Below are positions 1 through 64,000 of a stretch of 64,000 nt of DNA, piece after piece. The notes below the pieces were generated by a model. The model saw nothing but the letters and a program-made list of their open reading frames with translations, had not been told where the DNA came from and did no database searches. The stretch covers positions 186,001-250,000 of the forward strand of contig NZ_JAUASX010000004.1 in assembly GCF_030345715.1 (NCBI RefSeq), given 5' to 3'. The position numbers were made by a program, and so were the translations under genes. Within the stretch, counting starts at the first letter, position 1. Each line of letters opens with the position of its first letter. The DNA is from Solimonas sp. SE-A11 (GTDB lineage Bacteria > Pseudomonadota > Gammaproteobacteria > Nevskiales > Nevskiaceae).

Positions 1-187
1 TATCGCCTTCCCCGCCATCAGCTGCGGGGTCTACGGCTACCCCGTGGCGGCTGCCACCGCCATCGCCGTGCGCGAGGTGCGCGCCTTCGTCACGGCCCAT
101 GGGCAGCCGCTGGAGGTGGTCTTTGCCTGCTTCAATGAGGCGGTCCTGGACGCCTACGAGCGCGAACTGGCACGCCCGCCCGCCTGA
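1..187 (+). CDS. Macro-domain protein (O-acetyl-ADP-ribose deacetylase-like), C-terminal end only
   Basis: The window opens inside this gene; the visible codons begin at base 2 and give 61 residues before the TGA at 185-187. The residues IAFPAISCGVYGYP match the conserved phosphate-binding loop region of macro domains of the YmdB/Af1521 type, and the tail with VVFACFNEAVLDAYE is the usual final strand and helix. Family members bind ADP-ribose and many hydrolyse O-acetyl-ADP-ribose or remove ADP-ribose from proteins. The N-terminal half, with the first part of the ADP-ribose site, lies outside the window, so activity cannot be judged. It runs in the same direction as rlmKL, 28 bases upstream. 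Confidence 0.85.
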   Translation, partial: IAFPAISCGVYGYPVAAATAIAVREVRAFVTAHGQPLEVVFACFNEAVLDAYERELARPPA

Positions 188-203
188 ACCCACGGATTTA
201 CGG

Positions 204-209
204 GATAAT
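204..209 (+). promoter_or_regulatory. Candidate -10 box of rlmKL, possibly leaderless
   Basis: GATAAT lies six bases before the ATG at 216, which would place the transcription start at or next to the start codon. No Shine-Dalgarno sequence is visible between the box and the ATG. The same arrangement recurs before three other genes in this window. The call is by eye only. Confidence 0.35.
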
Positions 210-215
210 TAGCGG

Positions 216-2435
216 ATGTCCGCCTTTCCCCTCTTCGTCACCACGCCTCGCGGCGTCGAACCCCTGCTCGCCGCCGAGCTGACTCAATTCGGCGCCACCG
301 AGGTCAAGGAGCGCATGGGCGGCGTCGCCTGCCAGGGCGATACCGCCGTGGCCTACCGCGCCTGCCTGTGGTCGCGCCTGGCCAGCCGCGTGCTGCTGCC
401 CCTGCGCAGCTTTCCCATCGAAGGCGGCACCGACGCGCTCTACAGCGCCGCGCGCGAACTGGCCTGGGACGACCTGTTCACCGCCTCGCACCGCTTCGCC
501 ATCGAGGTCGCCGGCCATTCGCCCACGATCACGCACACGCACTACGCCGCACTGAAGGTGAAGGACGCCATCGTCGACCACTTCCGCGATACCGTGGGCC
601 AGCGCCCGGACGTGGACACCGACAACCCGGACATCCGCATCCACCTGCACCTGGACAAGGAGCAGGCCACGCTGAGCCTGGACCTGGCCGGCGACAGCCT
701 GCACCGCCGCGGCTATCGCCTGCGCGGGGTCGAGGCGCCGCTGAAGGAGAACCTCGCCGCCGCGATCCTGGTCCGCGCCGGCTGGCCGCAGCTGGCCGCC
801 CAGGGCGCGCCGCTGGTGGACCCGATGTGCGGTTCCGGTACCCTGGTGATCGAGGCCGCCTGGATGGCCGGCGATGTGGCACCGGGCCTGATGCGCGAGC
901 ACTGGGGTTTCGAGGCCTGGCTGGACCACCGCCCCAAGCTCTGGGCCGACCTGCATGCCGAGGCCGTGGAGCGGCGCAACGAAGGCCTGAAGAAGCTGCC
1001 ACCGATGGCGGGCAGCGACGTCGACCTGGGCGCGCTGAAGTCGGCGCGCAAGAACGCCGCGCAGGCCGGCCTCACCGGCAAGATCGACTGGACCCAGCGC
1101 GATGCCCTGGAAGCGCGCGCCATCGGCGACCAGCCGGGCCTGGTGATCACCAACCCGCCCTACGGCGAACGCCTGGGTGCGGAAGGCGAGATCATCAAGC
1201 TGTACTCGCTGTTCGGCATGTCGCTGAAGCAGCACTTCCCCGGCTGGAAAGCCGCGGTCTTCACCAGCCGCGCCGACCTGGGCCCGCGCCTGGGCCTGCG
1301 CGCCGGCCGCATGTACTCGCTGTACAACGGCGCGCTGCAGGCCAAGCTGCTGAACTTCGACATCAACCCCGCCTCTGCCACGCCGCAGCCGCGCGGCGGC
1401 GAGGAATACGCCAACCGCCTGCAGAAGAACCTCAAGCACCTGGGCAAGTGGGTCAAGCGCAGCGGCGTGACCAACTACCGCGTCTACGACGCCGACCTGC
1501 CGGACTACGCCATCGCCGTGGACCTCTACCAGGCCGACGGCGAACTGCACGTGCACGTGCAGGAGTACGCCGCCCCCAAGACTGTGGACCCGGTAAAGGC
1601 CGAGATCCGCCTGCGCGAGGCGCTGGCGCACACCAGCGACATCCTGCAGGTGCCGGCCTCGCGCATCCACTTCAAGATGCGCAAGTCGCAGAAGGGCACC
1701 GCGCAGTACGAGAAGCACGACGAGATCGGCCACTTCCTGGAGATCGACGAATACGGCTGCAAGCTGCGCGTGAACTTCGAGGACTACCTCGACACCGGCG
1801 TGTTCCTGGATCACCGGCCGATCCGCAAGCGCATCCAGGAAGAGAGCGCCCGCAAGCGTTTCCTCAACCTGTTCTGCTACACCGGCGCCGCCACCGTACA
1901 CGCCGCCATGGGTGGGGCCAGCGAATCGGTGTCGGTGGACCTGTCCAACACCTACCTGGACTGGGCCGCGGAGAACCTGCGCCTCAACGGCTTCGACAGC
2001 CAGCAGACCGGCACGCTGCGCGACCGCCGCGACCATATCCATCGGCCCGCCCGCGGCGGCAGCCCCTGGAAGGCCAAGCCGCAGGCGCCGCATGAACTGG
2101 TGCGCGCCGACTGCATGCAGTGGCTCAAGATCGCCGGCACCAAGCCCGGCGAGCGATACGACCTGATCTTCTGCGACCCGCCGACCTTCTCCAACTCCAA
2201 GAAGATGGAAGGCATCCTCGACGTGCAGCGCGACCACGTGGAGATGATCCAGGGCTGCGCGGCGCTGCTGGCGCCGGGCGGCGTGCTGTACTTCTCCACC
2301 AACCGCCGCGGCTTCAAGCTGGACGAGGCGCAGCTCGAAGGCCTGATCATCAAGGACATCACGGCGCAGACGCTGGACGAGGACTTCAAGCGTCCGCCGC
2401 CGGCGCACCGCTGCTGGCAGATCAGGCGCGACTGA
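216..2435 (+). CDS. rlmL: Bifunctional 23S rRNA (guanine-N2)-methyltransferase RlmL/RlmK
   Basis: The 739-residue product is slightly longer than the roughly 700 residues of E. coli RlmKL. It has an N-terminal THUMP-type RNA-binding region (about residues 1-160), a first Rossmann methyltransferase domain with a GSGT motif near residue 207 and the catalytic NPPY at 313-316, and a second methyltransferase domain with FLNLFCYTGAATV and DPPTF at 654-658. In the family the first half makes m2G2445 and the second m7G2069 of 23S rRNA, using S-adenosylmethionine. The ATG at 216 has no clear ribosome-binding site but fits the family N-terminus. An insertion of about 30 residues (RDRRDHIHRPARGG region, near residue 605) sits before the second catalytic motif. 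Confidence 0.95.
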   Translation: MSAFPLFVTTPRGVEPLLAAELTQFGATEVKERMGGVACQGDTAVAYRACLWSRLASRVLLPLRSFPIEGGTDALYSAARELAWDDLFTASHRFAIEVAGHSPTITHTHYAALKVKDAIVDHFRDTVGQRPDVDTDNPDIRIHLHLDKEQATLSLDLAGDSLHRRGYRLRGVEAPLKENLAAAILVRAGWPQLAAQGAPLVDPMCGSGTLVIEAAWMAGDVAPGLMREHWGFEAWLDHRPKLWADLHAEAVERRNEGLKKLPPMAGSDVDLGALKSARKNAAQAGLTGKIDWTQRDALEARAIGDQPGLVITNPPYGERLGAEGEIIKLYSLFGMSLKQHFPGWKAAVFTSRADLGPRLGLRAGRMYSLYNGALQAKLLNFDINPASATPQPRGGEEYANRLQKNLKHLGKWVKRSGVTNYRVYDADLPDYAIAVDLYQADGELHVHVQEYAAPKTVDPVKAEIRLREALAHTSDILQVPASRIHFKMRKSQKGTAQYEKHDEIGHFLEIDEYGCKLRVNFEDYLDTGVFLDHRPIRKRIQEESARKRFLNLFCYTGAATVHAAMGGASESVSVDLSNTYLDWAAENLRLNGFDSQQTGTLRDRRDHIHRPARGGSPWKAKPQAPHELVRADCMQWLKIAGTKPGERYDLIFCDPPTFSNSKKMEGILDVQRDHVEMIQGCAALLAPGGVLYFSTNRRGFKLDEAQLEGLIIKDITAQTLDEDFKRPPPAHRCWQIRRD

Positions 2436-2511
2436 CCTCCGGCGGCTGAACGCGGTCCCACCTCGTCACTGCAACAAAGTCGTAACTGCGGTCACGTAGC
2501 CTGAAGGGGCC

Positions 2512-3870
2512 ATGACCGCTGCGCCGCCATCCCTGCCTGTTCCCGTCGCCAGCGGCGAAGTTGCCGCGTTGCTGCAGACGGTGGCTCCCGTCAGCCCCGG
2601 GCTGACGATCGACGCCTCCGCCGACGTCCTCCTGGAGCCGCAATACGCCCGCATGCTGTGCCTGCCCATCGTGACGCCGGACGGCGTCCCCGTGGGCACG
2701 CTGAGCCGCCACACCCTCAACGGCATCTTCCTGCGCCGCTTCGGCCGCGAGATCTTCGGCCCACGCGCGGTGACACAGGCGATGAACGCCGAGCCGCTGG
2801 TGGTGGACGTCAGCAGCACGCTGGAGCAAGCGGCGGCGCACATCACCGCCAAGCTGGGCTCGCCGATCACCGAGGACTTCGTGATCGTGGACCGGGGCCG
2901 CTACCTCGGCATGGGCATCGTGCTGGACCTGATCTCGGCACTGCAGCGCCGTGTGGACCAGGCTGCCCGCGAACTGGGCGAGGCCTACGGCCAGTTGCAG
3001 GCGTCGCAGGCGCAGCTGGTGCAGTCCGAGAAGATGGCCTCGCTGGGCCAGATGGTGGCCGGCGTGGCGCATGAGATCAACACGCCACTGGGCTACGTGC
3101 GCAACAATGTCGAGATGGTCCAGGGCGTGTTCGAGCAGCTCGGCGAAGTGATCGCCGCGCAGGACAAGCTGGGCCAGTTACTCAACGACGAATCCGCCGA
3201 CGAGCAGGCCCTGGGCGAACAGATGGCGCAGTGCGCCGCACTGATGGCGGACCTGCGCGAGAACCAACTGCTGGAAGACACCCGCGCGCTGTTCGGCGAC
3301 ACCCTGTTCGGCGTCGACACGATCAAGGACCTGGTGATCAGCCTGCGCAACTTCTCGCGCCTGGACCAGGCCCGCGTTGCCGACGTCTCGCTCAACGACT
3401 GCCTGGAACAGACCCTGATGATCGCCAACAACGTGCTGAAGGCGCGCGTCGAGGTGATCCGCCGCTTCGGCGACATCCCCAACATCCGCTGCTCGCCCTC
3501 GCAGATCAACCAGGTGCTGCTCAACATCATGACCAATGCCGCCCAGGCGATCGAACATGACCAGGGCAAGCTGCTGCTGCGCACCGAGGCGGACCATCAG
3601 TGGGTGCGCATCCACATCCAGGACAACGGCAAGGGCATGCCGCCGGAGGTCCTGAAGAAGGTCTTCGACCCCTTCTTCACCACCAAGCCCATCGGCCAGG
3701 GCACCGGCCTGGGCCTGTCGATCAGTTTCCAGATCGTGCAGGCTCACGGCGGCCGCATCGACGTGGTGTCGGAGCCGGGCCGCGGCACCAAATTCGTCAT
3801 CAGCCTGCCGCTCGAGGCGGCGGGGCCGTCGGCCGAACCGGCCGAGCGGGTGGCCGCCATCGCCGCCTGA
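2512..3870 (+). CDS. Soluble sensor histidine kinase with N-terminal CBS-like region
   Basis: The 452-residue protein has no signal peptide or membrane span, so it should sense a cytoplasmic signal. Residues about 45-145 look like a degenerate pair of CBS motifs ([16 protein letters not shown], then [13 protein letters not shown]), followed by a coiled coil (145-175) and a dimerisation/phosphoacceptor domain with H187 in [10 protein letters not shown]. The ATPase domain shows the N box ([15 protein letters not shown]), [14 protein letters not shown] and GTGLGLS. The arrangement is that of a HWE/NtrB-like kinase with short HisKA. A GAAGGGG ribosome-binding site precedes the ATG. The response-regulator gene follows after 18 bases, so they probably form one two-component system. 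The CBS assignment is inferred by eye. Confidence 0.85.
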
Positions 3871-3888
3871 AGCCGAGACACCTCCCCC

Positions 3889-4881
3889 ATGAATGCCAAG
3901 CCCACGCTGCTGCTGATCGACGACGAGGAACGCATCCTGCGCTCGCTGGCGATGCTGTTCCGCGGCGACTACCGCCTGCACGCCACCACCGATCCGCACG
4001 AGGCCCTGGCCATCATCGCGCGCGAGCCGGTGCATGTCATCGTCAGCGACCAGCGCATGCCGATCATGCGCGGCGCCGAGCTGCTGCGACAGGTGCGCGA
4101 GAAATCGCCCAACACCATGCGCCTGCTGCTGACCGGCTACTCCGAGCTGGAAGCCGTGGTGGCCTCGGTCAACGAGGGCGAGATCTTCCGTTTCATCAAC
4201 AAGCCCTGGGACGCCGCCGAATTGCGCGACACCGTGCGCCAGGCCGCCGAAATCTCGCGCGCGCTGATGGCCGCCGGCCCGGTAGCCCCGCCGCAGCCGC
4301 TGTTCACCGAGACCGGCAGCTTCGTGGCGCCGGTGGCCATGGCCCTGCCCGGCAAGCAGCCGGCACCCGGCGAAACCCTGCTCGTGATCGACGACGACGC
4401 CGAAGTGGTCCAGGCCGTCCAGGAGATCGTCGGCCCCTCGATGAGCGTGCTGTGGGCGCAGACCCTGGACGCCGCGATGGCCGCCATCGAGCAGCACGAC
4501 ATCGCCGTGATCGTCTCCGAGCTGGTGGTGAAGCGCGAGACCGTGACGCCCCTGCTGAAGCTGCTCAAGGCCCAGCACCCGGAGGTGGTCACCCTGGTTC
4601 TGACGCCCTTCCAGGACGTCAGCGTCTTCATCGGCCTGATCAACCAGGGCCAGGTCTATCGCCTGCTGCCCAAGCCGGTGCGCCGCGGCCCACTGGGCAT
4701 GAACATCGCCTCGGCCCTGCGCCATCATCGCGCCCTGCGCGACGCGCCGAAGCTGCGCGCGGCCTACCAGGTGGAGAAGATCCGCCAGCCCGAGGAAGCC
4801 AGCGGCACCGTGGCCAACCGCGTGATGGGCCTGCTGTGCCGCATCCGCGGCCGCGGCGCCGCGGCCAGCCCCGGCGCCTGA
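3889..4881 (+). CDS. Response regulator with two receiver domains and no output domain
   Basis: The 330-residue protein holds two receiver domains and about 45 C-terminal residues without a recognisable DNA-binding or enzymatic domain. The first receiver (about 5-125) has the acidic pocket D11-D12-E13, phosphoacceptor D54 in VIVSDQRMP, T/S in LLTGYS and K105 in NKPWD, the pattern of RpfG/HupR-type receivers. The second (about 162-285) has D168-D170 and a KPV lysine, but the phosphoacceptor position reads VIVSE, with Glu211 in place of Asp. It therefore probably cannot be phosphorylated and may mimic the phosphorylated state. It is encoded 18 bases after the histidine kinase and is its likely partner. 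Output is unknown; a protein-interaction role or a phosphorelay/phosphate-sink role is inferred. Confidence 0.85.
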   Translation: MNAKPTLLLIDDEERILRSLAMLFRGDYRLHATTDPHEALAIIAREPVHVIVSDQRMPIMRGAELLRQVREKSPNTMRLLLTGYSELEAVVASVNEGEIFRFINKPWDAAELRDTVRQAAEISRALMAAGPVAPPQPLFTETGSFVAPVAMALPGKQPAPGETLLVIDDDAEVVQAVQEIVGPSMSVLWAQTLDAAMAAIEQHDIAVIVSELVVKRETVTPLLKLLKAQHPEVVTLVLTPFQDVSVFIGLINQGQVYRLLPKPVRRGPLGMNIASALRHHRALRDAPKLRAAYQVEKIRQPEEASGTVANRVMGLLCRIRGRGAAASPGA

Positions 4882-4954
4882 TCCCCCGCCCGGGGGTCGG
4901 TCCGGAGGGGCCGGCGTGGTAGAGTCGGCGCACCCGATTCCAGGAGCGTCGAAG

Positions 4955-5572
4955 ATGGTCCACCCGATGCGCGCCGCGCTGTTCGCGCTGCTCAGCCTTT
5001 CCAGCCTTGCCGCCGCCGCGCAGGATGCCCCCGCGGCGCTGTGCCGTGCCTACGACAATGGCCAGTGGCAGACATTGGGCCGCGGCTCGCTGGAATCCTG
5101 CCTCAAGGCCGTGGACCAGTCGGTGCTCGGCTACAACAGCCAGGGCTTCAAGTTCGGCCTGGCCGGCCGCCAGCTGCTGGCCGCCGACAACAACTACTTC
5201 TACCGCTCCGAGGACCAGGGCCGCAGTTGGAGCGCCTTCGGCTACCGTGGCTCGGTCAAGGCGATCCTGGATGCCGCCGCGCCGCTGCAGCCGGTCACGC
5301 TACCGGTGGCCACTGCCGACGTGCTACAGCCGTCCTCCCCGATCCCGCAGGTCGAGGAGCGCAGCTGCAGCGTCTACGGTGAGGGGGCCTGGAAGACGGT
5401 CGGCAACCTGCCGCTGCCGGCCTGCGGCGACGCCCTGGACCGCGCCCCGAACCAGTACGACGACACCGGCTACAAGTATGGCTACTGGGGCAAGCTCTAT
5501 CTCGCCGCCGACGCCAAGAACATCCTGACCTCGGACAACGGCGAGAACTGGACGCCGCTACGCCCGCGCTGA
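4955..5572 (+). CDS. Secreted protein of two tandem homologous domains, function unknown
   Basis: An ATG further upstream exists at 4916, but the start at 4955 is preferred because AGGAGCG stands nine bases before it and the product then begins with a clean signal peptide (MRAALFALLSLSSLAAAAQDA). The mature part, about 180 residues, is a duplication. Both halves share a Cys-x-x-Tyr start, a W-[QK]-T-[LV]-G motif, a second Cys, a G-[FY]-K-[FY]-G motif, L-A-A-D, and an end with S-x-[DE]-x-G-x-x-W. The paired cysteines in each copy suggest one disulphide per domain, consistent with a periplasmic or extracellular location. I do not recognise the family. It precedes an MliC-like lipoprotein by 19 bases, so the two are probably cotranscribed. 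Confidence 0.7.
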   Translation: MVHPMRAALFALLSLSSLAAAAQDAPAALCRAYDNGQWQTLGRGSLESCLKAVDQSVLGYNSQGFKFGLAGRQLLAADNNYFYRSEDQGRSWSAFGYRGSVKAILDAAAPLQPVTLPVATADVLQPSSPIPQVEERSCSVYGEGAWKTVGNLPLPACGDALDRAPNQYDDTGYKYGYWGKLYLAADAKNILTSDNGENWTPLRPR

Positions 5573-5591
5573 GGCCTTCCGAGGATTATCG

Positions 5592-5990
5592 ATGCCCGCC
5601 CTGCGCCTGCTGCTGATCGCTGTCCTGCTCGCCGGCTGCTCGCGCGGCACGGAGGCCCCTCCCGCGGCCGCGCCGGCCGCCGACGCCCCTGCCCCGATCC
5701 CGGAGAACGTGGTGATCGAGGAGCCGGCGACGGCGCAGCCGATGACCATGCTCTACCGTTGCGAGGGCGACGCCAAGGTCACGGTGGCCATGCTCGACGC
5801 CGAGTCCGAGAAGGTCGCCGTCACCCTGCCCGGCGAAGACGCCGTGGAACTGAGCCAGGCCCCGTCCGCCTCCGGCGCCAGGTACGTCGGCGACAAGCTG
5901 GTGTTCCTGGGCAAGGGCGACGAGGCCACGTTCGAGCGCGACGGCAAGACCGTCTTCAGCGGCTGCAAGCTGCAGGCCGCCGCCGGCTAG
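5592..5990 (+). CDS. MliC-family lysozyme-inhibitor lipoprotein
   Basis: The 132-residue precursor begins with a lipoprotein signal whose lipobox is LLAGC, followed by an Ala/Pro-rich tether to about residue 45. The globular part shows the MliC pattern: YRCEG with the first cysteine, SGARY, then GKGDEATF and a closing Cys. In the family the serine of SGxxY and the lysine of the KG[DE]EA motif insert into the active site of C-type lysozyme, protecting peptidoglycan. The protein should sit in the outer membrane or periplasm. The upstream gene encodes another secreted protein. Family membership is seen in the motifs; inhibition of a particular lysozyme is inferred. Confidence 0.8.
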   Translation: MPALRLLLIAVLLAGCSRGTEAPPAAAPAADAPAPIPENVVIEEPATAQPMTMLYRCEGDAKVTVAMLDAESEKVAVTLPGEDAVELSQAPSASGARYVGDKLVFLGKGDEATFERDGKTVFSGCKLQAAAG

Positions 5991-6007
5991 GGACGCTCCA
6001 AAAAAGT

Positions 6008-6101
6008 CCGTTCGTGACTGAGCCCGTCGAAGCGCGAGCAGACTTCCCCACTGGCGGTCAATCAGTTGCCGTTCAGCCTTCGACAGGCTCAGGGCGAACG
6101 G
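6008..6101. repeat. Inverted pair of REP-like palindromes
   Basis: Two related elements in opposite orientation lie between convergent genes. The left copy starts at 6008 with CCGTTCGTGACTGAGCC and the right copy (6069-6101) contains CTTCGACAGGCTCAGGGCG. This is the widespread GTTCG...CTGAGCC...GTCGAAG repeat of proteobacterial intergenic regions. The stem could act as a bidirectional transcription terminator for the two flanking genes. Confidence 0.7.
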
Positions 6102-6119
6102 CAACTTTCCCAGGCTTCC

Positions 6120-7361
6120 TCAGCGCGCCTTGACCCAGACCGGGCTGGTATAGGCCACCGCCTCGCCCGCCTCGTTCTCCACGCGCACGTAGTACCAGCG
6201 CTCGTTCGCCGACACCGGCAGGGCGTACTCCAGGCGGCTACCGCCGCTGCGCAGCAGCGGCTCGCCGGCCTTGTCGTACAGCGCGATGCGCCCCGGGTAG
6301 CTGCGGCCGTCGCGGTAACGCACGGACACCTGCAGCGGCACGCTGGCATTGACGTCGCAGCCCAGTCGCGCACCCATAGGGTGCCCCTCGGCGGTCATCT
6401 CGATCTCCAGGTCCTCGCCGCCGACCACGGCATACATGCGCCGCGCCAGCATGGCGTCCTTGATCGTGGCCGGGGCAAGGTCTGGCGCCAGGATCACGGT
6501 CTTCGGCAGCTCGGGCGACGCCCAGTTCGTGCCGTGCTCGTCCTCGCCGCTGACCGCGCCTACGTGCCAGCCGTTGTCCAGCGCCAGTGCATACCAATCG
6601 ACGTAGCGATCGCTGCTGCCGCCGTTGTACAGCTCCATGCCGACCATGCGCTCGTCGGCCTGCGGTACGTGCCGCAGATTCCACCAGTTGCCGCCCGGGT
6701 CGAAGTCGCCCAGCGTCTTGTCGCCAGGGTGATTGAAGATGGCGATGCTGTCGTTGCCACCGCCCAGCAGCGGCGTGTCCGGCGAACGGTCGAACCAGCT
6801 CCAGAAGGACTCCATCGTCAGCAGGTAGCCGCCGTCGAGCTTGGCGTTGGTCTGGTCCTTGCCGAAGAAGACGTTGATGTGGCCGAAACGGTCCGAGGTC
6901 CACTCGAAGCCCCGGAAGGCCAGGAAGCTTGCGTCGCTCGCCGCCTCGCTCTGCTGGCTGATCGACTCCCACTTGTTCAGTTCGTCGACGCTGGGCGTCA
7001 GGCAGGTCAGCAGGCCGTCCGGCGTAGTGAAGCAGTCGCTGCCCAGCGAGATGAACACCAGCGGATCGAGGTTGTCGGTGTGCTCGCTGCTGCCCATGAA
7101 ATCCAGCCCACCCACCTTGCCGGCGGCGAAGTAGTCAGCCGGGATCGAATGGATGTCACCATCGGAGTAGGAGCTGTGCTCGTGCAATGCACCACGCTGA
7201 TGCTTCAAGGTCGCCAGGACCGGTCCGGCATAGGCATCGCAGACCTTGGCAGCGGCGGGGGTGCCAGGCCGCGGGCCATCGCCCATGGGGTCGGAGCTGC
7301 CGCAGGCGCAGAGCAGCAGCAGGAAGCTGGTGGCGGACAGGCGCGGAAGGAGCTTGGACAT
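6120..7361 (-). CDS. DUF3604/PHP-like lipoprotein, putative metallohydrolase
   Basis: The 413-residue precursor has a lipoprotein signal (SFLLLLCAC, lipidated Cys near residue 20). The mature protein opens its catalytic-type domain with LHEHSSYSDGD, the HxHxxxSDG metal-binding pattern of PHP/CehA-like phosphoesterases and DUF3604 proteins. Further likely ligands are in SSEHTD, FNHPGD and SGEDEHG. The final 100 residues resemble a beta-sandwich (YALPVSANERWYYVRVENEAG). It is probably an envelope-attached metallohydrolase of unknown substrate. The gene stands alone, convergent with the MliC-like gene and separated from it by palindromic repeats. Its first residues after lipidation, GSSDPM, resemble those of the CocE/NonD lipoprotein encoded at 29117-30901. 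Confidence 0.75.
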   Translation of the reverse strand: MSKLLPRLSATSFLLLLCACGSSDPMGDGPRPGTPAAAKVCDAYAGPVLATLKHQRGALHEHSSYSDGDIHSIPADYFAAGKVGGLDFMGSSEHTDNLDPLVFISLGSDCFTTPDGLLTCLTPSVDELNKWESISQQSEAASDASFLAFRGFEWTSDRFGHINVFFGKDQTNAKLDGGYLLTMESFWSWFDRSPDTPLLGGGNDSIAIFNHPGDKTLGDFDPGGNWWNLRHVPQADERMVGMELYNGGSSDRYVDWYALALDNGWHVGAVSGEDEHGTNWASPELPKTVILAPDLAPATIKDAMLARRMYAVVGGEDLEIEMTAEGHPMGARLGCDVNASVPLQVSVRYRDGRSYPGRIALYDKAGEPLLRSGGSRLEYALPVSANERWYYVRVENEAGEAVAYTSPVWVKAR

Positions 7362-7475
7362 GTGCAGTCGGTCAGGTCGTCAGAGCGGCAAGGATGCCTG
7401 CGACCGTCGGGATGCCAAGTGAAATATTTGCGACAAGGCGATTTTTACTAGCAGGCCCGCCTCGCCCCCCGACCC

Positions 7476-7501
7476 CGCAGGAGCGGCTGTCAGCCGCGAA
7501 C
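7476..7501. repeat. REP palindrome, GGAGCGGCTGTCAGCCGCG type
   Basis: A short palindrome (AGCGGCTG/CAGCCGC). The same element, in an inverted pair, occurs at 28101-28159, which shows that it is a dispersed repeat and not a local operator. Confidence 0.75.
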
Positions 7502-7560
7502 GCCGGTCACTCCCACCACCAGCGCTCGCACCTGCCTCCCATACCAGCTTTGAAGGGCGT

Positions 7561-7644
7561 CGTCATACCGGCGAAAGCCGGCATCCAGTCCCGGACAGGG
7601 GTGCCCCCCCGCCCGACTGGACGCCGGCCCTCGGCTGCATGACG
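7561..7644. repeat. Inverted pair of CGTCATACCGGCGAAAGCCG repeats
   Basis: The left unit 7561-7590 contains CCGGCGAAAGCCGG, a common proteobacterial intergenic palindrome. The right unit 7615-7644 is a diverged inverted copy beginning GACTGGACGCCGG and ending GCATGACG. Together the outer ends CGTCAT and ATGACG form a small mobile-element-like unit lying upstream of the DUF3604 gene and downstream of the 447-residue lipoprotein gene. Confidence 0.65.
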
Positions 7645-7672
7645 TTCTCCGTGCCGCCTGAGGAATACCGCC

Positions 7673-9016
7673 CTACTCCGCGGCACAAGCCGCGAACGCC
7701 TGCGCCGCGCTGCCCGCCGCCTCGATCGTCGCCTTGTCGCAGTAGGCGATGCGCGGCAGGTACTCGCCCATCACGTCCACCGGCGGCGTGCCGTAGGGCA
7801 CGTTCTGCACCGCCTGCGTGAAGTGCGGCGAGGGCAGCATGTGGCGGTAGATCAGCACCGAGTCCGGATAGATCGAGCCCCAGGGCAGCCAGGCCATGGC
7901 GTTCGCATCCGTGGCGTTGGCCGGCTTCTGCGCCGGGTCCGACACCACCAACGTGAAGTAGCCCTGCGCGTCCACCGGAACCTCAAAGTCCGACAGGCAA
8001 TCGACGTAGCGCTGGGTCACGAACTCGTTGGTGCAGATCGACCAGTAGCGCAGCTGCGCCGCCCCCAGCGGCGCCTCCGAGGGCCGCTGTGCATGGCTCG
8101 GCGCGCGCGCCCGCAGGATGTACAGCGAACCCTTGTCGCGGCTGGCGATGCTGGTGACGTAGGCATTGTCGATGTTGCTGAGGAAGCCGCCGCCGGTATC
8201 GGCGCCGGTGATCGCGCCCAGCGGCAGCTGGAAGCCCACGGCATTGCTGACCAGTTGGCGCAGCGCCTCGGGCAGGCCGTAGAAACGCACCATCTGCGGC
8301 TGCTTCGGCGCCAGCGGGAACGGCAGGCCCGGCAGCGGATTGCTGCTGTCGCGGATCACGCCGTTGACCAGGCCCGGCAAGCCCTCGGGCGGCAGCGGGT
8401 TGCAGCTCTCCAGGGCCACCGGCGTGGCCGTGCCGCCCGCGGTCTCCAACGTCAGCTTGGGCAGCGGCACGCCGCCGCTGCGGCTGCCCTCGGCCAGGTA
8501 GATGCGGTAGATCAGCAGCCACACCGGGTTGGGCAGGTCGACGCGATTCAGCAGGTTGATGCTGCCGGCATAGATCGTGTTGGGCTCGCGCATCTCGGGC
8601 ACCGCGCCCGGCTTCAGGTAGGCGACATAGCGCCCCTGGGTGGCACCAGCACTGCGGTAGGGATTGCCGCCCTCGCTGGGGTCAAGCTGGTAGTCGGTGA
8701 TGGCGTCGGTGGGACGCAGCGCCGGGTCATAGGCGTTGTAGGAGAAGTAGCGCGAGTGCGGGTATTCGCCCTCGATGCGCAGGCGCATGCCCGGTAGCGC
8801 CGGCACGGCCGCCACCCAATAGGTCGCCGCCTCGTCGGGGAAGGCGATGTTCAGCAGGTCCGGATCGCTGCGGACCAGCCAGCTGCAGTTGAGCGCGATC
8901 GCCTGGGTCTCGGGTGTGGGCTGCGGCAACGGCGTCTCTGCGGCGGTGCCCGGCGCGCTGCTGCCGCCACAAGCGGCCAGCAGCAGCGCCAGCGCGGGAA
9001 TGGCAAGACGCAGCAT
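7673..9016 (-). CDS. Lipoprotein of unknown function coupled to the sulfatase-like gene
   Basis: The 447-residue precursor has a clear lipoprotein signal (ALALLLAACGG, Cys at residue 16). I do not recognise the family. The mature protein is globular, rich in aromatic and proline residues, with segments such as HSRYFSYNAYDP, LLIYRIYLAEGS and VLIYRHMLPSPHF, and shows no obvious catalytic motif or internal repeat. It begins within the stop codon of the alkylsulfatase-like gene (TGATG, one-base overlap), so it is almost certainly made together with that enzyme and shares its envelope location. A role as a partner or substrate-binding lipoprotein is inferred only from this coupling. Confidence 0.7.
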   Translation of the reverse strand: MLRLAIPALALLLAACGGSSAPGTAAETPLPQPTPETQAIALNCSWLVRSDPDLLNIAFPDEAATYWVAAVPALPGMRLRIEGEYPHSRYFSYNAYDPALRPTDAITDYQLDPSEGGNPYRSAGATQGRYVAYLKPGAVPEMREPNTIYAGSINLLNRVDLPNPVWLLIYRIYLAEGSRSGGVPLPKLTLETAGGTATPVALESCNPLPPEGLPGLVNGVIRDSSNPLPGLPFPLAPKQPQMVRFYGLPEALRQLVSNAVGFQLPLGAITGADTGGGFLSNIDNAYVTSIASRDKGSLYILRARAPSHAQRPSEAPLGAAQLRYWSICTNEFVTQRYVDCLSDFEVPVDAQGYFTLVVSDPAQKPANATDANAMAWLPWGSIYPDSVLIYRHMLPSPHFTQAVQNVPYGTPPVDVMGEYLPRIAYCDKATIEAAGSAAQAFAACAAE

Positions 9017-10761
9017 CAGTGACCCTCTTCCATCGGCTCGAACATCTTCATGAACTTGGCAAACTCCAGCTTGCCGCCCTTGGTGACCTCGAAGTCGCGC
9101 ACCAGGGCGATCGCCGGGTTGCGCAGCTTCGCCAGCATCTCCTTGAAGGCCTGGCCGGACACGCGCACCACGATGTCGGCATCGCCGCGCAGCTCCGGTA
9201 CCACCTCGCTGGCGCCGCGGCGCACGATGTAGGTGTAGCGCTCCGGGCTGTCGGTGAACTCGAAGGCGACGGAGGTCATGACGTCCGCCGAGGCCTCGGG
9301 GTTGAGGTTGATCGCCAGCGCGTCGAAGAAGCGGTTCAGCGGCAGCTGCGCCAGCATCTCCGGCGTGGGCTGCATGATGCGCCCTGGCAGCTTGAACTCA
9401 CCCGCCAGCTCGCGCGCGGTGACCAGGTACCAGTGGCGCGCATTGGGGTTGGCCTCGCGCTCGCCCAGCGCGCGCAGTGCCTTGATGCGCAGCTGCTTGG
9501 CCTCCGCCGCCTGCGGCTGCGCTCGCAGCAGGTAGTCGGTGAGCTCCAGCACCCACTGCGACTCGCCCTTGGCGTCGGCGTCCCGTGCCTGCTTCAGCAT
9601 GGCCTCGGCGCCGCCGGCCAGCGCGATCATCTTCTGCGCCTGCTCCTCCGGCGGCAGCGGCTGCAGGTTCGTCGGATTGCCATCGAACCATCCGAGGTTG
9701 CCGCTGAAGATGCTGCGCGCCGACCAGCCCGGCTTGCCGTAGAACTCCTGCAGGAACGGCGAGGACGCCAGGTGCGGCGGCAGCTTGATGCGCGGCGCGA
9801 TCTCGTCCGGCGTGTAGCCGAGGTTGATCAGGCGCAGGGCCTGGTCGTTGACGTAGCGGATGCCGTCGCGATACGTGGTGAGGTTTTCGTCGATCTGCTG
9901 CTCGCCCTGCAGCGGACGCGTATGGCTAGGCACCAGCACCGCGGGCTTGAGCGCGCGCATCTTGTCCAGCGAGTCCGCCCACAGGCGCGGCTCGCGGTAG
10001 GTGGTGCCGCGGATCGTGTAGAGGTTGGGGAAGGTCTTGTAGAGGTTGTCGCCCGGCAGCAGCACGCGCTGCTTGGGCAGCCACACGAACAGCTGGTCGG
10101 TGGTCTCGCCCGGCGCATGCACCAGCTCGAAGTCGATGCCGGCGACACGGTCCTTGAGGTTCTCGTCGAACAGCTTGTTGGGCCGCAGGATGTCGATCTT
10201 GCTGCCCTCGTGGATCTCCAGGCCCGGGCCGAGGCCGACGTTGACCATCTCCTCGGGCGGCAGCATCGGGCCGTACATGCGCAGCGAGCGGCGCGTGATC
10301 GCCTCCTGCAGCTCGAAGGTGGTGCGATCCATGTTGCGGATCACCTCGCGCTGCGCGTAGACCGGCACCGCATCGGAGCCGCCGCTGAAGATGCGCGCGC
10401 CGCCGATATGGTCCGGATGCGAATGCGTGTAGATCAGCGCCTTGACCGGCTTGTCGGTGATCTTGCGGAACTCCGCCAGCACCGCCTGCGCGGTGGCCTC
10501 GTCCTCCATGGTGTCGACCACGATGATGCCGTCGTCGCCCACCAGCATGATGGAGTTGGCGATGCCGTAGCCCACCGCCACGTAGACGCCTTCGGCGGCC
10601 TTGACCACTTCCTTGCGGAACTCGGCGCTGTGCGCGCTCAGGGCCTCGGGGCTGGTCACCGGCGGCGCGGCGGGAGCAGCCTTCTCCTTGCAGGCGGACA
10701 GCAGGGCCAGCAGGCCGGCGGCGGCCAGGGCGGCGATCGGACGGGTCGTCGGACGCTTCAT
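9016..10761 (-). CDS. Alkylsulfatase-like metallo-beta-lactamase-fold lipoprotein
   Basis: The reading frame extends upstream, but the start at 10761 is supported by a strong GGGAGGAG site and by a lipoprotein signal (LLALLSAC, Cys24). The 581-residue product has the MBL zinc motif THSHPDH (112-118), a helix-rich region with RRSLRMYGP and NLYTIRG as in SdsA1/BDS1-type alkylsulfatases, a dimerisation domain, and a C-terminal SCP2-like domain (about 460-581) with DIVVRVSG. SdsA-type enzymes cleave alkyl sulfates such as SDS. Where classical members have glutamate ligands in TEAP and AAE motifs, this one reads PGETTDQ and PGDN, so metal binding or substrate may differ. It is divergent from an AraC regulator 106 bases away and coupled to the next lipoprotein gene. 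Confidence 0.8.
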   Translation of the reverse strand: MKRPTTRPIAALAAAGLLALLSACKEKAAPAAPPVTSPEALSAHSAEFRKEVVKAAEGVYVAVGYGIANSIMLVGDDGIIVVDTMEDEATAQAVLAEFRKITDKPVKALIYTHSHPDHIGGARIFSGGSDAVPVYAQREVIRNMDRTTFELQEAITRRSLRMYGPMLPPEEMVNVGLGPGLEIHEGSKIDILRPNKLFDENLKDRVAGIDFELVHAPGETTDQLFVWLPKQRVLLPGDNLYKTFPNLYTIRGTTYREPRLWADSLDKMRALKPAVLVPSHTRPLQGEQQIDENLTTYRDGIRYVNDQALRLINLGYTPDEIAPRIKLPPHLASSPFLQEFYGKPGWSARSIFSGNLGWFDGNPTNLQPLPPEEQAQKMIALAGGAEAMLKQARDADAKGESQWVLELTDYLLRAQPQAAEAKQLRIKALRALGEREANPNARHWYLVTARELAGEFKLPGRIMQPTPEMLAQLPLNRFFDALAINLNPEASADVMTSVAFEFTDSPERYTYIVRRGASEVVPELRGDADIVVRVSGQAFKEMLAKLRNPAIALVRDFEVTKGGKLEFAKFMKMFEPMEEGH

Positions 10762-10866
10762 GGGTTCTCCTCCCAGGATGATTTGCGCCAGCTTAAGCCG
10801 GGGCCCGCTTGCAGGACTGGTCCTTTTGGGACAGTGTTTCACCGATACCCACACCCCCTCCGACCC

Positions 10867-11880
10867 TTGCCGGAACCGACCACCCTCGCCACCTGGGCCG
10901 CCGCCATCGCCAGGGCCCTGCAGGCCCGCGGCTGTGACGCCCCCGCCCTGTTCGCCCAGGCCGGCCTGGACTACGCCCGCCGCGAGGAGCCCGAGGCCCG
11001 CTACCCCCTGCGCGGCATGACCCGCCTGTGGCAGCTGGCGGTGGCCGCCACCGGAGACCCCGCCTTCGCCCTTGACCTGCCGAAGCAGGTACAGCCCGGC
11101 ACCCTCCACGCCCTGGGCCCGGCCCTGGTCATCAGCCCCAGCCTCTACGACGGCCTGCTGCGCCTGGCGCGCTACTCGCGCATCGTCAGCGACGCCGCCC
11201 ACATCGCCCTGGAGCAGGAGGGCGGCCAGCTGTCCCTGGTATTCCGCCCACCGCACCACGACGTGCCCCTGGCCCACGCCGCCTTCGAGGCCTTCATGGC
11301 CACTACCGTGCAACTGGGCCGCGGCCTCTCCGCCCAGCACGAGGCCCTGCTGGCCTGCGAGTTCCGCCACGCCGCGCCGCCGGACACCGCGCCCTACGTT
11401 CAGGCCTTCGGCTGCCCGGTGCGCTTCGGCCAGCCCCAGGACCGCCTGATCTTCGACCTGGCCGAGCTGCAGAAGCCCCTGCCCGGCGCCGACCCGCAGC
11501 AACTGCGGTACTACGACGCGGTGGCCGCCGACTACCTGGGCCGCTTCGACGCCCAGCCGGTGTCGCAACGCGTACGCGAGCACCTGATCCGCCAGCTCCC
11601 CGCCGGAGAGCCGTCGCGCGAGGCCGTGGCCGCTGCCCTGAAGCTGACGCCACGCACCTTGCTGCGCCGCCTGGCGGCGGAGAACGCGAACTACAAGGAG
11701 CTGTTGAACGAGACGCGGCGAGAGCTGGCGCTGTCGTACCTGCGGCAGGGACGCAGCGCGGCGGAAGTGACCTGGCTGCTGGGCTTCACCGACCCGAGCA
11801 ATTTCGCGCGGGCGTTCCGGAGATGGACGGGAATGGCTCCGGCGAGTTGGCAGGAGCAGCAGCGGCCCGCGGTGTCCTGA
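10867..11880 (+). CDS. AraC-family transcriptional regulator (OruR-like)
   Basis: The open frame continues far upstream in antisense to the sulfatase gene, which is spurious. The protein proper starts with a TTG at 10867 (LPEPTTLATWAAAIARALQ) or a GTG at 10834, giving about 337 residues, the usual size. The N-terminal 190 residues match the ligand-sensing domain of OruR/ArgR-type AraC proteins; the C-terminal 100 residues hold the two helix-turn-helix motifs (SREAVAAALKLTPRTLLRRLA and SAAEVTWLLGFTDPSNFARAFRRWTG). It is divergent from the alkylsulfatase-like gene and probably controls it in response to a substrate-derived ligand. That link is inferred from position. Confidence 0.85.
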   Translation: MPEPTTLATWAAAIARALQARGCDAPALFAQAGLDYARREEPEARYPLRGMTRLWQLAVAATGDPAFALDLPKQVQPGTLHALGPALVISPSLYDGLLRLARYSRIVSDAAHIALEQEGGQLSLVFRPPHHDVPLAHAAFEAFMATTVQLGRGLSAQHEALLACEFRHAAPPDTAPYVQAFGCPVRFGQPQDRLIFDLAELQKPLPGADPQQLRYYDAVAADYLGRFDAQPVSQRVREHLIRQLPAGEPSREAVAAALKLTPRTLLRRLAAENANYKELLNETRRELALSYLRQGRSAAEVTWLLGFTDPSNFARAFRRWTGMAPASWQEQQRPAVS

Positions 11881-11881
11881 A

Positions 11882-11903
11882 CTCTCTTCCTTCTGGAAGA
11901 GAG
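11882..11903 (+). terminator. Candidate terminator hairpin after the AraC gene
   Basis: A perfect nine-base stem (CTCTCTTCC / GGAAGAGAG) with a TTCT loop begins two bases after the stop codon. The following sequence (ATGCTGTTTGTTTGG) is only moderately T-rich, so termination strength is uncertain. Confidence 0.45.
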
Positions 11904-11943
11904 ATGCTGTTTGTTTGGATACAAACTACCGCACCGGGCCCTC

Positions 11944-12020
11944 GTGGGCGCGGCGGGCAGTACGTCTTTTCTTTGGGCAAGCAAAGAAAAAGTGACTCGC
12001 CCTTAGGCGAAATAAACCAG
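11944..12020. repeat. Candidate dispersed element with TTTTCTTTG hairpin
   Basis: A nine-base stem (TTTTCTTTG at 11967-11975 and CAAAGAAAA at 11982-11990) is embedded in sequence whose reverse complement reads FFACPKKRRTARRAHEGPVR. That peptide-like string is familiar from many spurious annotations in Xanthomonadales and pseudomonads, which points to a dispersed intergenic repeat. Only one copy is in this window, so the repeat nature rests on recollection. Confidence 0.4.
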
Positions 12021-12089
12021 CGGAGATCAACAGCACCTGACCGGCGTAGTCGCCGGCATGCCGTGTGAAATCAGATAGGCATCCGAAGC

Positions 12090-12655
<566 letters not shown>

Positions 12656-12656
<1 letters not shown>

Positions 12657-13738
12657 CAGTCTTCCGTGATCTCGATGCTCGGGAATGCGTCGTCGGCCGT
12701 GCCGTAGGCCAGGCCCGCGGCGGCGCGGCGGGCGATGTCGCGGTACAGCTGGGAAAGATCGGACTCCGGGTCTGCCGCCACCGTGGGCTTGCCGCTGTCG
12801 GCCTGCTGGCGGATGCGCATGTCCAGCGGCAGGCGGCCCAGCAGTTCCACGCCGTAGTCCTGCGCCATGCTCGCGCCGCCACCCTCGCCGAAGATCGGCG
12901 TGCTGTGGCCGCAGTTGGGGCAGCAGAAGGTGCTCATGTTCTCCACCACGCCCAGCACCGGCACGCTGACCTTGCGGAACATCTGCAGGGCCTTCTTGGC
13001 GTCCAGCAGGGCGATGTCCTGCGGCGTGGTCACTACCACGGCGCCGCTGACCGGCACGCGCTGCGACAGCGACAGCTGGATGTCGCCGGTGCCCGGCGGC
13101 AGGTCAATCACCAGGTAGTCCAGGTCGTCCCAGCGCGTCTCGTTGAGCAGCTGGCCCAGGGCCTGGGCGATCATCGGGCCGCGCCAGATCATCGGCTGGT
13201 CGTCCTGCGGCACCAGGAAGCCGATGCTCATGGCCTGCAGGCCATGGGCGACGATGGGATGCATGTTCCTGCCGTCCGGCGACTGCGGGCGGTCACGGCT
13301 GCCCAGCATCTGCGGCTGGCTGGGGCCGTAGATGTCGGCGTCCAGGATGCCGACGCGCGCGCCCTCGGCCTGCAGCGCCAGCGCCAGGTTCACCGAGAGC
13401 GTGGACTTGCCGACGCCGCCCTTGCCGCTGGCCACGGCGATGACGTTGCGGATGCCCGGCAGCGGCTGCAGGTTCTTCTGTACCGCCTGCGACTGGATCT
13501 TCCAGCCGATCCGGACCTCGGGCTCGATGCCCAGCGCCGCCTTGACCTCGGCCCGAACCGCGGCCGCCAGCGACTCGCGCAGGCCGGCGGCGGGGAAGCC
13601 GATCTCCAGATCGATGGCCGGCTTGCGGCCGGCCTCGATGCGGCGCACGGCGCCGGCCGCCAGCAGGCTGCGGCCGATCAGTGGGTGGACGTGGCGGTCC
13701 AGGACCGCGGCGATGGAATCAGGGGTCAGGGCGCTCAT
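12656..13738 (-). CDS. apbC: Iron-sulfur cluster carrier protein Mrp/ApbC
   Basis: The 360-residue P-loop ATPase has an N-terminal MIP18-like region (residues 1-90), the deviant Walker A motif GKGGVGKST near residue 110, [13 protein letters not shown], and the CCPNCG motif whose CxxC binds the transferred 4Fe-4S cluster at the dimer interface. Mrp/ApbC proteins deliver iron-sulfur clusters to apoproteins. The gene starts with the ATG at 13736-13738; a TAAACT box nine bases upstream suggests a very short or absent leader. It overlaps dcd by one base at its 3' end. Its product could serve the iron-sulfur proteins RnfB, Nth and Fdx encoded elsewhere in the window, but that is a general role. Confidence 0.93.
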
Positions 13739-13747
13739 GGGGCGGGG

Positions 13748-13753
13748 AGTTTA
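13748..13753 (-). promoter_or_regulatory. Candidate -10 box of apbC
   Basis: Read on the minus strand, TAAACT lies nine bases before the ATG at 13738, so the transcript would have a leader of only two or three bases. No Shine-Dalgarno sequence is visible. Confidence 0.3.
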
Positions 13754-13766
13754 ACCCGCCACCCCA

Positions 13767-13792
13767 TGAAAAAGCCCGGCTCGCGCCGGGCT
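13767..13792 (-). terminator. Rho-independent terminator of the His-rich protein gene
   Basis: On the minus strand the stem AGCCCGGC / GCCGGGCT with a four-base loop is followed by TTTTT, five bases after the TAA stop at 13798-13800. It isolates this gene from apbC downstream. Confidence 0.85.
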
Positions 13793-13797
13793 CGGGG

Positions 13798-14253
13798 TTA
13801 ATCGTGACGATCGTGCCGTCGGTGCTTGTCCTTGCCCTTGTGCCCATGGCGGCGGTCGTCATGGTAGCGGTGGTCCACCACCACCTTGCGTGGGCGGTCG
13901 TGGTAGTGGTGCTCCACGACGACCGGGCGCGGGCGGCCGTAATGGCGGACCACGTAGTCGTGCCGGTGGTAGGGCCGGTCATCGTCGAGGTCCACCCAGA
14001 CGCCGCCCCGGGTGTACTGCTGGTAGTAGACCGGCAGGCGGCTGCCGAAGCGCCAGTTGCCGCCGTCCAGCCAGAACCAGGTGGTGCTGGCGGGCTCGTA
14101 GTAGACCTGGTGGGAGGGGTAGTACATGTAGCGATGCTTGGCGCGATGGCCATGGGCCGGCGCCCAGTCGGGCGGATGGGCGAAGGCCGCGTCCAGCGGC
14201 AGCAGCGTGGCACTGAAGGCCAGCAGCAGGGGGGCGAGCAATTTGCGGGTCAT
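13798..14253 (-). CDS. Small secreted His/Tyr/Arg-rich protein, function unknown
   Basis: The start at 14253 is chosen because a GGAGG site precedes it and because the product then has a signal peptide ([21 protein letters not shown]). A longer in-frame start exists but lacks both. The 151-residue precursor has a mature part dominated by His, Tyr, Arg and Asp, ending in runs like [19 protein letters not shown] central segment ([19 protein letters not shown]) resembles small periplasmic proteins annotated as RcnB-like or as hypothetical. The many histidines could bind metal ions in the periplasm; this is inferred from composition. It is a single gene with its own terminator, divergent from metG. 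Confidence 0.7.
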
Positions 14254-14347
14254 GGGGGGCCTCCGAAGGGCGCTTTGCAGGACTGGAACCCAGCTTAGGC
14301 CGCGCCGATGAATTGGGACTGAACTGTCCCCACCCGGCGGCAGGTGC

Positions 14348-14353
14348 GATAAT
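14348..14353 (+). promoter_or_regulatory. Candidate -10 box of metG
   Basis: TGCGATAAT is an extended -10-like sequence 28 bases before the metG ATG. No convincing -35 box is visible. Confidence 0.35.
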
Positions 14354-14381
14354 CCCAGCTCATACAAATACCTGTCCGCCC

Positions 14382-16427
14382 ATGAGCCGCCAGATCCTCG
14401 TCACCAACGCCCTACCCTATGCCAACGGCCCGATCCACCTGGGCCACATGGTCGGCTACATCCAGGCGGACATCTGGGTGCGCTACCAGCGCCTGCAGGG
14501 GCATGAGGTGCACTACGTCTGCGCCGATGACGCCCATGGCACGCCGATCATGCTGGCGGCGGAAAAGGCCGGCGTGACGCCGGAGGCCTTCATCGCCGGG
14601 GTCAAGGTCGAGCACGAGCGCGACTTCCGCGACTTCGGCGTGGCCTTCGACATCTACCACTCCACGCACTCGTCCGAGAACGAGGAGATGGCCGGCCTGA
14701 TCTATACCCGGCTGAAGCAGGGCGGCGCCATCGCCAGCCGCACGATCCAGCAGCTCTACGATCCGGTGAAGGACATGTTCCTGCCGGACCGCTACATCAA
14801 GGGCGAGTGCCCGCGCTGTGGCACGGCCGACCAGTATGGCGACAACTGCGAGAACTGTGGTGCCGCCTACGCGCCCACCGACCTGAAGAACCCGCGCTCC
14901 GTGGTCTCCGGCGCCACGCCGGTGATGAAGGACTCCGAGCACTACTTCTTCGAGTTGCCGCGCTTCCAGGCCTTCCTGCAGGAGTGGCTGGCCGGCGACG
15001 TGGCGCATTCCTCGATCCGCGCCAAGCTGCAGGAGTGGTTCGACGGCGGCCTGCGCGACTGGGACATCTCGCGCGACGCGCCCTACTTCGGCTTCGCCAT
15101 CCCCGGCGCGCCGGGCAAGTACTTCTACGTCTGGCTGGACGCGCCGATCGGCTATATGGCCGCCTTCCGCGCGCTCTGCGCCCCGCGCAAGCTGGACTTC
15201 GACGCCTACTGGGCCGCCGGCTCCAAGGCCGAGCTGCATCACTTCATCGGCAAGGACATCGTCAACTTCCACGGCCTGTTCTGGCCGGCGATGCTGCAGG
15301 GCACGCAGCACCGCACGCCGACGCGCCTGCACGTCAACGGCTACCTGACGATCAACGGCGCCAAGATGTCGAAGTCACGCGGCACCTTCATCCGTGCGCG
15401 CACCTATCTCAACCACCTGAACCCGGAATACCTGCGCTACTACTTCGCCGCCAAGCTCGGCGACGGCCCGGACGACCTGGACCTGAGCCTGGAAGACTTC
15501 ACCAACCGCGTAAACAGCGACCTGGTAGGCAAGTACGTCAACATCGCCAGCCGCTGCGCCGGCTTCATCGAGAAGCTGTTCGGCGGACGCCTGGCCGTGG
15601 CCATGCACGACCGCACGCTGTTCGAGGACTTCGCCGCCGAGGCCGAGAACCTGGCGCGCCTCTACGAGTCCGGCGACTACGCCGGTGCCATGCGCGAGAT
15701 CATGCTGATGGCCGACGACGCCAACGCCGAGGTGCAGAAACTCGCGCCCTGGACCATGGCCAAGGACGATGCCCGGCGCGACGAACTGCACCAGGTCTGC
15801 ACCACCTTCCTCAACCTGTTCCGCCAGCTGACAATCTACCTCAAGCCGGTGCTGCCGAACCTGGCCACGCAGGTGGAGCACTTCCTGCTTGCCGAGCAGC
15901 CGCTGGCCTGGGCGGACGCGCACAAGCCCCTGCTGGGCACCGATATCCGCCCCTACGCCGCCCTGATCACCCGTGTAGACCCGAAGGCCACTGAAGCCAT
16001 GATCGCCGAAGAAGCCGCCAGCGCCGCGCCCGCCGACAAGAAGCCCGAAGCCGCCGCCAAGTCCAAGGCCTCGGCGCCCGCGCCCGCCTCCGACACCGGA
16101 CACATCGGCATCGAGGACTTCGGCAAGGTGGACCTGCGCGTCGCGCGCATCGAGAACGCCGAACACGTCGAAGGTGCCGACAAGCTGCTACGCCTGACGC
16201 TGGACCTGGGACCGATGGGCAAGCGCCAGGTCTTCGCCGGCATCAAGTCCGCCTACGCACCGGAGCAGTTGATCGGCCGTCTCACGGTGATGGTGGCCAA
16301 CCTGGCGCCGCGCAAGATGAAGTTCGGCATGTCCGAGGGCATGGTGCTTGCCGCGAGCCACGGCGACGGCAAGCCCTTCCTGCTCCTGCCGGACGACGGC
16401 GCCGAGCCGGGCATGCGGATCAAGTAG
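14382..16427 (+). CDS. metG: Methionyl-tRNA synthetase
   Basis: The 681-residue enzyme is the full-length dimeric type, close to E. coli MetG (677). It has the class I HIGH-equivalent HLGH in [10 protein letters not shown], a zinc knuckle [18 protein letters not shown] near residues 143-160, the KMSKS motif near residue 328, an anticodon-binding helical domain, an Ala/Lys/Pro-rich linker (about 540-575), and a C-terminal EMAPII/Trbp111-like tRNA-binding domain beginning [12 protein letters not shown]. The ATG at 14382 gives the family N-terminus [15 protein letters not shown]; the upstream extension is not conserved. It charges tRNA-Met in the cytoplasm. metG-rnfB-nth order is shared with Xanthomonadales relatives. 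Confidence 0.97.
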
Positions 16428-16434
16428 ACGTTCT

Positions 16435-16460
16435 CCTCTCTCCCGTTTACGGGAGAGAGG
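16435..16460. repeat. Perfect palindrome CCTCTCTCCCG-TTTA-CGGGAGAGAGG
   Basis: An eleven-base perfect stem lies eight bases after the metG stop codon. It is related to the palindrome at 16532-16557 and belongs to the CTCTCCC...GGGAGAG family of dispersed repeats. It could also serve as a terminator, although no T-run follows. Confidence 0.7.
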
Positions 16461-16494
16461 TCGGGAGAGAGGGCTTCTGTAGAAGGCAAGGCAA

Positions 16495-17178
16495 GTGACC
16501 ACTGCGAGTTCTACAGAACCCCTCTCCCCTTCCCCTCTCCCGCAAGCGGGCGAGGGGCTCTTGATCGACCGCATCGACGCGCTGTTGCCGCAAACGCAGT
16601 GCCAGCGCTGCGGCTACCCGGCTTGCCGGCCCTACGCCGAGGCCGTGGCCGGGGGCGTCGCCGGCATCAACCAGTGCCCACCGGGGGGCGATGAGGGCAT
16701 CGCCGCGCTGGCCGCGCTCACCGGCAAGCCGGTTGTCCCGATGAACCCCGTCAACGGCGTCCCGATCACGCAAAGCTTCGTCGCCGTGATCGACGAGCCG
16801 GTCTGCATCGGCTGCACCAAGTGCATCCAGGTCTGCCCCACCGACGCGATTCTCGGCGCCAGCCAGCTGATGCACACCGTGATCGAGGCCGAATGCAGCG
16901 GCTGCGAGCTCTGCATCCCCGCCTGCCCGGTGGACTGCATCGCCATGATCCCGGCCCCGCAGTTGTCCATGCCAGCGCGGGCTCCGCAGTTCCGCCACCG
17001 CTATGAGCAGCGCGAACGCCGCCTGGCACGCATCGCCGATGAGCGCCGGAACGTGCACGAGCAGCGCAAGGCCCTGCTGAAGGCGCGAGCCGCCGCCAGC
17101 GATCCCAGTGAAGCGCCGTCCGACCCCGTGGCCCGTGCGCTGGCCGCCGCACGCGCCAAGGCCAGCAAGACCCCATGA
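16495..17178 (+). CDS. rnfB: RnfB-like iron-sulfur protein (orphan)
   Basis: The 227-residue frame from GTG 16495 holds an Fe-S domain with [13 protein letters not shown]...CPPGG (the four-cysteine RnfB motif) and a dicluster ferredoxin domain with [16 protein letters not shown] and [16 protein letters not shown], then a charged Ala/Arg-rich helical tail. In complete Rnf systems RnfB passes electrons into the membrane complex; here no rnfA, C, D, E or G gene is nearby and the hydrophobic N-terminal anchor is absent. Such soluble short RnfB next to nth and metG occurs in related bacteria. Residues about 9-21 ([12 protein letters not shown]) are encoded by a palindromic repeat; the alternative TTG start at 16561 would omit them. 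nth overlaps by four bases. Confidence 0.85.
16532..16557. repeat. Palindromic repeat inside the 5' end of rnfB
   Basis: CCCCTCTCCCGC and GCGGGCGAGGGG form a stem with 11 of 12 pairs and an AA loop. It is a relative of the palindrome at 16435-16460 and would be translated as PLPQAGEG if rnfB starts at 16495. Confidence 0.7.
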
Positions 17179-17822
17179 ACCCCAAGAAGCGACACGAGAT
17201 CTTCTCGCGCCTGCGCGACGCCAACCCGGCGCCGACCACCGAGCTCAACTACAGCACGCCCTTCGAACTGCTGGTGGCCGTGGTGCTGTCCGCCCAGGCC
17301 ACCGACGTCGGGGTCAACAAGGCCACGGCCAGGCTCTTTCCCGTCGCCAATACGCCAGAAGCCATCCTGGCCCTGGGCGAGGACGGCCTGAAGCAGCACA
17401 TCAAGACCATCGGCCTGTACCAGACCAAGGCCAAGAACGTCATCGGCCTCTGCCAGCAGTTGCTGGACCTGCACGGTGGCGAGGTGCCTCGCGATCGCGA
17501 GGCGCTGGAGGCCTTGCCGGGGGTCGGCCGCAAGACCGCCAACGTGGTGATGAACACGGCCTTCGGCGAGGCCACCATCGCCGTGGACACGCACATCTTC
17601 CGCGTGTCCAACCGCACCGGCCTGGCTCCCGGCAAGAACGTGCGCCAGGTGGAGGACCGCCTGCTCAAGTTCACCCCCGAGGAATTCCGCCGCGACGCCC
17701 ACCACTGGCTGATCCTACACGGCCGCTACGTCTGCAAGGCGCTCAAGCCCGAGTGCATGCAGTGCCGCATCGCCGACCTCTGCGAATACAAGCACAAACG
17801 CCTGCCGCCCCCGATTCCATGA
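17175..17822 (+). CDS. nth: Endonuclease III
   Basis: The 215-residue protein is a full-length Nth (E. coli 211). It shows the helix-hairpin-helix [15 protein letters not shown] with the catalytic lysine, the catalytic aspartate in [14 protein letters not shown], and the C-terminal 4Fe-4S ligand pattern C-x6-C-x2-C-x5-C in [17 protein letters not shown]. The enzyme removes oxidised pyrimidines and nicks at abasic sites in base excision repair. Its ATG overlaps the rnfB stop (ATGA), and the next small gene overlaps its stop in the same way, so the three genes form an operon. Confidence 0.96.
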
Positions 17823-18175
17823 AACCACTCGCCCCCAGACCACGCCTGCACGCCCTGCCGATCATCGCCGTTACCCTGGGTTTGGGCCTCGGCGCCTACC
17901 ACGGCGAACGCTGGTACAAGCTCCCGCGATACACGGAGCAGGATCTGCAGGCCTCGGTGGAATTGAACCTCGCCATGGACCTGGAACGCCGCGGTCCCAC
18001 CCTGCAGCCCTCGGTGGAAGACCGCGAGCGGCTGCGCAACCAGATCCGCCAGGAGATCGACGCGGACATCGCCCGCGAGCGACGGGAGGTCAAACAGGGC
18101 TTTGCGGGCGCGATGCTGATGCTGCTGTTCGGAGGGGGATACTTGGCGCTGCGCTCACGCAGCCGCGGAGGCTGA
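17819..18175 (+). CDS. Small membrane protein of unknown function
   Basis: The ATG at 17819 overlaps the nth stop (ATGA). The 118-residue product has a positively charged N-terminus, a first hydrophobic segment (LPIIAVTLGLGLGAYHG, about residues 13-29), a charged helical middle (about 40-95, rich in Arg and Glu, possibly coiled coil), a second membrane segment (FAGAMLMLLFGGGYLAL) and an Arg/Ser/Gly tail. Both ends are probably cytoplasmic, with the acidic-basic helix in the periplasm. I do not recognise the family. Translation is likely coupled to nth and rnfB. Confidence 0.75.
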   Translation: MKPLAPRPRLHALPIIAVTLGLGLGAYHGERWYKLPRYTEQDLQASVELNLAMDLERRGPTLQPSVEDRERLRNQIRQEIDADIARERREVKQGFAGAMLMLLFGGGYLALRSRSRGG

Positions 18176-18210
18176 GCAGGGGCTGGCAGGATTTTTCCCA
18201 CACCAGAATA

Positions 18211-18239
18211 AAGAAGGGCGGCTCAAGGCCGCCCTTCTT
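18211..18239. terminator. Bidirectional terminator between convergent genes
   Basis: A perfect twelve-base stem AAGAAGGGCGGC / GCCGCCCTTCTT with loop TCAAG lies between the rnfB-nth operon (plus) and the Ig-like protein gene (minus), 26 bases from the latter's stop. Short T/A runs on both sides suit both directions. Confidence 0.8.
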
Positions 18240-18265
18240 CATCGTTTCACTGGCTACCGAATCTG

Positions 18266-21244
18266 TCAGGGGCCCGGGGGCGTCACGTCATCCAGACGCA
18301 AACGCAGCTCGTAGCGGGTATCGACCCCACTGGGACTAATCACCCTCAGTGTCAGCGCGCCCAACTGATCGCCCGGGACATATGCCTCGTCCACAATCGT
18401 CCAGGAGTAGGTGTTGCCCGCGACCGAATCGTCGTTGGTATCCGGCACGATGAAGTCGTCCGTGGGCGTGATCGTCACGTCGCCTCCGTCATTGACCAGA
18501 GAGATGATCGTCCCCGACGGCATCGGCTGATCGTTGCGGTCACGGATCACGACACGGAAGGTCACCGTGCCACCGGTTCCCGCCCGCGTCGGGATGGTTA
18601 CGGTCGGGACATTGCCGTCTTCGAACACGAAGCTGCCACCGTTGACCGTAACATCACCCGTCGGAGGCGTGATGTCGATTTCCGGTCGCGAGGCCGACAT
18701 GGTCAGCACCTGTGTGTCGAACACGTAGAGGCTCTTCTGCGTGTCGCAAAGGGCCGTCCCCGCATCGCAGAGCGTACCGGTGAACTTGCCGTTGGGACCG
18801 TCACGCACGCCGTTGCTGTTGAAGTCCTGGAATTCCTCGGACCCCGCGTTGTAGACGCCGTCCAGGTTGTTGTCCAGCCAGGGCTCCGGCAGATCCTGGA
18901 ACGGCTCGCCGGCGTCATACCGGCCATTGCCGTTGAGATCGACGAAGCTCTCCTCGCCGATGCCGAAGGCGAGAATCTGCGTCCGCGGCCGGCGAGGGTT
19001 CTGGCTGCGCCATGTTGCCGAGCAGGTGCCGTTGGTCATGATGCAGCTACCCGCGATCGCGCCGCCATTGGTGCGGAAGGCGAAGGAGGTGCCATCCGGG
19101 GCCGGATTGTTGAATCGGTCTGCAGCACGAATCGTTGCCGTAACTTCAGTGCCATCCCGATCGAGGCCCTCGGCGTTGTGCGTCGACAGCGACAGCGACA
19201 CGCTGTCCTGGTCGGGCAGGCCGGTGGTGATCGTCAGATTGCTGGAGACGGTCGAAACCTTGGTTTCCACGCCACTGTTGACCTGGGTGGCGGTCGCGGT
19301 GACACGCACCGAGGTCTGCACCGTACCGGCGCGCAGGCGGGTCACTACGCGACCATTGGCGTCGGTCACCGCACTGGTCGGCTCCAATTGGATGCCGCCG
19401 ACAACCGTGTTCGGGCTGAAGGTGACCGTCTGACCCGGAAGCGGGCCGCCGTTGGTGGTTTGCACCTGGAACACCAGCTCGGAGACTTCATTCAGGCCCG
19501 TGCCCTTGATGCCGACGGTGGTCGGCGTGGCGGAAACGAAGCTGATCGCGTTCAGCGGGCCCGGCGGAGGCAGAGGCGGCGCAGGATCTGGCGTGAACGT
19601 CACCGTCACGGCACGCGTGGAGACGACACCCTTGGGCGTGGTCACCTTGATGGTAAAGACGCCCGAGCGGGGCTCATCCAAGCCTTCCGGCGGCTGGATC
19701 GCGAAGTTGTAGGGGTACGCCCCCGCTGTACTGGTGCAGGGCTGTACATACGTGCTGTCGCCCACGATGGAGCCCAGCGAGGTCGTCGCCGTCACCGTGG
19801 TCTCGCCCGGCATGGGCTGGCCGGCGCTGTCGGAGACCAGCACGTTCACGCCCACGGCGCCGTTAGAGAGATCGATGGGGCTGGGAGAAATCTGGATGGT
19901 GGCGGCGGAGCCCGACATGATGATGCGCTGCGAATCGCGCACATGCAGCGACGTCGCCGTGTCGCAGCCGGAATCACAGAGCACGCCGGTAAAGTTGCCG
20001 CTGCCGGCCGTGAAGCTGCCGTTGTTGTTGAAGTCCAGGAACGGCTCCACCGAATCGCGAACGCCGTCCTCGTCATTGTCGAGGAAAGCCTCCGCCAGGT
20101 CCGTGAAGGGCTCGCCGGCGTTGTAGCGGCCGTTGCCGTTTACGTCGGTGAAGCTTTCCTCGCCGATGGCCGTGGCCAGGATCGTAACGCGGTGATCCCC
20201 GGTGCGCGGGCTCTGGCTGCGGAAGGTCACGCTGCAGGCGCCACCGGAAGTGAGGCACTGCGGCTGGATGGAGCCGCCCTCGGCCCGGAAGGCAACGGCC
20301 GTGCCATCAGGTACCGGGTTGTTGAAGCGATCAGCGGCAAGAATATTGACACTGGTCGTGACGCCGTCGTAATCGCCGCCTTCGATGTTGAAGCAGCCCA
20401 CGCTCAGCGAAAAGCTGTCCTGATCGGCCAGGCCGGTCGAGATGACCAGCGAGTCGGACTGTGCCGGCGGGATGTTGGGCAGGCTGGTCTGAGCCGTGAC
20501 GCGCACGCTGGTCGCCACGGTACCGGACCGGACGGTGGTCTGGACGAAGCCGTTGCTGTCGGTGGTGCCGGTGGTGGGATTCAGCGTGATGCCACCCACC
20601 GTGGTGTCGAGGCTGAAGGTCACATTGACATTGGCTACCGGGCCGCCGGCGGAATTCAGCGCACGGAAGCGCACGGCCGAGGTTTCCGGCTGGCCGGCTC
20701 CGCGCAGGCGGATCGCCGCGGGAGCGGCGGAGGTGAACTGCAGGGAGCTGATCGGCGAAGGCTGCACCGTGACCGAACCCTGGGCTACGAGCGAGGCGCC
20801 TCCGACTGTCGCCGTGGCGCGGACCAGGTCGCTGCCGGAGCAACCCAGCGCACGGTAGTTGCTCGTGGCGCTGCCGCCGGTGGCAAGCACGGGAGAATCG
20901 ATCGACGCACGGTCGTTGGACGCGCAGGGCGAGGAGAAGGTCACCTCGACCAGGTCGGTCAGCAGGGCATTATTGTTGGCCGTGTCAACGATGTTGACCC
21001 GCAGGGTGGTGCTACCACCGGCGGCTACCGATGCGCTGCCGATCTCGATCGTGCCCGGCGTGAATGTGCTGCCGTTGAGAACCCCCAGGCGATAGACAGG
21101 AGTATTGGGATTGCCACCGCCGTTGTTGCCGCCGTTATTTCCGCCGTTGTTGCCACCATCGCCGCCGACACTACCCCCGCCGCAGGCCGAAAGCGCAAGC
21201 GTGGAAACCACGGCAAACAGGAACCCACGAGTGTTCTTGAACAT
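18266..21244 (-). CDS. Large Ig-like repeat surface lipoprotein with calcium-binding-type motifs
   Basis: The 992-residue precursor has a lipoprotein signal (VVSTLALSACGG, Cys near residue 21) and a flexible GGNN repeat tether to about residue 47. The rest is a series of bacterial Ig-like (invasin/Big-1-type) domains in two similar halves of about 400 residues. Each half contains the sequence F[TV]D[VL]NGNGRY[ND]AGEPF followed by further D-x-[DN]-x-[DN]-G runs (DNDEDGV, DFNNNGS, DNNLDGV, DFNSNGV), which resemble EF-hand/dockerin calcium loops, and a pair of nearby cysteines. It is probably an outer-membrane-attached adhesin or structural protein stabilised by calcium. Substrate or partner is unknown. 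It is monocistronic. Confidence 0.8.
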   Translation of the reverse strand: MFKNTRGFLFAVVSTLALSACGGGSVGGDGGNNGGNNGGNNGGGNPNTPVYRLGVLNGSTFTPGTIEIGSASVAAGGSTTLRVNIVDTANNNALLTDLVEVTFSSPCASNDRASIDSPVLATGGSATSNYRALGCSGSDLVRATATVGGASLVAQGSVTVQPSPISSLQFTSAAPAAIRLRGAGQPETSAVRFRALNSAGGPVANVNVTFSLDTTVGGITLNPTTGTTDSNGFVQTTVRSGTVATSVRVTAQTSLPNIPPAQSDSLVISTGLADQDSFSLSVGCFNIEGGDYDGVTTSVNILAADRFNNPVPDGTAVAFRAEGGSIQPQCLTSGGACSVTFRSQSPRTGDHRVTILATAIGEESFTDVNGNGRYNAGEPFTDLAEAFLDNDEDGVRDSVEPFLDFNNNGSFTAGSGNFTGVLCDSGCDTATSLHVRDSQRIIMSGSAATIQISPSPIDLSNGAVGVNVLVSDSAGQPMPGETTVTATTSLGSIVGDSTYVQPCTSTAGAYPYNFAIQPPEGLDEPRSGVFTIKVTTPKGVVSTRAVTVTFTPDPAPPLPPPGPLNAISFVSATPTTVGIKGTGLNEVSELVFQVQTTNGGPLPGQTVTFSPNTVVGGIQLEPTSAVTDANGRVVTRLRAGTVQTSVRVTATATQVNSGVETKVSTVSSNLTITTGLPDQDSVSLSLSTHNAEGLDRDGTEVTATIRAADRFNNPAPDGTSFAFRTNGGAIAGSCIMTNGTCSATWRSQNPRRPRTQILAFGIGEESFVDLNGNGRYDAGEPFQDLPEPWLDNNLDGVYNAGSEEFQDFNSNGVRDGPNGKFTGTLCDAGTALCDTQKSLYVFDTQVLTMSASRPEIDITPPTGDVTVNGGSFVFEDGNVPTVTIPTRAGTGGTVTFRVVIRDRNDQPMPSGTIISLVNDGGDVTITPTDDFIVPDTNDDSVAGNTYSWTIVDEAYVPGDQLGALTLRVISPSGVDTRYELRLRLDDVTPPGP
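21117..21152 (-). repeat. Three tandem 12-base units encoding the GGNN tether
   Basis: Units CCGCCGTTGTTG, CCGCCGTTATTT and CCGCCGTTGTTG lie in phase in the 5' part of the Ig-like lipoprotein gene. Gain or loss of a unit would change tether length without shifting the frame. Confidence 0.7.
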
Positions 21245-21370
21245 TTTGCTCCAGCCCGCCGCGTCCCCCGCGGCTCGAGGTAAAAGTCAGCCCGATGCTA
21301 TCCCACAAAATCAATCAAAACAAGCAAATCAGGCGACAAGTGAAAGTAGAGTGCAAAGTGCGCGCTGGGG

Positions 21371-21446
21371 TGGTGCCCTTGGCAGGAATCGAACCTGCGA
21401 CCTACCGCTTAGGAGGCGGTCGCTCTATCCACTGAGCTACAAAGGC
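21371..21446 (-). tRNA. tRNA-Arg (anticodon CCT)
   Basis: On the minus strand the acceptor stem GCCTTTG pairs with CAAGGGC, the D arm is GCTC...GAGC, the anticodon stem-loop is ACCGC-CTCCTAA-GCGGT with anticodon CCT reading AGG, and the T arm is GCAGG-TTCGATT-CCTGC. The 3' CCA is encoded in the DNA (21371-21373). All stems pair, so the gene looks functional. Confidence 0.96.
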
Positions 21447-21555
21447 ATCTTGGCATGGCCAGGCGACGGTTTGAGGTCCGGCGCGCGACGTGTCGTGGCA
21501 ACCGGCCCGGAATATTGTAGCGCCGACCGTGTCCAAGCGGCTGTAAGCCATCCGC

Positions 21556-21561
21556 TATACT
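21556..21561 (+). promoter_or_regulatory. Candidate -10 box of gspA
   Basis: TATACT lies 41 bases before the GTG start of gspA. The short palindrome CGGTCC-AA-GGACCG follows in the putative leader. Confidence 0.35.
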
Positions 21562-21602
21562 CGAACCGGTCCAAGGACCGATCCTTCAAAGATCCCAAAC
21601 CT

Positions 21603-23261
21603 GTGTATACCCAGTTCTTCCAACTCCGGGAGATGCCGTTTGCCATCACCCCGGACCCTGCCTACCTCTATATGTCCCCGCGCCACCAGGAGGCGCTGGG
21701 GCATCTGCTGTATGGCACCGGCCAGCACGGCGGCTTCGTCCAGCTGACCGGCGAGGTCGGCACCGGCAAGACCACGATCGTCCGTACCCTGCTGGAACAG
21801 CGCCTGGCCGATGTCGACGTGGCCATGGTGCACAATCCGAGGCAGTCGGAAATGGAGTTCGTGCAGTCGATCTGTGACGAACTGCACGTCGGCTACCAGG
21901 CGCCGGTCACACTCAAGACCCTGGTCGATGCACTGAACAGCCATTTGCTGAAGAGCCATGCCGAGGGGCGCCGCACGGTCCTGATCATCGACGAGGCGCA
22001 GAACCTGCGGCCCGAGGTGCTGGAGCAGGTGCGCCTGCTGACCAACCTCGAGACCACCAAGGACAAGCTGCTGCGGATCATGCTGATCGGCCAGCCGGAA
22101 CTGTCCGAGCTGCTGGCCCGGCCGGACCTGCGCCAGCTGGCACAGCGCATCACCGCGCGCTTCCACCTGACCCCGCTGAGTGCCGCGGAGACCACCGAGT
22201 ACATCCAGCACCGCCTGCGGGTCGCCGGGGCGGAGACCGAGATCTTCAGCCCGGCGGCCTGCCAGCAGGTCCACCGCTATGCCCGCGGCATCCCGCGCCT
22301 GATCAACATCGTCTGCGACCGTGCGCTGCTGGGAGCCTATTCCCAGGGCCAGCGCCGCATCAGCCCGGACATGATCAAGCACGCCGCCCGCGAGGCCATC
22401 GGCGAGCTGCCGACCACCTTCGACCCCGGCGCGCCGCGGCGCTGGGCCAGCATCGAGACGCTCAGTGCCCTGGCCCTGGCGGCCTGTACCCTGGCCTTCC
22501 TCTACACCTTCGTGATCGCTCCGCGCCTGCAGCCCGCCCCGGCCGCCGGTGAAGCCGACACCCCGGCGGTCGCCGCCTCGCCCGCCGCCCGCCCCGCCCC
22601 GGCGGCGACCGTGCCGCAACGGCCGGCAGTCGCCCCGACGTCCATGCCCGCCAGCCAGCTCGACCAGCTGCTGCGCATGCCGCAGCCGCTGCCGGACCTG
22701 ATGGGGCAGCTGGTGCGCCTCTGGGGTGCGCAGCTGCGCCTGCCGCGCGGGGGCAACCCCTGCGAGGCGCTGAGCCGCGACCGGCTGGAGTGCTATCGCA
22801 GCAACGGCAGCTGGTCCGACCTGGGCCAGATCAACCGGGCGGCGATCCTGGTGCTGAAGACGCCGCAGGGCGAACAGCACGTGCTGCTGCGCGAGCTCAC
22901 CACCACCCACGCCGGCTTCGACACCCCCTTCGGCACCGTGCGCATCACCCTCGGCGAGCTCGACAAGCTGTGGAGCGGTGACTTCCTGCTGCTGTGGCGC
23001 CGCGATACCGCCGACGGCCCCCTGCGCCCGGGCGACCGCAGCGCCGCCGTGCCCCTGGTCTGGGAGCGCCTGGCGGAGCTGGACGGCGTGGCGATCCCGC
23101 CGGAAGTGAATACCTATTACGGACGCAAGCTGGAGGACGCGCTGCGCCAGTTCCAGCAGCAGCGCGGCCTGCCGGTGGACGGCGTGCTGAACACCCGCAC
23201 GCTGATCGCACTGGGCGATGGCCAGCCTTCGACGCCGACGCTGCTGGGGAACACCCGATGA
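21603..23261 (+). CDS. gspA: General secretion pathway ATPase GspA/ExeA with peptidoglycan-binding domain
   Basis: The start is the GTG at 21603, giving the typical ExeA N-terminus MYTQFFQLREMPFAITPDPAYLYMSP; 552 residues. The cytoplasmic AAA domain has Walker A GEVGTGKT (50-57) and Walker B VLIIDEAQ, then one membrane span (about 285-303), a Pro/Ala-rich linker, and a periplasmic part ending in a peptidoglycan-binding PG_binding_1 motif (LEDALRQFQQQRGLPVDGVLNTRT). In Aeromonas, ExeA with ExeB inserts the type II secretin through peptidoglycan. gspB follows with an ATGA overlap. No other type II secretion genes are in the window. Confidence 0.9.
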   Translation: MYTQFFQLREMPFAITPDPAYLYMSPRHQEALGHLLYGTGQHGGFVQLTGEVGTGKTTIVRTLLEQRLADVDVAMVHNPRQSEMEFVQSICDELHVGYQAPVTLKTLVDALNSHLLKSHAEGRRTVLIIDEAQNLRPEVLEQVRLLTNLETTKDKLLRIMLIGQPELSELLARPDLRQLAQRITARFHLTPLSAAETTEYIQHRLRVAGAETEIFSPAACQQVHRYARGIPRLINIVCDRALLGAYSQGQRRISPDMIKHAAREAIGELPTTFDPGAPRRWASIETLSALALAACTLAFLYTFVIAPRLQPAPAAGEADTPAVAASPAARPAPAATVPQRPAVAPTSMPASQLDQLLRMPQPLPDLMGQLVRLWGAQLRLPRGGNPCEALSRDRLECYRSNGSWSDLGQINRAAILVLKTPQGEQHVLLRELTTTHAGFDTPFGTVRITLGELDKLWSGDFLLLWRRDTADGPLRPGDRSAAVPLVWERLAELDGVAIPPEVNTYYGRKLEDALRQFQQQRGLPVDGVLNTRTLIALGDGQPSTPTLLGNTR

Positions 23262-23944
23262 GCTACATCCTCGACGCGCTGCGCAAGGCCGAGCGCGAAC
23301 GCAACCTCGGCCAGCCGCCCTCGATGCAGGCGGTAACCCAGCCCTCGGCCCTACACCGGCCCCAGCGGCGCCCGCTATGGCCGCTGCTGTTGGGGCTGGC
23401 CGTGCTGATGCTCATTGCCACGGCCGCCACGCTGGCCTGGCAGCGGCATCGCGCGCCCGCAGCGGTGGCACCGGCCGAGGCAACGCCGGATCGGGCGCCC
23501 GCCGCAGCCCTGCCGGCGCCGGCACCCGGCGCGGTCAGCAGTTTCGACGACCTGGCTCCGCCGGAACCCGCGCTGCCGCCGGTCGAGGAAGAGGAAATGC
23601 CGGCTGAAGTGGCCGCGCCCCCGCCACCCGCCGCGCGGGCCGCCCCTGCGGAGGCGCCGCCGGTACAGGAAGAGGAGCTGGTGGAAGAACCGGCCACGAT
23701 GGCGGAGCCGGTGCTGCCGCTGGTGCGCGACATGCCGCCGTCCTGGCGCGCCGCCTTCCCGCAGCTCACGGTGGAAGTCCATGTCTACAACCACAGTCGC
23801 GACAAGCGCTGGGTGATGATCGGCTCTCGCCGTTACCGGGAAGGAGAGGCCCTGGCGGAAGGTCCGCGCCTGATCGAGATCACGCCGGACGGCATCGTCT
23901 TCGAGCAGCAGGGACAGCGGGCGCTGTACCCGATCACCCGCTAG
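23258..23944 (+). CDS. gspB: General secretion pathway protein GspB
   Basis: The 228-residue protein begins with the GspB hallmark MSYILDALRKAERERNLG, followed by one membrane span (about residues 40-58), a long Pro/Ala/Glu-rich periplasmic linker, and a folded C-terminal domain of about 60 residues (PQLTVEVHVYNHSRDKRWVMIG, then GDGIVFEQQGQ-like strands) that resembles the GspB/PulB HR domain known to contact the secretin. It overlaps gspA by four bases. An IS3-family element begins 11 bases after its stop codon, so any native 3' untranslated region or terminator has been displaced. Confidence 0.9.
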   Translation: MSYILDALRKAERERNLGQPPSMQAVTQPSALHRPQRRPLWPLLLGLAVLMLIATAATLAWQRHRAPAAVAPAEATPDRAPAAALPAPAPGAVSSFDDLAPPEPALPPVEEEEMPAEVAAPPPPAARAAPAEAPPVQEEELVEEPATMAEPVLPLVRDMPPSWRAAFPQLTVEVHVYNHSRDKRWVMIGSRRYREGEALAEGPRLIEITPDGIVFEQQGQRALYPITR

Positions 23945-23955
23945 GGCGACCCGGG

Positions 23956-23983
23956 TGACCCGTCCTGAAGTAGGTTGACACCT
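23956..23983. repeat. Inverted repeat at the orfB end of the IS
   Basis: TGACCCGTCCTG-N5-GGTTGACACCT, matching the opposite end at 25243-25270 in 23 of 28 positions. Confidence 0.9.
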
Positions 23984-24003
23984 ATGCGGGATAAAGCTGG
24001 TTG

Positions 24004-24834
24004 CTAAAGTATGCTGGATACAGACGCCCGATGGACTTCATCGGGCGTTTTGTATTTGAGGGCCAAGTGTGGCCGTTCGTGGTTGTAGATGTGGATGGAC
24101 TGGCGGACCATCTGTCGGGCCTGCGCCAGGTTGGCGGGTCGCTGGAGGAGGAATTCGTTCTTCAGGATGCCGTTGACGCGCTCCGCCAGGGCGTTCTGGT
24201 AGCAGTCGTAGCCGTCGGTCATCGAGCAAGTCAGCCCGTGTTGCTGGTGAATCTGCTGGTAGACGTTCGCGCAGTACTGGATGCCCCGGTCGGAGTGATG
24301 GATCAGCCGCTGAGCCGTCTGCCGGGTCTTGAGCGCCATTTTCAGAGCCTCACCGACCTGCTCGGTCTGCAGGCTGTCGTGGACGTGATAGCCGACGATC
24401 TTGCGGGAGTAGGCATCCGTGACCAGACTCAGGTAGACGCATTTCTCCCGCGTCGGCAGGTAGGTGATGTCGGCGACCCAGACCTGCTCGCCGGCTACGG
24501 GCTGGATGCCGCTGTCCGGCCTGAGCAGGTTCGGATGCTTGCGGAAGCGGTGATGGCTGTCGGTGGTCTTGTGGTACGCCCGGCGGCTGGGGACCAGCAT
24601 CCGGGCGTTGCGCAGGATGCTGAACAGGCTGTCCCGTCCCACCTGGAGGTCACCCCGTAGCAGGTGCTGCAGCTTGCGAGTGCCCACGCGCGGCTGGCGC
24701 AGGCGAATCTGCTCCACGCGCTGGATCACCTCGGAACAGACCTGCGCGCGTTCACGCGCGCACGCCAGCCGCTGGTAGTACGCCTGCCGGCTGATGCCCA
24801 TGTAGCGGCAAGCCCTGGTCACGCTCAAGCCCAC
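24004..24834 (-). CDS. IS3-family transposase OrfB (DDE integrase)
   Basis: The 276-residue protein has an N-terminal helical HTH_21-type region (RACRYMGISRQAYYQR, VEQIRLRQPRVGTRKL) and an rve integrase core with the catalytic acids in WVADITYLP, LIHHSDRGIQY and NALAERVNGILKNE, followed by YNHERPHLALKYKTP. These are the DD(35)E hallmarks of the IS3 family. It appears to start at a GTG that shares its G with the orfA stop codon (TAGTG), so it may be made by reinitiation and not by the -1 frameshift common in this family. Confidence 0.92.
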   Translation of the reverse strand: MGLSVTRACRYMGISRQAYYQRLACARERAQVCSEVIQRVEQIRLRQPRVGTRKLQHLLRGDLQVGRDSLFSILRNARMLVPSRRAYHKTTDSHHRFRKHPNLLRPDSGIQPVAGEQVWVADITYLPTREKCVYLSLVTDAYSRKIVGYHVHDSLQTEQVGEALKMALKTRQTAQRLIHHSDRGIQYCANVYQQIHQQHGLTCSMTDGYDCYQNALAERVNGILKNEFLLQRPANLAQARQMVRQSIHIYNHERPHLALKYKTPDEVHRASVSSIL

Positions 24835-25217
24835 TACGAGCTTTTGCGCCAGGACTTGCCCACAGGCTTTTTTACCACCACCCCGTAGTCCTTCTTCAGG
24901 ACATCCACCACCGCCTCGAAAAACTGCGCCTTCTCCTTGGCTTCCCGCAGCTCGACCTCCAGCTGCTTGATCTGCTGCTCGGGGGTCAGTGACTTCTTTT
25001 CACTCATCATGGGCTTCCCTGAAGAAGCCCATGATGCCCGCACCGCCGCAGGCCGGCCATATCGCCGTACCCACTTCAGAACCGTCGAGGCACCCTGGAT
25101 GCCGTACCGATCCTGGGCCTGACGACTACTCATCTCACCCCGCTCCACCTGATCCACAACCGCCAACTTAAAGGCCATCGTGTAATCGCGCTGCGTCCTC
25201 TTAACCCTTGATTCCAT
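24834..25217 (-). CDS. IS3-family transposase OrfA (helix-turn-helix)
   Basis: The 127-residue protein has an HTH_Tnp_1-like N-terminus (YTMAFKLAVVDQVERGEMSSRQAQDRYGI, then STVLKWVRRYG) that binds the IS ends, and a C-terminal leucine-zipper-like helix (EQQIKQLEVELREAKEKAQFFEAVVDVL) for multimerisation. A 13-base perfect palindrome lies in the middle of the gene (25005-25036). The start could be the ATG at 25217. It ends at TAG, directly coupled to orfB. Confidence 0.9.
   Translation of the reverse strand: MESRVKRTQRDYTMAFKLAVVDQVERGEMSSRQAQDRYGIQGASTVLKWVRRYGRPAAVRASWASSGKPMMSEKKSLTPEQQIKQLEVELREAKEKAQFFEAVVDVLKKDYGVVVKKPVGKSWRKSS
25005..25036. repeat. 13-base perfect inverted repeat inside orfA
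   Basis: CATCATGGGCTTC at 25005-25017 and GAAGCCCATGATG at 25024-25036 are separated by six bases. In the mRNA this gives a strong hairpin between the DNA-binding and zipper parts of OrfA. Confidence 0.85.
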
Positions 25218-25242
25218 TTGACTCTCCTTCTCGACTTCGAAA

Positions 25243-25270
25243 AGGTGTCAACCCTGGGCAGGACGGGTCA
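25243..25270. repeat. Inverted repeat at the orfA end of the IS
   Basis: Reverse complement begins TGACCCGTCCTG and continues after five bases with GGTTGACACCT. Confidence 0.9.
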
Positions 25271-25278
25271 CAGATGTG

Positions 25279-25301
25279 AAAAAGGCCCGCATCAGCGGGC
25301 C
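25279..25301 (-). terminator. Rho-independent terminator of adk
   Basis: On the minus strand GGCCCGC-TGAT-GCGGGCC is followed by TTTTT. It lies 23 bases after the adk stop and only eight bases from the IS end, so the insertion just spared it. Confidence 0.85.
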
Positions 25302-25323
25302 CTTATTCTTTGCATCACCCCAC

Positions 25324-25887
25324 TCAGCGCGTAACGGCCAGAATCCGGTTGAAGATGTCTTCCAGGCTGCCGATGCCTTCCACCGTCACGACCTTGCCCT
25401 GCTTGCTGTAGTAGTCCAGCAGCGGGCGCGTCTCGGCGTTGTAGACCTCGATCCGCTTGCGGATGACGTCTTCCTTGTCGTCCTCGCGGCCTTCCTTCTG
25501 CGCGCGGTCCAGCAGGCGCTTGACGATCTCCTCGTCGGTCACGTGCAGGTGCACGGCCTTATCGATGCCCGGCTGGCCCAGGCGCTTGAGCATGCCGTCC
25601 AGCACCTCGGCCTGCGCCGTGTTGCGCGGGAAGCCATCGAGGATGAAGCCCTTCTGTGCGTCCGCCTGGCCCAGGCGCTCTTCGACGATGCCGATCACGA
25701 TCTCATTGGCCACCAGGCCGCCGGCGTCCATCGTCGCCTTGGCCTTCTTGCCCAGCTCCGTGCCGGCCTTGACGGCAGCGCGCAGGGCGTCACCGGTGGA
25801 AATCTTGGGAATACCGAAATGGGCGACCAACTTCTCACCCTGGGTGCCCTTGCCCGAGCCGGGCGCACCCAGCAGAACGAGTCTCAT
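25324..25887 (-). CDS. adk: Adenylate kinase, short form
   Basis: The 187-residue enzyme interconverts AMP + ATP and 2 ADP. It has the P-loop GAPGSGKGTQ at residues 7-16, the AMP-site helix TGDALRAAV, and FILDGFPRN. The LID is reduced to a short loop (DRAQKEGREDDKEDVIRKR) with no zinc cysteines, compared with the 214-residue long form of E. coli; this short form is usual in Xanthomonadales and some related groups. It is a single gene with a strong terminator. Confidence 0.95.
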   Translation of the reverse strand: MRLVLLGAPGSGKGTQGEKLVAHFGIPKISTGDALRAAVKAGTELGKKAKATMDAGGLVANEIVIGIVEERLGQADAQKGFILDGFPRNTAQAEVLDGMLKRLGQPGIDKAVHLHVTDEEIVKRLLDRAQKEGREDDKEDVIRKRIEVYNAETRPLLDYYSKQGKVVTVEGIGSLEDIFNRILAVTR

Positions 25888-26026
25888 CTTGTTTTCAGCC
25901 TCTTTCTATGTAGAACCCGCGGCGCCTAAGGAAGTCCCCCGCCGGGGTTGAAACGGCCACCGGCGACATTTGCCCGGTGGAAATGCGTGGCTGCCGGCAG
26001 TTTATTAAACTATGGGGCTCTAGCCT

Positions 26027-26071
26027 AGGGGCCAGGGAACGCCGACGCATCGTCCGTGCTCCCTGGCCCCT
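26027..26071. repeat. 12-base inverted repeat between adk and ppa
   Basis: AGGGGCCAGGGA at 26027-26038 and TCCCTGGCCCCT at 26060-26071 are perfectly complementary with a 21-base loop. The surrounding 230 bases (25888-26121) hold the divergent upstream regions of adk and ppa and no gene that I can see. A role as a shared regulatory site, a leader hairpin of ppa, or a small dispersed repeat is possible. Confidence 0.6.
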
Positions 26072-26121
26072 GGCTTGTTCGCACCCCCGCCAGCCGGCAA
26101 CTAATGAGGTTAATCAAGCAC

Positions 26122-26652
26122 ATGGGCATCGAAGCACTGGGTCCGGGCGACAAGGCCCCGAACGAGTTTTACGTCGTCATCGAAATCCCGGCCTACGGCC
26201 CGCCGGTGAAGTACGAAGTGGACAAGGACACCGGCCTGCTGATGGTCGATCGCTTCATGAACGTGGCCATGTCCTACCCGGCCAACTACGGCTACGTGCC
26301 CAAGACCCTGGCTGGCGACGGCGACCCGGTGGACGTGCTGGTGATCACCCCGCATCCGGTGGTGGCTGGCTCAATCATCAAGTGCCGCGCCCTCTGCGTG
26401 CTCGACACCGAGGACGAGAAGGGCACCGACGCCAAGCTGCTCGCCGTGCCGGTGGACAAGGTCAGCAACAACGCCTACGACCACCTCAAGGACCTGGCCG
26501 ACGTGCCGGAGCGCGTGAAGAACGAGATCCACCACTTCTACAGCTCCTACAAGGCGCTGGAGAAGGGCAAGTGGGTGAAGATCGCCGGCTGGCGCGACGC
26601 CGCCGCCGCGCGTGAGGAAATCGCCAAGGGCATCCGCGACTACAAGGGCTGA
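26122..26652 (+). CDS. ppa: Inorganic pyrophosphatase (family I)
   Basis: The 176-residue protein matches E. coli Ppa (176) end to end: VVIEIPAYGPPVKYEVDKDTG, FMNVAMSYPANYGYVPKTL, the signature DGDPVDVLV with its metal-binding aspartates, and EKGKWVKIAGW near the end. The ATG at 26122 gives the family N-terminus MGIEALGPG, though an ATG at 26104 is in frame; a GAGG at 26106-26109 supports the later one. It hydrolyses pyrophosphate from biosynthetic reactions. A strong terminator follows. Confidence 0.96.
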   Translation: MGIEALGPGDKAPNEFYVVIEIPAYGPPVKYEVDKDTGLLMVDRFMNVAMSYPANYGYVPKTLAGDGDPVDVLVITPHPVVAGSIIKCRALCVLDTEDEKGTDAKLLAVPVDKVSNNAYDHLKDLADVPERVKNEIHHFYSSYKALEKGKWVKIAGWRDAAAAREEIAKGIRDYKG

Positions 26653-26682
26653 TACCCGGTCGGATTCCGACAAGGCTGTAGG

Positions 26683-26712
26683 AAAAGGCAGGCTTCGCGC
26701 CTGCCTTTTTCA
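26683..26712 (+). terminator. Rho-independent terminator of ppa
   Basis: Stem AAAAGGCAGGC / GCCTGCCTTTT with loop TTCGC, followed by T-rich sequence. Confidence 0.9.
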
Positions 26713-26766
26713 TTTTGCACGACCGCCTGCCTATACTCGTCCGCACCAGGGACGGGGAGATTTCGC

Positions 26767-27666
26767 ATGCGGTTGCAGGGGGGATTGCAGGGGCTTGCCT
26801 GCGTGACGCTGCTGGCCAGCGGGGCCGCCACGGCCCAAGCACCGGAACTGGCGCGCGCCATGACCCTGCAGCCTCCGGTATGGGTGGAGCGCGGCGAGCA
26901 GCGGAAGCCCCTGCGCCCCGGCGCCACCGTCTTCCCCGGCGACCGCATCTCCACCGGTGCCGGCGGCCGCCTGCACCTGGAGCTGGAGGACAGCAGTACC
27001 ATCAAGCTCGGCGAAGGCGCCGACTTCGCGATGCCGGCCCTGCAGGTGATTGACGACGGCAGCGATACCGGCCTGCTCAAGGGCGTGCTGAAGCTCGCCA
27101 AGGGCGCCTTCCGCTTCACCACCGGCGCGCTGGCGCAGTTCCGCAAGCGTGACCTGGACGTCCATATCGGCCCCACCGTCACCACCGGCATCCGCGGCAC
27201 CGACGTGTTCGGCAAGAGCGACGACACCCAGGACCTGCTGTGCCTGCTGGAAGGCTCGGTGCAGGTCTGGAGCCCGGATACCCCGGCCCAGACCATGGAC
27301 CAGCCCAGGACCTTCTACGTGGTCCCGCGCGGCCAGCCGCCGAAGCCGATCTCCCCCACCCCGCAGGACAAGCTCGACAGCTGGCTGCCCTCCACCGAGA
27401 TGCGCCCGCAGGAGGCGGCGCTCAATGCCGGCGGCCGTTACCGCCTGGTGCTGCTGTCGGTGGGGACGGAAAAGCAGGCCGCCGGTGAGGCCGCGCGACT
27501 CGCCGCGCTGGGCTACCCGGTGGACGTGCTCGCCAGCGAAACTCCCACCGGGCCGCGCCACCGCGTGGTGCTCGGCGGCTTCGCCCGCTACGAGGACGCA
27601 CAGCAGTACCGCGGCATCGTCAGCGAGCGGCTCCGGATCAGCGGCAGCTGGGTCATGCGCCCCTGA
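26767..27666 (+). CDS. Secreted FecR-domain protein with C-terminal SPOR-like domain
   Basis: The 299-residue precursor starts with a signal peptide (GLACVTLLASGAATAQA). Residues about 35-165 form a FecR domain (VWVERGEQRKPLRPGATVFPGD, DRISTGAGGRLHLELEDSSTIKLGE, TPTTGIRGTDVF-like segment TTGIRGTDVFG). The last 80 residues (YRLVLLSVGTEKQAAGEAARLAALGYPVDV through HRVVLGGFARYEDAQQY) look like a SPOR peptidoglycan-binding fold. There is no adjacent sigma factor or TonB receptor, so it is not a classical FecR; it more likely works in the periplasm at peptidoglycan, perhaps near the septum. TATACT at about 26731 could be its -10 box. The domain pairing is seen; its role is inferred. Confidence 0.8.
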   Translation: MRLQGGLQGLACVTLLASGAATAQAPELARAMTLQPPVWVERGEQRKPLRPGATVFPGDRISTGAGGRLHLELEDSSTIKLGEGADFAMPALQVIDDGSDTGLLKGVLKLAKGAFRFTTGALAQFRKRDLDVHIGPTVTTGIRGTDVFGKSDDTQDLLCLLEGSVQVWSPDTPAQTMDQPRTFYVVPRGQPPKPISPTPQDKLDSWLPSTEMRPQEAALNAGGRYRLVLLSVGTEKQAAGEAARLAALGYPVDVLASETPTGPRHRVVLGGFARYEDAQQYRGIVSERLRISGSWVMRP

Positions 27667-27735
27667 TCCCGGCGATTCAGCCGCGATGCAGTCAGCACCG
27701 TCTACCCTTCCCGCCCTCAATGCGAGAACCCAGCG

Positions 27736-28089
27736 ATGAACCAACCGCTTCCCGTCGACAACGCCATCCCCGAGCAGGAGCGCAGCACCCTGCTGGTCGC
27801 CTACATCCTGCACATCGTCGCGCCCTTCACGTTCTGGACCGCCGCGATCGTCGGCGTGATCATCGATCACATCAAGATCAACGAAACGAGCAACGAATTC
27901 ATCCGCAGCCACCACCGCTGGCTGATCCACCCCTTCTGGTGGGGCCTGCTGTGGCTGGTGGTCGCCACCATCCTGATGTGGGTGCTGGTGGGCTTCGTGG
28001 TCTACCTGGTGGTAGCCATCTGGTGGCTGTACCGCGTGGTGCGCGGCGTGCTCAGCTTCATGGAGAAGCGGCCGATGCCGGTGGGGTGA
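27736..28089 (+). CDS. DUF4870-like small membrane protein
   Basis: The 117-residue protein has three hydrophobic stretches: about residues 20-47 (LLVAYILHIVAPFTFWTAAIVGVIIDHI), 69-90 (FWWGLLWLVVATILMWVLVGFV) and 91-104. The signature with the cytoplasmic loop NEFIRSHHRWLI matches DUF4870 membrane proteins, whose function is unknown. It sits 69 bases after the FecR-SPOR gene and may be cotranscribed. A REP pair follows its stop. Confidence 0.7.
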   Translation: MNQPLPVDNAIPEQERSTLLVAYILHIVAPFTFWTAAIVGVIIDHIKINETSNEFIRSHHRWLIHPFWWGLLWLVVATILMWVLVGFVVYLVVAIWWLYRVVRGVLSFMEKRPMPVG

Positions 28090-28100
28090 GGGACACGCAC

Positions 28101-28159
28101 TCGTAGGAGCGGCTGACAGCCGCGATCGGACTCATCGCGGCTGTCAGCCGCTCCTGCGA
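28101..28159. repeat. REP pair (BIME-like), AGGAGCGGCTGACAGCCGCG type
   Basis: Two 26-base copies, 28101-28126 and 28134-28159, lie in opposite orientation with one mismatch and a seven-base spacer, forming a long hairpin between convergent genes. Each copy is itself palindromic (GCGGCTG/CAGCCGC). A single copy is at 7476-7501. Confidence 0.85.
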
Positions 28160-28170
28160 AGCACCGAGGG

Positions 28171-29079
28171 CTATTCGGGGAACAGCCAGGCAGCACCGCG
28201 AACGCCGCTGGAATCCCCATGCATCGCCGGCACCAGCCGCGTCTCGACGCTATCCGAAAACACCCACTGCCCCCATAGTGCCGGCACGTTGCGGTAGAGC
28301 CGCTGCAGGCGCGACAGGCCGCCACCCAGCACGATCACATCCGGATCGATCAGGTTGATGACATGGGCCAGCGCCCGCGCCAGACGGTCCTCGTAGCGCG
28401 CCAGCGTCGCCTCGCCATGTGCGTCACCCGCCTCGGCCCGCGACACGATCTCTTCGCCACGTAACCGCTCACCCGTCACGCGCCAATGATCCGCCGCCAG
28501 GCTCTCGCCCGACAGCCAGCTCTCAATGGCGCCATGGCGCCCGTCATAGTTCAGCGGCCCGGGAATCTCATCCCACTCCGGTCGCGGCCAGGGCAAGGGG
28601 TTGTGTCCCCACTCGCCGGCGATGGCGTTGGGGCCGTTCAGCAATCGCCCGTTCACCACGATGCCGCCGCCCACGCCGGTGCCCAGGATCACGCCGAACA
28701 CCACCGCCACGCCCGCCGCCGCACCATCGCTGGCCTCGGACAAGGCCATGCAGTCGGCGTCGTTGGCGATGCGGACCTCGCGACCCAGCGCGCGTTCCAG
28801 GTCCTGCTGCAGCCGTTCTCCATTGAGGCAGGTGGAGCTGCAGTTCTTCATGCGCCCGGTGAGGCGCGAGATCGCGCCCGGGGTGCCGAAGCCGACCTTC
28901 AGGCTACCCTGGCCGGCCTCCCGCTCCAGGCTCGCGACCAGATCGGCGCAGGCCTGCACCGTGGCCGCGTAATCCCCACCCGGGGTCGCGATGCGCTGGC
29001 GGGCGAGGATGGACGAGTCTTCACCCATGATCACGCCCTCGATCTTGGTGCCGCCGAGGTCGATGCCGATCCTGTACAT
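28171..29079 (-). CDS. ROK-family sugar kinase (Mak-like) without zinc-site cysteines
   Basis: The 302-residue protein is the same length as E. coli fructokinase Mak and aligns throughout: ATP site DLGGTKIEG, catalytic aspartate in NDADCMAL, GTGVGGGIVVNG and GEWGHNPLPW. Family members phosphorylate hexoses such as fructose, mannose or glucose. The zinc motif normally read as CYCGxxGCxE is here NYDGRHGAIE, with all three cysteines replaced (Asn, Asp, Ala), while the neighbouring His of GEWGHN is kept. The enzyme must therefore be zinc-independent or altered in stability. It is a single gene on the minus strand. Substrate specificity cannot be read from the sequence. Confidence 0.85.
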   Translation of the reverse strand: MYRIGIDLGGTKIEGVIMGEDSSILARQRIATPGGDYAATVQACADLVASLEREAGQGSLKVGFGTPGAISRLTGRMKNCSSTCLNGERLQQDLERALGREVRIANDADCMALSEASDGAAAGVAVVFGVILGTGVGGGIVVNGRLLNGPNAIAGEWGHNPLPWPRPEWDEIPGPLNYDGRHGAIESWLSGESLAADHWRVTGERLRGEEIVSRAEAGDAHGEATLARYEDRLARALAHVINLIDPDVIVLGGGLSRLQRLYRNVPALWGQWVFSDSVETRLVPAMHGDSSGVRGAAWLFPE

Positions 29080-29116
29080 CCGATGCGCTCCCTTTTCAGA
29101 AGCACCATCTTAGCTT

Positions 29117-30901
29117 TCAGCAGCTGGCCCCTGTCGCCCGGCAGGCATCGCTGCCCGGCAACACCGGCACCTGCAGGCGCGAGGGCGTGTCTCCGCCAAT
29201 GGAGACGAAGTTCAGGCTCGGCGTGGGCACGGTGTAGGTGGCGGCGCCGACCAGGTAGAGGCGCAGCCGGTGGCCGGCGGCGAAGCGGTTGCCGATCGGC
29301 CAGAACTCCACGTGGTACTCCCGGGTCTGCCCCGGCAGCGCCCGGTCCTTGGCGCTGAAGTCGTTGTAGGGCTGCACGATCTCGCCGCGGCTGTCGCGCA
29401 CGGTGCGCGCCTCGACGATGTGCGGGTAGCCGGTGCGCAGGCGGCCCAGGCCCACGGCGTGGGCACTGCCGTCGGGCCAGACGTCGGCGACCACCGCGTG
29501 CAGATCGGCCTCCAGCAAGGCGGACGAGGCGAACACCGTCAGTGCCGCAGGGCCGACCACGTCCACGTCCTGGGTGAACTCCGCCGTGGTCCAGGCCAGC
29601 GACAGCGGCTCCATCAGCCGCAGCTCCGTCAGGATCGGGAAGACCTTGAACAACGTCAGGGCGCCAGCCGAGGCGACGGTGCCCGTGGTATTGGGGTCCG
29701 TGGCGGTGGGCAGCGAGGTGACGGCCAGGTATGGCAGCAGGGCCTTGCGCTCGGGCGCTGCAGGCGACAGGCCGCCGTCATTGAGCGACAGCGTGCCATG
29801 GCCCCCCTGGGAATCCAGGAAGAAGGTCTGCCAGCGCGTACCGGGCACGGGCCAGTCACCGGCGTCGATCTTGGTGACGGCGCCTTCGATCTGCGCCTCG
29901 TAGCTGCCGTGGCCAATCAGCATCTGCACGCGCGGCTCGCGGTCGATGCCGTTGTCGATGCCGAGCAGGTGATGGTCGAACCAGCGCTGGTATTCCGGCA
30001 TCGGCCCCGGCGTGCCCTTGGGGTAGCCGTCATGCGCGCCGAAGACGCGCAGGTGCACCGGCACACCCTGGTCGCGCAGCAGCTTGTAGCTCTCGAAGGG
30101 ACCGCGCGACTCCACATCGTAGAAGCCGGTGTCGGCCAGCACGGGGAAGCGGTTGGGGTTGGTCTCGAAGCGCTGCGTGCGGTCGATCCAGAACGGGTTC
30201 TCGTCCACGTTCAGGATCACCTGCAGGATCGTGCCCAGGAAACCCACGCCGGAGAAGATCGCGTCCAGCGGCAACTGGCCGCTCTGGAAGAAGTCGATGA
30301 AGCCACCGGCGATCAGCGGCAGGCCTACGCCGAAACTCACAGCGGCACCGGGCACCAGGTTGAACATGCCGCCGGGATACAGCAGGTCACGGTAGAGATC
30401 GGCCGTGCCCGCCATCAGCGCCGCGGCCTGCACGCATTCCAGCTTCTGGTGCATCGAGTTGTAGACCGCGATGGCGCTGGCGGAGAAGCCGTAGAGCCCC
30501 AGGCGGCCGCTGCTCCAGGGCTGGCCGCAGGCCCAGCTGAGGAATTCCGCGATGTCCTGCTGGTCGCGCACGCCGATGGCGGACCACACGCCGCTGCTCT
30601 GGCCGGTGCCGCGCACGTTGACGTAGGCGTAGTTGTAGGCCGGGCCGAAGTCCGGCAGGTCACGGCCGAGATCGCCGTAGGGGCTGAACTGGACGATCAC
30701 CGGCCGCGCGCGCAGGTCGCCGTAGCCGGTGAGCATCACGTGCAACTCTGCACCGTCGCTGGTCTCGAAGCTGACGATCTCGGTGACCTTGGGCGCGTCC
30801 TCGCCCGCCTCCGGGGCTTGCCCCCCCGGGGACATCGGGTCCGAGCTGGCACCGCAAGCCGACAGCAGCAGCGCGGCCAGCAGCAGTGCCGCGCGCTTCA
30901 C
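29117..30901 (-). CDS. CocE/NonD-family hydrolase lipoprotein (X-Pro dipeptidyl-peptidase-like)
   Basis: The start is the GTG at 30901, overlapping the SDR stop codon (GTGA); it gives a lipoprotein signal (LLLAALLLSACG, Cys16) and 594 residues. The alpha/beta-hydrolase domain has VNVRGTGQSSG and the nucleophile Ser140 in GLYGFSASA, with HDGYPKG further on as a possible acid/His region. The C-terminal 200 residues form the jelly-roll of the family (LTVFASSALLEADLHAVVADVWPDGSA, REYHVEFWPIGNRFAAGHRLRLYL). CocE-like enzymes hydrolyse esters or X-Pro peptides. It is coupled to an SDR gene and lies in an AraC-linked divergent cluster, so an ester or lipid-like substrate is a reasonable inference. 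The mature N-terminus GASSDPM resembles that of the DUF3604 lipoprotein. Confidence 0.82.
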   Translation of the reverse strand: MKRAALLLAALLLSACGASSDPMSPGGQAPEAGEDAPKVTEIVSFETSDGAELHVMLTGYGDLRARPVIVQFSPYGDLGRDLPDFGPAYNYAYVNVRGTGQSSGVWSAIGVRDQQDIAEFLSWACGQPWSSGRLGLYGFSASAIAVYNSMHQKLECVQAAALMAGTADLYRDLLYPGGMFNLVPGAAVSFGVGLPLIAGGFIDFFQSGQLPLDAIFSGVGFLGTILQVILNVDENPFWIDRTQRFETNPNRFPVLADTGFYDVESRGPFESYKLLRDQGVPVHLRVFGAHDGYPKGTPGPMPEYQRWFDHHLLGIDNGIDREPRVQMLIGHGSYEAQIEGAVTKIDAGDWPVPGTRWQTFFLDSQGGHGTLSLNDGGLSPAAPERKALLPYLAVTSLPTATDPNTTGTVASAGALTLFKVFPILTELRLMEPLSLAWTTAEFTQDVDVVGPAALTVFASSALLEADLHAVVADVWPDGSAHAVGLGRLRTGYPHIVEARTVRDSRGEIVQPYNDFSAKDRALPGQTREYHVEFWPIGNRFAAGHRLRLYLVGAATYTVPTPSLNFVSIGGDTPSRLQVPVLPGSDACRATGASC

Positions 30902-31782
30902 TGCAGGCCCTCGCGCGTGGCGGCGTCGGCGCGGACGCGCTCCTGGCGCAGCATCACCTTGTGCATTACGTGGTTCATGATGCGCATCACCATGTCGTAG
31001 GTGATGGGAAACTTGCCCTGGAAGAAATAGCCCAGGCGGATGTCCATGGACGTGAACACCATGTAGCGGCGTGCCCGGATGCCGGACAGGATCGCCTTGG
31101 CCGCCTTCTCGGGCGAGATGGCATGGGCCTGGAACATGGCGCGCAGCTTGGTCATGAAGGGCGCACTGGTGTCGATGCCGGCGATCTGCACCGTCTGCAC
31201 CAGGCCGGTGTCGACGCCGCCCGGGCAGACCAGGCTGACGTCGATATTGTGGCGGCGCAGGTCGAAGCGCAGCACCTCGGATACACCGCGCAGGCCGAAC
31301 TTGCTGCCGCTGTAGGCCGCATGCCAGGGCAGGCCGAACAGGCCGGCGGCGGAGGAAACATTGACCAGGTGCCCGCCGCGCCCGGCGCGCACCATCTCGG
31401 GCAGGAAGCTCTCGATGACGTGGATCGGCCCCATCAGGTTGACGTCGATCACCTGGCGCCACTGGCGGTGCTCCATGTTCTCCACCGCGCCCCAGATGGC
31501 AATGCCGGCGACGTTCAGCACCAGGTCCATGCTGCCGTGGGCGGCGTGGATGTCGCGGGCATAGGCCTGTACGGCGTCATGGTCCGACACGTCCAGCGCG
31601 CGGCTCATGGACACCTGGCCGCCCGCGCCGCGGATCTCGGCCACCACCGACTCCAAGGCGGCTGCGTTGATGTCGGTGAGGAACAACTCTGCACCCTCCC
31701 GGCCCAGGGCCACGGCGATGGCGCGGCCGATGCCGCTGGCGGCCCCGGTGACAAAGGCCTTCTTCTGCTTGAAATTCTTCAT
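30898..31782 (-). CDS. SDR-family NAD(P)-dependent oxidoreductase
   Basis: The 294-residue protein has the Rossmann motif VTGAASGIG (residues 11-19), LNVAGI (NAG equivalent), the catalytic serine in LVNVSSAAG, and YSGSK with the active-site Tyr and Lys, then PGGVDTGLV. The C-terminal 60 residues with an aromatic, hydrophobic segment are longer than in classical 250-residue SDRs and are typical of members acting on lipophilic substrates. The start is the ATG at 31782; the frame upstream is not conserved in type. It is translationally coupled to the CocE/NonD hydrolase and divergent from an AraC regulator. Confidence 0.88.
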   Translation of the reverse strand: MKNFKQKKAFVTGAASGIGRAIAVALGREGAELFLTDINAAALESVVAEIRGAGGQVSMSRALDVSDHDAVQAYARDIHAAHGSMDLVLNVAGIAIWGAVENMEHRQWRQVIDVNLMGPIHVIESFLPEMVRAGRGGHLVNVSSAAGLFGLPWHAAYSGSKFGLRGVSEVLRFDLRRHNIDVSLVCPGGVDTGLVQTVQIAGIDTSAPFMTKLRAMFQAHAISPEKAAKAILSGIRARRYMVFTSMDIRLGYFFQGKFPITYDMVMRIMNHVMHKVMLRQERVRADAATREGLQ

Positions 31783-31957
31783 GGGGTCATCCCGCCGGGA
31801 TTGCGTCGTATGAGGGGCATGGTAGGCAGCCCCCTCACCGCCGGACAGGCTCGAAAGCGGCCATGACATGGACCAAAATCGGCCATGAGCCCTGCCCTCC
31901 AGGGGGCATGGCAGGATTTGCTACAGGACCCCAGAACCGGAATCCCTCGCTGCACCC

Positions 31958-33010
31958 ATGTCGACGACCGCCGCCAAACCCCTGTCGGGCTGGATCTCCG
32001 CACGCCATCTGCAGCACATGATCGGCCGCGGTGAAGCCATCGGCATGCGTTTCGACGACCTGCTCGGCGAAGCTGGCCTGTCGCGTGAGAAGCTGGTGGA
32101 CGGCGAAGGGCGTGTACCTTTGTCGGTCATCGAGTCCGTGCTCTCGGCCATCTCCGAACGCTACCCCGATCCCCTGATAGGCCTGCACGCCGCCCAGGAC
32201 ATCAAGCCGGCCTCCTTCGGCCCGCTGGGCCTGGTGCTGGAGGCCTGCACCACCTTTTCCGATGCGCTGGACATGGTGGTCCGCTACCGCGGCCTGCTCA
32301 GCAACATCGGCCGCTCCTCGATACGCCGTCTGCCGGGCGAGTTGCAGGTCTGCTGGGAATGCCTGGTGGGCGGATCGGCGCTGCAGCGTCAGGCCACCGA
32401 GTACGTGCTGGGCACCTTCGCCGTCATCACCCGCGTGCTGCTCGGCCGGCAGATGCTGCAGTCGGTGTACTTCAGCCATTCCCGTGCCGAGGCGCCTGAA
32501 GCAGCGCGCGAGTACTTCCAGCACTTCGGCTGCCCGGTCTACTTCGATCGCCCCGAATCGAGCCTGAACTTTCCCGATCACGTGCTGCAGATGCGCCTGC
32601 CGCATGGCGACGCGATGCTCAAGGACCTGCTGGAGCGCCACGCCCAGGCGCTGCTGGCCGAGCGCGAGCAGCCGCGCGCGCTGACCGACGAGGTGCGCCA
32701 CCTGATCCAGTCGATGATCATCGAGGGCGTGCCGATGCGCGACCGCGTGGCCGAGCAGCTCGGCATGAGCGGCCGCAGCCTGCACCGCAAGCTGATCGAC
32801 GCCGGCAGCGGTTACCGTGAGCTGCTCGACGAGGTACGCCTGGAGCTGGCGCAGGGCCGCCTGCGCGGCAGCAGCGACTCCGTCACCGTGATCGCGGACT
32901 TCCTCGGCTTCAACTCGCACCAGGCCTTTCTGCGCTGGTTCAAGCAGGCCAGCGGCGGACAGACGCCCGGCCAGTACCGCAAGGAACAGCAAGGAGGTTC
33001 CGCCGCGTGA
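31958..33010 (+). CDS. AraC-family transcriptional regulator (OruR-like), second in window
   Basis: The 350-residue protein has the approximately 190-residue sensing domain of OruR-type AraC proteins (GLHAAQDIKPASFGPLGLVLEACTTFSDALDM, FGCPVYFDRPESSLNF) and a C-terminal double helix-turn-helix (RDRVAEQLGMSGRSLHRKLI; VTVIADFLGFNSHQAFLRWFKQ). It is divergent from the SDR-CocE/NonD pair across a 175-base gap and its stop overlaps the start of the CMD gene (GTGA), so it probably regulates both sides. Confidence 0.88.
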   Translation: MSTTAAKPLSGWISARHLQHMIGRGEAIGMRFDDLLGEAGLSREKLVDGEGRVPLSVIESVLSAISERYPDPLIGLHAAQDIKPASFGPLGLVLEACTTFSDALDMVVRYRGLLSNIGRSSIRRLPGELQVCWECLVGGSALQRQATEYVLGTFAVITRVLLGRQMLQSVYFSHSRAEAPEAAREYFQHFGCPVYFDRPESSLNFPDHVLQMRLPHGDAMLKDLLERHAQALLAEREQPRALTDEVRHLIQSMIIEGVPMRDRVAEQLGMSGRSLHRKLIDAGSGYRELLDEVRLELAQGRLRGSSDSVTVIADFLGFNSHQAFLRWFKQASGGQTPGQYRKEQQGGSAA

Positions 33011-33627
33011 GCATCACCGAACTCCAACCCGAAGGTGGCTGGGTCCGCTACGCCGAGCCGCGGCTGGTGCCGCCGCCGCCCTCGCAGCGCGGCCTGCTGT
33101 TCCGCGCCGTCTCGGGCGGCGCCCGCATGTTCGGCCGCAAGCAGCTGCCGGACCTGTTCCCGGTGTTCCACATCAACCGCCGCCTGTTCTGGCCCTGGCT
33201 GTTCTTTGCCTCGCGCCTCATGCCGGGCGGCCGTCTCAAGGCGCAGGAGCGCGAGAAGATCATCCTGCGCACCGGCTGGAACTGCCGCTGCCGCTATGAG
33301 TGGGGCCAGCACCTGGAGATCGGCCTCGGCGTGGGCCTGTCCGACGCGGACGTGCTGCGTGTCTCGCAGGGCCCGTCACAGGCGCAGGGCGAGCGCGAGC
33401 GCGCCCTGCTGCAGGCCTGCGACGACATGGCCCGCGAGCAGGCGATCTCCACCGCGACCTGGGCGGCGCTGGCAGCGCACTACCGTGAGCCGCTGCTGAT
33501 CGAAATCACGATCCTGATCGGGCACTACCAGATGGTGGCCGGCTTCCTCAACAGCAGCGGCATCGCCCTGGAGCCGGCCATCGAGCAGGTCCTGCAGGAC
33601 TTTCACCGGCGCGTCGGAATGAGTTAG
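33007..33627 (+). CDS. Carboxymuconolactone decarboxylase (CMD/AhpD-like) family protein
   Basis: The 206-residue protein starts at a GTG overlapping the AraC stop codon. The AhpD/CMD core lies at about residues 70-190: REKIILRTGWNCRCRYEWGQH contains the family's metal/redox-type Cys and His cluster, and EPLLIEITILIGHYQMVAGFLNSSG is the second core helix. Related proteins in degradative clusters are annotated as CMD but rarely have a known reaction. Coupling to the regulator suggests that it takes part in the pathway the regulator controls. The N-terminal 60 residues (VRYAEPRLVPPPP) are less conserved in type. Confidence 0.85.
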   Translation: MSITELQPEGGWVRYAEPRLVPPPPSQRGLLFRAVSGGARMFGRKQLPDLFPVFHINRRLFWPWLFFASRLMPGGRLKAQEREKIILRTGWNCRCRYEWGQHLEIGLGVGLSDADVLRVSQGPSQAQGERERALLQACDDMAREQAISTATWAALAAHYREPLLIEITILIGHYQMVAGFLNSSGIALEPAIEQVLQDFHRRVGMS

Positions 33628-33690
33628 CCGCGCCACGAACAAGCCGCCCTCCAGAGGCGGCCAACAACCAGGCATAGGAGAGAGACGGCA

Positions 33691-35862
33691 ATGAACCACT
33701 TTGCTGTGACGGGCGGTCGCGCCCGCCGGGCAGGTCTGCTGGCGGGGCTGATGAGCTGCGGCCAGGCGGCGGCGATGGATCACCAATGGGGAGACGTCAA
33801 CGTCTCGCTGACGGGCCGCGCCAGCATCGGTGCGATGTGGCGCATGGAGGAGCGCGACGAGCGCCTGATCGGCAAGCTCAATGTGCCGGGCCAGCAGGGC
33901 CTCTGCGCACGCGACGACTGCATCGACCTGGGCGGCGATTCCGAACCCAACCAACGGCTGGTGGACGCCAAGGGCGCCTTCATCGGCCACGCCTTCGATG
34001 ACGGCAACCTCAACTACGACCAGTACGACCTGACCTCCGCCGTCGCCCGCCTCAAGGCCGACATGGCCCTGACCTGGGGCGAGACCCTGGTGAAGCTGTC
34101 GGGCGTGGGCTTCTTCGACGCCGTGAACGTCGACGCCAAGGACTACCACCCGGACACCACGCACCAGCCGCGCCACACCCGGCGCTCGCAGGCCGTGGAG
34201 CGCGACCTGGGCACCGACATCGACCTGCTGCAGGCCTACATCTCGCACAGCTTCGAGTTGAGCGATCACACGGTCAACGTGGCCGTCGGCCAGCAGGTGC
34301 TGCGCTGGGGCGAGAGCAACCTGGTGGCCCTCAACAGCTTGGCGGAGATCAACCCGCCGGACGAAAACGTCTTCTGGATGCCGGGCGCGCAGATTCCCGA
34401 CGCCTTCCAGCCCGTGCCGCTGGCGGTGATATCCGCCGACATCACCGACACCCTCGACGCCGAAGTGTTCTACCAGTTCGGCTGGCGCCCGGCCCGCGCC
34501 GCGGCGGCTGGCGGCTTCATGTCGCTGTTCGAGGCCGCCAACGGCCGCGACTACTTCATCCTGACCCAAGGGCAGACGCCCGAAGACCCCACCGGGGAGC
34601 ATCACATCTCGGGCCTGGCCACGCTGCTCACCGACAGCTCCGCCACGGCGCGGATGATCGGCAGCAACGATCCCCAGGACGGCAGCCAGTACGGCCTGCG
34701 CCTGAACTGGCGCGTGGACGACTTCCTCGGCGGCACCCAGTTCAGCCTCTACGCGGCGAACTACCACAGCCGCGTGCCCTACCTCAGCATGGTCGCCGGC
34801 GACGAATCCTGCATCCGCGATTCCACCAACATCGTCGGTGCCGTGCTCGACTGCCCGCTGCTGGTCAGCGGCTCGCTGGACCTGGCCGACCTGCTCTACC
34901 ACTACACCGGCATCAATCTCAGCGGCATCCCGCCGGTCGACATCGACCTGAGCAACGGCAACGATGCCCTGCCCTTCGACACGCCCAAGGGCTTCCTGGA
35001 CTACCCCGAGAACATCCAGATGTACGGCATCAGCTTCAACACCACGGTGGGAAGCTGGTCACTCTCCGGCGAATACGCCTACCGCCCCAACATGCCGCTG
35101 CAGGTGGCACTGACCGACGTGATCATGACGGCCGCCCAGCCGCTGTTCCCGCGGCAGGACATCGTCGTCGGCATTCCGCAGCTCGCCACCATTCCCAGCG
35201 CGCGCACCTTCATTCCGGATTTCCTTAGCGTGTACCGCGGTTACGACAACAGCGTGCCGGAGCGCTCGATCCAGCAGGGACAGATCATCCGCGGCTACGA
35301 GCGCCTGAAGGTCGGCCAGTTCAACCTGTCCGCGATCAAGGCCCTGTCCCCCTCGGACCTGCCCTTCGACATCGGCACCGACCAGATCCTGCTGCTGCTC
35401 GAGGGCGGCGTGACCCACGTCATCGACATGCCGGACCGCGACCGGCTGCAGTTCGAAGGCTTCATCCTGCACAAGAACACGCATGCCAGCCCAGGCGCCG
35501 ACGGCACCGGCTCCGGCGGCGTGCCGGGCCTGCGCCTGACGCCCACGCAGCAGACCGAGGGCTTCGCCGACGACTTCGCCTGGGGCTACCGCATCAGCGT
35601 CATGATGGAATACAACGATGTCTTTCTCGGCGTGAACATGAAGCCCTGGCTGATCTGGGGTCACGACGTGCAGGGCATCTCGCCGCTGCCGAAGTCCGGC
35701 TACCAGGGTTTCGCGGAAGGCCGCACATTCTTCCAGATCGGCTCCGAGTTCTACTTCTTCAAGGACTGGTCCGGCGGCCTGTTCTACCGCGGCTCCAGCG
35801 GCTCCAACGACACCATGCGTGACCGCGACAGCCTCACCGCCTTCCTGGCATACACTTTCTAG
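33691..35862 (+). CDS. DUF1302-family outer-membrane-type protein
   Basis: The 723-residue precursor has a signal peptide (LLAGLMSCGQAAA) and a beta-rich mature part with DUF1302 features: GDVNVSLTGRASIGAMWR at the start, GQQVLRWGESNLVALNSLAEINPPD, and a terminal aromatic strand ending FLAYTF, as in outer-membrane barrels. DUF1302 genes are common in pseudomonads and Nevskiales near lipid, steroid or aromatic degradation genes, usually with a DUF1329 partner, which is absent here. It lies 63 bases after the CMD gene, preceded by a GGAGAGAG ribosome-binding site. Transport of a hydrophobic substrate across the outer membrane is inferred. Confidence 0.83.
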   Translation: MNHFAVTGGRARRAGLLAGLMSCGQAAAMDHQWGDVNVSLTGRASIGAMWRMEERDERLIGKLNVPGQQGLCARDDCIDLGGDSEPNQRLVDAKGAFIGHAFDDGNLNYDQYDLTSAVARLKADMALTWGETLVKLSGVGFFDAVNVDAKDYHPDTTHQPRHTRRSQAVERDLGTDIDLLQAYISHSFELSDHTVNVAVGQQVLRWGESNLVALNSLAEINPPDENVFWMPGAQIPDAFQPVPLAVISADITDTLDAEVFYQFGWRPARAAAAGGFMSLFEAANGRDYFILTQGQTPEDPTGEHHISGLATLLTDSSATARMIGSNDPQDGSQYGLRLNWRVDDFLGGTQFSLYAANYHSRVPYLSMVAGDESCIRDSTNIVGAVLDCPLLVSGSLDLADLLYHYTGINLSGIPPVDIDLSNGNDALPFDTPKGFLDYPENIQMYGISFNTTVGSWSLSGEYAYRPNMPLQVALTDVIMTAAQPLFPRQDIVVGIPQLATIPSARTFIPDFLSVYRGYDNSVPERSIQQGQIIRGYERLKVGQFNLSAIKALSPSDLPFDIGTDQILLLLEGGVTHVIDMPDRDRLQFEGFILHKNTHASPGADGTGSGGVPGLRLTPTQQTEGFADDFAWGYRISVMMEYNDVFLGVNMKPWLIWGHDVQGISPLPKSGYQGFAEGRTFFQIGSEFYFFKDWSGGLFYRGSSGSNDTMRDRDSLTAFLAYTF

Positions 35863-35950
35863 GAGCGCCGTACGCCGCTGCAATCGACCGCGAGCGATCG
35901 ACCGAGTAGATCATCGACGCAGCGGTTGGCTGAGCCAACCCGCCTCGGGG

Positions 35951-36925
35951 TCAGGCGGCGGCTTGAAGTCCCAACGCCGCCGCGCCCAGCAAGCCCGCCT
36001 GCGGATGCATGATCAGTTGCGTCGGCACCGCTCGCATCAGCGGTGCATGGCGCCCCTTGGTTTCGAAACGCTGACGGAAAGCGCCGCGCTGCAGGCGCGG
36101 CAGCAGCTTCTGCGCTACGCCGCCGTGCAGGAAGACTCCTTGCCAGGCACCGAAGGCTAGCGCGATATCGCCGGCGAAGCTGCCCAGCATCGCGCAGACG
36201 CGATCCAGCGCCTGGGCCGCCAGGCCCTCCGGTTCGCGCTCGGCCAGGGCCGCGATCTGCTCGGCAGTATCCGCCTGTGGCGCACGCCCGGCGATTTCGC
36301 AGAGCGCGGCATATACGCTGGCAATCCCCATGCCGGAGACCAGGCGCTCCGTGGACACCCGTCCGTGGCGTTCCGCCAGCAGGCGCAGGATTTCGGCTTC
36401 CGTGGCATCGATGGGAGCGAAATCGACATGACCGCCTTCGGATTCGATCACCGTGGCATGTATGCCCTCGACGATCAGCCCGCTGACCCCCAAGCCGGTA
36501 CCGGGTCCCAGCACCGCGTAGGTCTGTCGCGGTCCAGGGACAGCCAGCGGCACCGTGCCGATGGAGACCAGGTCCTCGCCATGCAGCAGCGGCAGCGCAC
36601 GGCTCACCGCCGCAAAGTCGTTGATCACACGCAGCGACAGGCCCAGCGATGCCGCGGTGGCGCCCACCGAGAACACCCAGGGATTGTTGGTAATGCAGAC
36701 GCGGTCCGCCGTCACCGGAGCGGCCACTGCCAGCAAGGCCCTTTCGGGCCGCGCAGCACCGGTCTGCTCGAAGTAATGCGCCACGGCCTCCGCCAACCCG
36801 GTGAAGTCGGCGCAGCGTAGTGGCATCACCGCTTCCAGACGTGGCCGGCCCTCGCCGGGGGAGGCCAGGGCGAAGCGGGCATTGGTCCCTCCGATGTCAC
36901 CGACCAGCAGGCTTGCAGCTTCCAT
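35951..36925 (-). CDS. glk: Glucokinase
   Basis: The 324-residue protein is a Glk-type glucokinase (E. coli 321): ATP site GDIGGTNARFALA, substrate region with TNNPWVFSV and INDFAAVSRALP containing the catalytic aspartate, GPGTGLGVSG, and EGGHVDFAP. It phosphorylates glucose with ATP. It is a single gene, convergent with the DUF1302 gene. A short palindrome (GGTTGGC-TGA-GCCAACC, 35924-35940) lies between them but has no T-run. Confidence 0.93.
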   Translation of the reverse strand: MEAASLLVGDIGGTNARFALASPGEGRPRLEAVMPLRCADFTGLAEAVAHYFEQTGAARPERALLAVAAPVTADRVCITNNPWVFSVGATAASLGLSLRVINDFAAVSRALPLLHGEDLVSIGTVPLAVPGPRQTYAVLGPGTGLGVSGLIVEGIHATVIESEGGHVDFAPIDATEAEILRLLAERHGRVSTERLVSGMGIASVYAALCEIAGRAPQADTAEQIAALAEREPEGLAAQALDRVCAMLGSFAGDIALAFGAWQGVFLHGGVAQKLLPRLQRGAFRQRFETKGRHAPLMRAVPTQLIMHPQAGLLGAAALGLQAAA

Positions 36926-37061
36926 GTCCGCTCCCTTCTCTTTGCTTGCATTTCGCCCTGATCCCTCGCGCTTTCGAACTCCCGACGCGGCGAGGGTTCC
37001 AAATCACAGCATGGACGCTGTCACGGCGCCAGCATTTCCCCTCCACGGACGGAGATTCCCG

Positions 37062-37436
37062 ATGCCAAACGAGAGATTCGAAGCGTGTATCGCCGCCTGC
37101 GATGCCTGTGCCACGGCCTGCGACCTGTGTGCCGCCAGTTGTCTGCGCGAAGCAGACGTCACTCCCATCGCCCGCTGCATCCGCCTCGATATGGACTGCG
37201 CTGCGCTGTGCCGGTTGGCAAGTGCGATGATGACGCGGGGCAGCGAACTGGCCGCCGACATCTGCGCCAGCTGCGCCGCAGCCTGCGAGGCCTGCGCGGA
37301 CGAGTGCGAGCAGCATGCTCACGAGCACTGCCAGGCCTGCGCGGCCGCCTGTCGGGCCTGCGCCGAGGCCTGCGAGCTGATGGCGGTACCCGTACTGCAG
37401 TCGCCGACCGCCAGCCTGCGACCCGGCACGCTCTAG
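37062..37436 (+). CDS. Cytosolic copper-storage protein (Csp3-like four-helix bundle)
   Basis: The start at 37062 is preferred over an upstream ATG because of a GGAG site and family length. The 124-residue protein has no signal peptide and contains 19 cysteines in C-x2-C and C-x3-C patterns along helices (ACIAACDACATACDLCAASC, ICASCAAACEACADEC, HCQACAAACRACAEAC) plus a HAHEH segment. This matches Csp1/Csp3 (DUF326) proteins, whose four-helix bundle core is filled with Cu(I); absence of a signal peptide indicates the cytosolic Csp3 type. It would buffer or store copper. It stands alone, upstream of the HEACH protein gene. Confidence 0.88.
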   Translation: MPNERFEACIAACDACATACDLCAASCLREADVTPIARCIRLDMDCAALCRLASAMMTRGSELAADICASCAAACEACADECEQHAHEHCQACAAACRACAEACELMAVPVLQSPTASLRPGTL

Positions 37437-37476
37437 CAACCGGCGCCTGCGCCGGACCACCGGGCGGCCGGCATCG

Positions 37477-37482
37477 TAAAAT
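37477..37482 (+). promoter_or_regulatory. Candidate -10 box, possibly leaderless
   Basis: TAAAAT lies five bases before the ATG at 37488, with no Shine-Dalgarno sequence between, so the transcript would start at the ATG. Confidence 0.4.
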
Positions 37483-37487
37483 GCGCC

Positions 37488-37982
37488 ATGGACCCGGAAG
37501 TGATGCGGACAGGCGAACTGGCGGCAGGCGTGCTCGACACCCTGCTGACACGCTATGGCTTGCAACTGCATTGGCTGCCACTGGGTACCACCATCCCCGG
37601 CAGCTACTGGGGCGAAACCGAGGCCGGACTGGTGGGCGACACGCTCTACCTGCGCGCCGATACCCCGGTGCATTCCGCCCTGCACGAGGCCTGCCACTGG
37701 ATCTGCATGGACTCCGCGCGGCGCGCCACGCTGCATACCGACGCCAACGGTTGCGACGCCGAGGAGATGGGGGTCTGCTACCTGCAGGCCCTGCTGGCGG
37801 ACGAGCTCCCCGGCTACTCGCGGGCCCGCCTGTTCGCCGACATGGATGCCTGGGGCTACAACTTCGTGCTCGGCAGCGCCGCCTCGTGGTTCGCTGGCGA
37901 CAGTACCGACGCACTCGCCTTCCTGCAGCGCCATGGGCTGGTAAATGAAGCCCTGCGCCCCAACGGACGCTCCCGCCGCTGA
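37488..37982 (+). CDS. Small HExxH metalloprotease-like protein
   Basis: The 164-residue protein has no signal peptide. It carries HEACHW (HExxH) near residue 67 and, about 30 residues later, CDAEEMGVCYLQ, whose glutamates could provide the third zinc ligand as in gluzincins. The rest is helical. I do not recognise a named family, though similar short proteins are annotated as hypothetical in Xanthomonadales relatives. It lies between the copper-storage gene and the ZnuD-like receptor, which suggests but does not prove a metal-related role. The ATG is chosen because a -10-like TAAAAT sits just before it. Confidence 0.65.
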   Translation: MDPEVMRTGELAAGVLDTLLTRYGLQLHWLPLGTTIPGSYWGETEAGLVGDTLYLRADTPVHSALHEACHWICMDSARRATLHTDANGCDAEEMGVCYLQALLADELPGYSRARLFADMDAWGYNFVLGSAASWFAGDSTDALAFLQRHGLVNEALRPNGRSRR

Positions 37983-38029
37983 ATCGCGGCACTGGACTTC
38001 GCCCCTCGGCATTGCGTAACGTGCCACCC

Positions 38030-38314
38030 GTGAGAATCCGGACCCGCCAGTCCCTGCTGCTTGTCCTGGCCCTGCTGATGGGCCAGTGGCTGGCGTTCGC
38101 CCATGACAGCCTGCATCCGGCCATCAGTGCCGACGTGCACTGCCAGCTCTGCGCCCATGTGCAAAGCCTGGCCTCCGGCCTGCCGGCTGCCAGCGCGCCG
38201 GTCAGCTTCGCGGGCTTCGCGCACGAAGCCCCCCCGGCGGCCGTCACCCTCGTCACCTACGCCTCACCCCGCCGCGCCTGCCCCATCCGCGGCCCTCCCG
38301 AAACCCAGGCCTGA
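38030..38314 (+). CDS. Small secreted CxxC protein preceding the TonB receptor (DUF2946-like)
   Basis: The start is probably the GTG at 38030, which gives 94 residues with a signal-like segment (SLLLVLALLMGQWLAFAHDS). The mature part contains HCQLCAHVQ, a CxxC motif with neighbouring histidines, and little other recognisable structure. Small proteins of this kind, similar to DUF2946 members, often precede metal-related TonB-dependent receptors. The receptor gene begins 67 bases later on the same strand. Metal binding at the CxxC/His segment is an inference. Confidence 0.6.
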   Translation: MRIRTRQSLLLVLALLMGQWLAFAHDSLHPAISADVHCQLCAHVQSLASGLPAASAPVSFAGFAHEAPPAAVTLVTYASPRRACPIRGPPETQA

Positions 38315-38381
38315 AGCTGCTGCACCGCTTTGCGCAGGCCGCCGGCCTGCGCTGCCTGATCCATTCCTCTCGGGATTCACC

Positions 38382-40448
38382 ATGAACGCTTCCGCTTTCC
38401 GCGGCGCGCAGGCCCTGCCTGCCGCGCGCCGTTTTCCTTCGCTGTTCCCGCTGCTCGCCCTGCCCGCTGCGGCCATGAGCTTTCCCTTCGCCGCGTCCGC
38501 CGACGACGCAGCGCCCGCGGTCGAGCTGGCCCCTGTCGTCGTACAGGCCAGCGCCCTGGGCCGCACTGCCGACGAGCTGGTGCAGCCGGTCGCCGTGCTC
38601 GCCGACGAAGAGCTGCAGCGCAAGCGCCGCGGTACCCTCGGTGAAACGCTGGAGAACGAGCCGGGCATCGCCACCACCGACTTCGGCCGCGGTGCCGGCC
38701 GCCCGGTGATCCGCGGCCAGGCCGGCCCGCGCATCGAGGTGCTGCAGAACGGCCTGTCGACCATGGACGTCTCCGAGCTGAGCCCGGACCACGCCGTGAC
38801 CATCGATCCGGCGCATGCCGAGCAGGTGGAGATCCTCAAGGGGCCCGCCACCCTGCTCTATGGCAACGGCGCCTCCGGCGGCGTGGTCAACGTACGCGAC
38901 GCGCGCCTGCCGGAAGAGGTGCGCGAGGGCCTGCATGGCGGCTTCGACACCTCCTGGGGCAACAACGGCGATGCCGGCGCCTTCAGCGGCGAGGCCGGCT
39001 ACGGCAGCGGCCCGCACCAGCTGCGCGCCGACTTCGGCTGGCGCAAGGCCGGCGACTACGACCTCGCGGGGCCTGCCAACGTCGACGGCAGCGGCCCGCG
39101 CAGGCGCCTGCCGAACAGCGACGTCGAGGCGCGCTCCGGCGGCGCCTCCTACTCCTGGATCGAGGACAGCCGCACGCTGGGCTTGGCGGTCAGCCGCTTC
39201 GAGTCGCAGTACGGCCTGCCGGTGGAGGAAGCCGCCTACATCGACATGCACCAGACCCGCGTCGATGCCCAGGGCATCTTCCGCAACCCGATGGCGGGCC
39301 TGGAATCGGTGAAGCTGCGCCTCGGCAGCTCCGAGTACGAACACACCGAATTCGAGGAGCCAGGCGTGCCCGGCACGCGCTTCGACAACCGCCAATACCA
39401 GGGTCGCGTGGAAGCGGTACACGCGCCGCTGGCTGGCTTCCGCGGCGTGGTCGGCCTGCAGCTCAACTGGCGCGATTTCCAGGCCATCGGCGACGAGGCC
39501 TACGTGCCGCCGGTGCTGAGCCGCCAAGCCGGCCTGTTCGTCGTGGAAGAGCGCCCGTGGAGTCTCGGCAAGATCGAGATCGGCGCCCGGGTGGACCGTA
39601 ACACCAACGATCCCGAGAACCTGCCGGCGCGCGACTTCACGCCGATGAGCTTCTCGCTGGGCTCGGTGTTCAACCTCGGCGCGTATTCGCACCTGAAGCT
39701 CTACGCCACCAGTTCAGAGCGCTCGCCGGCACCCGAGGAACTCTACGCCGAAGGCCCGCATGCCGCCACCGCCACCTACGAGCGCGGCGACAACGGCATC
39801 GGCAAGGAGCGCGCGCAGAACCTGGAACTGGGCTACGACTATCACCGCGAGCGTTGGAGCCTGCAGGCCAGCGTCTACTACAACCGTGTCGCCAACTACA
39901 TCTATCTCGCCGAGAGCGACCAGGATGCCGATGGGGTGGCCGATCGCGTGGATGAGGACGGCGTGCTCGATCCGGCGGGTGACTTCCTGCTGGTGGACTA
40001 CCGCCAGGCCGACGCGAAGTTCTGGGGCTACGAAGCCTCCGCCGGCTATGCCCTGCTGAACCAGGGGCCGCTGCACCTGGACTTGCGCCTGTTCACCGAT
40101 CAGGTGCGCGGCGAGCTCGAAGACGGCGGCAACCTGCCGCGCATCACGCCGCAGCGCTGGGGCCTGGGCCTGGACGGCCGCTGGCAGCAGTTCGCCGGCA
40201 GCCTCGACTACATCCGCGTCCAGAGCCAGGACCGCATCGCATCGCTGGAGACACGGACGTCGGGCTACGACCTGCTGAATGCCAGCCTGTCCTGGCGCGT
40301 GCAGGGCGACGAGCGGCAGGGCACCTCCATCTACCTGCGCGGCACCAACCTGCTCGACGAGGAGATCCGCCGCGCCACCTCTTTCATCAAGGACGCGGTG
40401 CCGGCACCGGGGCGCGGGGTGTATGTCGGCTTGAGGATGTCGATGTAA
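38382..40448 (+). CDS. TonB-dependent receptor, ZnuD-like
   Basis: The 688-residue precursor starts at the ATG at 38382, with a signal peptide ending near SFPFAASA, then a plug domain (VVVQASALGRTADELVQPVAVL, RGQAGPRIEVLQNGLSTMDVSELSPDHAVTIDP, EILKGPATLLYGNGASGGVVNV) and a 22-strand-type barrel ending in VGLRMSM. The plug segment SPDHAVTIDP and the C-terminal FIKDAVPAPGRG resemble the zinc receptor ZnuD. An Asp-rich loop (DQDADGVADRVDEDG) may bind a cation; no His-rich loop typical of neisserial ZnuD is seen. It should import a metal or metal chelate across the outer membrane with TonB-ExbBD. A Zur box was looked for in the short upstream gap but not recognised. Confidence 0.87.
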   Translation: MNASAFRGAQALPAARRFPSLFPLLALPAAAMSFPFAASADDAAPAVELAPVVVQASALGRTADELVQPVAVLADEELQRKRRGTLGETLENEPGIATTDFGRGAGRPVIRGQAGPRIEVLQNGLSTMDVSELSPDHAVTIDPAHAEQVEILKGPATLLYGNGASGGVVNVRDARLPEEVREGLHGGFDTSWGNNGDAGAFSGEAGYGSGPHQLRADFGWRKAGDYDLAGPANVDGSGPRRRLPNSDVEARSGGASYSWIEDSRTLGLAVSRFESQYGLPVEEAAYIDMHQTRVDAQGIFRNPMAGLESVKLRLGSSEYEHTEFEEPGVPGTRFDNRQYQGRVEAVHAPLAGFRGVVGLQLNWRDFQAIGDEAYVPPVLSRQAGLFVVEERPWSLGKIEIGARVDRNTNDPENLPARDFTPMSFSLGSVFNLGAYSHLKLYATSSERSPAPEELYAEGPHAATATYERGDNGIGKERAQNLELGYDYHRERWSLQASVYYNRVANYIYLAESDQDADGVADRVDEDGVLDPAGDFLLVDYRQADAKFWGYEASAGYALLNQGPLHLDLRLFTDQVRGELEDGGNLPRITPQRWGLGLDGRWQQFAGSLDYIRVQSQDRIASLETRTSGYDLLNASLSWRVQGDERQGTSIYLRGTNLLDEEIRRATSFIKDAVPAPGRGVYVGLRMSM

Positions 40449-40477
40449 GGCCGGAGCGGCCCATTCTCCGGATGGCG

Positions 40478-40540
40478 GTCGCCGGCAAGCTGGCTCCTGC
40501 AGGAACAGGCTAGTACTGTAGGAGCCGGCTTGCCGGCGAC
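40478..40540. repeat. REP pair upstream of the RAYT gene
   Basis: Left copy 40478-40503 (GTCGCCGGCAAGCTGGCTCC...) and right copy 40516-40540 (...GGAGCCGGCTTGCCGGCGAC) are inverted relative to each other, separated by 12 bases. Each contains the palindrome GCCGGC-AAGC-type core. The same element recurs downstream at 41028-41090. Confidence 0.88.
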
Positions 40541-40559
40541 ACCGCACTGGGACGAGAAC

Positions 40560-41243
40560 ATGCTCGCGAACTCTGGACATGTCGCATTGCGCAGGGGACG
40601 CGTCTCGACTCCGGGGCAGATCTATCACGTCACCACAGTGACGTCAGGCCGCGAACCCTTCTTTGCCGACTGGCAAGTCGGGCGCATGCTCCCGCCGCTA
40701 CTCAACGACGAGAATTTGCTCGGAGGAGCCCGGACGCTGGCCTGGGTCCTGATGCCGGATCATCTTCATTGGCTGTTGGAACTCGGCGAAAAGCGCAGCC
40801 TCTCCGAGATCGTCCGCCGCCTGAAGTCGTCGAGTGCCGTACGCGTGAACAAGGCCATGGGCAAAACGGGCCCTCTATGGGAGTCCGCCTTCCATGACCA
40901 TGCGCTCCGACATCACGAAGATGTGCGTAGCGTGGCGCGCTACATCATCGCGAATCCGCTGAGGTCAGGCCTGGTGAAGTCGATCGGCGACTATCCGCTG
41001 TGGGATGCCATATGGTTGAGGGAACAGGTCGCCACAAGCTGGCTCCTACAGAAGCAGATCTGTTTTTGTAGGAGTCAGCTTGCTGGCGACATCCATGCCT
41101 ACAAAAAGGAAAAGGCCCCTTTTCGGAGCCTTCCCTTGAGAATCCACCAAAGGCTTATTTCGCCTTCGCCTGGTTCGCCACCGCCTCGGCAGCCTTCTTC
41201 GCCGCCTCGGGATCGCCGAGGTAGCGGAACGACTTCACTGTGA
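40560..41243 (+). CDS. REP-associated tyrosine transposase (RAYT)
   Basis: The 227-residue frame has the Y1 transposase core: [17 protein letters not shown] near the N-terminus, the HUH-type metal motif in [28 protein letters not shown], and the catalytic tyrosine in [14 protein letters not shown]. RAYTs are single-copy relatives of IS200/IS605 transposases that act on REP palindromes, cutting single-stranded DNA. The ATG at 40560 is preferred to a TTG inside the upstream REP. Normal members end soon after [10 protein letters not shown]; here the frame continues for about 65 residues through the downstream REP pair, the gpmA terminator and 89 bases antisense to gpmA, so the natural stop seems lost. 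Confidence 0.9.
41028..41090. repeat. REP pair within the 3' end of the RAYT frame
   Basis: Left arm 41028-41050 (GTCGCCACAAGCTGGCTCC...) and right arm 41067-41090 (...GGAGTCAGCTTGCTGGCGAC) are diverged inverted copies of the REP at 40478-40540. Between them is the palindrome CAGATCTG. Confidence 0.85.
41102..41132 (-). terminator. Rho-independent terminator of gpmA
   Basis: On the minus strand AAGGCTCC-GAAAA-GGGGCCTT (one G-T pair) is followed by TTCCTTTTT, about 22 bases after the gpmA stop. Confidence 0.8.
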
Positions 41244-41904
41244 GGTCATCGTTCAGCTCGAACAGCAGCGGGATGCCGGTAGGGATGTTCAGCTCCAGGA
41301 TTTCCTTGGGCGACACGTTGTTAAGGTACTTGTACAGCGCACGCAGCGAGTTGCCGTGAGCCGTGACCAGCACGGTCTGGCCGGCCTTGAGCTGCGGCGC
41401 GATGGCGTCGTGCCAGTAGGGCAGCACGCGGTCCAGCGTGGTGGCCAGCGACTCGGTGCCGGGCAGTGCCTGGGCGTCGAGCTTGGTGTAGCGCGGATCG
41501 TTGGCCGGGTGGCCGGGGTCCTTGATGTCCATCGCCGGAGGCGGGATGTCGTAGGAACGGCGCCAGACCTTCACCTGCTCCTCACCGTGCTTGGCGGTGG
41601 TCTCGGCCTTATCCAGCCCCTGCAGGGCGCCGTAGTGGCGCTCGTTGAGGCGCCAGGTCTTGTTCACCGGGATCCACATCTGGTCCATCACGTCCAGCGC
41701 GGTGTACATGGTGCGGATGGCGCGCTTGAGCACCGAGGTGTGGGCGCAGTCGAAGCGCAGGCCCTCGGCCTTCATCAGCTCGCCGGCGGCCTTGGCCTCG
41801 CGCGCGCCCTGCTCGGTGATGTCCACGTCGACCCAGCCGGTGAAGCGGTTGTCGAGGTTCCACTGGCTCTGGCCGTGGCGGAGAAGGACGAGTTTCTTGG
41901 TCAT
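41155..41904 (-). CDS. gpmA: 2,3-bisphosphoglycerate-dependent phosphoglycerate mutase
   Basis: The 249-residue enzyme (E. coli GpmA 250) has the phosphohistidine motif [12 protein letters not shown] at residues 5-16, [12 protein letters not shown], and the second active-site histidine in [11 protein letters not shown]. It interconverts 3- and 2-phosphoglycerate in glycolysis and gluconeogenesis. The C-terminus is an Ala/Lys-rich tail. The ATG overlaps the stop codon of the upstream acetoacetyl-CoA synthetase gene (ATGA). The end of the gene is overlapped in antisense by the extended RAYT frame. Confidence 0.96.
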
Positions 41905-43853
41905 CTAAGTGCCTCAGGTGAAAGATTCTTGAAGTAGTCCAGCGACTGCGGGTTGGCCAGGGTGTCGGCGTTCCTGACCGGCCGGCCGTGGATCAGCTCG
42001 CGGACGGCGATTTCGGTGATTTTACCGCTGATCGTGCGCGGAACCTCGGGGCAGGCCAGGATCCGGGCCGGGACGTGCCGGGGGGTCAGGCCCGCGCGGA
42101 TGGCCCTGGCGATGCGGGCGCCCAGGTCCTCGCTCCACTCCACTCCCTCGCGCAGGCGCACGAACAGGATCACGCGGTCGTCGTTGTCCACCCGCTGGCC
42201 CACCACCACCGACTCCAGCACTTCCGGCTGGGTGTCCACCACGCGGTAGATCTCGGCGGTGCCGATACGCACGCCCCCGGGGTTCAGTGTGGCATCCGAG
42301 CGGCTCGAGATGACCAGGCCGCCATGCACGGTGAACTCGGCGCAATCGCCCTGGCACCAGACATCGGGAAAGCGCTCGAAGTACGCCGCCCGGTAGCGGC
42401 TGCCGTCCGGGTCGCCCCGGAAGGCCACCGGCATCGATGGAAAGGGCTTGGTACAGACCAGTTCGCCGGACTGGCCGCGCACCGGCTTGCCCAGCTCGTC
42501 GTAGACCTCCAGCGCCATGCCCAGGCCGGGGCCCTGGATCTCACCACGGAAGACCGGGCTCCAGGGGTTGCCTAGGGCGAAACAGGAGGCGATATCGGTG
42601 CCACCCGAGATCGACGCCAGTTGCAGGTCGCGCTTGATCGAGCCGTAGACGTAGTCGAACTGCTCTGCTCCCAGCGGCGAGCCGGTGGAGAGCAGCACGC
42701 GCAGGGCATCCAGCTTCACATGGTCCCTGGGCACCCAGCCGCTCTGTTCCAGCGCAGCGAGATACCTCGGGCTGGTGCCGAAATGCGTCAGCTGCTCGCG
42801 CTCGGCCATCTCCATCAGCACCTCGGGACCAGGGTGGAAGGGCGAGCCGTCGTAGAGCACCAGCGTGGCACCCACGGCCAGGCCCGACACCAGCCAGTTC
42901 CACATCATCCAGCCGCAAGAGGTGAAGAAGAACAGCCGGTCGCCGGTCTGCAGGTCGCCATGGAGCATGTGCTCCTTGAGGTGCTGCAGCAGCGTGCCGC
43001 CGGCACCGTGGACGATACACTTGGGCATGCCCGTGGTGCCGGAGGAGTACAGGATGTAAAGCGGGTGGTCGAAGGGCAGCTGGGCAAACTCCAGCTTGCC
43101 GTCGCCGCGGTAGGCGTCGAACAACACGCCTTGCTTCAATCCCGACAGCGTCGGCACCTCGTCCAGGTACGGAACCACCACCACGCGGCGCAGGCTTGGC
43201 AGCGCCGCCTCGATCCGCGCGACGCGCTCCATCGTGTCCATGGCCTTGCCGCCGTAGCGGTAGCCGTCGCAGACGATCAGCACCTTGGGGGCGATCTGGC
43301 CGAAGCGGTCGAGCACGCCGCTGAGCCCGAAATCCGGCGAGCAGGAGGTCCAGGTGGCGCCGAGACTGGTGGCGGCCAGCATGCCGGTCACCGCCTCGGC
43401 GCAGTTCGGCAGGAAGGCGGCAACGCGGTCGCCCGGCTCCACCCCGTCCTGCCTCAGGGCGGCCGCCAGGGCGCGCACGCGCTCCTGCAGTTCGGCATAC
43501 GAGATTTCACGGCGACGGCCACTTTCGTCGAGCGCGACCAGGGCCGCGGTGCTGTCATGGAAGCGCAGCAGGTTCTCGGCGAAATTCAGCCGCGCTCCCT
43601 CGAACCAGCGGGCGCCCGGCAGGCGGGAGGGGTCATCCAGCACCTGCATGTGCGGCTGACTGTAGCGCACGTCGCAGAATTTCCAGACCGTCTCCCAGAA
43701 CCGGGCGGGATCGGCCACCGACCATTGCCACAGGGCCTGGTAGTTCTCGCCGTCGCTGTCGAACAGGCCGGCATCGCGCAGGTAGTGGGCGTAAGCCCCC
43801 AGCGTGGTCGCCCCGCGCTGCAGGCGGCGCGGACTCCAGAGTGGTTCGGACAT
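41901..43853 (-). CDS. Acetoacetyl-CoA synthetase
   Basis: The 650-residue protein is an ANL-superfamily acyl-CoA ligase of the acetoacetate--CoA ligase group. Motifs: ACAS_N region ([30 protein letters not shown]), the AMP-binding P-loop [22 protein letters not shown] and [12 protein letters not shown] typical of AacS, the hinge [23 protein letters not shown] and the catalytic lysine in [17 protein letters not shown]. It activates acetoacetate (from ketone bodies or polyhydroxybutyrate breakdown) to acetoacetyl-CoA using ATP. It is coupled to gpmA by a four-base overlap, which is an unusual partner. Confidence 0.92.
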
Positions 43854-43883
43854 TGTTCCCTCCCCTGCTGCGCGCCTTGCCTC

Positions 43884-44408
43884 TCAGCCGAGATACTTGT
43901 TCTTGACCTTCACGTAGTTATCCGCGGAGTACTTCAGCGAGGCGATCTCATCGGCGGTCAGCTCGCGCGCCGCCTGGGCTGGGGCGCCGCGGTACAGCCA
44001 GCCGCTCTTGAGCGTCTTGCCTGGCGGCACGGTACTGCCCGCGGCGATCAGGACGTCGTCCTCCACCACAACCTTGTCCATCACGATCACGCCCATGCCG
44101 ATCAGGCAGCGGTTGCCGATGCGGCAGGCATGCAGGATCACACCGTGGCCGATGGTCACGTCGTCGCCGATCTGCAGGTCGGCTCCACCGGGGGAATAGG
44201 GGCCGTCATGGGTCACGTGCAGCACGGAATTGTCCTGAACGTTGCTGCGGGCACCGATGCGGATGCGGTTGACGTCGCCGCGGATCGACACCAGGGGCCA
44301 GACCGAGGCATCGTCACCCAGGGCCACGTCGCCGATGACCTGGGCGGAGGGGTCGATGTAGACGCGCTCGCCGACCTTCGGCCAGAGTCCCTGGAACGGC
44401 CGGATCAT
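43884..44408 (-). CDS. Gamma-carbonic anhydrase family protein (YrdA-like)
   Basis: The 174-residue protein is a left-handed beta-helix hexapeptide-repeat protein. Zinc-ligand histidines are in SVLHVTHDGP and in IGHGVILHAC (GHGxxLHAC), as in YrdA/CaiE-like gamma-carbonic anhydrases; the helix tail EIASLKYSADNYVKVKNKYLG closes the trimer. Many homologues lack measurable anhydrase activity. It overlaps the upstream esterase gene by four bases and lies 30 bases before the acetoacetyl-CoA synthetase gene. Confidence 0.9.
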   Translation of the reverse strand: MIRPFQGLWPKVGERVYIDPSAQVIGDVALGDDASVWPLVSIRGDVNRIRIGARSNVQDNSVLHVTHDGPYSPGGADLQIGDDVTIGHGVILHACRIGNRCLIGMGVIVMDKVVVEDDVLIAAGSTVPPGKTLKSGWLYRGAPAQAARELTADEIASLKYSADNYVKVKNKYLG

Positions 44409-45328
44409 GGCGAGGACAGCGGCACCGACTCGATCTCCAGCGGCATCGACTGGATGTCGGAAAGCGTGTTCGCCGAAGGACGCTGGTAGGTGGCCATGCG
44501 CTTGACGAACTCATCGACGTGATCGACCACGTCGGTGGAACCGCGCAGCACCGAACCGAAGGCGCCGATGATCAGCGTGTGGCTCATCTTGGGATAGATC
44601 ACTGTCTCCACCGGTCCGCCGGCATTGGCCACGGCCTTGGCCAGGCTGCGGGTGTTGTCCGGCCAGACGATCTGGTCGTTCTCGCCGTGCAGCAGCAGCA
44701 GCGGCGGGTTCTGGCCGTCGGCGAAGAAGATCGGCTGCGACTGCTCGAAGCGCTCAGGCGGGCCGAAGATGTCGCGCAGCACCGGATCGGTGATCGGCAG
44801 GAAATTGTAGGGGCCGGCCAGGCCGATCATGCCGCGCAGCCAGCTGCGCGAACCACCCACCTTCTTCAGGTAGCTCTCGTTCAGCGCCAGCATGGCGGCG
44901 ATGTGCGCGCCGGAGGAGTGCCCCATCACGAACAACTGTTCCGGATTACCGCCGTAGGCCGCGGCATTGTTCCTGGCCCACTTCACCGCCTGCGCACCGT
45001 CCTCGACAAAGGTCGGGAAGCGCACCTGCGGGTACTTCCGGTAGTTGGGCACCACGGCGACGATGCCGCGGGAGGCCAGTGCCTGGCCGACGAAGCGGTA
45101 TTCCTGCTTGTCACCCTCGCTCCAGCGTCCACCGTAGAAAAACACCACCACCGGGGCATTGCGCGCGCCCTCCGGAGTGTAGACATCCAGGGTCTGGCCC
45201 GACGTCGGGTCGTACGGCAGGTTCATCGCCTGGTTGTAGCCGGACGAGGGGGTGAAGGCGTTGAGGACGCCCGGACCGGTGCAGCCGGCCAACAGGACAA
45301 GGCAAAACAGGGGGATCAGCTTGCGCAC
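44405..45328 (-). CDS. Alpha/beta-hydrolase (carboxylesterase-like) lipoprotein
   Basis: The 307-residue precursor has a lipoprotein signal (PLFCLVLLAGC, Cys15). The hydrolase domain shows the oxyanion region VVFFYGGRW, the nucleophile elbow GHSSGAH, an acid in LLLHGENDQIVWPDN, and the catalytic His in PKMSHTL. It resembles the BD-FAE/esterase group that includes bacterial lipid and prenyl-ester hydrolases. It is envelope-attached. Its stop overlaps the gamma-carbonic anhydrase start (ATGA), so the two are cotranscribed. The substrate is unknown. Confidence 0.85.
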   Translation of the reverse strand: MRKLIPLFCLVLLAGCTGPGVLNAFTPSSGYNQAMNLPYDPTSGQTLDVYTPEGARNAPVVVFFYGGRWSEGDKQEYRFVGQALASRGIVAVVPNYRKYPQVRFPTFVEDGAQAVKWARNNAAAYGGNPEQLFVMGHSSGAHIAAMLALNESYLKKVGGSRSWLRGMIGLAGPYNFLPITDPVLRDIFGPPERFEQSQPIFFADGQNPPLLLLHGENDQIVWPDNTRSLAKAVANAGGPVETVIYPKMSHTLIIGAFGSVLRGSTDVVDHVDEFVKRMATYQRPSANTLSDIQSMPLEIESVPLSSP

Positions 45329-45467
45329 GGAAAAACCTTCTGGTTAGGCGGGTTTGTGCTGAAAATGAAGGGCGATATGGTAGCGCGGCAGGGCATTTTC
45401 ACGCATCCTTTGGGCCAAATTACGGACCCCGGACACCAGGGGCCGGTTCCACAGGGGCGGATAAAAC

Positions 45468-46040
45468 ATGATCGGCAGCTTCATCTGGCTGGCAGTGGCG
45501 GTCGCGGTACTGCTGTATGGCATCGTGATCTACAATGGCCTGGTCAGCCTCAAGCACGGCGTGACCAAGGCCTGGAGCAACATCGACGTGCTGCTCAAGC
45601 AGCGCCACGACGAGCTGCCCAAGCTGGTGGAGACCTGCAAGCAGTACATGCAGTTCGAGCGTGACACGCTGGAAAAGGTCATGAAGGCCCGTTCCGGCGC
45701 CCAGACCGCCCGGGAAGCCGGCGACGTCAAGGGCGTGGGTGCCGCCGAGGGCCTGATGCGGGCCGGCCTGGGCGGCATCGTCGCCACGGTGGAGGCCTAT
45801 CCCGAGCTGAAGGCCAACCAGTCGATCCAGCAGCTGCTGGGTCGCATCACCGGCCTGGAGAACGCCATCTCCGACCGCCGTGAGTTCTACAACGAGACGG
45901 TCAACGTCAACAACGTGCGTATCGAGCAGTTCCCGGATGTCATCGTCGCCCGGCTGGCCGGCTTCAAGTCCGCCGTGCTGCTGGAGTTCTCCGAAGAGGA
46001 GAAGCGCGATGTCGATGTGAAGGCCCTGTTCAACTCCTGA
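45468..46040 (+). CDS. LemA family protein
   Basis: The 190-residue protein has an N-terminal membrane span (FIWLAVAVAVLLYGIVIYN) and the LemA helical bundle: NGLVSLKHGVTKAWSNIDVLLKQRHDELPKLVETCKQYMQFE, then RREFYNETVNVNNVRIEQFPD. LemA proteins are membrane-anchored coiled bundles of unknown biochemical role, often paired with a GIDE-type membrane protein, as here (49 bases downstream). The upstream region contains TATGGT, a weak -10 candidate. Confidence 0.93.
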   Translation: MIGSFIWLAVAVAVLLYGIVIYNGLVSLKHGVTKAWSNIDVLLKQRHDELPKLVETCKQYMQFERDTLEKVMKARSGAQTAREAGDVKGVGAAEGLMRAGLGGIVATVEAYPELKANQSIQQLLGRITGLENAISDRREFYNETVNVNNVRIEQFPDVIVARLAGFKSAVLLEFSEEEKRDVDVKALFNS

Positions 46041-46089
46041 CGCGGTCTACCGGCGCGGCCGCGACCCGCCGGCCGCCTCGCCCCCTCCG

Positions 46090-47040
46090 ATGATCGCCTT
46101 CCTGCAAGAGCTCGCCGGCAGCCTGCGCCACGCCGACGCCGGGCACTTCTGGTTCTGGACCCTGCTCGCTGCCGCCGGCGCCTCTGTCCTGTTCGCACTC
46201 GCCTTCCGCTACCTGCGCCACTCGCGGCTGATCCAGGACACGCCGGTATCACGCATCCGCTCGGCCGCACAGGGCTACGTGCGCCTGCAGGGCCACGCGC
46301 GCCTGCTGCCGGGCCCGGAAATCCACTCGCCGCTGAGCGGCGTCCGCTGCTGCTGGTGGTGGTACCGCATCGAGCGCCAGGAGACGACCTACCGCAACGG
46401 CAAACGCAGCACCGAATGGGTCACGGTGGAAGCCGAGACCAGCGGCGAACTGTTCCAGCTGACCGACGAGACCGGCGACTGCATCGTCGACCCCGCCGGC
46501 GCCACGGTATATCCCAGCCTGGAGCGCCAATGGCGCGGCCGCACGCAGCGCCCGGAGGGGCCGCCGGTGGGCAGGCGCTGGTTCGGCGGCGGCGATTACC
46601 GCTACAGCGAGAAGCTGCTGCAGTTCGGCGACTACCTGCTGGCGCTCGGCCAGTTCCGCTCGCAGAGCGATGCACCGCAGTTCGACACCGCCACCGAGCT
46701 GCGTGAACTGCTGGCCGAATGGAAGCGCGACCGGGAGGCCCTGCTCGGGCGCTTCGACGCCGACGGCAACGGCGAGATCGACGCGCAGGAATGGGAGACC
46801 GTGCGCCGCGCCGCGATGGATGCGGTGCGCGGGCGCCAACTGGAACGCTCGCTGGATCCCGACATCCACGTGCTGGACCGCAGCCGCGACGGCCGCCCCT
46901 TCCTGCTGTCCACGCTCAGCGCCGCACAGTTGCTACGGCGTCAGCGCTGGTGGATATTTTTTAGCCTCCTGGGCTTCCTGGCCCTGGGCTGCGCCACGGT
47001 TTTCGCCCTGCAGGCCCGGGGCTTGGTCGGCGGTGGATGA
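46090..47040 (+). CDS. GIDE-domain membrane protein with an EF-hand
   Basis: The 316-residue protein has membrane segments near residues 21-40 and 291-312. Between them, about residues 55-190 resemble the GIDE domain (PF12483, known from MUL1/GIDE-like proteins): GYVRLQGHARLLPGPEIHSPLSGVRCCWWWYRIE, then FQLTDETGDCIVDPAGA and YSEKLLQFGDYLLALG. A canonical 12-residue EF-hand loop (DADGNGEIDAQE, 223-234, Asp/Asp/Asn/Glu/Asp/Glu at the coordinating positions) follows, which suggests calcium binding. It lies downstream of lemA; the LemA-GIDE pairing recurs in bacteria, probably as a membrane-surface complex. No RING domain is present, so ubiquitin ligase activity is not expected. Confidence 0.82.
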   Translation: MIAFLQELAGSLRHADAGHFWFWTLLAAAGASVLFALAFRYLRHSRLIQDTPVSRIRSAAQGYVRLQGHARLLPGPEIHSPLSGVRCCWWWYRIERQETTYRNGKRSTEWVTVEAETSGELFQLTDETGDCIVDPAGATVYPSLERQWRGRTQRPEGPPVGRRWFGGGDYRYSEKLLQFGDYLLALGQFRSQSDAPQFDTATELRELLAEWKRDREALLGRFDADGNGEIDAQEWETVRRAAMDAVRGRQLERSLDPDIHVLDRSRDGRPFLLSTLSAAQLLRRQRWWIFFSLLGFLALGCATVFALQARGLVGGG

Positions 47041-47100
47041 TGATTAAATTATTTACTTTATTTATTAAAGTATATATAAAATCACATTGAATCTCAGTAC
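47041..47100. other. Strongly AT-rich segment after the GIDE gene
   Basis: About four fifths of the bases from 47041 to 47090 are A or T, in sharp contrast to the surroundings. It contains TTTATTAAAGTATATATAAA. It lies in the 198-base gap before prlC and could hold a promoter with an UP element. No gene or terminator hairpin is seen in the gap. Confidence 0.55.
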
Positions 47101-47238
47101 AGCCGTCCTGGCACCCCGCTAAATTCCCCCCCGAAACAACCCTCTGCGGAAATGGCCGCGACGAGGTCTCGTGCCGGGGCCTTGAAGGGGGGGACAATAG
47201 GGCCCAAGTTGAAGCTTCCCTTGTACCCCACGAGAACC

Positions 47239-49290
47239 ATGACCAACCCCCTGCTGGCTGCCGCGGGCCTCACGCCCCTCCCCGTCTTCGACCAGGTCCT
47301 GCCGGCGCATGCCGAGCCGGCGATCGACGCCGTGCTGGCGCAGAACCGTGAAGAAGTGCAGGCGCTGCTGGCCAACAACACGCAGCCCAGCTGGGACAGC
47401 CTGATCGAGCCGCTGGAGGAGATGGGCGACCGCGTGCACCGTGCCTGGGGCCCGGTATCGCACCTGTTCAGCGTCACCAGCACCGCCGAGTGGCGCGCCG
47501 CCTTCAACGCCTGCCTGCCCAAGGTCACCGAGTACGGCATCGAGCTGTCGCAGTCCGAGCCGATGTACCGTGCCTACCAGGCCCTGGCCGACAGCGCCGA
47601 GTTCAAGACCTACGGCTTCGCCCGCCGCAAGGTGGTCAACGACGCCCTGCGTGACTTCAAGCTCTCCGGCATCGCCCTGCCGGCGGAGCAGAAGGCGCGC
47701 TACAAGGACATCAGCCTGCGCCTGTCGGAACTCCAGACCAAGTTCGAAGAGAACCTGATGGACGCGATCCAGGCCTGGAGCAAGCCAGTCACGGACGGCT
47801 CGCTGCTGGACGGCATGACCGAGGCCGCCAGGCAGTCCGCGGCCGACAAGGCCAGGTCCAAGGGCCTGGAAGGCTGGCTGCTGACGCTGGACTTCCCCAG
47901 CTACGACGCCGTCATCACCTACGCCAACAACCGCGAGCTGCGCCGCGAGTTGTACGAGGCCTACGCCACGCGCGCCTCCAGCCAGGGCCCGCTGGCCGGG
48001 CAGTTCGACAACACCGAGCTGATGGAAGAGATCCTCAAGCTGCGCCACGAGCAGGCGCAACTGCTGGGCTACCGCAACTTCGCCGAGGTCTCGGTGGCCA
48101 CCAAGATGGCCGAGTCCCCGGACGAGGTGGAGAAGTTCCTGCTGGACCTGGCCACGCGCGCCAAGCCGCGCGCCCAGGCCGAGGTCGATGAACTCAAGGC
48201 CTTCGCCAACCAGCTCGACGGCCTGAACGACCTCCAGCCCTGGGACTCGCCCTACTACGCCGAGAAGCTCAAGGAGCAGAAGCTCGGCCTGTCCGAAGAG
48301 GAATTGCGCCCCTACTTCCCGCTGCCGGGTGTGGTGCAGGGCATGTTCGACCTGGTGGAGCGCATCTACGGCATCCGTGTGGAGAAGGCCGAGGGCGTGC
48401 CGGTCTGGCATGCCGACGTGACCACCTACGCGCTGAAGAACGCCGAGGGCCGCGCGTTCGGCATGTTCTACCTGGACCCCTACGCCCGCCCGGAAAAGCG
48501 CAGCGGCGCCTGGATGGACGAATGCGTCAACCGCCGCCGCACCGCCTCGGGCCTGCAGCAGCCGGTGGCCTATCTCGTGTGCAACTTCACGCCGCCGCTG
48601 CCGGGCCAGCCCGCGCTGCTGACGCACGACGAAGCCCTGACCCTGTTCCACGAATTCGGCCACGGCCTGCACCACCTGCTGACTCAGGTCGACGAGGCCT
48701 CGGTGGCCGGCATCCACGGCGTGGCCTGGGATGCGGTGGAGCTGCCGAGCCAGTTCATGGAGAACTGGTGCTACGACCCCGCCACCCTGCGCGGTTTCGC
48801 GCGGCACTGGCAGACCGGCGCGCCGATGCCGGAGGAGATGATCGCCAAGCTGCGCGGCAGCCGCTCCTTCCTCACCGGCCTGGCCAACGTGCGGCAGATC
48901 GAGTTCTCCCTGTTCGACCTGCGCCTGCACCGCGACTACGACCCGGCCCAGGGCTCTCGCGTGTTGGAAACGCTGGACGCCGTGCGCGACATCGTCGCTG
49001 TGATGCGCCCGCCGTCGTTCAACCGCATGCCCTGGAGCTTCAGCCACATCTTCGCCGGCGGTTACGCCGCGGGCTACTACAGCTACAAGTGGGCCGAGGT
49101 GCTGTCGGCCGACGCTTTCGCCGCGTTCGAGGAGAGCAACTTCGCGCCCGAGACCGGGCACAAGTTCCGCGACACGATCCTGGCGCAGGGCGGCTCCAAG
49201 GAAGCCATGGAGCTGTTCGTGGAGTTCCGCGGCCGCAAGCCCAGCATCGAGCCGCTGCTGCGGCACACGGGGCTGCAGGAAGCGGCCTGA
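47239..49290 (+). CDS. prlC: Oligopeptidase A (M3 metallopeptidase)
   Basis: The 683-residue enzyme matches PrlC (680 in E. coli). The ATG at 47239 gives the usual N-terminus MTNPLL; the frame upstream is open but not coding. The zinc motif HEFGHGLHH is at about residues 471-479 and the third ligand is in VEFRG-distant VELPSQFMENW (glutamate of E-L-P-S-Q). It degrades short peptides, including cleaved signal peptides, in the cytoplasm. A composite hairpin follows the stop, before xthA. Confidence 0.95.
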   Translation: MTNPLLAAAGLTPLPVFDQVLPAHAEPAIDAVLAQNREEVQALLANNTQPSWDSLIEPLEEMGDRVHRAWGPVSHLFSVTSTAEWRAAFNACLPKVTEYGIELSQSEPMYRAYQALADSAEFKTYGFARRKVVNDALRDFKLSGIALPAEQKARYKDISLRLSELQTKFEENLMDAIQAWSKPVTDGSLLDGMTEAARQSAADKARSKGLEGWLLTLDFPSYDAVITYANNRELRRELYEAYATRASSQGPLAGQFDNTELMEEILKLRHEQAQLLGYRNFAEVSVATKMAESPDEVEKFLLDLATRAKPRAQAEVDELKAFANQLDGLNDLQPWDSPYYAEKLKEQKLGLSEEELRPYFPLPGVVQGMFDLVERIYGIRVEKAEGVPVWHADVTTYALKNAEGRAFGMFYLDPYARPEKRSGAWMDECVNRRRTASGLQQPVAYLVCNFTPPLPGQPALLTHDEALTLFHEFGHGLHHLLTQVDEASVAGIHGVAWDAVELPSQFMENWCYDPATLRGFARHWQTGAPMPEEMIAKLRGSRSFLTGLANVRQIEFSLFDLRLHRDYDPAQGSRVLETLDAVRDIVAVMRPPSFNRMPWSFSHIFAGGYAAGYYSYKWAEVLSADAFAAFEESNFAPETGHKFRDTILAQGGSKEAMELFVEFRGRKPSIEPLLRHTGLQEAA

Positions 49291-49355
49291 GTCACGGTGG
49301 TACCCGCCCGCTCCTTCCGGGAGCGCGCGGCAAGATTTTGCAGTGGGCTAGCCCT

Positions 49356-49410
49356 CTCTGCCGCAAACAGGGATTTCCTCCGATCCCGCGGCAGAGGGGG
49401 TTTTGCTCTT
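49356..49410 (+). terminator. Composite terminator-type hairpin between prlC and xthA
   Basis: Outer stem CTCTGCCGC (49356-49364) / GCGGCAGAG (49388-49396), inner stem GGGAT (49370-49374) / ATCCC (49383-49387), then GGGGTTTTGCTCTTTT. This is suitable for rho-independent termination after prlC. Confidence 0.7.
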
Positions 49411-49449
49411 TTGGGTAGACTTCACGCTCCGCCCGACCCATCCCTGCCC

Positions 49450-50217
49450 ATGAAGATCGCCTCCTGGAACGTCAACAGCCTGCGTGTCCGCCTGCCTCAC
49501 CTGCTGGACTGGCTGAAAGCCGCCGAGCCCGACGTGGTCGGCATCCAGGAAACCAAGTGCGTGGACGAGCAGTTCCCTTTCGCGGAACTGGAAGCCGCCG
49601 GCTACTTCGCCGCGCACAACGGCCAGAAGACCTACAACGGCGTGGCCCTGCTGTCGCGCCAGCCCCTGGTCGACGTCTGCCGCGACATGGAGTGCTTCGC
49701 CGACGAGCAGCGCCGCGTCATCGCCGCCACGGTCGGCGGGGTCCGGGTGGTCAATGTCTACGTGGTCAACGGCCAGGCCGTGGGCAGCGAGAAGTACGAG
49801 TACAAGCTGCGCTGGCTCGCCGGCCTGCGCCAGTACCTGGAGGCAGAACTCCAGAAATATCCGAAGCTGGCGGTCACCGGTGACTACAACATCGCCCCTG
49901 CCCCGGAGGACACGCACGATCCCGCGGTCTGGGAAGGCGGCATCCTCTGCTCTGAACCCGAGCGCGCCGCCTTCCGCGCCCTGCTGGACCTGGGCCTGAA
50001 GGACAGTTTCCGCCTGTTCGATCACCCCCCGGGAACCTTCACCTGGTGGGACTACCGGCAGGCCGGCTTCCGCCGCAACCTGGGCCTGCGCATCGACCAC
50101 GTGCTGCTCTCGGAACCCTTGGCCGCCGCCTGCACCGGCGTGCAGGTCCACCTGGAACCCCGGCGCCTGGAACGTCCGTCGGACCATGCCCCGGTCGTGT
50201 CGGAATTCACAGTCTGA
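49450..50217 (+). CDS. xthA: Exodeoxyribonuclease III
   Basis: The 255-residue protein starts at the ATG at 49450, giving MKIASWNVNSLRVRL. It shows the metal/catalytic motifs of the ExoIII/APE1 fold: WNVNSLR, IQETK, GVALLSR, TGDYNIAPAPEDTHDP, FTWWDYRQAGFRRNLGLRIDH and PSDHAPV. It is an AP endonuclease and 3'-repair exonuclease in base excision repair. It is monocistronic, behind the hairpin that follows prlC. Confidence 0.95.
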   Translation: MKIASWNVNSLRVRLPHLLDWLKAAEPDVVGIQETKCVDEQFPFAELEAAGYFAAHNGQKTYNGVALLSRQPLVDVCRDMECFADEQRRVIAATVGGVRVVNVYVVNGQAVGSEKYEYKLRWLAGLRQYLEAELQKYPKLAVTGDYNIAPAPEDTHDPAVWEGGILCSEPERAAFRALLDLGLKDSFRLFDHPPGTFTWWDYRQAGFRRNLGLRIDHVLLSEPLAAACTGVQVHLEPRRLERPSDHAPVVSEFTV

Positions 50218-50234
50218 ATGTGAGCCCCATCACG

Positions 50235-50284
50235 TATTCAGGGGATGGGGACAGGGATATGATGGCTCATGAAACCCCTGAATA
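50235..50284 (+). promoter_or_regulatory. 10-base inverted repeat in the leader of the HD-domain gene
   Basis: TATTCAGGGG at 50235-50244 and CCCCTGAATA at 50275-50284 flank 30 bases that include GATATGAT, a -10-like box. The second arm ends six bases before the ribosome-binding site AGGAG (50291-50295). It could be an operator or an mRNA stem affecting the site's accessibility. Confidence 0.45.
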
Positions 50285-50299
50285 GGGGTGAGGAGCCCG

Positions 50300-51313
50300 A
50301 TGAGTCTTCTGCGGAAGAGGCGCAACCACTACGACGTCACCGACACCGTCCGGATTTCGCATCCGGACGAGGTGCGGGATGCCGTCTGCGGCATCGTGGG
50401 AGCGCTCTATCCCGGCATGGACCTGAAGCCCCTGCACAAGGCTTTCGACGTCTTCACCCGCCTCTACGCCGGCACCCTGCCCGGCTACATGGGCTGCGAC
50501 ACCTGGTACCACGATGCCCAGCACAGCCTGGACTGCGCGCTGGCCATGGCCCGCCTGCTGGACGGCCACGAGCGCAACGTACCGGTGGCTCAGCGCCTCG
50601 GCGAGCGCCGCACCCAGCTGGGCATCCTGATCGCGCTGTTCCACGATGCCGGCTACATCCGCCGCAGCAGCGACAGTGCCTGGAACGGCGCCGAGTTCAC
50701 TCTCAACCACGTCCACCGCAGCGGCGAGTTCCTGGCCGATTTCCTGCCCCAGGTGGGCTTCGGCGACGCCGCCGAGCTGACGCGCCAGGTGGTGCACTTC
50801 ACCGGCTACGAGATCGCGCTGGACAAGATCCGCGTGCGCCACCCCAAGGACCGCATGCTCGGCTTCATGCTGGGCAGCGCCGACATCATCGCGCAGACCT
50901 CCGACCGCTGTTACCTGGAGAAGTGCAAGACCTACCTGTTCCGCGAGTTCGTGATCTGCGGCATGGCCGGCCCCGGCATCCCGGGCGGACCCAAGGTCAT
51001 GTACCCCCAGGTGGAAGACCTGCTGCGCAACACGCCGGAGTTCAACAAGAAGCTCTGGGAAGAACGCCTCGACGGCTACTTCCAGGGCGTGTACCACTAC
51101 ATGGACCACCACTTCGGCGGCCATAACCCCTACGTCGAGCAGATCGACGAGCACCTGCGCCTGATCCGGCGCCTGGGCAAGAGCGGTCGCTTCGACCGCC
51201 TGTCACGCCGCCCCCAGGCCATCGCCGCCCAGGAGCTGCGCGAGATCGCCGGGCTCAATCCGCCACCGGCTTCCTCGAAGAAGCCGCGCGGAGAGATGCG
51301 GCGCGCGGCCTAA
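50300..51313 (+). CDS. HD-domain protein, putative phosphohydrolase
   Basis: The 337-residue cytoplasmic protein starts at the ATG at 50300 behind AGGAG. A helical HD superfamily domain is indicated by WYHDAQHSLDCALAMARLL and by ALFHDAGYIRR (the HD pair), with further histidines in HRSGEF and VVHFTGYE. HD domains usually bind two metals and hydrolyse phosphoesters such as cyclic nucleotides. The C-terminal region (FGGHNPYVEQIDEHLRLIRRLGKSGRF) and the tail rich in Arg/Pro/Ser carry no recognised domain. No GYP motif of c-di-GMP phosphodiesterases is seen. It is a single gene; the substrate is unknown. Confidence 0.78.
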   Translation: MSLLRKRRNHYDVTDTVRISHPDEVRDAVCGIVGALYPGMDLKPLHKAFDVFTRLYAGTLPGYMGCDTWYHDAQHSLDCALAMARLLDGHERNVPVAQRLGERRTQLGILIALFHDAGYIRRSSDSAWNGAEFTLNHVHRSGEFLADFLPQVGFGDAAELTRQVVHFTGYEIALDKIRVRHPKDRMLGFMLGSADIIAQTSDRCYLEKCKTYLFREFVICGMAGPGIPGGPKVMYPQVEDLLRNTPEFNKKLWEERLDGYFQGVYHYMDHHFGGHNPYVEQIDEHLRLIRRLGKSGRFDRLSRRPQAIAAQELREIAGLNPPPASSKKPRGEMRRAA

Positions 51314-51424
51314 GCTTCAACGGGGCTTCAACACGCCTCCGGATTCAGCCAGACGTCCAAGTTCAGCCAGGCTCCGCCCTGGCTTCCATCGAAGCGCCCG
51401 GACGTTCATACAAAACCGTTCAAA

Positions 51425-51481
51425 CCGAGTAGCGCAGCGTATCGAGGTGCGCCCCGGACCTCGATACGCTGCGCTGCTCGG
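51425..51481. repeat. 24-base-pair hairpin repeat, CCTCGATACGCTGCGCTGCTCGG-type
   Basis: Arms 51425-51448 and 51458-51481 match in 23 of 24 positions with a nine-base loop (the mismatch is a G-T pair). This long palindrome lies ten bases from the ggt stop, between convergent genes, and could end transcription from both sides. Strings of this type occur as dispersed repeats in related genera; here only one copy is seen. The rest of the gap from 51314 holds a smaller palindrome (AGCCAGG...CCTGGCT) and no gene. Confidence 0.75.
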
Positions 51482-51490
51482 CATGAACGA

Positions 51491-53442
<1,952 letters not shown>

Positions 53443-53554
53443 CCCCTCCCGGGGACGGGAAGTTCCCACCCGGTGGGTGGCGGTGGGGCGACACGCTGGC
53501 CTCACCTTCTCCCCTGCCGCTATCCCCGTACACGAGGAAAGGGAAATACCGCTT

Positions 53555-54049
53555 TTACTTCTTTCCGTCGCGCCCAAACCTCTGCAACAGCACCGGCACC
53601 ACCGCCTTCGGCACCAGCTTCTCCACCGGCGCGCCCAGGCCCGCCAACTCGCGCACCAGCGAGGACGACAGGTGCGCATACTCCGGCGAAGGCGCCAGCA
53701 GCACCGTATCGAGGTTGGCGTAGAGATCGCGGTTCATCACCGCCATCTGCTTTTCGTATTCCACGTCGCCCACCGTGCGCACACCGCGCACCAGCACCGT
53801 CACGCCATTCTCGCGCGCGAAATCCACCACCAGGCCGCTGAAGGCCTTCACCTCCACGTTGGGCAGATCGTGCACCACGTCGCGAATCAGGGCGACGCGC
53901 TCCTCGGGGCTGAACTTGGGGTTCTTAGCGATGTTGTAGCCCACCGCGACGATCAGCTTCGGGAACATCTTCGAAGCACGCGTGATGATGTCGAGATGAC
54001 CCAGGGTGATCGGGTCGAAGGTGCCGCTGTAGGCCGCGATGACGGACAT
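53555..54049 (-). CDS. coaD: Phosphopantetheine adenylyltransferase
   Basis: The 164-residue enzyme starts at the ATG at 54049, giving MSVIAAYSGTFDPITLGHLDII with the nucleotidyltransferase T/HxGH motif at residues 10-18. Other motifs are NPKFSPEERVALI, VLVRGVRTVGDVEYEKQMAVMNR and HLSSSLVRELA (ISSxxVR). It makes dephospho-CoA from 4'-phosphopantetheine and ATP, the fourth step of CoA synthesis. It lies 77 bases after rsmD, the usual order. Confidence 0.96.
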   Translation of the reverse strand: MSVIAAYSGTFDPITLGHLDIITRASKMFPKLIVAVGYNIAKNPKFSPEERVALIRDVVHDLPNVEVKAFSGLVVDFARENGVTVLVRGVRTVGDVEYEKQMAVMNRDLYANLDTVLLAPSPEYAHLSSSLVRELAGLGAPVEKLVPKAVVPVLLQRFGRDGKK

Positions 54050-54126
54050 GTGCTTCCTTGGTGGGCCATCCGTGAGGCTGTGTTCCGACCCGGTCATCCA
54101 TGGCCGGGCGCGCGGCGCGCGAGGGT

Positions 54127-54702
54127 TTACTTGGGGGGATGCTGGTACCGCGCCAGGCCGAAGCATACCTGACCGGCCTGCTTTTCCCGCAGCAGTTCGT
54201 AGCCCGGCGGCAGCGTCGGCGGCTTGCCCTCGGACCACTCCAGGTAGATGCGGTTCTGGTCCGGCACCAGCACGCGCGGCAGTTCCTGCAGCGCGCGATC
54301 CAGCAGTGGGCTCGCATAGGGCGGATCGAGGAACACCACGTGGTAGCGGTGCCAGCTCTGGTCGAGGAAGTAGACCGCGTCCATGCCGGTAACGTCCCAG
54401 CGCGTGGTCGGTGCCTTGAAGTGGAGCAGGGCGGCCTTGATCATCGTGGCCTGGCGGTTGCCGTTCTCCACGAAGGTGCAATGCGTGGCACCGCGCGAAA
54501 GCGCCTCCAGGCCCATGGCGCCACTGCCGGCGAACAGGTCCAGGCAGCGCGTGCCGTGGATGGTCGGGGCCAGCCAGTCGAAAACCGTCTGGCGCACGCG
54601 GTCCGGCGTGGGTCGGGCGCCGCTGTCGCCGTCGAACTCGACGATACGGCTGCGCCACTCCCCGCCGATGATCCGCAGTTTCCCTGGAGGCCTTTTTGCC
54701 AT
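54127..54702 (-). CDS. rsmD: 16S rRNA (guanine-966-N2)-methyltransferase
   Basis: The ATG at 54702 is chosen (191 residues, MAKRPPGKLRIIGGEWRSR) over a TTG three codons upstream. The protein has the SAM-binding loop DLFAGSGAMGLEAL and the catalytic DPPY in VFLDPPYASP, with PTPDRVRQTVFDWL, the family signature before motif I. It methylates G966 of 16S rRNA on the assembled small subunit. coaD and fdx follow, as in many gammaproteobacteria. Confidence 0.94.
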   Translation of the reverse strand: MAKRPPGKLRIIGGEWRSRIVEFDGDSGARPTPDRVRQTVFDWLAPTIHGTRCLDLFAGSGAMGLEALSRGATHCTFVENGNRQATMIKAALLHFKAPTTRWDVTGMDAVYFLDQSWHRYHVVFLDPPYASPLLDRALQELPRVLVPDQNRIYLEWSEGKPPTLPPGYELLREKQAGQVCFGLARYQHPPK

Positions 54703-54744
54703 GGACCGCAATTAATCAAGAACCGCGCGCGCGGTCAACCGCCT

Positions 54745-55206
54745 TCAGTCGGGCAGCACGCCATAGCGGTCGCGCAGGCGCGCGTGGCGGTGATCGAACA
54801 CGCGGCGCGCCAGCGTGGCGGGCAGCGACCCCGGCAAGGGCAGTCGCGGCTGGAACTCCAACTCGTCGGTGACGATGCAGCCCTTGCCCTGCTCGGCGAT
54901 ACGGCGGCGGTGAATCCACACGCGCTGCAGCCAGGACGTGGAGCGCTCGTCGAAGCCGTTGTCGTACAGGGCCTCGAAGGTCAGCGCATGGCGGTCCACC
55001 GGGATCACGCCGCCCAGCAGCAGCCAGCTCTGGAACAGCGTCTGCTTCAGCGGTGCCTGCTGCAGGTCGAAGTTCTCGGCCTCACGCGGATAGCTCATGC
55101 GCACCAGCGGCATCAGCTCGGCGTTGACGCCGCGCATGGTCAACGCCTCGGCCAGAACGTCCTGCGCCGGCGCCGCGAGCCGGCTTTCGAAGCGCAGGCG
55201 GATCAT
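54745..55206 (-). CDS. SRPBCC-fold protein
   Basis: The 153-residue cytoplasmic protein looks like a START/SRPBCC-fold ligand-binding protein: [35 protein letters not shown] at the start, [23 protein letters not shown] in the middle and [17 protein letters not shown] as the C-terminal helix. The ligand is unknown. Its ATG overlaps the tldD stop (ATGA), so it is cotranscribed with tldD. Confidence 0.75.
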
Positions 55207-56651
55207 CCCTGCGTACCGCCGACGGTCAGGCCATCGATCTTCAGCGTCGGCTGGCCCACGCCCACCGGCACGCTCTGGCCGTCCTTGCCGCAGATGCCGA
55301 CGCCGGTGTCCAGCTTCAGGTCATGGCCGACCATGCTGACGCGCGTCAGCGACTCCGGGCCGTTGCCGATCAGCGTGGCGCCCTTCACCGGGCGCGTGAC
55401 GCGGCCATCCTCGATCAGGTAGGCCTCGTTGGCCGAGAACACGAAGTTGCCGGAAGTGATGTCCACCTGGCCACCGCCGAAGTTCACGGCATAGATACCC
55501 CTCTTCACCGAGGCGATGATCTCCTGCGGATCGTGCGGGCCGGGCAGCATGTAGGTGTTGGTCATGCGCGGCATCGGCAGTGCCGCATAGGACTCGCGCC
55601 GACCGTTGCCGGTGGGGCGCACGCCGGTCAGGCGGGCGTTGAGCTTGTCATGGATGTAACCGCGCAGGATGCCGTTCTCGATCAGCGTGGTGCACTGGGT
55701 CTGCGTGCCTTCGTCATCCACGCTCAGCGAACCGCGGCGGTTCAGCAGCGTGCCGTCGTCGACAATGGTGCAGAGCTCGGAGGCCACCTTCTGGCCGATG
55801 CGGCCGGAGAAGGCCGAGGTGCCCTTGCGGTTGAAGTCGCCTTCCAGGCCGTGACCCACCGCCTCGTGCAGCAGCACGCCCGGCCAGCCGGGGCCGAGCA
55901 CCACCGTCATGGTGCCGGCCGGTGCCGGCACGGCGTCGAGCTGCACCAGCGCCTGGCGCACGGCCTGCTGCGCCAGCATCTCGGGCTGGTCGCCGCCGAG
56001 GAACTCGGCAATGGTGCCGCGCCCACCGGCGCCGGCATGGGCCTGCTCGCGGCGGCCGTTGTGTTCCACGATGACGCTGACGTCCATGCGCACCAGGGGG
56101 CGCACGTCGCCGGCCAGGGTGCCGTCGGTGGCAGCGATCAGCACGGCCTCGAAGTTCACCGCCAGGTTGACGTTGACCTGCTGCACACGGCTGTCGGTGG
56201 CTCGCGCGGCGACGTCGGCGCGGCGCAGCAGCGCCAGCTTCTCCGGCGTGGCCATCGACTGGATGGGGTTGATCGCCGGGTACAGCGGCTTGGGCTCCGC
56301 GCGACGCGCGAAGGCCTGCACGGCACCCTGCTGGCCCTGGCGCACGATGGCGCCGGCCGCACCGGCGGCATCGCTCAGCGCTTCCAGGCGCAGTTCGTCG
56401 GAATAGGCCAGGCCCTGCTTGTCGCCGGCCACGGCGCGCACGCCCACGCCCTGCTCCACGTGGTGCGAGCCACTCTTGATGATGCCGTCCTCCAGCGACC
56501 AGGCCTCGGTCAACGAGTGCTGGAAGTAGAGATCAGCCTCCTCGATGCCGGGCTTCATCAGGCCATCGAGCAAGCGCGACAGCGCGGTGTCGTCGATGCC
56601 GGTGGGTTCGAGCAGGGTCTGGCGGGCAACTGCAATCGGTGTGTCGTTCAT
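55203..56651 (-). CDS. tldD: Metalloprotease TldD
   Basis: The 482-residue protein (E. coli 481) starts at the ATG at 56651. The zinc motif [11 protein letters not shown] is near residue 264, and the C-terminal domain with [22 protein letters not shown] is characteristic. With TldE/PmbA (not in the window) TldD forms a protease that removes leader peptides such as that of microcin B17 and degrades unfolded peptides. It sits between nit (13 bases upstream) and the SRPBCC gene (overlapping), continuing the rng/yhdP/nit/tldD run. Confidence 0.95.
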
Positions 56652-56664
56652 GGTCCTGATGGTC

Positions 56665-57483
56665 TCACGCGAGACGGCGGTGCGACAGCACGGGGAAATC
56701 CTGGCGCAGTTTCGCCTGCGCCGCGCGGTCGGGGCGTGCCAGCACCACGCCAGCACCTTCGGCCTGGCAGGCCAGCACCTCGCCCCAGGGTCCGACGATC
56801 ATGCTGTGGCCCCAGGTGCGGCGACCGCCGGCATGTTCGCCCCACTGGTTGGACGCCACGACGACGCACTGGTTCTCGATGGCACGGGCACGGAGCAAGG
56901 TTTCCCAGTGCGCCTCCCCGGTTTTCGCCGTGAAAGCCGAGGGCACGCAGAGGATTTCGGCCCCGTCGGCCGCCAGGCGGCGGTACAGCTCGGGAAAGCG
57001 CAGGTCGTAGCAGACCGACAGGCCAACCCCGCCACCGGCCGTCTGCGCCACTACCGTGTCGGGCTCGCCCGGGCGGATGCTGTTGGACTCGCGGTAGCTC
57101 TCTCCGCCGGGCACTTCCACGTCGAACAGGTGGATCTTGTCGTAGCGCGTCGACAGGCTGCCGTTCGCGGCATAGACCGGGCTGGCCGCCAGCACGCGGT
57201 TCGGGTCCTGCGGCACCGCCTGCGGAATGGTGCCGGCCACCACCCACAACCCCAGCTCGCGCGAGATCGCGGACAGGAAGCCGTGGATCGGCCCCTCCCC
57301 CGGCGCCTCGGCGTGTGCCAGCTTGTCGCGCTCTCGCGCACCCATGAAGGCGAAGTTCTCCGGCAGCACCGCCAGCCAGGCGCCCTGGCGCGCGGCCTCG
57401 CGCAGCAGCTGGCCGGCTGTCTCCAGGTTGTCCGGCAGGCGGTCGGAGCTGTTCATCTGGATCGCTGCGATGGCCGGATTCAT
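56665..57483 (-). CDS. Nitrilase-superfamily amidohydrolase (Nit1/YbeM-like)
   Basis: The 272-residue protein has the catalytic triad of the carbon-nitrogen hydrolase superfamily: Glu in VLPENFAFM (about residue 42), Lys in [14 protein letters not shown] and the nucleophilic Cys in [14 protein letters not shown]. The group includes deaminated-glutathione amidase, which repairs a transamination by-product of glutathione; the GGT encoded nearby also acts on glutathione but need not be linked. It lies 13 bases from yhdP and 13 from tldD and is probably in one operon with them. Confidence 0.9.
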
Positions 57484-57496
57484 GTGGATCTCCGCT

Positions 57497-60400
57497 TCAG
57501 TTTCCGCGCTCCACGCGCGGGTTGTCCCAGCCGCCGGTCACACGGTAGCTGAGCTGGGTGACCTGGTCGATCGGCTTGTCCAGCACCTGCTGCGCCAGCA
57601 GCACCAGCGCGCCCACCGCAGGGCCACCAAGCAGGGCCGCGCCCAGGGTCACGCCGGAAGATACATCGGGATAGACCTTCACGGCCTGGTCGAAATCGCG
57701 AGCCACCAGGCCGATGCGTCCGCGCATTTCCATGCGTAGCGACGTGCTGCTGATCTCCATGTCGCTGGTGCGGGCCTGGCCCTCGCCGAGCTGGAAGCTG
57801 CCGCTGAGCTTGTCGAAGCCCAGGCCCGAGCTCACCACATCGCGGAAATCCAGCATCAGGCGGCGCGGAATCGCGTAGAGGTTGAGCAGGCCCAGCACGC
57901 GGCCGGCACCGGGCTCCACCGCCTTGAGCGCGCCGTTCTCCACGTCCATGCGGATGCGGCCGCTGGCCTGCTGCCAATCGAGCCGTGGCGCGGCGTTCCA
58001 GCTGAGTTCGCCGCTGAAGCGGCTGGACTTGGCCGTGAGCGTGGGATTGTAGCCCAGCGACTGCAGTACCGCGGCGGCGTCGGAGCTGCCGAGCTCGAAC
58101 TTGAGCCCGGCGCTGGAGCCGGCGGCGTTGCGCTGCCAGGCACCGGTCGCCGTGAGGTCGAGCTTGCCGCCGCTGATCGACAGCGAATCCAGACGCTGGC
58201 CATCGACAATGCGCGAGCTGCGCAGTTGCAGGTGGCCCAGTTCCTGGTCCGCCGCCATCAGGTGCTGGACGTCGACATCGAGCAGCGGCCACTGGCGCGG
58301 ATCACGTGCCGGAGCCGCCTCGCTCGTCGCTGCAACCAGAGGCTGCGGTCGTGTCTGCACGCCCAAGCGCTTGAGACGCCCGGTCAGCGCGCCAGCGCCG
58401 GCGCGGGCATAGCGCAACTCGCCTTCGGCGGCATCGCCGCTGAGATCGGCGCGCCAGCCCTCCGCCGAGGGACTCCAGCGCAGGCGCATGCCGCCCAGGA
58501 GGAAGTCGTCGAACATCCAGCGCTTGGCGGACAGGTCCACTTCACGCAGGGTCAGGCCATCAGGGGTCGCAGAGGCGTTGCCGGGTGCACTGGAGGGGAA
58601 GAGGATCGCCGCCCACGGACCGGCATCGAGTTCCGGCAGGTCACCGGTCACCACCATGCCGCGCCCGTCCGCCGCCGGCGGCATGCCGCCGCCCAGCTTG
58701 AGCTGCGCGGCGCGCGGCTTCAGCGCCTGTCCTTCGCGGGCATAGGCGATGTCCGCGCCCAGGCGCTGGCCATAATCCAGGCGAATGCGCATCGGTGCCG
58801 TGTCGGCCCCGAAGCTGAGACGGATCGGCGAACTCTCCGCTGCCGCCTTGCCCAGCGGCGCCGGCAGTTGCACCGCCGTGCCGCGCAGGTCGCTGGTCAG
58901 CACCAGGGCCGCATCGGTCGCATCCAGCGGCAGTTCCGCGCGCCAGCGCGATTCGCCGGACAGCCGGCCGCGCACCAGGTCCGGAATGTAGTCGCTGACG
59001 CCGCCCGAAGGCTTGGGCGCGAACGGGAATTCCACCACCACCACACCCGCGGTCTTGGCGCGCCGCTCGATATGCGCATCCAGCACCAGCTCGCCCAGGC
59101 GCGCGTCGAGCTGCTGCGACTCCACGCCATGGCCGGTGAAACTCAACTCGCCGCGGATATCGTCGACCGGATAGTCCAGGCCTTCATAGAACAGTTGCAC
59201 GCCATCGAGGCCGACGGTACCAGCCACTTCGGTAGCATCGACATGGTGCAGCGGGATATCCAGGCTCACGGCCACGCGCGCCGGTCCGGAGGCACGGGTG
59301 TGGTTGACCAAGCCGGCCAGCGGCTTGCGCAGCGGCGAGTTGCGCAGGAAGTCATAGAAGCGCGCCGTCTCGCCGGCCACCTCGCCGTCGATATGCAGCA
59401 GGCTGTCGTGGAAGTCCGCGATCCTGGCACGCATGCTGCCGATACGGTTGCCGGACACGCGGCCCTTGTCGCCCTCGATCGTCAGGCCATTGCCACGGAA
59501 GGCCAGGCGCGCGTCGATGTCCTGGATCATCGGCCAGTCGGGCGCGAAGGCCAGGTCGGCACCGCTGACGTCCAGGTCCAGCTTCCACTCGCCGGCACGG
59601 CCCTTGTCGAACGGGAAGTCCGACAGTGCGCCGCGGATCGCCAGGTCGCCGCGCGGCACTCGCCCCTGGCGGATTGCCTGCTGCAACCAGTCGCGCAGGT
59701 GCTCACCCCAGTGCATCGGCATGAAGGGTTTGAGCGCCACCGCGTTGTCGGCACTGAAGCGTGCCGCCAGGTCGATCACCGGCGAGGCGCCCTCCGCGTC
59801 CGGCAGCTGCAGATCCAGGCGGCCGCTGCCTTTGCTGCCGGCAATGCGCCATGCAAAATCCGGCGCGCGCAGGTTCCAGCCCGCCGCGGCGCGCTGCCAC
59901 TGCAGCTCGGCGGATAGGGCATCGAAAGCCAGCGGTGCCTTGAACTCGCGCGGCAGGCGCAGCTCCAGCGGCACCTCGGCCAGCTTCAGGCGGCCGGCGA
60001 CCTCGGTGGCGCTGAACTGGCCGCTGAGGCGGCGCAGCCCCAGGGCCGGATCGCCGGTTAGGGCGATCTCGCGGAAATCCGACTTCAGCGAATAATGCAG
60101 CCCGTCCTCTGCCTGGCGCAGGCGCAGCACCAGGCCATCCAGCTCGCCGCTGAGACCGGCGGCGCGGCGCAGCCCCGGAGAGGCATCGCGCAGGTAGGCC
60201 AGCCAGGGTGTGAAGCGTCCGAGCTGCAGGTCGTCGATGTCGGCGTCCAGCTCATAGCTCTGCTGCTCCAACGGGCGATAGCGCAGGTGGCCGCGCAGCA
60301 TGGGCTGTTCATCCTGCTCCAGCCGGTCGATATCCAGCCGCCAGCCACGATCCTCGGCCGTGACGGTCACCTGTGCGTCCAGCTCCTTGCCTTGCCAGGC

Positions 60401-61267
60401 GCGCCCGGCGCGTGCCACCACGAAGGCATCGCTCTCGGCGCGCAGTTGCATCTTCCGCAGGCGCCCCTGCCCCAGCTCGCCCCTGGCGCGCAGGTCCAGG
60501 TCCGTGGCCTGCACCTGGGCACCGGGCAGCAGCCAGTTCCTGACCCAGGCCTGGGGCGCCATGCGCCGCAGCTCGGCGCTGAAGTCACCGCTCCAGCTGC
60601 GCGGATCAGCCACATCGCCGTCGATGCTCGCCGCCAGTTCCACGCGCTCACCGTAGATCGGCGGCAGGCGGATGTCCGCCTCGGCGTCGAAGCCAGAGCG
60701 CGTACGATCGATCTCGCCAGCCACCAGCGTGAATTCCGCCGGGCTGCGGCCCAGGCCGGCATGCGTAAAACGCACCTCGCAGTTGCTCAGGCGCACACGC
60801 TGGAAGCGGCGCAGTTCCTTGATCAGCCGGTCGTTCTTCGGGAAAGCCTCCCCGCCCAGGGCATCGAAGCCGGCGACGCTGAGCTGCCCTTCCTCATCAA
60901 CGTCTGCGGCGATGCTCAGGCCATTGAGTTCGATGCGTGTCGGCATCAGCTCACCCAGCAGCAGGCGCGTGCTGGAGAAACCCAGGCTGACGCGGTCGGC
61001 GGTCAGTGCCTCGCTGCCGTCCTCGTCGTAGAGCGTGATGTCGGTGAGATCCAGCCGCGGGTAGACGCCACGCCAGACCAAGTTGATCCCGCCAATGTCC
61101 ACCGGGCGGTCGGCCACGCGGGTGACCCAGCTGGCGATCTCCTCGCGGTAGCTGGGCAGCGCCAGTACCGCCAGCTGGAACACGCCGCTGACGGCCGCGG
61201 CGAAGATCACCGTGCCGGCGAACAGGGTCACGGCCCAGGTCCAGTAGCGGCGCCTTACCCGTTCCAT
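57497..61267 (-). CDS. yhdP: YhdP-family AsmA-like envelope protein
   Basis: The 1256-residue protein has one N-terminal membrane span (YWTWAVTLFAGTVIFAAAVSGVFQLAVLALP) and a very long periplasmic beta-rich part belonging to DUF3971 and AsmA_2-type repeats, ending in the hydrophobic region LGAALLGGPAVGALVLLAQQVLDKPIDQVTQLSYRVTGGWDNP. E. coli YhdP (1266 residues), with TamB and YdbH, carries phospholipids between membranes as a bridge-like protein. Length and topology agree. It is followed by nit and tldD with short gaps; rng and maf lie upstream. Confidence 0.93.
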   Translation of the reverse strand: MERVRRRYWTWAVTLFAGTVIFAAAVSGVFQLAVLALPSYREEIASWVTRVADRPVDIGGINLVWRGVYPRLDLTDITLYDEDGSEALTADRVSLGFSSTRLLLGELMPTRIELNGLSIAADVDEEGQLSVAGFDALGGEAFPKNDRLIKELRRFQRVRLSNCEVRFTHAGLGRSPAEFTLVAGEIDRTRSGFDAEADIRLPPIYGERVELAASIDGDVADPRSWSGDFSAELRRMAPQAWVRNWLLPGAQVQATDLDLRARGELGQGRLRKMQLRAESDAFVVARAGRAWQGKELDAQVTVTAEDRGWRLDIDRLEQDEQPMLRGHLRYRPLEQQSYELDADIDDLQLGRFTPWLAYLRDASPGLRRAAGLSGELDGLVLRLRQAEDGLHYSLKSDFREIALTGDPALGLRRLSGQFSATEVAGRLKLAEVPLELRLPREFKAPLAFDALSAELQWQRAAAGWNLRAPDFAWRIAGSKGSGRLDLQLPDAEGASPVIDLAARFSADNAVALKPFMPMHWGEHLRDWLQQAIRQGRVPRGDLAIRGALSDFPFDKGRAGEWKLDLDVSGADLAFAPDWPMIQDIDARLAFRGNGLTIEGDKGRVSGNRIGSMRARIADFHDSLLHIDGEVAGETARFYDFLRNSPLRKPLAGLVNHTRASGPARVAVSLDIPLHHVDATEVAGTVGLDGVQLFYEGLDYPVDDIRGELSFTGHGVESQQLDARLGELVLDAHIERRAKTAGVVVVEFPFAPKPSGGVSDYIPDLVRGRLSGESRWRAELPLDATDAALVLTSDLRGTAVQLPAPLGKAAAESSPIRLSFGADTAPMRIRLDYGQRLGADIAYAREGQALKPRAAQLKLGGGMPPAADGRGMVVTGDLPELDAGPWAAILFPSSAPGNASATPDGLTLREVDLSAKRWMFDDFLLGGMRLRWSPSAEGWRADLSGDAAEGELRYARAGAGALTGRLKRLGVQTRPQPLVAATSEAAPARDPRQWPLLDVDVQHLMAADQELGHLQLRSSRIVDGQRLDSLSISGGKLDLTATGAWQRNAAGSSAGLKFELGSSDAAAVLQSLGYNPTLTAKSSRFSGELSWNAAPRLDWQQASGRIRMDVENGALKAVEPGAGRVLGLLNLYAIPRRLMLDFRDVVSSGLGFDKLSGSFQLGEGQARTSDMEISSTSLRMEMRGRIGLVARDFDQAVKVYPDVSSGVTLGAALLGGPAVGALVLLAQQVLDKPIDQVTQLSYRVTGGWDNPRVERGN

Positions 61268-61432
61268 CAGGAGACTGCGTCAGACATGAAGGATGGGGGA
61301 GTACCGCGGGAGGCCGGAGGGTTGTGATTTTTCATACACAAAGCGCCGGTATACAACCAAAAAGAAACTCCTGCGCGTGCATATTGTAGAGCATGCAAGG
61401 CGCAGCAAACGACGGAAAAACAGCTTCTTGCC

Positions 61433-61471
61433 GCCGCTCGTCCGAGGGCGGAAGCCCTCCGGACGAGCGGC
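61433..61471 (-). terminator. Long hairpin after rng
   Basis: Arms GCCGCTCGTCCGAGGGC (61433-61449) and, complementary with one bulge, 61454-61471 form a 17-pair stem with a four-base loop, ten bases after the rng stop on the minus strand. A T-run (GTTTTTCC) lies about ten bases beyond it, further than usual, so it may be a REP element or a weaker terminator. The remaining bases to 61268 hold the yhdP upstream region. Confidence 0.5.
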
Positions 61472-61480
61472 CTGTGGTGC

Positions 61481-62947
61481 TTATAACGGCACGACGTCGA
61501 AACTCTCCTGGCCATAGGTCGATTCGGCCTGGAGACGAATGGGACGGTTGAGACTGGCCTCAAGTTCCGCCAGCCCCAGGGACTCCTCGCCGATCAGGCG
61601 CTGGATCACGTCCGTGGCCGCCAGCACCAGGAAGCCCTTGGCCTCGAACTGCCGGGCCGCACGCTGCACCTCGCGGGCGATCTCGTGGCAGACCGTCTCC
61701 ACCGTCTTGACCGTACCCCTGCCCTCGCAGGTCGGGCAGGGCTCGCAGAGGATGTGGCCCAGCGAGTCGCGCGTGCGCTTGCGCGTCATCTCCACCAGAC
61801 CCAGCGGCGAGAACGGGTAGACCTGGGTGCGGGCGTGGTCGCCCGCCAGGGCGCGCTCCAGGGCACGCAGCACCTGCGCCCGGTGGTCGTCGGACTTCAT
61901 GTCGATGAAGTCCAGGATGATGATGCCGCCGAGGTTGCGCAGCCGCAGTTGCCGCGCGATGGCCTGCGCCGCCTCGAGGTTGGTCTTCAGGACCGTCTCC
62001 TCCAGGTTGCGGTGGCCGGTGTAGGCGCCGGTGTTGACGTCGACCGTGGTCATCGCCTCGGTCTGGTCGATAAAGATGTGCCCGCCGGACTTCAGTTCCA
62101 CGCGCCGATCCAGCGCGCGGCTGATGTCGTCCTCGGCACCGTAGAGATCGAAGATCGGCGCGGCGCCCTGGTACAGCTCGATCTTGGGCGCCGCATGCGG
62201 CACGAAGATCTGCGCAAACTGCTGCACGCGATGGAACTCGCCCATGTTGTCGATGCGGATGCGCTCGACGTCGGTGCCCATCAGGTCGCGCAGGATGCGC
62301 ATCGACAGCGGCAGGTCGCCGTGCACCATGGTGCCCGGTTTGGCAGTCAGCGACAGCTCGCTGATCGACGTCCACAGGCGCAGCAGGAATCGCAGGTCGT
62401 TGGCCAGCGCCTCGGGCTCGGCATTCTCCGCCGCAGTGCGGGCGATCACGCCGAAGTTCGGCGCCAGCTCCTGCTGCACCTGCTCCAGGATGCCCTTGAG
62501 CCGCAGTCGCTCGGCCTCGGTCTCGATGCGTGCCGACACGCCGACGTTGCGCTCGTGCGGCAACAGCACCAGGTAGCGTGACGGCACGGAAAGCAGCTTG
62601 GTGAGACGCGCGCCCTTGCTGCCGATGGGATCCTTGACGATCTGCACCAGCACCTGCTGGCCCTCGTGGACCAGTTGCGTGATCGGCGGCAGCTCCGGCG
62701 CGTGCCCACTGCCGTTGGACGAAGGCACCATGTCCGCCACGTGCAGGAAGGCGGTCCGCTCCAGGCCGATCTCGACGAAGGCCGCCTGCATGCCGGGCAG
62801 CACGCGCTGCACCACGCCCTTGTAGATGTTGCCAGTGAGGCCGTGGCGCGAAGCGCGCTGCACGTGCACCTCCTGCGTCGCACCGCCCTCCACCAGGGCC
62901 ACGCGGGTCTCCTGCGGCCCGATGTTGACCAGGATCTCGGTGCTCAC
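61481..62947 (-). CDS. rng: Ribonuclease G
   Basis: The 488-residue protein (E. coli 489) starts with a GTG overlapping the maf stop (GTGA). It has the S1 domain (GLTGNIYKGVVQRVLPGMQAAFVEIGLERTAFLH), the 5'-sensor/RNase H-like region, the catalytic aspartates in GGIIILDFIDM and TVDVNTGAYTG, and the zinc-link CEPCPTCEG. RNase G matures the 5' end of 16S rRNA and cuts some mRNAs. maf-rng-yhdP-tldD is the order in many gammaproteobacteria. Confidence 0.96.
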   Translation of the reverse strand: MSTEILVNIGPQETRVALVEGGATQEVHVQRASRHGLTGNIYKGVVQRVLPGMQAAFVEIGLERTAFLHVADMVPSSNGSGHAPELPPITQLVHEGQQVLVQIVKDPIGSKGARLTKLLSVPSRYLVLLPHERNVGVSARIETEAERLRLKGILEQVQQELAPNFGVIARTAAENAEPEALANDLRFLLRLWTSISELSLTAKPGTMVHGDLPLSMRILRDLMGTDVERIRIDNMGEFHRVQQFAQIFVPHAAPKIELYQGAAPIFDLYGAEDDISRALDRRVELKSGGHIFIDQTEAMTTVDVNTGAYTGHRNLEETVLKTNLEAAQAIARQLRLRNLGGIIILDFIDMKSDDHRAQVLRALERALAGDHARTQVYPFSPLGLVEMTRKRTRDSLGHILCEPCPTCEGRGTVKTVETVCHEIAREVQRAARQFEAKGFLVLAATDVIQRLIGEESLGLAELEASLNRPIRLQAESTYGQESFDVVPL

Positions 62948-63519
62948 GTCGTCGCCCCGACGCCGAAGGCGCCCAGCAGTTCCACCGTCTCGTACAGCGG
63001 CAGGCCCACCACGCCGCTGTAGCTGCCTTGGATCTCGCGTACGAACTGCGCGCCCAGGCCCTGGATGCCATAGCCGCCAGCCTTGTCCGCCGGCTCGCCG
63101 CTGTCCCAGTAGGCCGCCGCGGCGGCCGGCGTCACCGTGCCGAAGCGCACCCGCGTCACCGACAGCCGCGTCTCGATACGGTCACCCTGGACCAGGGCCA
63201 CGGCCGAGTAGACCTCGTGCTCGCGGTCGGCCAGCGCCCCTAGCAGTTCCAGCGCGTGGGCACGGTCGCGCGGCTTGCCCAGGATGCGGCCGTCGAGCAC
63301 CACGTCGGTATCGGCACCCAGCACCGGCAGGGGCCGCGGTGCCAGCGCCTGCGCGGCCAGGGCCTTCTCGCGGGCCATGCGCAGCGCGTAGTCGGCAGGA
63401 GCCTCGGCGGAACCGGGCTCCTCGGCAATGTCGGCGGGCAATACCTCGAAATCGAGGTCGAGCTGCCGCAGCAGTTCCTGGCGCCGGGGTGAACGGGAGG
63501 CAAGATAAAAGTCGGTCAT
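62944..63519 (-). CDS. Maf-like nucleoside triphosphate pyrophosphatase
   Basis: The start at 63519 gives MTDFYLASRSPRRQELL, the Maf hallmark; the longer open frame upstream overlaps rlmH and is not coding. The 191-residue protein has SPRRQELL, GADTDVVLDGRILGKPRD with the catalytic aspartate, and DKAGGYGIQGLGAQFV. The YhdE type hydrolyses dTTP/UTP and modified nucleotides, acting as a house-cleaning enzyme. It overlaps rng by four bases. Confidence 0.94.
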   Translation of the reverse strand: MTDFYLASRSPRRQELLRQLDLDFEVLPADIAEEPGSAEAPADYALRMAREKALAAQALAPRPLPVLGADTDVVLDGRILGKPRDRAHALELLGALADREHEVYSAVALVQGDRIETRLSVTRVRFGTVTPAAAAAYWDSGEPADKAGGYGIQGLGAQFVREIQGSYSGVVGLPLYETVELLGAFGVGATT

Positions 63520-63623
63520 GGGCGGATTCTGCCCGGCCTGCCGGGGAAAATCTCCCGCCTTTGTGACGAGGAAAGCCGTGCGCCTTGCCTGGAAGCCCCA
63601 GGCGTGGTGACCAGGGACGGCGA

Positions 63624-64000
63624 TCAGGCCCGGTGATAGGGGTGGTTCGACAGCAGCGTCCAGGCCCGGTAGAGCTGCTCGGCCACCATCACGCGCACCA
63701 TGCCGTGCGGCAGCGTCAGGCGCGACAACGACCAGCGTCGGTCGGCGCGCTGCAGCACCTCCGGCGCATGGCCGTCGGGGCCGCCGATCAGCAGGCAGGT
63801 ATCGCGGCCGGAGGCCATCCAGCGCTTCAGTTCGCCGGACCACTCCTTGCTGCCCAGGGATTCGCCATGCTCGTCCAGCGCAATGATCGCGCAGTCGCGC
63901 GGCACGGCCTTGAGGATCTTCTCGCCCTCGGCCTGCTTGAGGCGGGCGATATCGGCATTCTTGCCACGTTCCGCCACCGGGATCTCCACCAGCTGCACGC
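63624..64000 (-). CDS. rlmH: 23S rRNA (pseudouridine-1915-N3)-methyltransferase RlmH, N-terminus cut by window
   Basis: The visible 125 residues correspond to the C-terminal four fifths of RlmH (usual length 155-156): PVAERGKNADIARLKQAEGEKIL, CLLIGGPDGHAPEVL (SPOUT SAM-binding loop), LSRLTLPHGMVRVMVAEQLYRAWTLLSNHPYHR. The frame continues past base 64000, so the first 30 or so residues are outside. It methylates pseudouridine 1915 in helix 69 of 23S rRNA. It is upstream of maf with a gap of about 100 bases. Confidence 0.95.
   Translation of the reverse strand, partial: VQLVEIPVAERGKNADIARLKQAEGEKILKAVPRDCAIIALDEHGESLGSKEWSGELKRWMASGRDTCLLIGGPDGHAPEVLQRADRRWSLSRLTLPHGMVRVMVAEQLYRAWTLLSNHPYHRA

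Follow-up and report, generated by a model that had tools for sequence, protein, structure and literature searches.

In the window analysed here (the whole stretch of 64,000 nucleotides), a RAYT gene has its protein end encoded by its own REP sequences, and its frame probably runs past the TAG stop supplied by the repeat in the nearest relative because one base is absent from the first downstream REP arm. This read-through amounts to a small accident within an element of a known kind. It is minor in itself, yet gene and repeat are tightly joined: the end of the gene is coded by its own repeat, and therefore a mutation of the REP is also a mutation of the protein. The main interest lies in the cassette at gpmA, which is diverged and differently oriented among the Solimonas genomes compared: the host genome (G000), S. 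fluminis HR-BB (G001), a third Solimonas genome (G002) and the nearest relative, the MAG Solimonas BWSM_106 (G003). Orientation, REP class and RAYT sequence vary there while gpmA stays (both neighbours in one pair of genomes), which makes REP-class switching testable. The features are collected in Table 1, where the names gpmA and TonB-type receptor were given by recognition and are our presumption.

Table 1. Features of the RAYT cassette and its surroundings, in window positions except for the first row
Feature	Position	Strand	Remarks
Window contig	C34:186001-250000		Part of the 4.94 Mb host genome (G000), listed 100% complete
TonB-type receptor ORF, upstream	38103..40448	+	Common to the window and S. 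fluminis (G001)
Outer upstream REP (iREP)	40479..40501	-	Pattern match with 2 mismatches; inverted repeat arm
Inner upstream REP	40517..40539	+	GTAG head, exact match
RAYT open frame	40560..41243	+	227 aa; ATG start; from the ORF list, NF047646 and Y1_Tnp profiles
RAYT conserved core	Residues 1-153, to 41018	+	Followed by a tail of 74 aa
Inner downstream REP (iREP)	41028..41049	-	One base missing between 41034 and 41035
Outer downstream REP	41067..41089	+	TAG of the GTAG head is the stop in BWSM_106, in another frame in the window
Terminator-like hairpin of gpmA	41109..41135	-	Terminator scan; the RAYT frame runs across it
gpmA	41155..41904	-	Adjoins the RAYT cassette in 4/4 Solimonas genomes examined

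The RAYT gene and the REP pairs around it

The open frame matches the NCBIfam profile for REP-associated Y1 transposases (NF047646) with 139.1 bits (cut-off 80) and Pfam Y1_Tnp with 41.6 bits (cut-off 23), and its best PDB match, by sequence as well as by fold, is 4er8, the E. coli TnpAREP bound to REP. The HUH histidines H68 and H70 are invariant in an alignment of 49 sequences, and so is Y128, which we take from family knowledge to be the catalytic tyrosine. The 153-residue core contains no internal stop or frameshift, none of its HUH or tyrosine residues is lost, and AlphaFold models it confidently (pLDDT block means of 95-98 over residues 21-150). The initial annotation gave a range from 40478, but the gene itself most likely starts at 40560; an upstream TTG start inside the REP (40530) was not adopted, family conservation beginning near residue 10 in the alignment, counted from the ATG at 40560. 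No sigma-70-like promoter was found in 40400-41250. The RAYT is single-copy in the host genome, with one match at E <= 1e-20.

RAYTs are described as domesticated, vertically inherited genes in the accessible part of PMC8049555, and the window gene is an ordinary domesticated RAYT. Most relatives are without the group 2 C-terminal extension, which would fit membership in group 3 of the Bertels grouping, as far as the available account of that grouping extends. The core has been under constraint, since its dN/dS is 0.12 between the host and BWSM_106, a ratio over the whole branch that cannot show present activity. By analogy, the core would act on REP exposed as a single strand, and the window protein has most likely kept its ability to bind and nick single-stranded REP because the HUH/Y1 core is untouched. 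According to the accessible portion of PMC8266576, single-stranded REP is cleaved by the E. coli TnpAREP and by both group 3 enzymes that were tested, and the inverse REP strand is unused by the E. coli and S. maltophilia enzymes.

The gene is bracketed by inverted pairs of one palindrome, as had been proposed initially: both pairs belong to the same palindrome class and the four REP copies give the order iREP-REP-RAYT-iREP-REP. The arms of the upstream pair (40478-40502 and 40516-40540) are 92% complementary, with a DNA fold z of -8.7, and the downstream pair reaches -7.0. We refer to the REP of the window RAYT, GTAGGAGCC(A/G)GCTTGC(C/T)GGCGA, as class A. Searches with three REP patterns counted 51, 58 and 49 copies across the host genome of 4.94 Mb, and their reversed-pattern controls 0, 1 and 0; this abundance is not due to chance. 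With up to one mismatch, class A has 49 copies in the host, 79 in BWSM_106, 21 in S. fluminis and 10 in G002, and the reversed pattern has none. The 58 sites of the looser search comprise 25 pairs (50 sites) and 8 single copies. The order is (REP,iREP), with heads outward, in 20 of the 25 pairs and (iREP,REP), with heads inward, in the other 5. These 5 include the upstream RAYT pair; the downstream pair has the same minority order and lies outside the 25 scored owing to its missing base.

The initial annotation also regarded the palindrome as the cognate REP of the transposase, which agrees with its roughly 50 copies in the host genome, mostly in inverted pairs; the REP copies do not fit a different RAYT better. 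One other Y1 gene was found, at C39:83669 (locus L002, G000:C39:82169-85510, gene near 1450-1977), bracketed by two copies of the GTAGGGCGGGAAAGCGAAGCGCATCCCGCC palindrome, which at up to 3 mismatches has 10 copies in the host genome and 16 in BWSM_106. As an owner of the window REP, this second gene was ruled out by its different palindrome. We regard the window RAYT and class A as belonging together, judging from these sequences, because class A has about 50 host copies and the other Y1 gene has another palindrome. The cassette resembles the RAYT/TnpAREP genes with flanking REPs (REPtron; 4er8) in its Y1 HUH domain, its single gene and its inverted GTAG-headed palindromes abundant genome-wide, but differs from them in the REP-encoded and frameshifted C-terminus and in the two REP pairs around the gene.

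The protein end and the missing base

After the conserved end DAIWL (41018), the RAYT frame has no stop. It crosses the downstream REP pair, the gpmA terminator and then 89 nt of antisense gpmA, ending at 41243; this course had been read correctly in the initial annotation, including the tail that it quoted. In BWSM_106, the RAYT lies at the same gpmA site, is 74% identical and continues as DAIWL-DEQVASKLAPTRADLLL to a stop at the TAG that belongs to the GTAG head of the second REP, its 17-residue tail being encoded mostly by REP sequence. The RAYT of S. fluminis has EEDRG after the conserved end and a stop inside the first REP, and that of G002 stops directly after DAIWL, before the REP. A REP-derived C-terminus, as first suggested, holds for the window, but the window is not distinguished by having lost its stop at the normal end: that stop is absent in BWSM_106 too, and therefore the indel is what sets the window apart.

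The alignment with BWSM_106 shows a single-base gap in the first downstream REP arm of the window, and the distance from the GTC at 41028 to the TAG is 41 nt in the window and 42 nt in BWSM_106. The gapped form occurs once in the host genome, where other REP copies are without the gap, and BWSM_106 holds one REP elsewhere with a different base missing. We infer a deletion in the window's own line, from a gap that rests on one assembly. The RAYT ends so near its downstream REP pair that the protein end can come from the repeat; the BWSM_106 frame crosses the first REP and stops at the GTAG of the next, and in the window, with one base missing from the first arm, the frame slips past this TAG and happens to stay open across the pair, the gpmA terminator and the 89 nt antisense to gpmA. 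We hold this anatomy and origin of the read-through, which come from comparing sequences, with good confidence, and present activity of the gene with less; the rival explanations are not all exclusive. One of them supposes an error of assembly or sequencing within a strong hairpin, the true gene stopping at the REP's TAG. The gap does sit in a very stable inverted repeat, its form is unique in the host genome and an arm of usual length would bring the frame to the TAG, as in BWSM_106; however, it lies outside any homopolymer, the genome has a listed completeness of 100% and REP arms do lose bases, since a differently gapped REP exists in BWSM_106. We consider such an error improbable.

Stops were scored in relatives at 87 loci (the best 80 of 578 confirmed relatives plus 7 from 58 family genomes), of which two duplicates were left out and 4 of the remaining 85 were not parsed; near-identical Pseudomonas loci were kept among the resulting 81. 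Among these best-listed relatives, the stop is TAG in 35/81 RAYT loci, 29 of them within GTAG, and in 21/81 the 20-mer from the GTAG has a further copy at -900 to +400, compared with 0/231 for control 20-mers inside coding regions. REP-made stops are common by this count, at about a quarter of the best-listed relatives examined. A first automatic classification of 80 distinct loci (34 stops before the REP, 27 without REP, 16 at the GTAG head, 2 inside the iREP and 1 past the REP, with 5 loci not parsed) was replaced because it misplaced the window's conserved end and overlooked imperfect stems. In the accessible portion of PMC3733652, GTAG REP termini often provide the TAG that stops a flanking ORF, and some tyrosine transposase genes overlap with flanking repeats at their 3' end, while the available passages of PMC2817692 place REPs in many cases immediately downstream of, or very near, the rayt stop. 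The REP-supplied stop in itself is already in print for REP-flanked ORFs in what is accessible of PMC3733652; the RAYT of BWSM_106, stopping on the REP's GTAG, is like the cases given there, whereas in the window allele the frame has moved beyond that stop.

In most of the best-listed relatives parsed, a single residue follows the last W; a minority carry tails of 2-27 residues. The initial annotation had asked whether close homologues all share the long tail without REP sequence. The long tail is not shared, the next longest among the best-listed relatives parsed having 27 and 25 residues, and the closest homologue does have a tail, which is REP-encoded. In Pseudomonas sp. Fl4BN1 (L077), the RAYT frame crosses a REP and has the 27-residue tail; in its close relative L109, the stop comes 4 residues after the last W.

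AlphaFold models the window tail with pLDDT block means of 41-71 from residue 151 on, under 50 for residues 187-202, and draws a low-confidence helix at residues 155-177 (pLDDT about 58-63). The tails of the window and BWSM_106 differ in the alignment after the frame shift. A conserved and confidently structured tail, which would be a mark of selection, was found neither among the best-listed relatives parsed nor in the model. By analogy with what is known of such enzymes, the tail would most likely be fortuitous, a passenger, and we infer its neutrality. It might nevertheless not be neutral, since the C-terminal tail affects the activity of E. coli TnpAREP in the accessible part of PMC8266576. 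The available text of that paper states that this tail matters in the E. coli enzyme and that its GTAG-contacting part is missing in group 3.

A recent pseudogene, losing its RAYT activity as the frameshifted tail makes the protein unstable, is unlikely but deserves some weight. Frameshift and nonsense mutations of RAYTs are reported as signs of recent pseudogenisation in the available portion of PMC3686654, and the low confidence of the modelled tail points the same way, but the core is intact as described above, HUH and tyrosine residues included, the change falls after the conserved end, and some of the best-listed relatives also carry tails of 2-27 residues. Selection for a REP-derived tail that alters RAYT regulation or target choice seems very improbable indeed. 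For E. coli TnpAREP, the accessible part of PMC8266576 reports two tail residues that touch GTAG and an activity that rises without the last 13 residues; the RAYTs of BWSM_106 and S. fluminis likewise have their ends within the repeat, and that of L077 crosses a REP. On the other hand, the window and BWSM_106 tails are unlike each other after the shift, comparable length is seen in no best-listed relative parsed, model confidence is low and a large part of the tail is read from the strand opposite to the terminator and gpmA.

Cassette divergence at the gpmA site of Solimonas

The RAYT lies beside the 3' end of gpmA in all four Solimonas genomes, and gpmA was found near the RAYT in none of 3 other family genomes having a RAYT at E <= 1e-30 (flanks of about 1.5 kb). 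RAYT and gpmA are convergent in the window and BWSM_106, and co-directional in S. fluminis and G002. The four-REP order is also present in BWSM_106 and G002; the S. fluminis cassette has three matching REP copies and, as its fourth, a diverged GTGGGAGC-headed palindrome. The window and S. fluminis share both neighbours, the TonB-type ORF (about 88% identical) and gpmA, and the intervening cassette has the opposite orientation and a different REP class. On the side away from gpmA, BWSM_106 has a 439-aa ORF with a TonB-type ORF (53% identical) beyond it, and G002 has a gene that we recognise as resembling znuB; the neighbour proteins of these two genomes were not found in the window.

Divergence was compared between 864 kb of the host and about 805 kb of BWSM_106, part of each genome. 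Nucleotide identity per 100 nt is 96-100% in gpmA, 76-84% in between and 70-75% over most of the RAYT, and the step falls at the gpmA stop. The 163 reciprocal-best pairs have a median pS of 0.20 (5-95%, 0.09-0.41). The RAYT pair, at 0.615, is the second highest of all and the highest of the 159 syntenic pairs, followed by 0.516; against S. fluminis, its pS of 0.63 is the highest of 28 pairs (median of 0.30). The highest of the 163 values, 0.72, belongs to the second Y1 gene, whose best counterpart in the BWSM_106 stretches fetched is 55% identical; this pair was set aside as non-syntenic among those stretches. The RAYT has a GC3 of 0.65-0.75, and the neighbour genes have 0.87-0.95. Since pS falls with GC3 (correlation of -0.40 for host and BWSM_106, -0.64 for host and S. 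fluminis), composition may explain part of the high RAYT value. Low codon bias was not accepted as its whole cause: the five other host-BWSM_106 pairs with GC3 <0.78, the two Y1 pairs left out, have pS of only 0.07-0.35.

In a tree of 49 RAYTs, with bootstrap not fully settled, the host and BWSM_106 (100/98) and S. fluminis and G002 (99/94) form firm pairs. The first pair groups with two other family members (93/65), apart from the second, although a single Solimonas RAYT clade is not rejected (p-AU of 0.311). The host and BWSM_106 are also the closest pair by gpmA. The RAYT cassette has either been exchanged from diverged relatives or is evolving very fast, and vertical descent is compatible with these results because the Solimonas clade is not rejected and the same two genomes are closest by gpmA. 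We suggest tentatively, giving it rather less than an even chance, that the end of gpmA is a docking site where entire RAYT-REP cassettes undergo exchange and inversion between Solimonas lineages. REP classes would then change by cassette replacement, as opposed to slow mutation of the repeats around a vertical RAYT, and the flanking REP pairs, being palindromes and mutual repeats, would serve as recombination or RAYT-processing sites.

The paper on orthogroups and orthoswitches is presumably that of Nunvar 2013. Within the literature searched, which included few subscription papers, the term orthoswitch was found in PMC3686654 only; in the accessible part of that paper, it denotes a change of REP class at a syntenic RAYT, on whose mechanism the authors only speculate. 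The Solimonas site is similar in that related genomes have RAYTs at one chromosomal site but differ in the class of the REPs beside them. It differs from what the available text of PMC3686654 describes, where flanking REPs are inferred to mutate in place, since the Solimonas cassettes also show strong divergence in the coding region and lie in different orientations. Among the papers listed, again with few subscription papers, none dealt with Solimonas RAYTs or with the exchange of RAYT cassettes.

Three REP classes occur at the gpmA site: A in the window and BWSM_106, B in G002 and C in S. fluminis. Class B has 14 exact copies in G002 (4 of them at its RAYT), 1 in the host and 0 in both S. 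fluminis and BWSM_106. Exact copies of class C number 3 in the host, 6 in S. fluminis, 20 in G002 and 14 in BWSM_106, and with up to one mismatch there are 49 in G002, 22 in BWSM_106 and 13 in S. fluminis. REP class and RAYT do not match in every genome, given that class C is not most abundant in S. fluminis; the same kind of mismatch between genomes is described in the accessible part of PMC3686654. Class C is abundant in G002 though the RAYT at its gpmA carries class B, and such an excess would be expected if an earlier cassette there was replaced.
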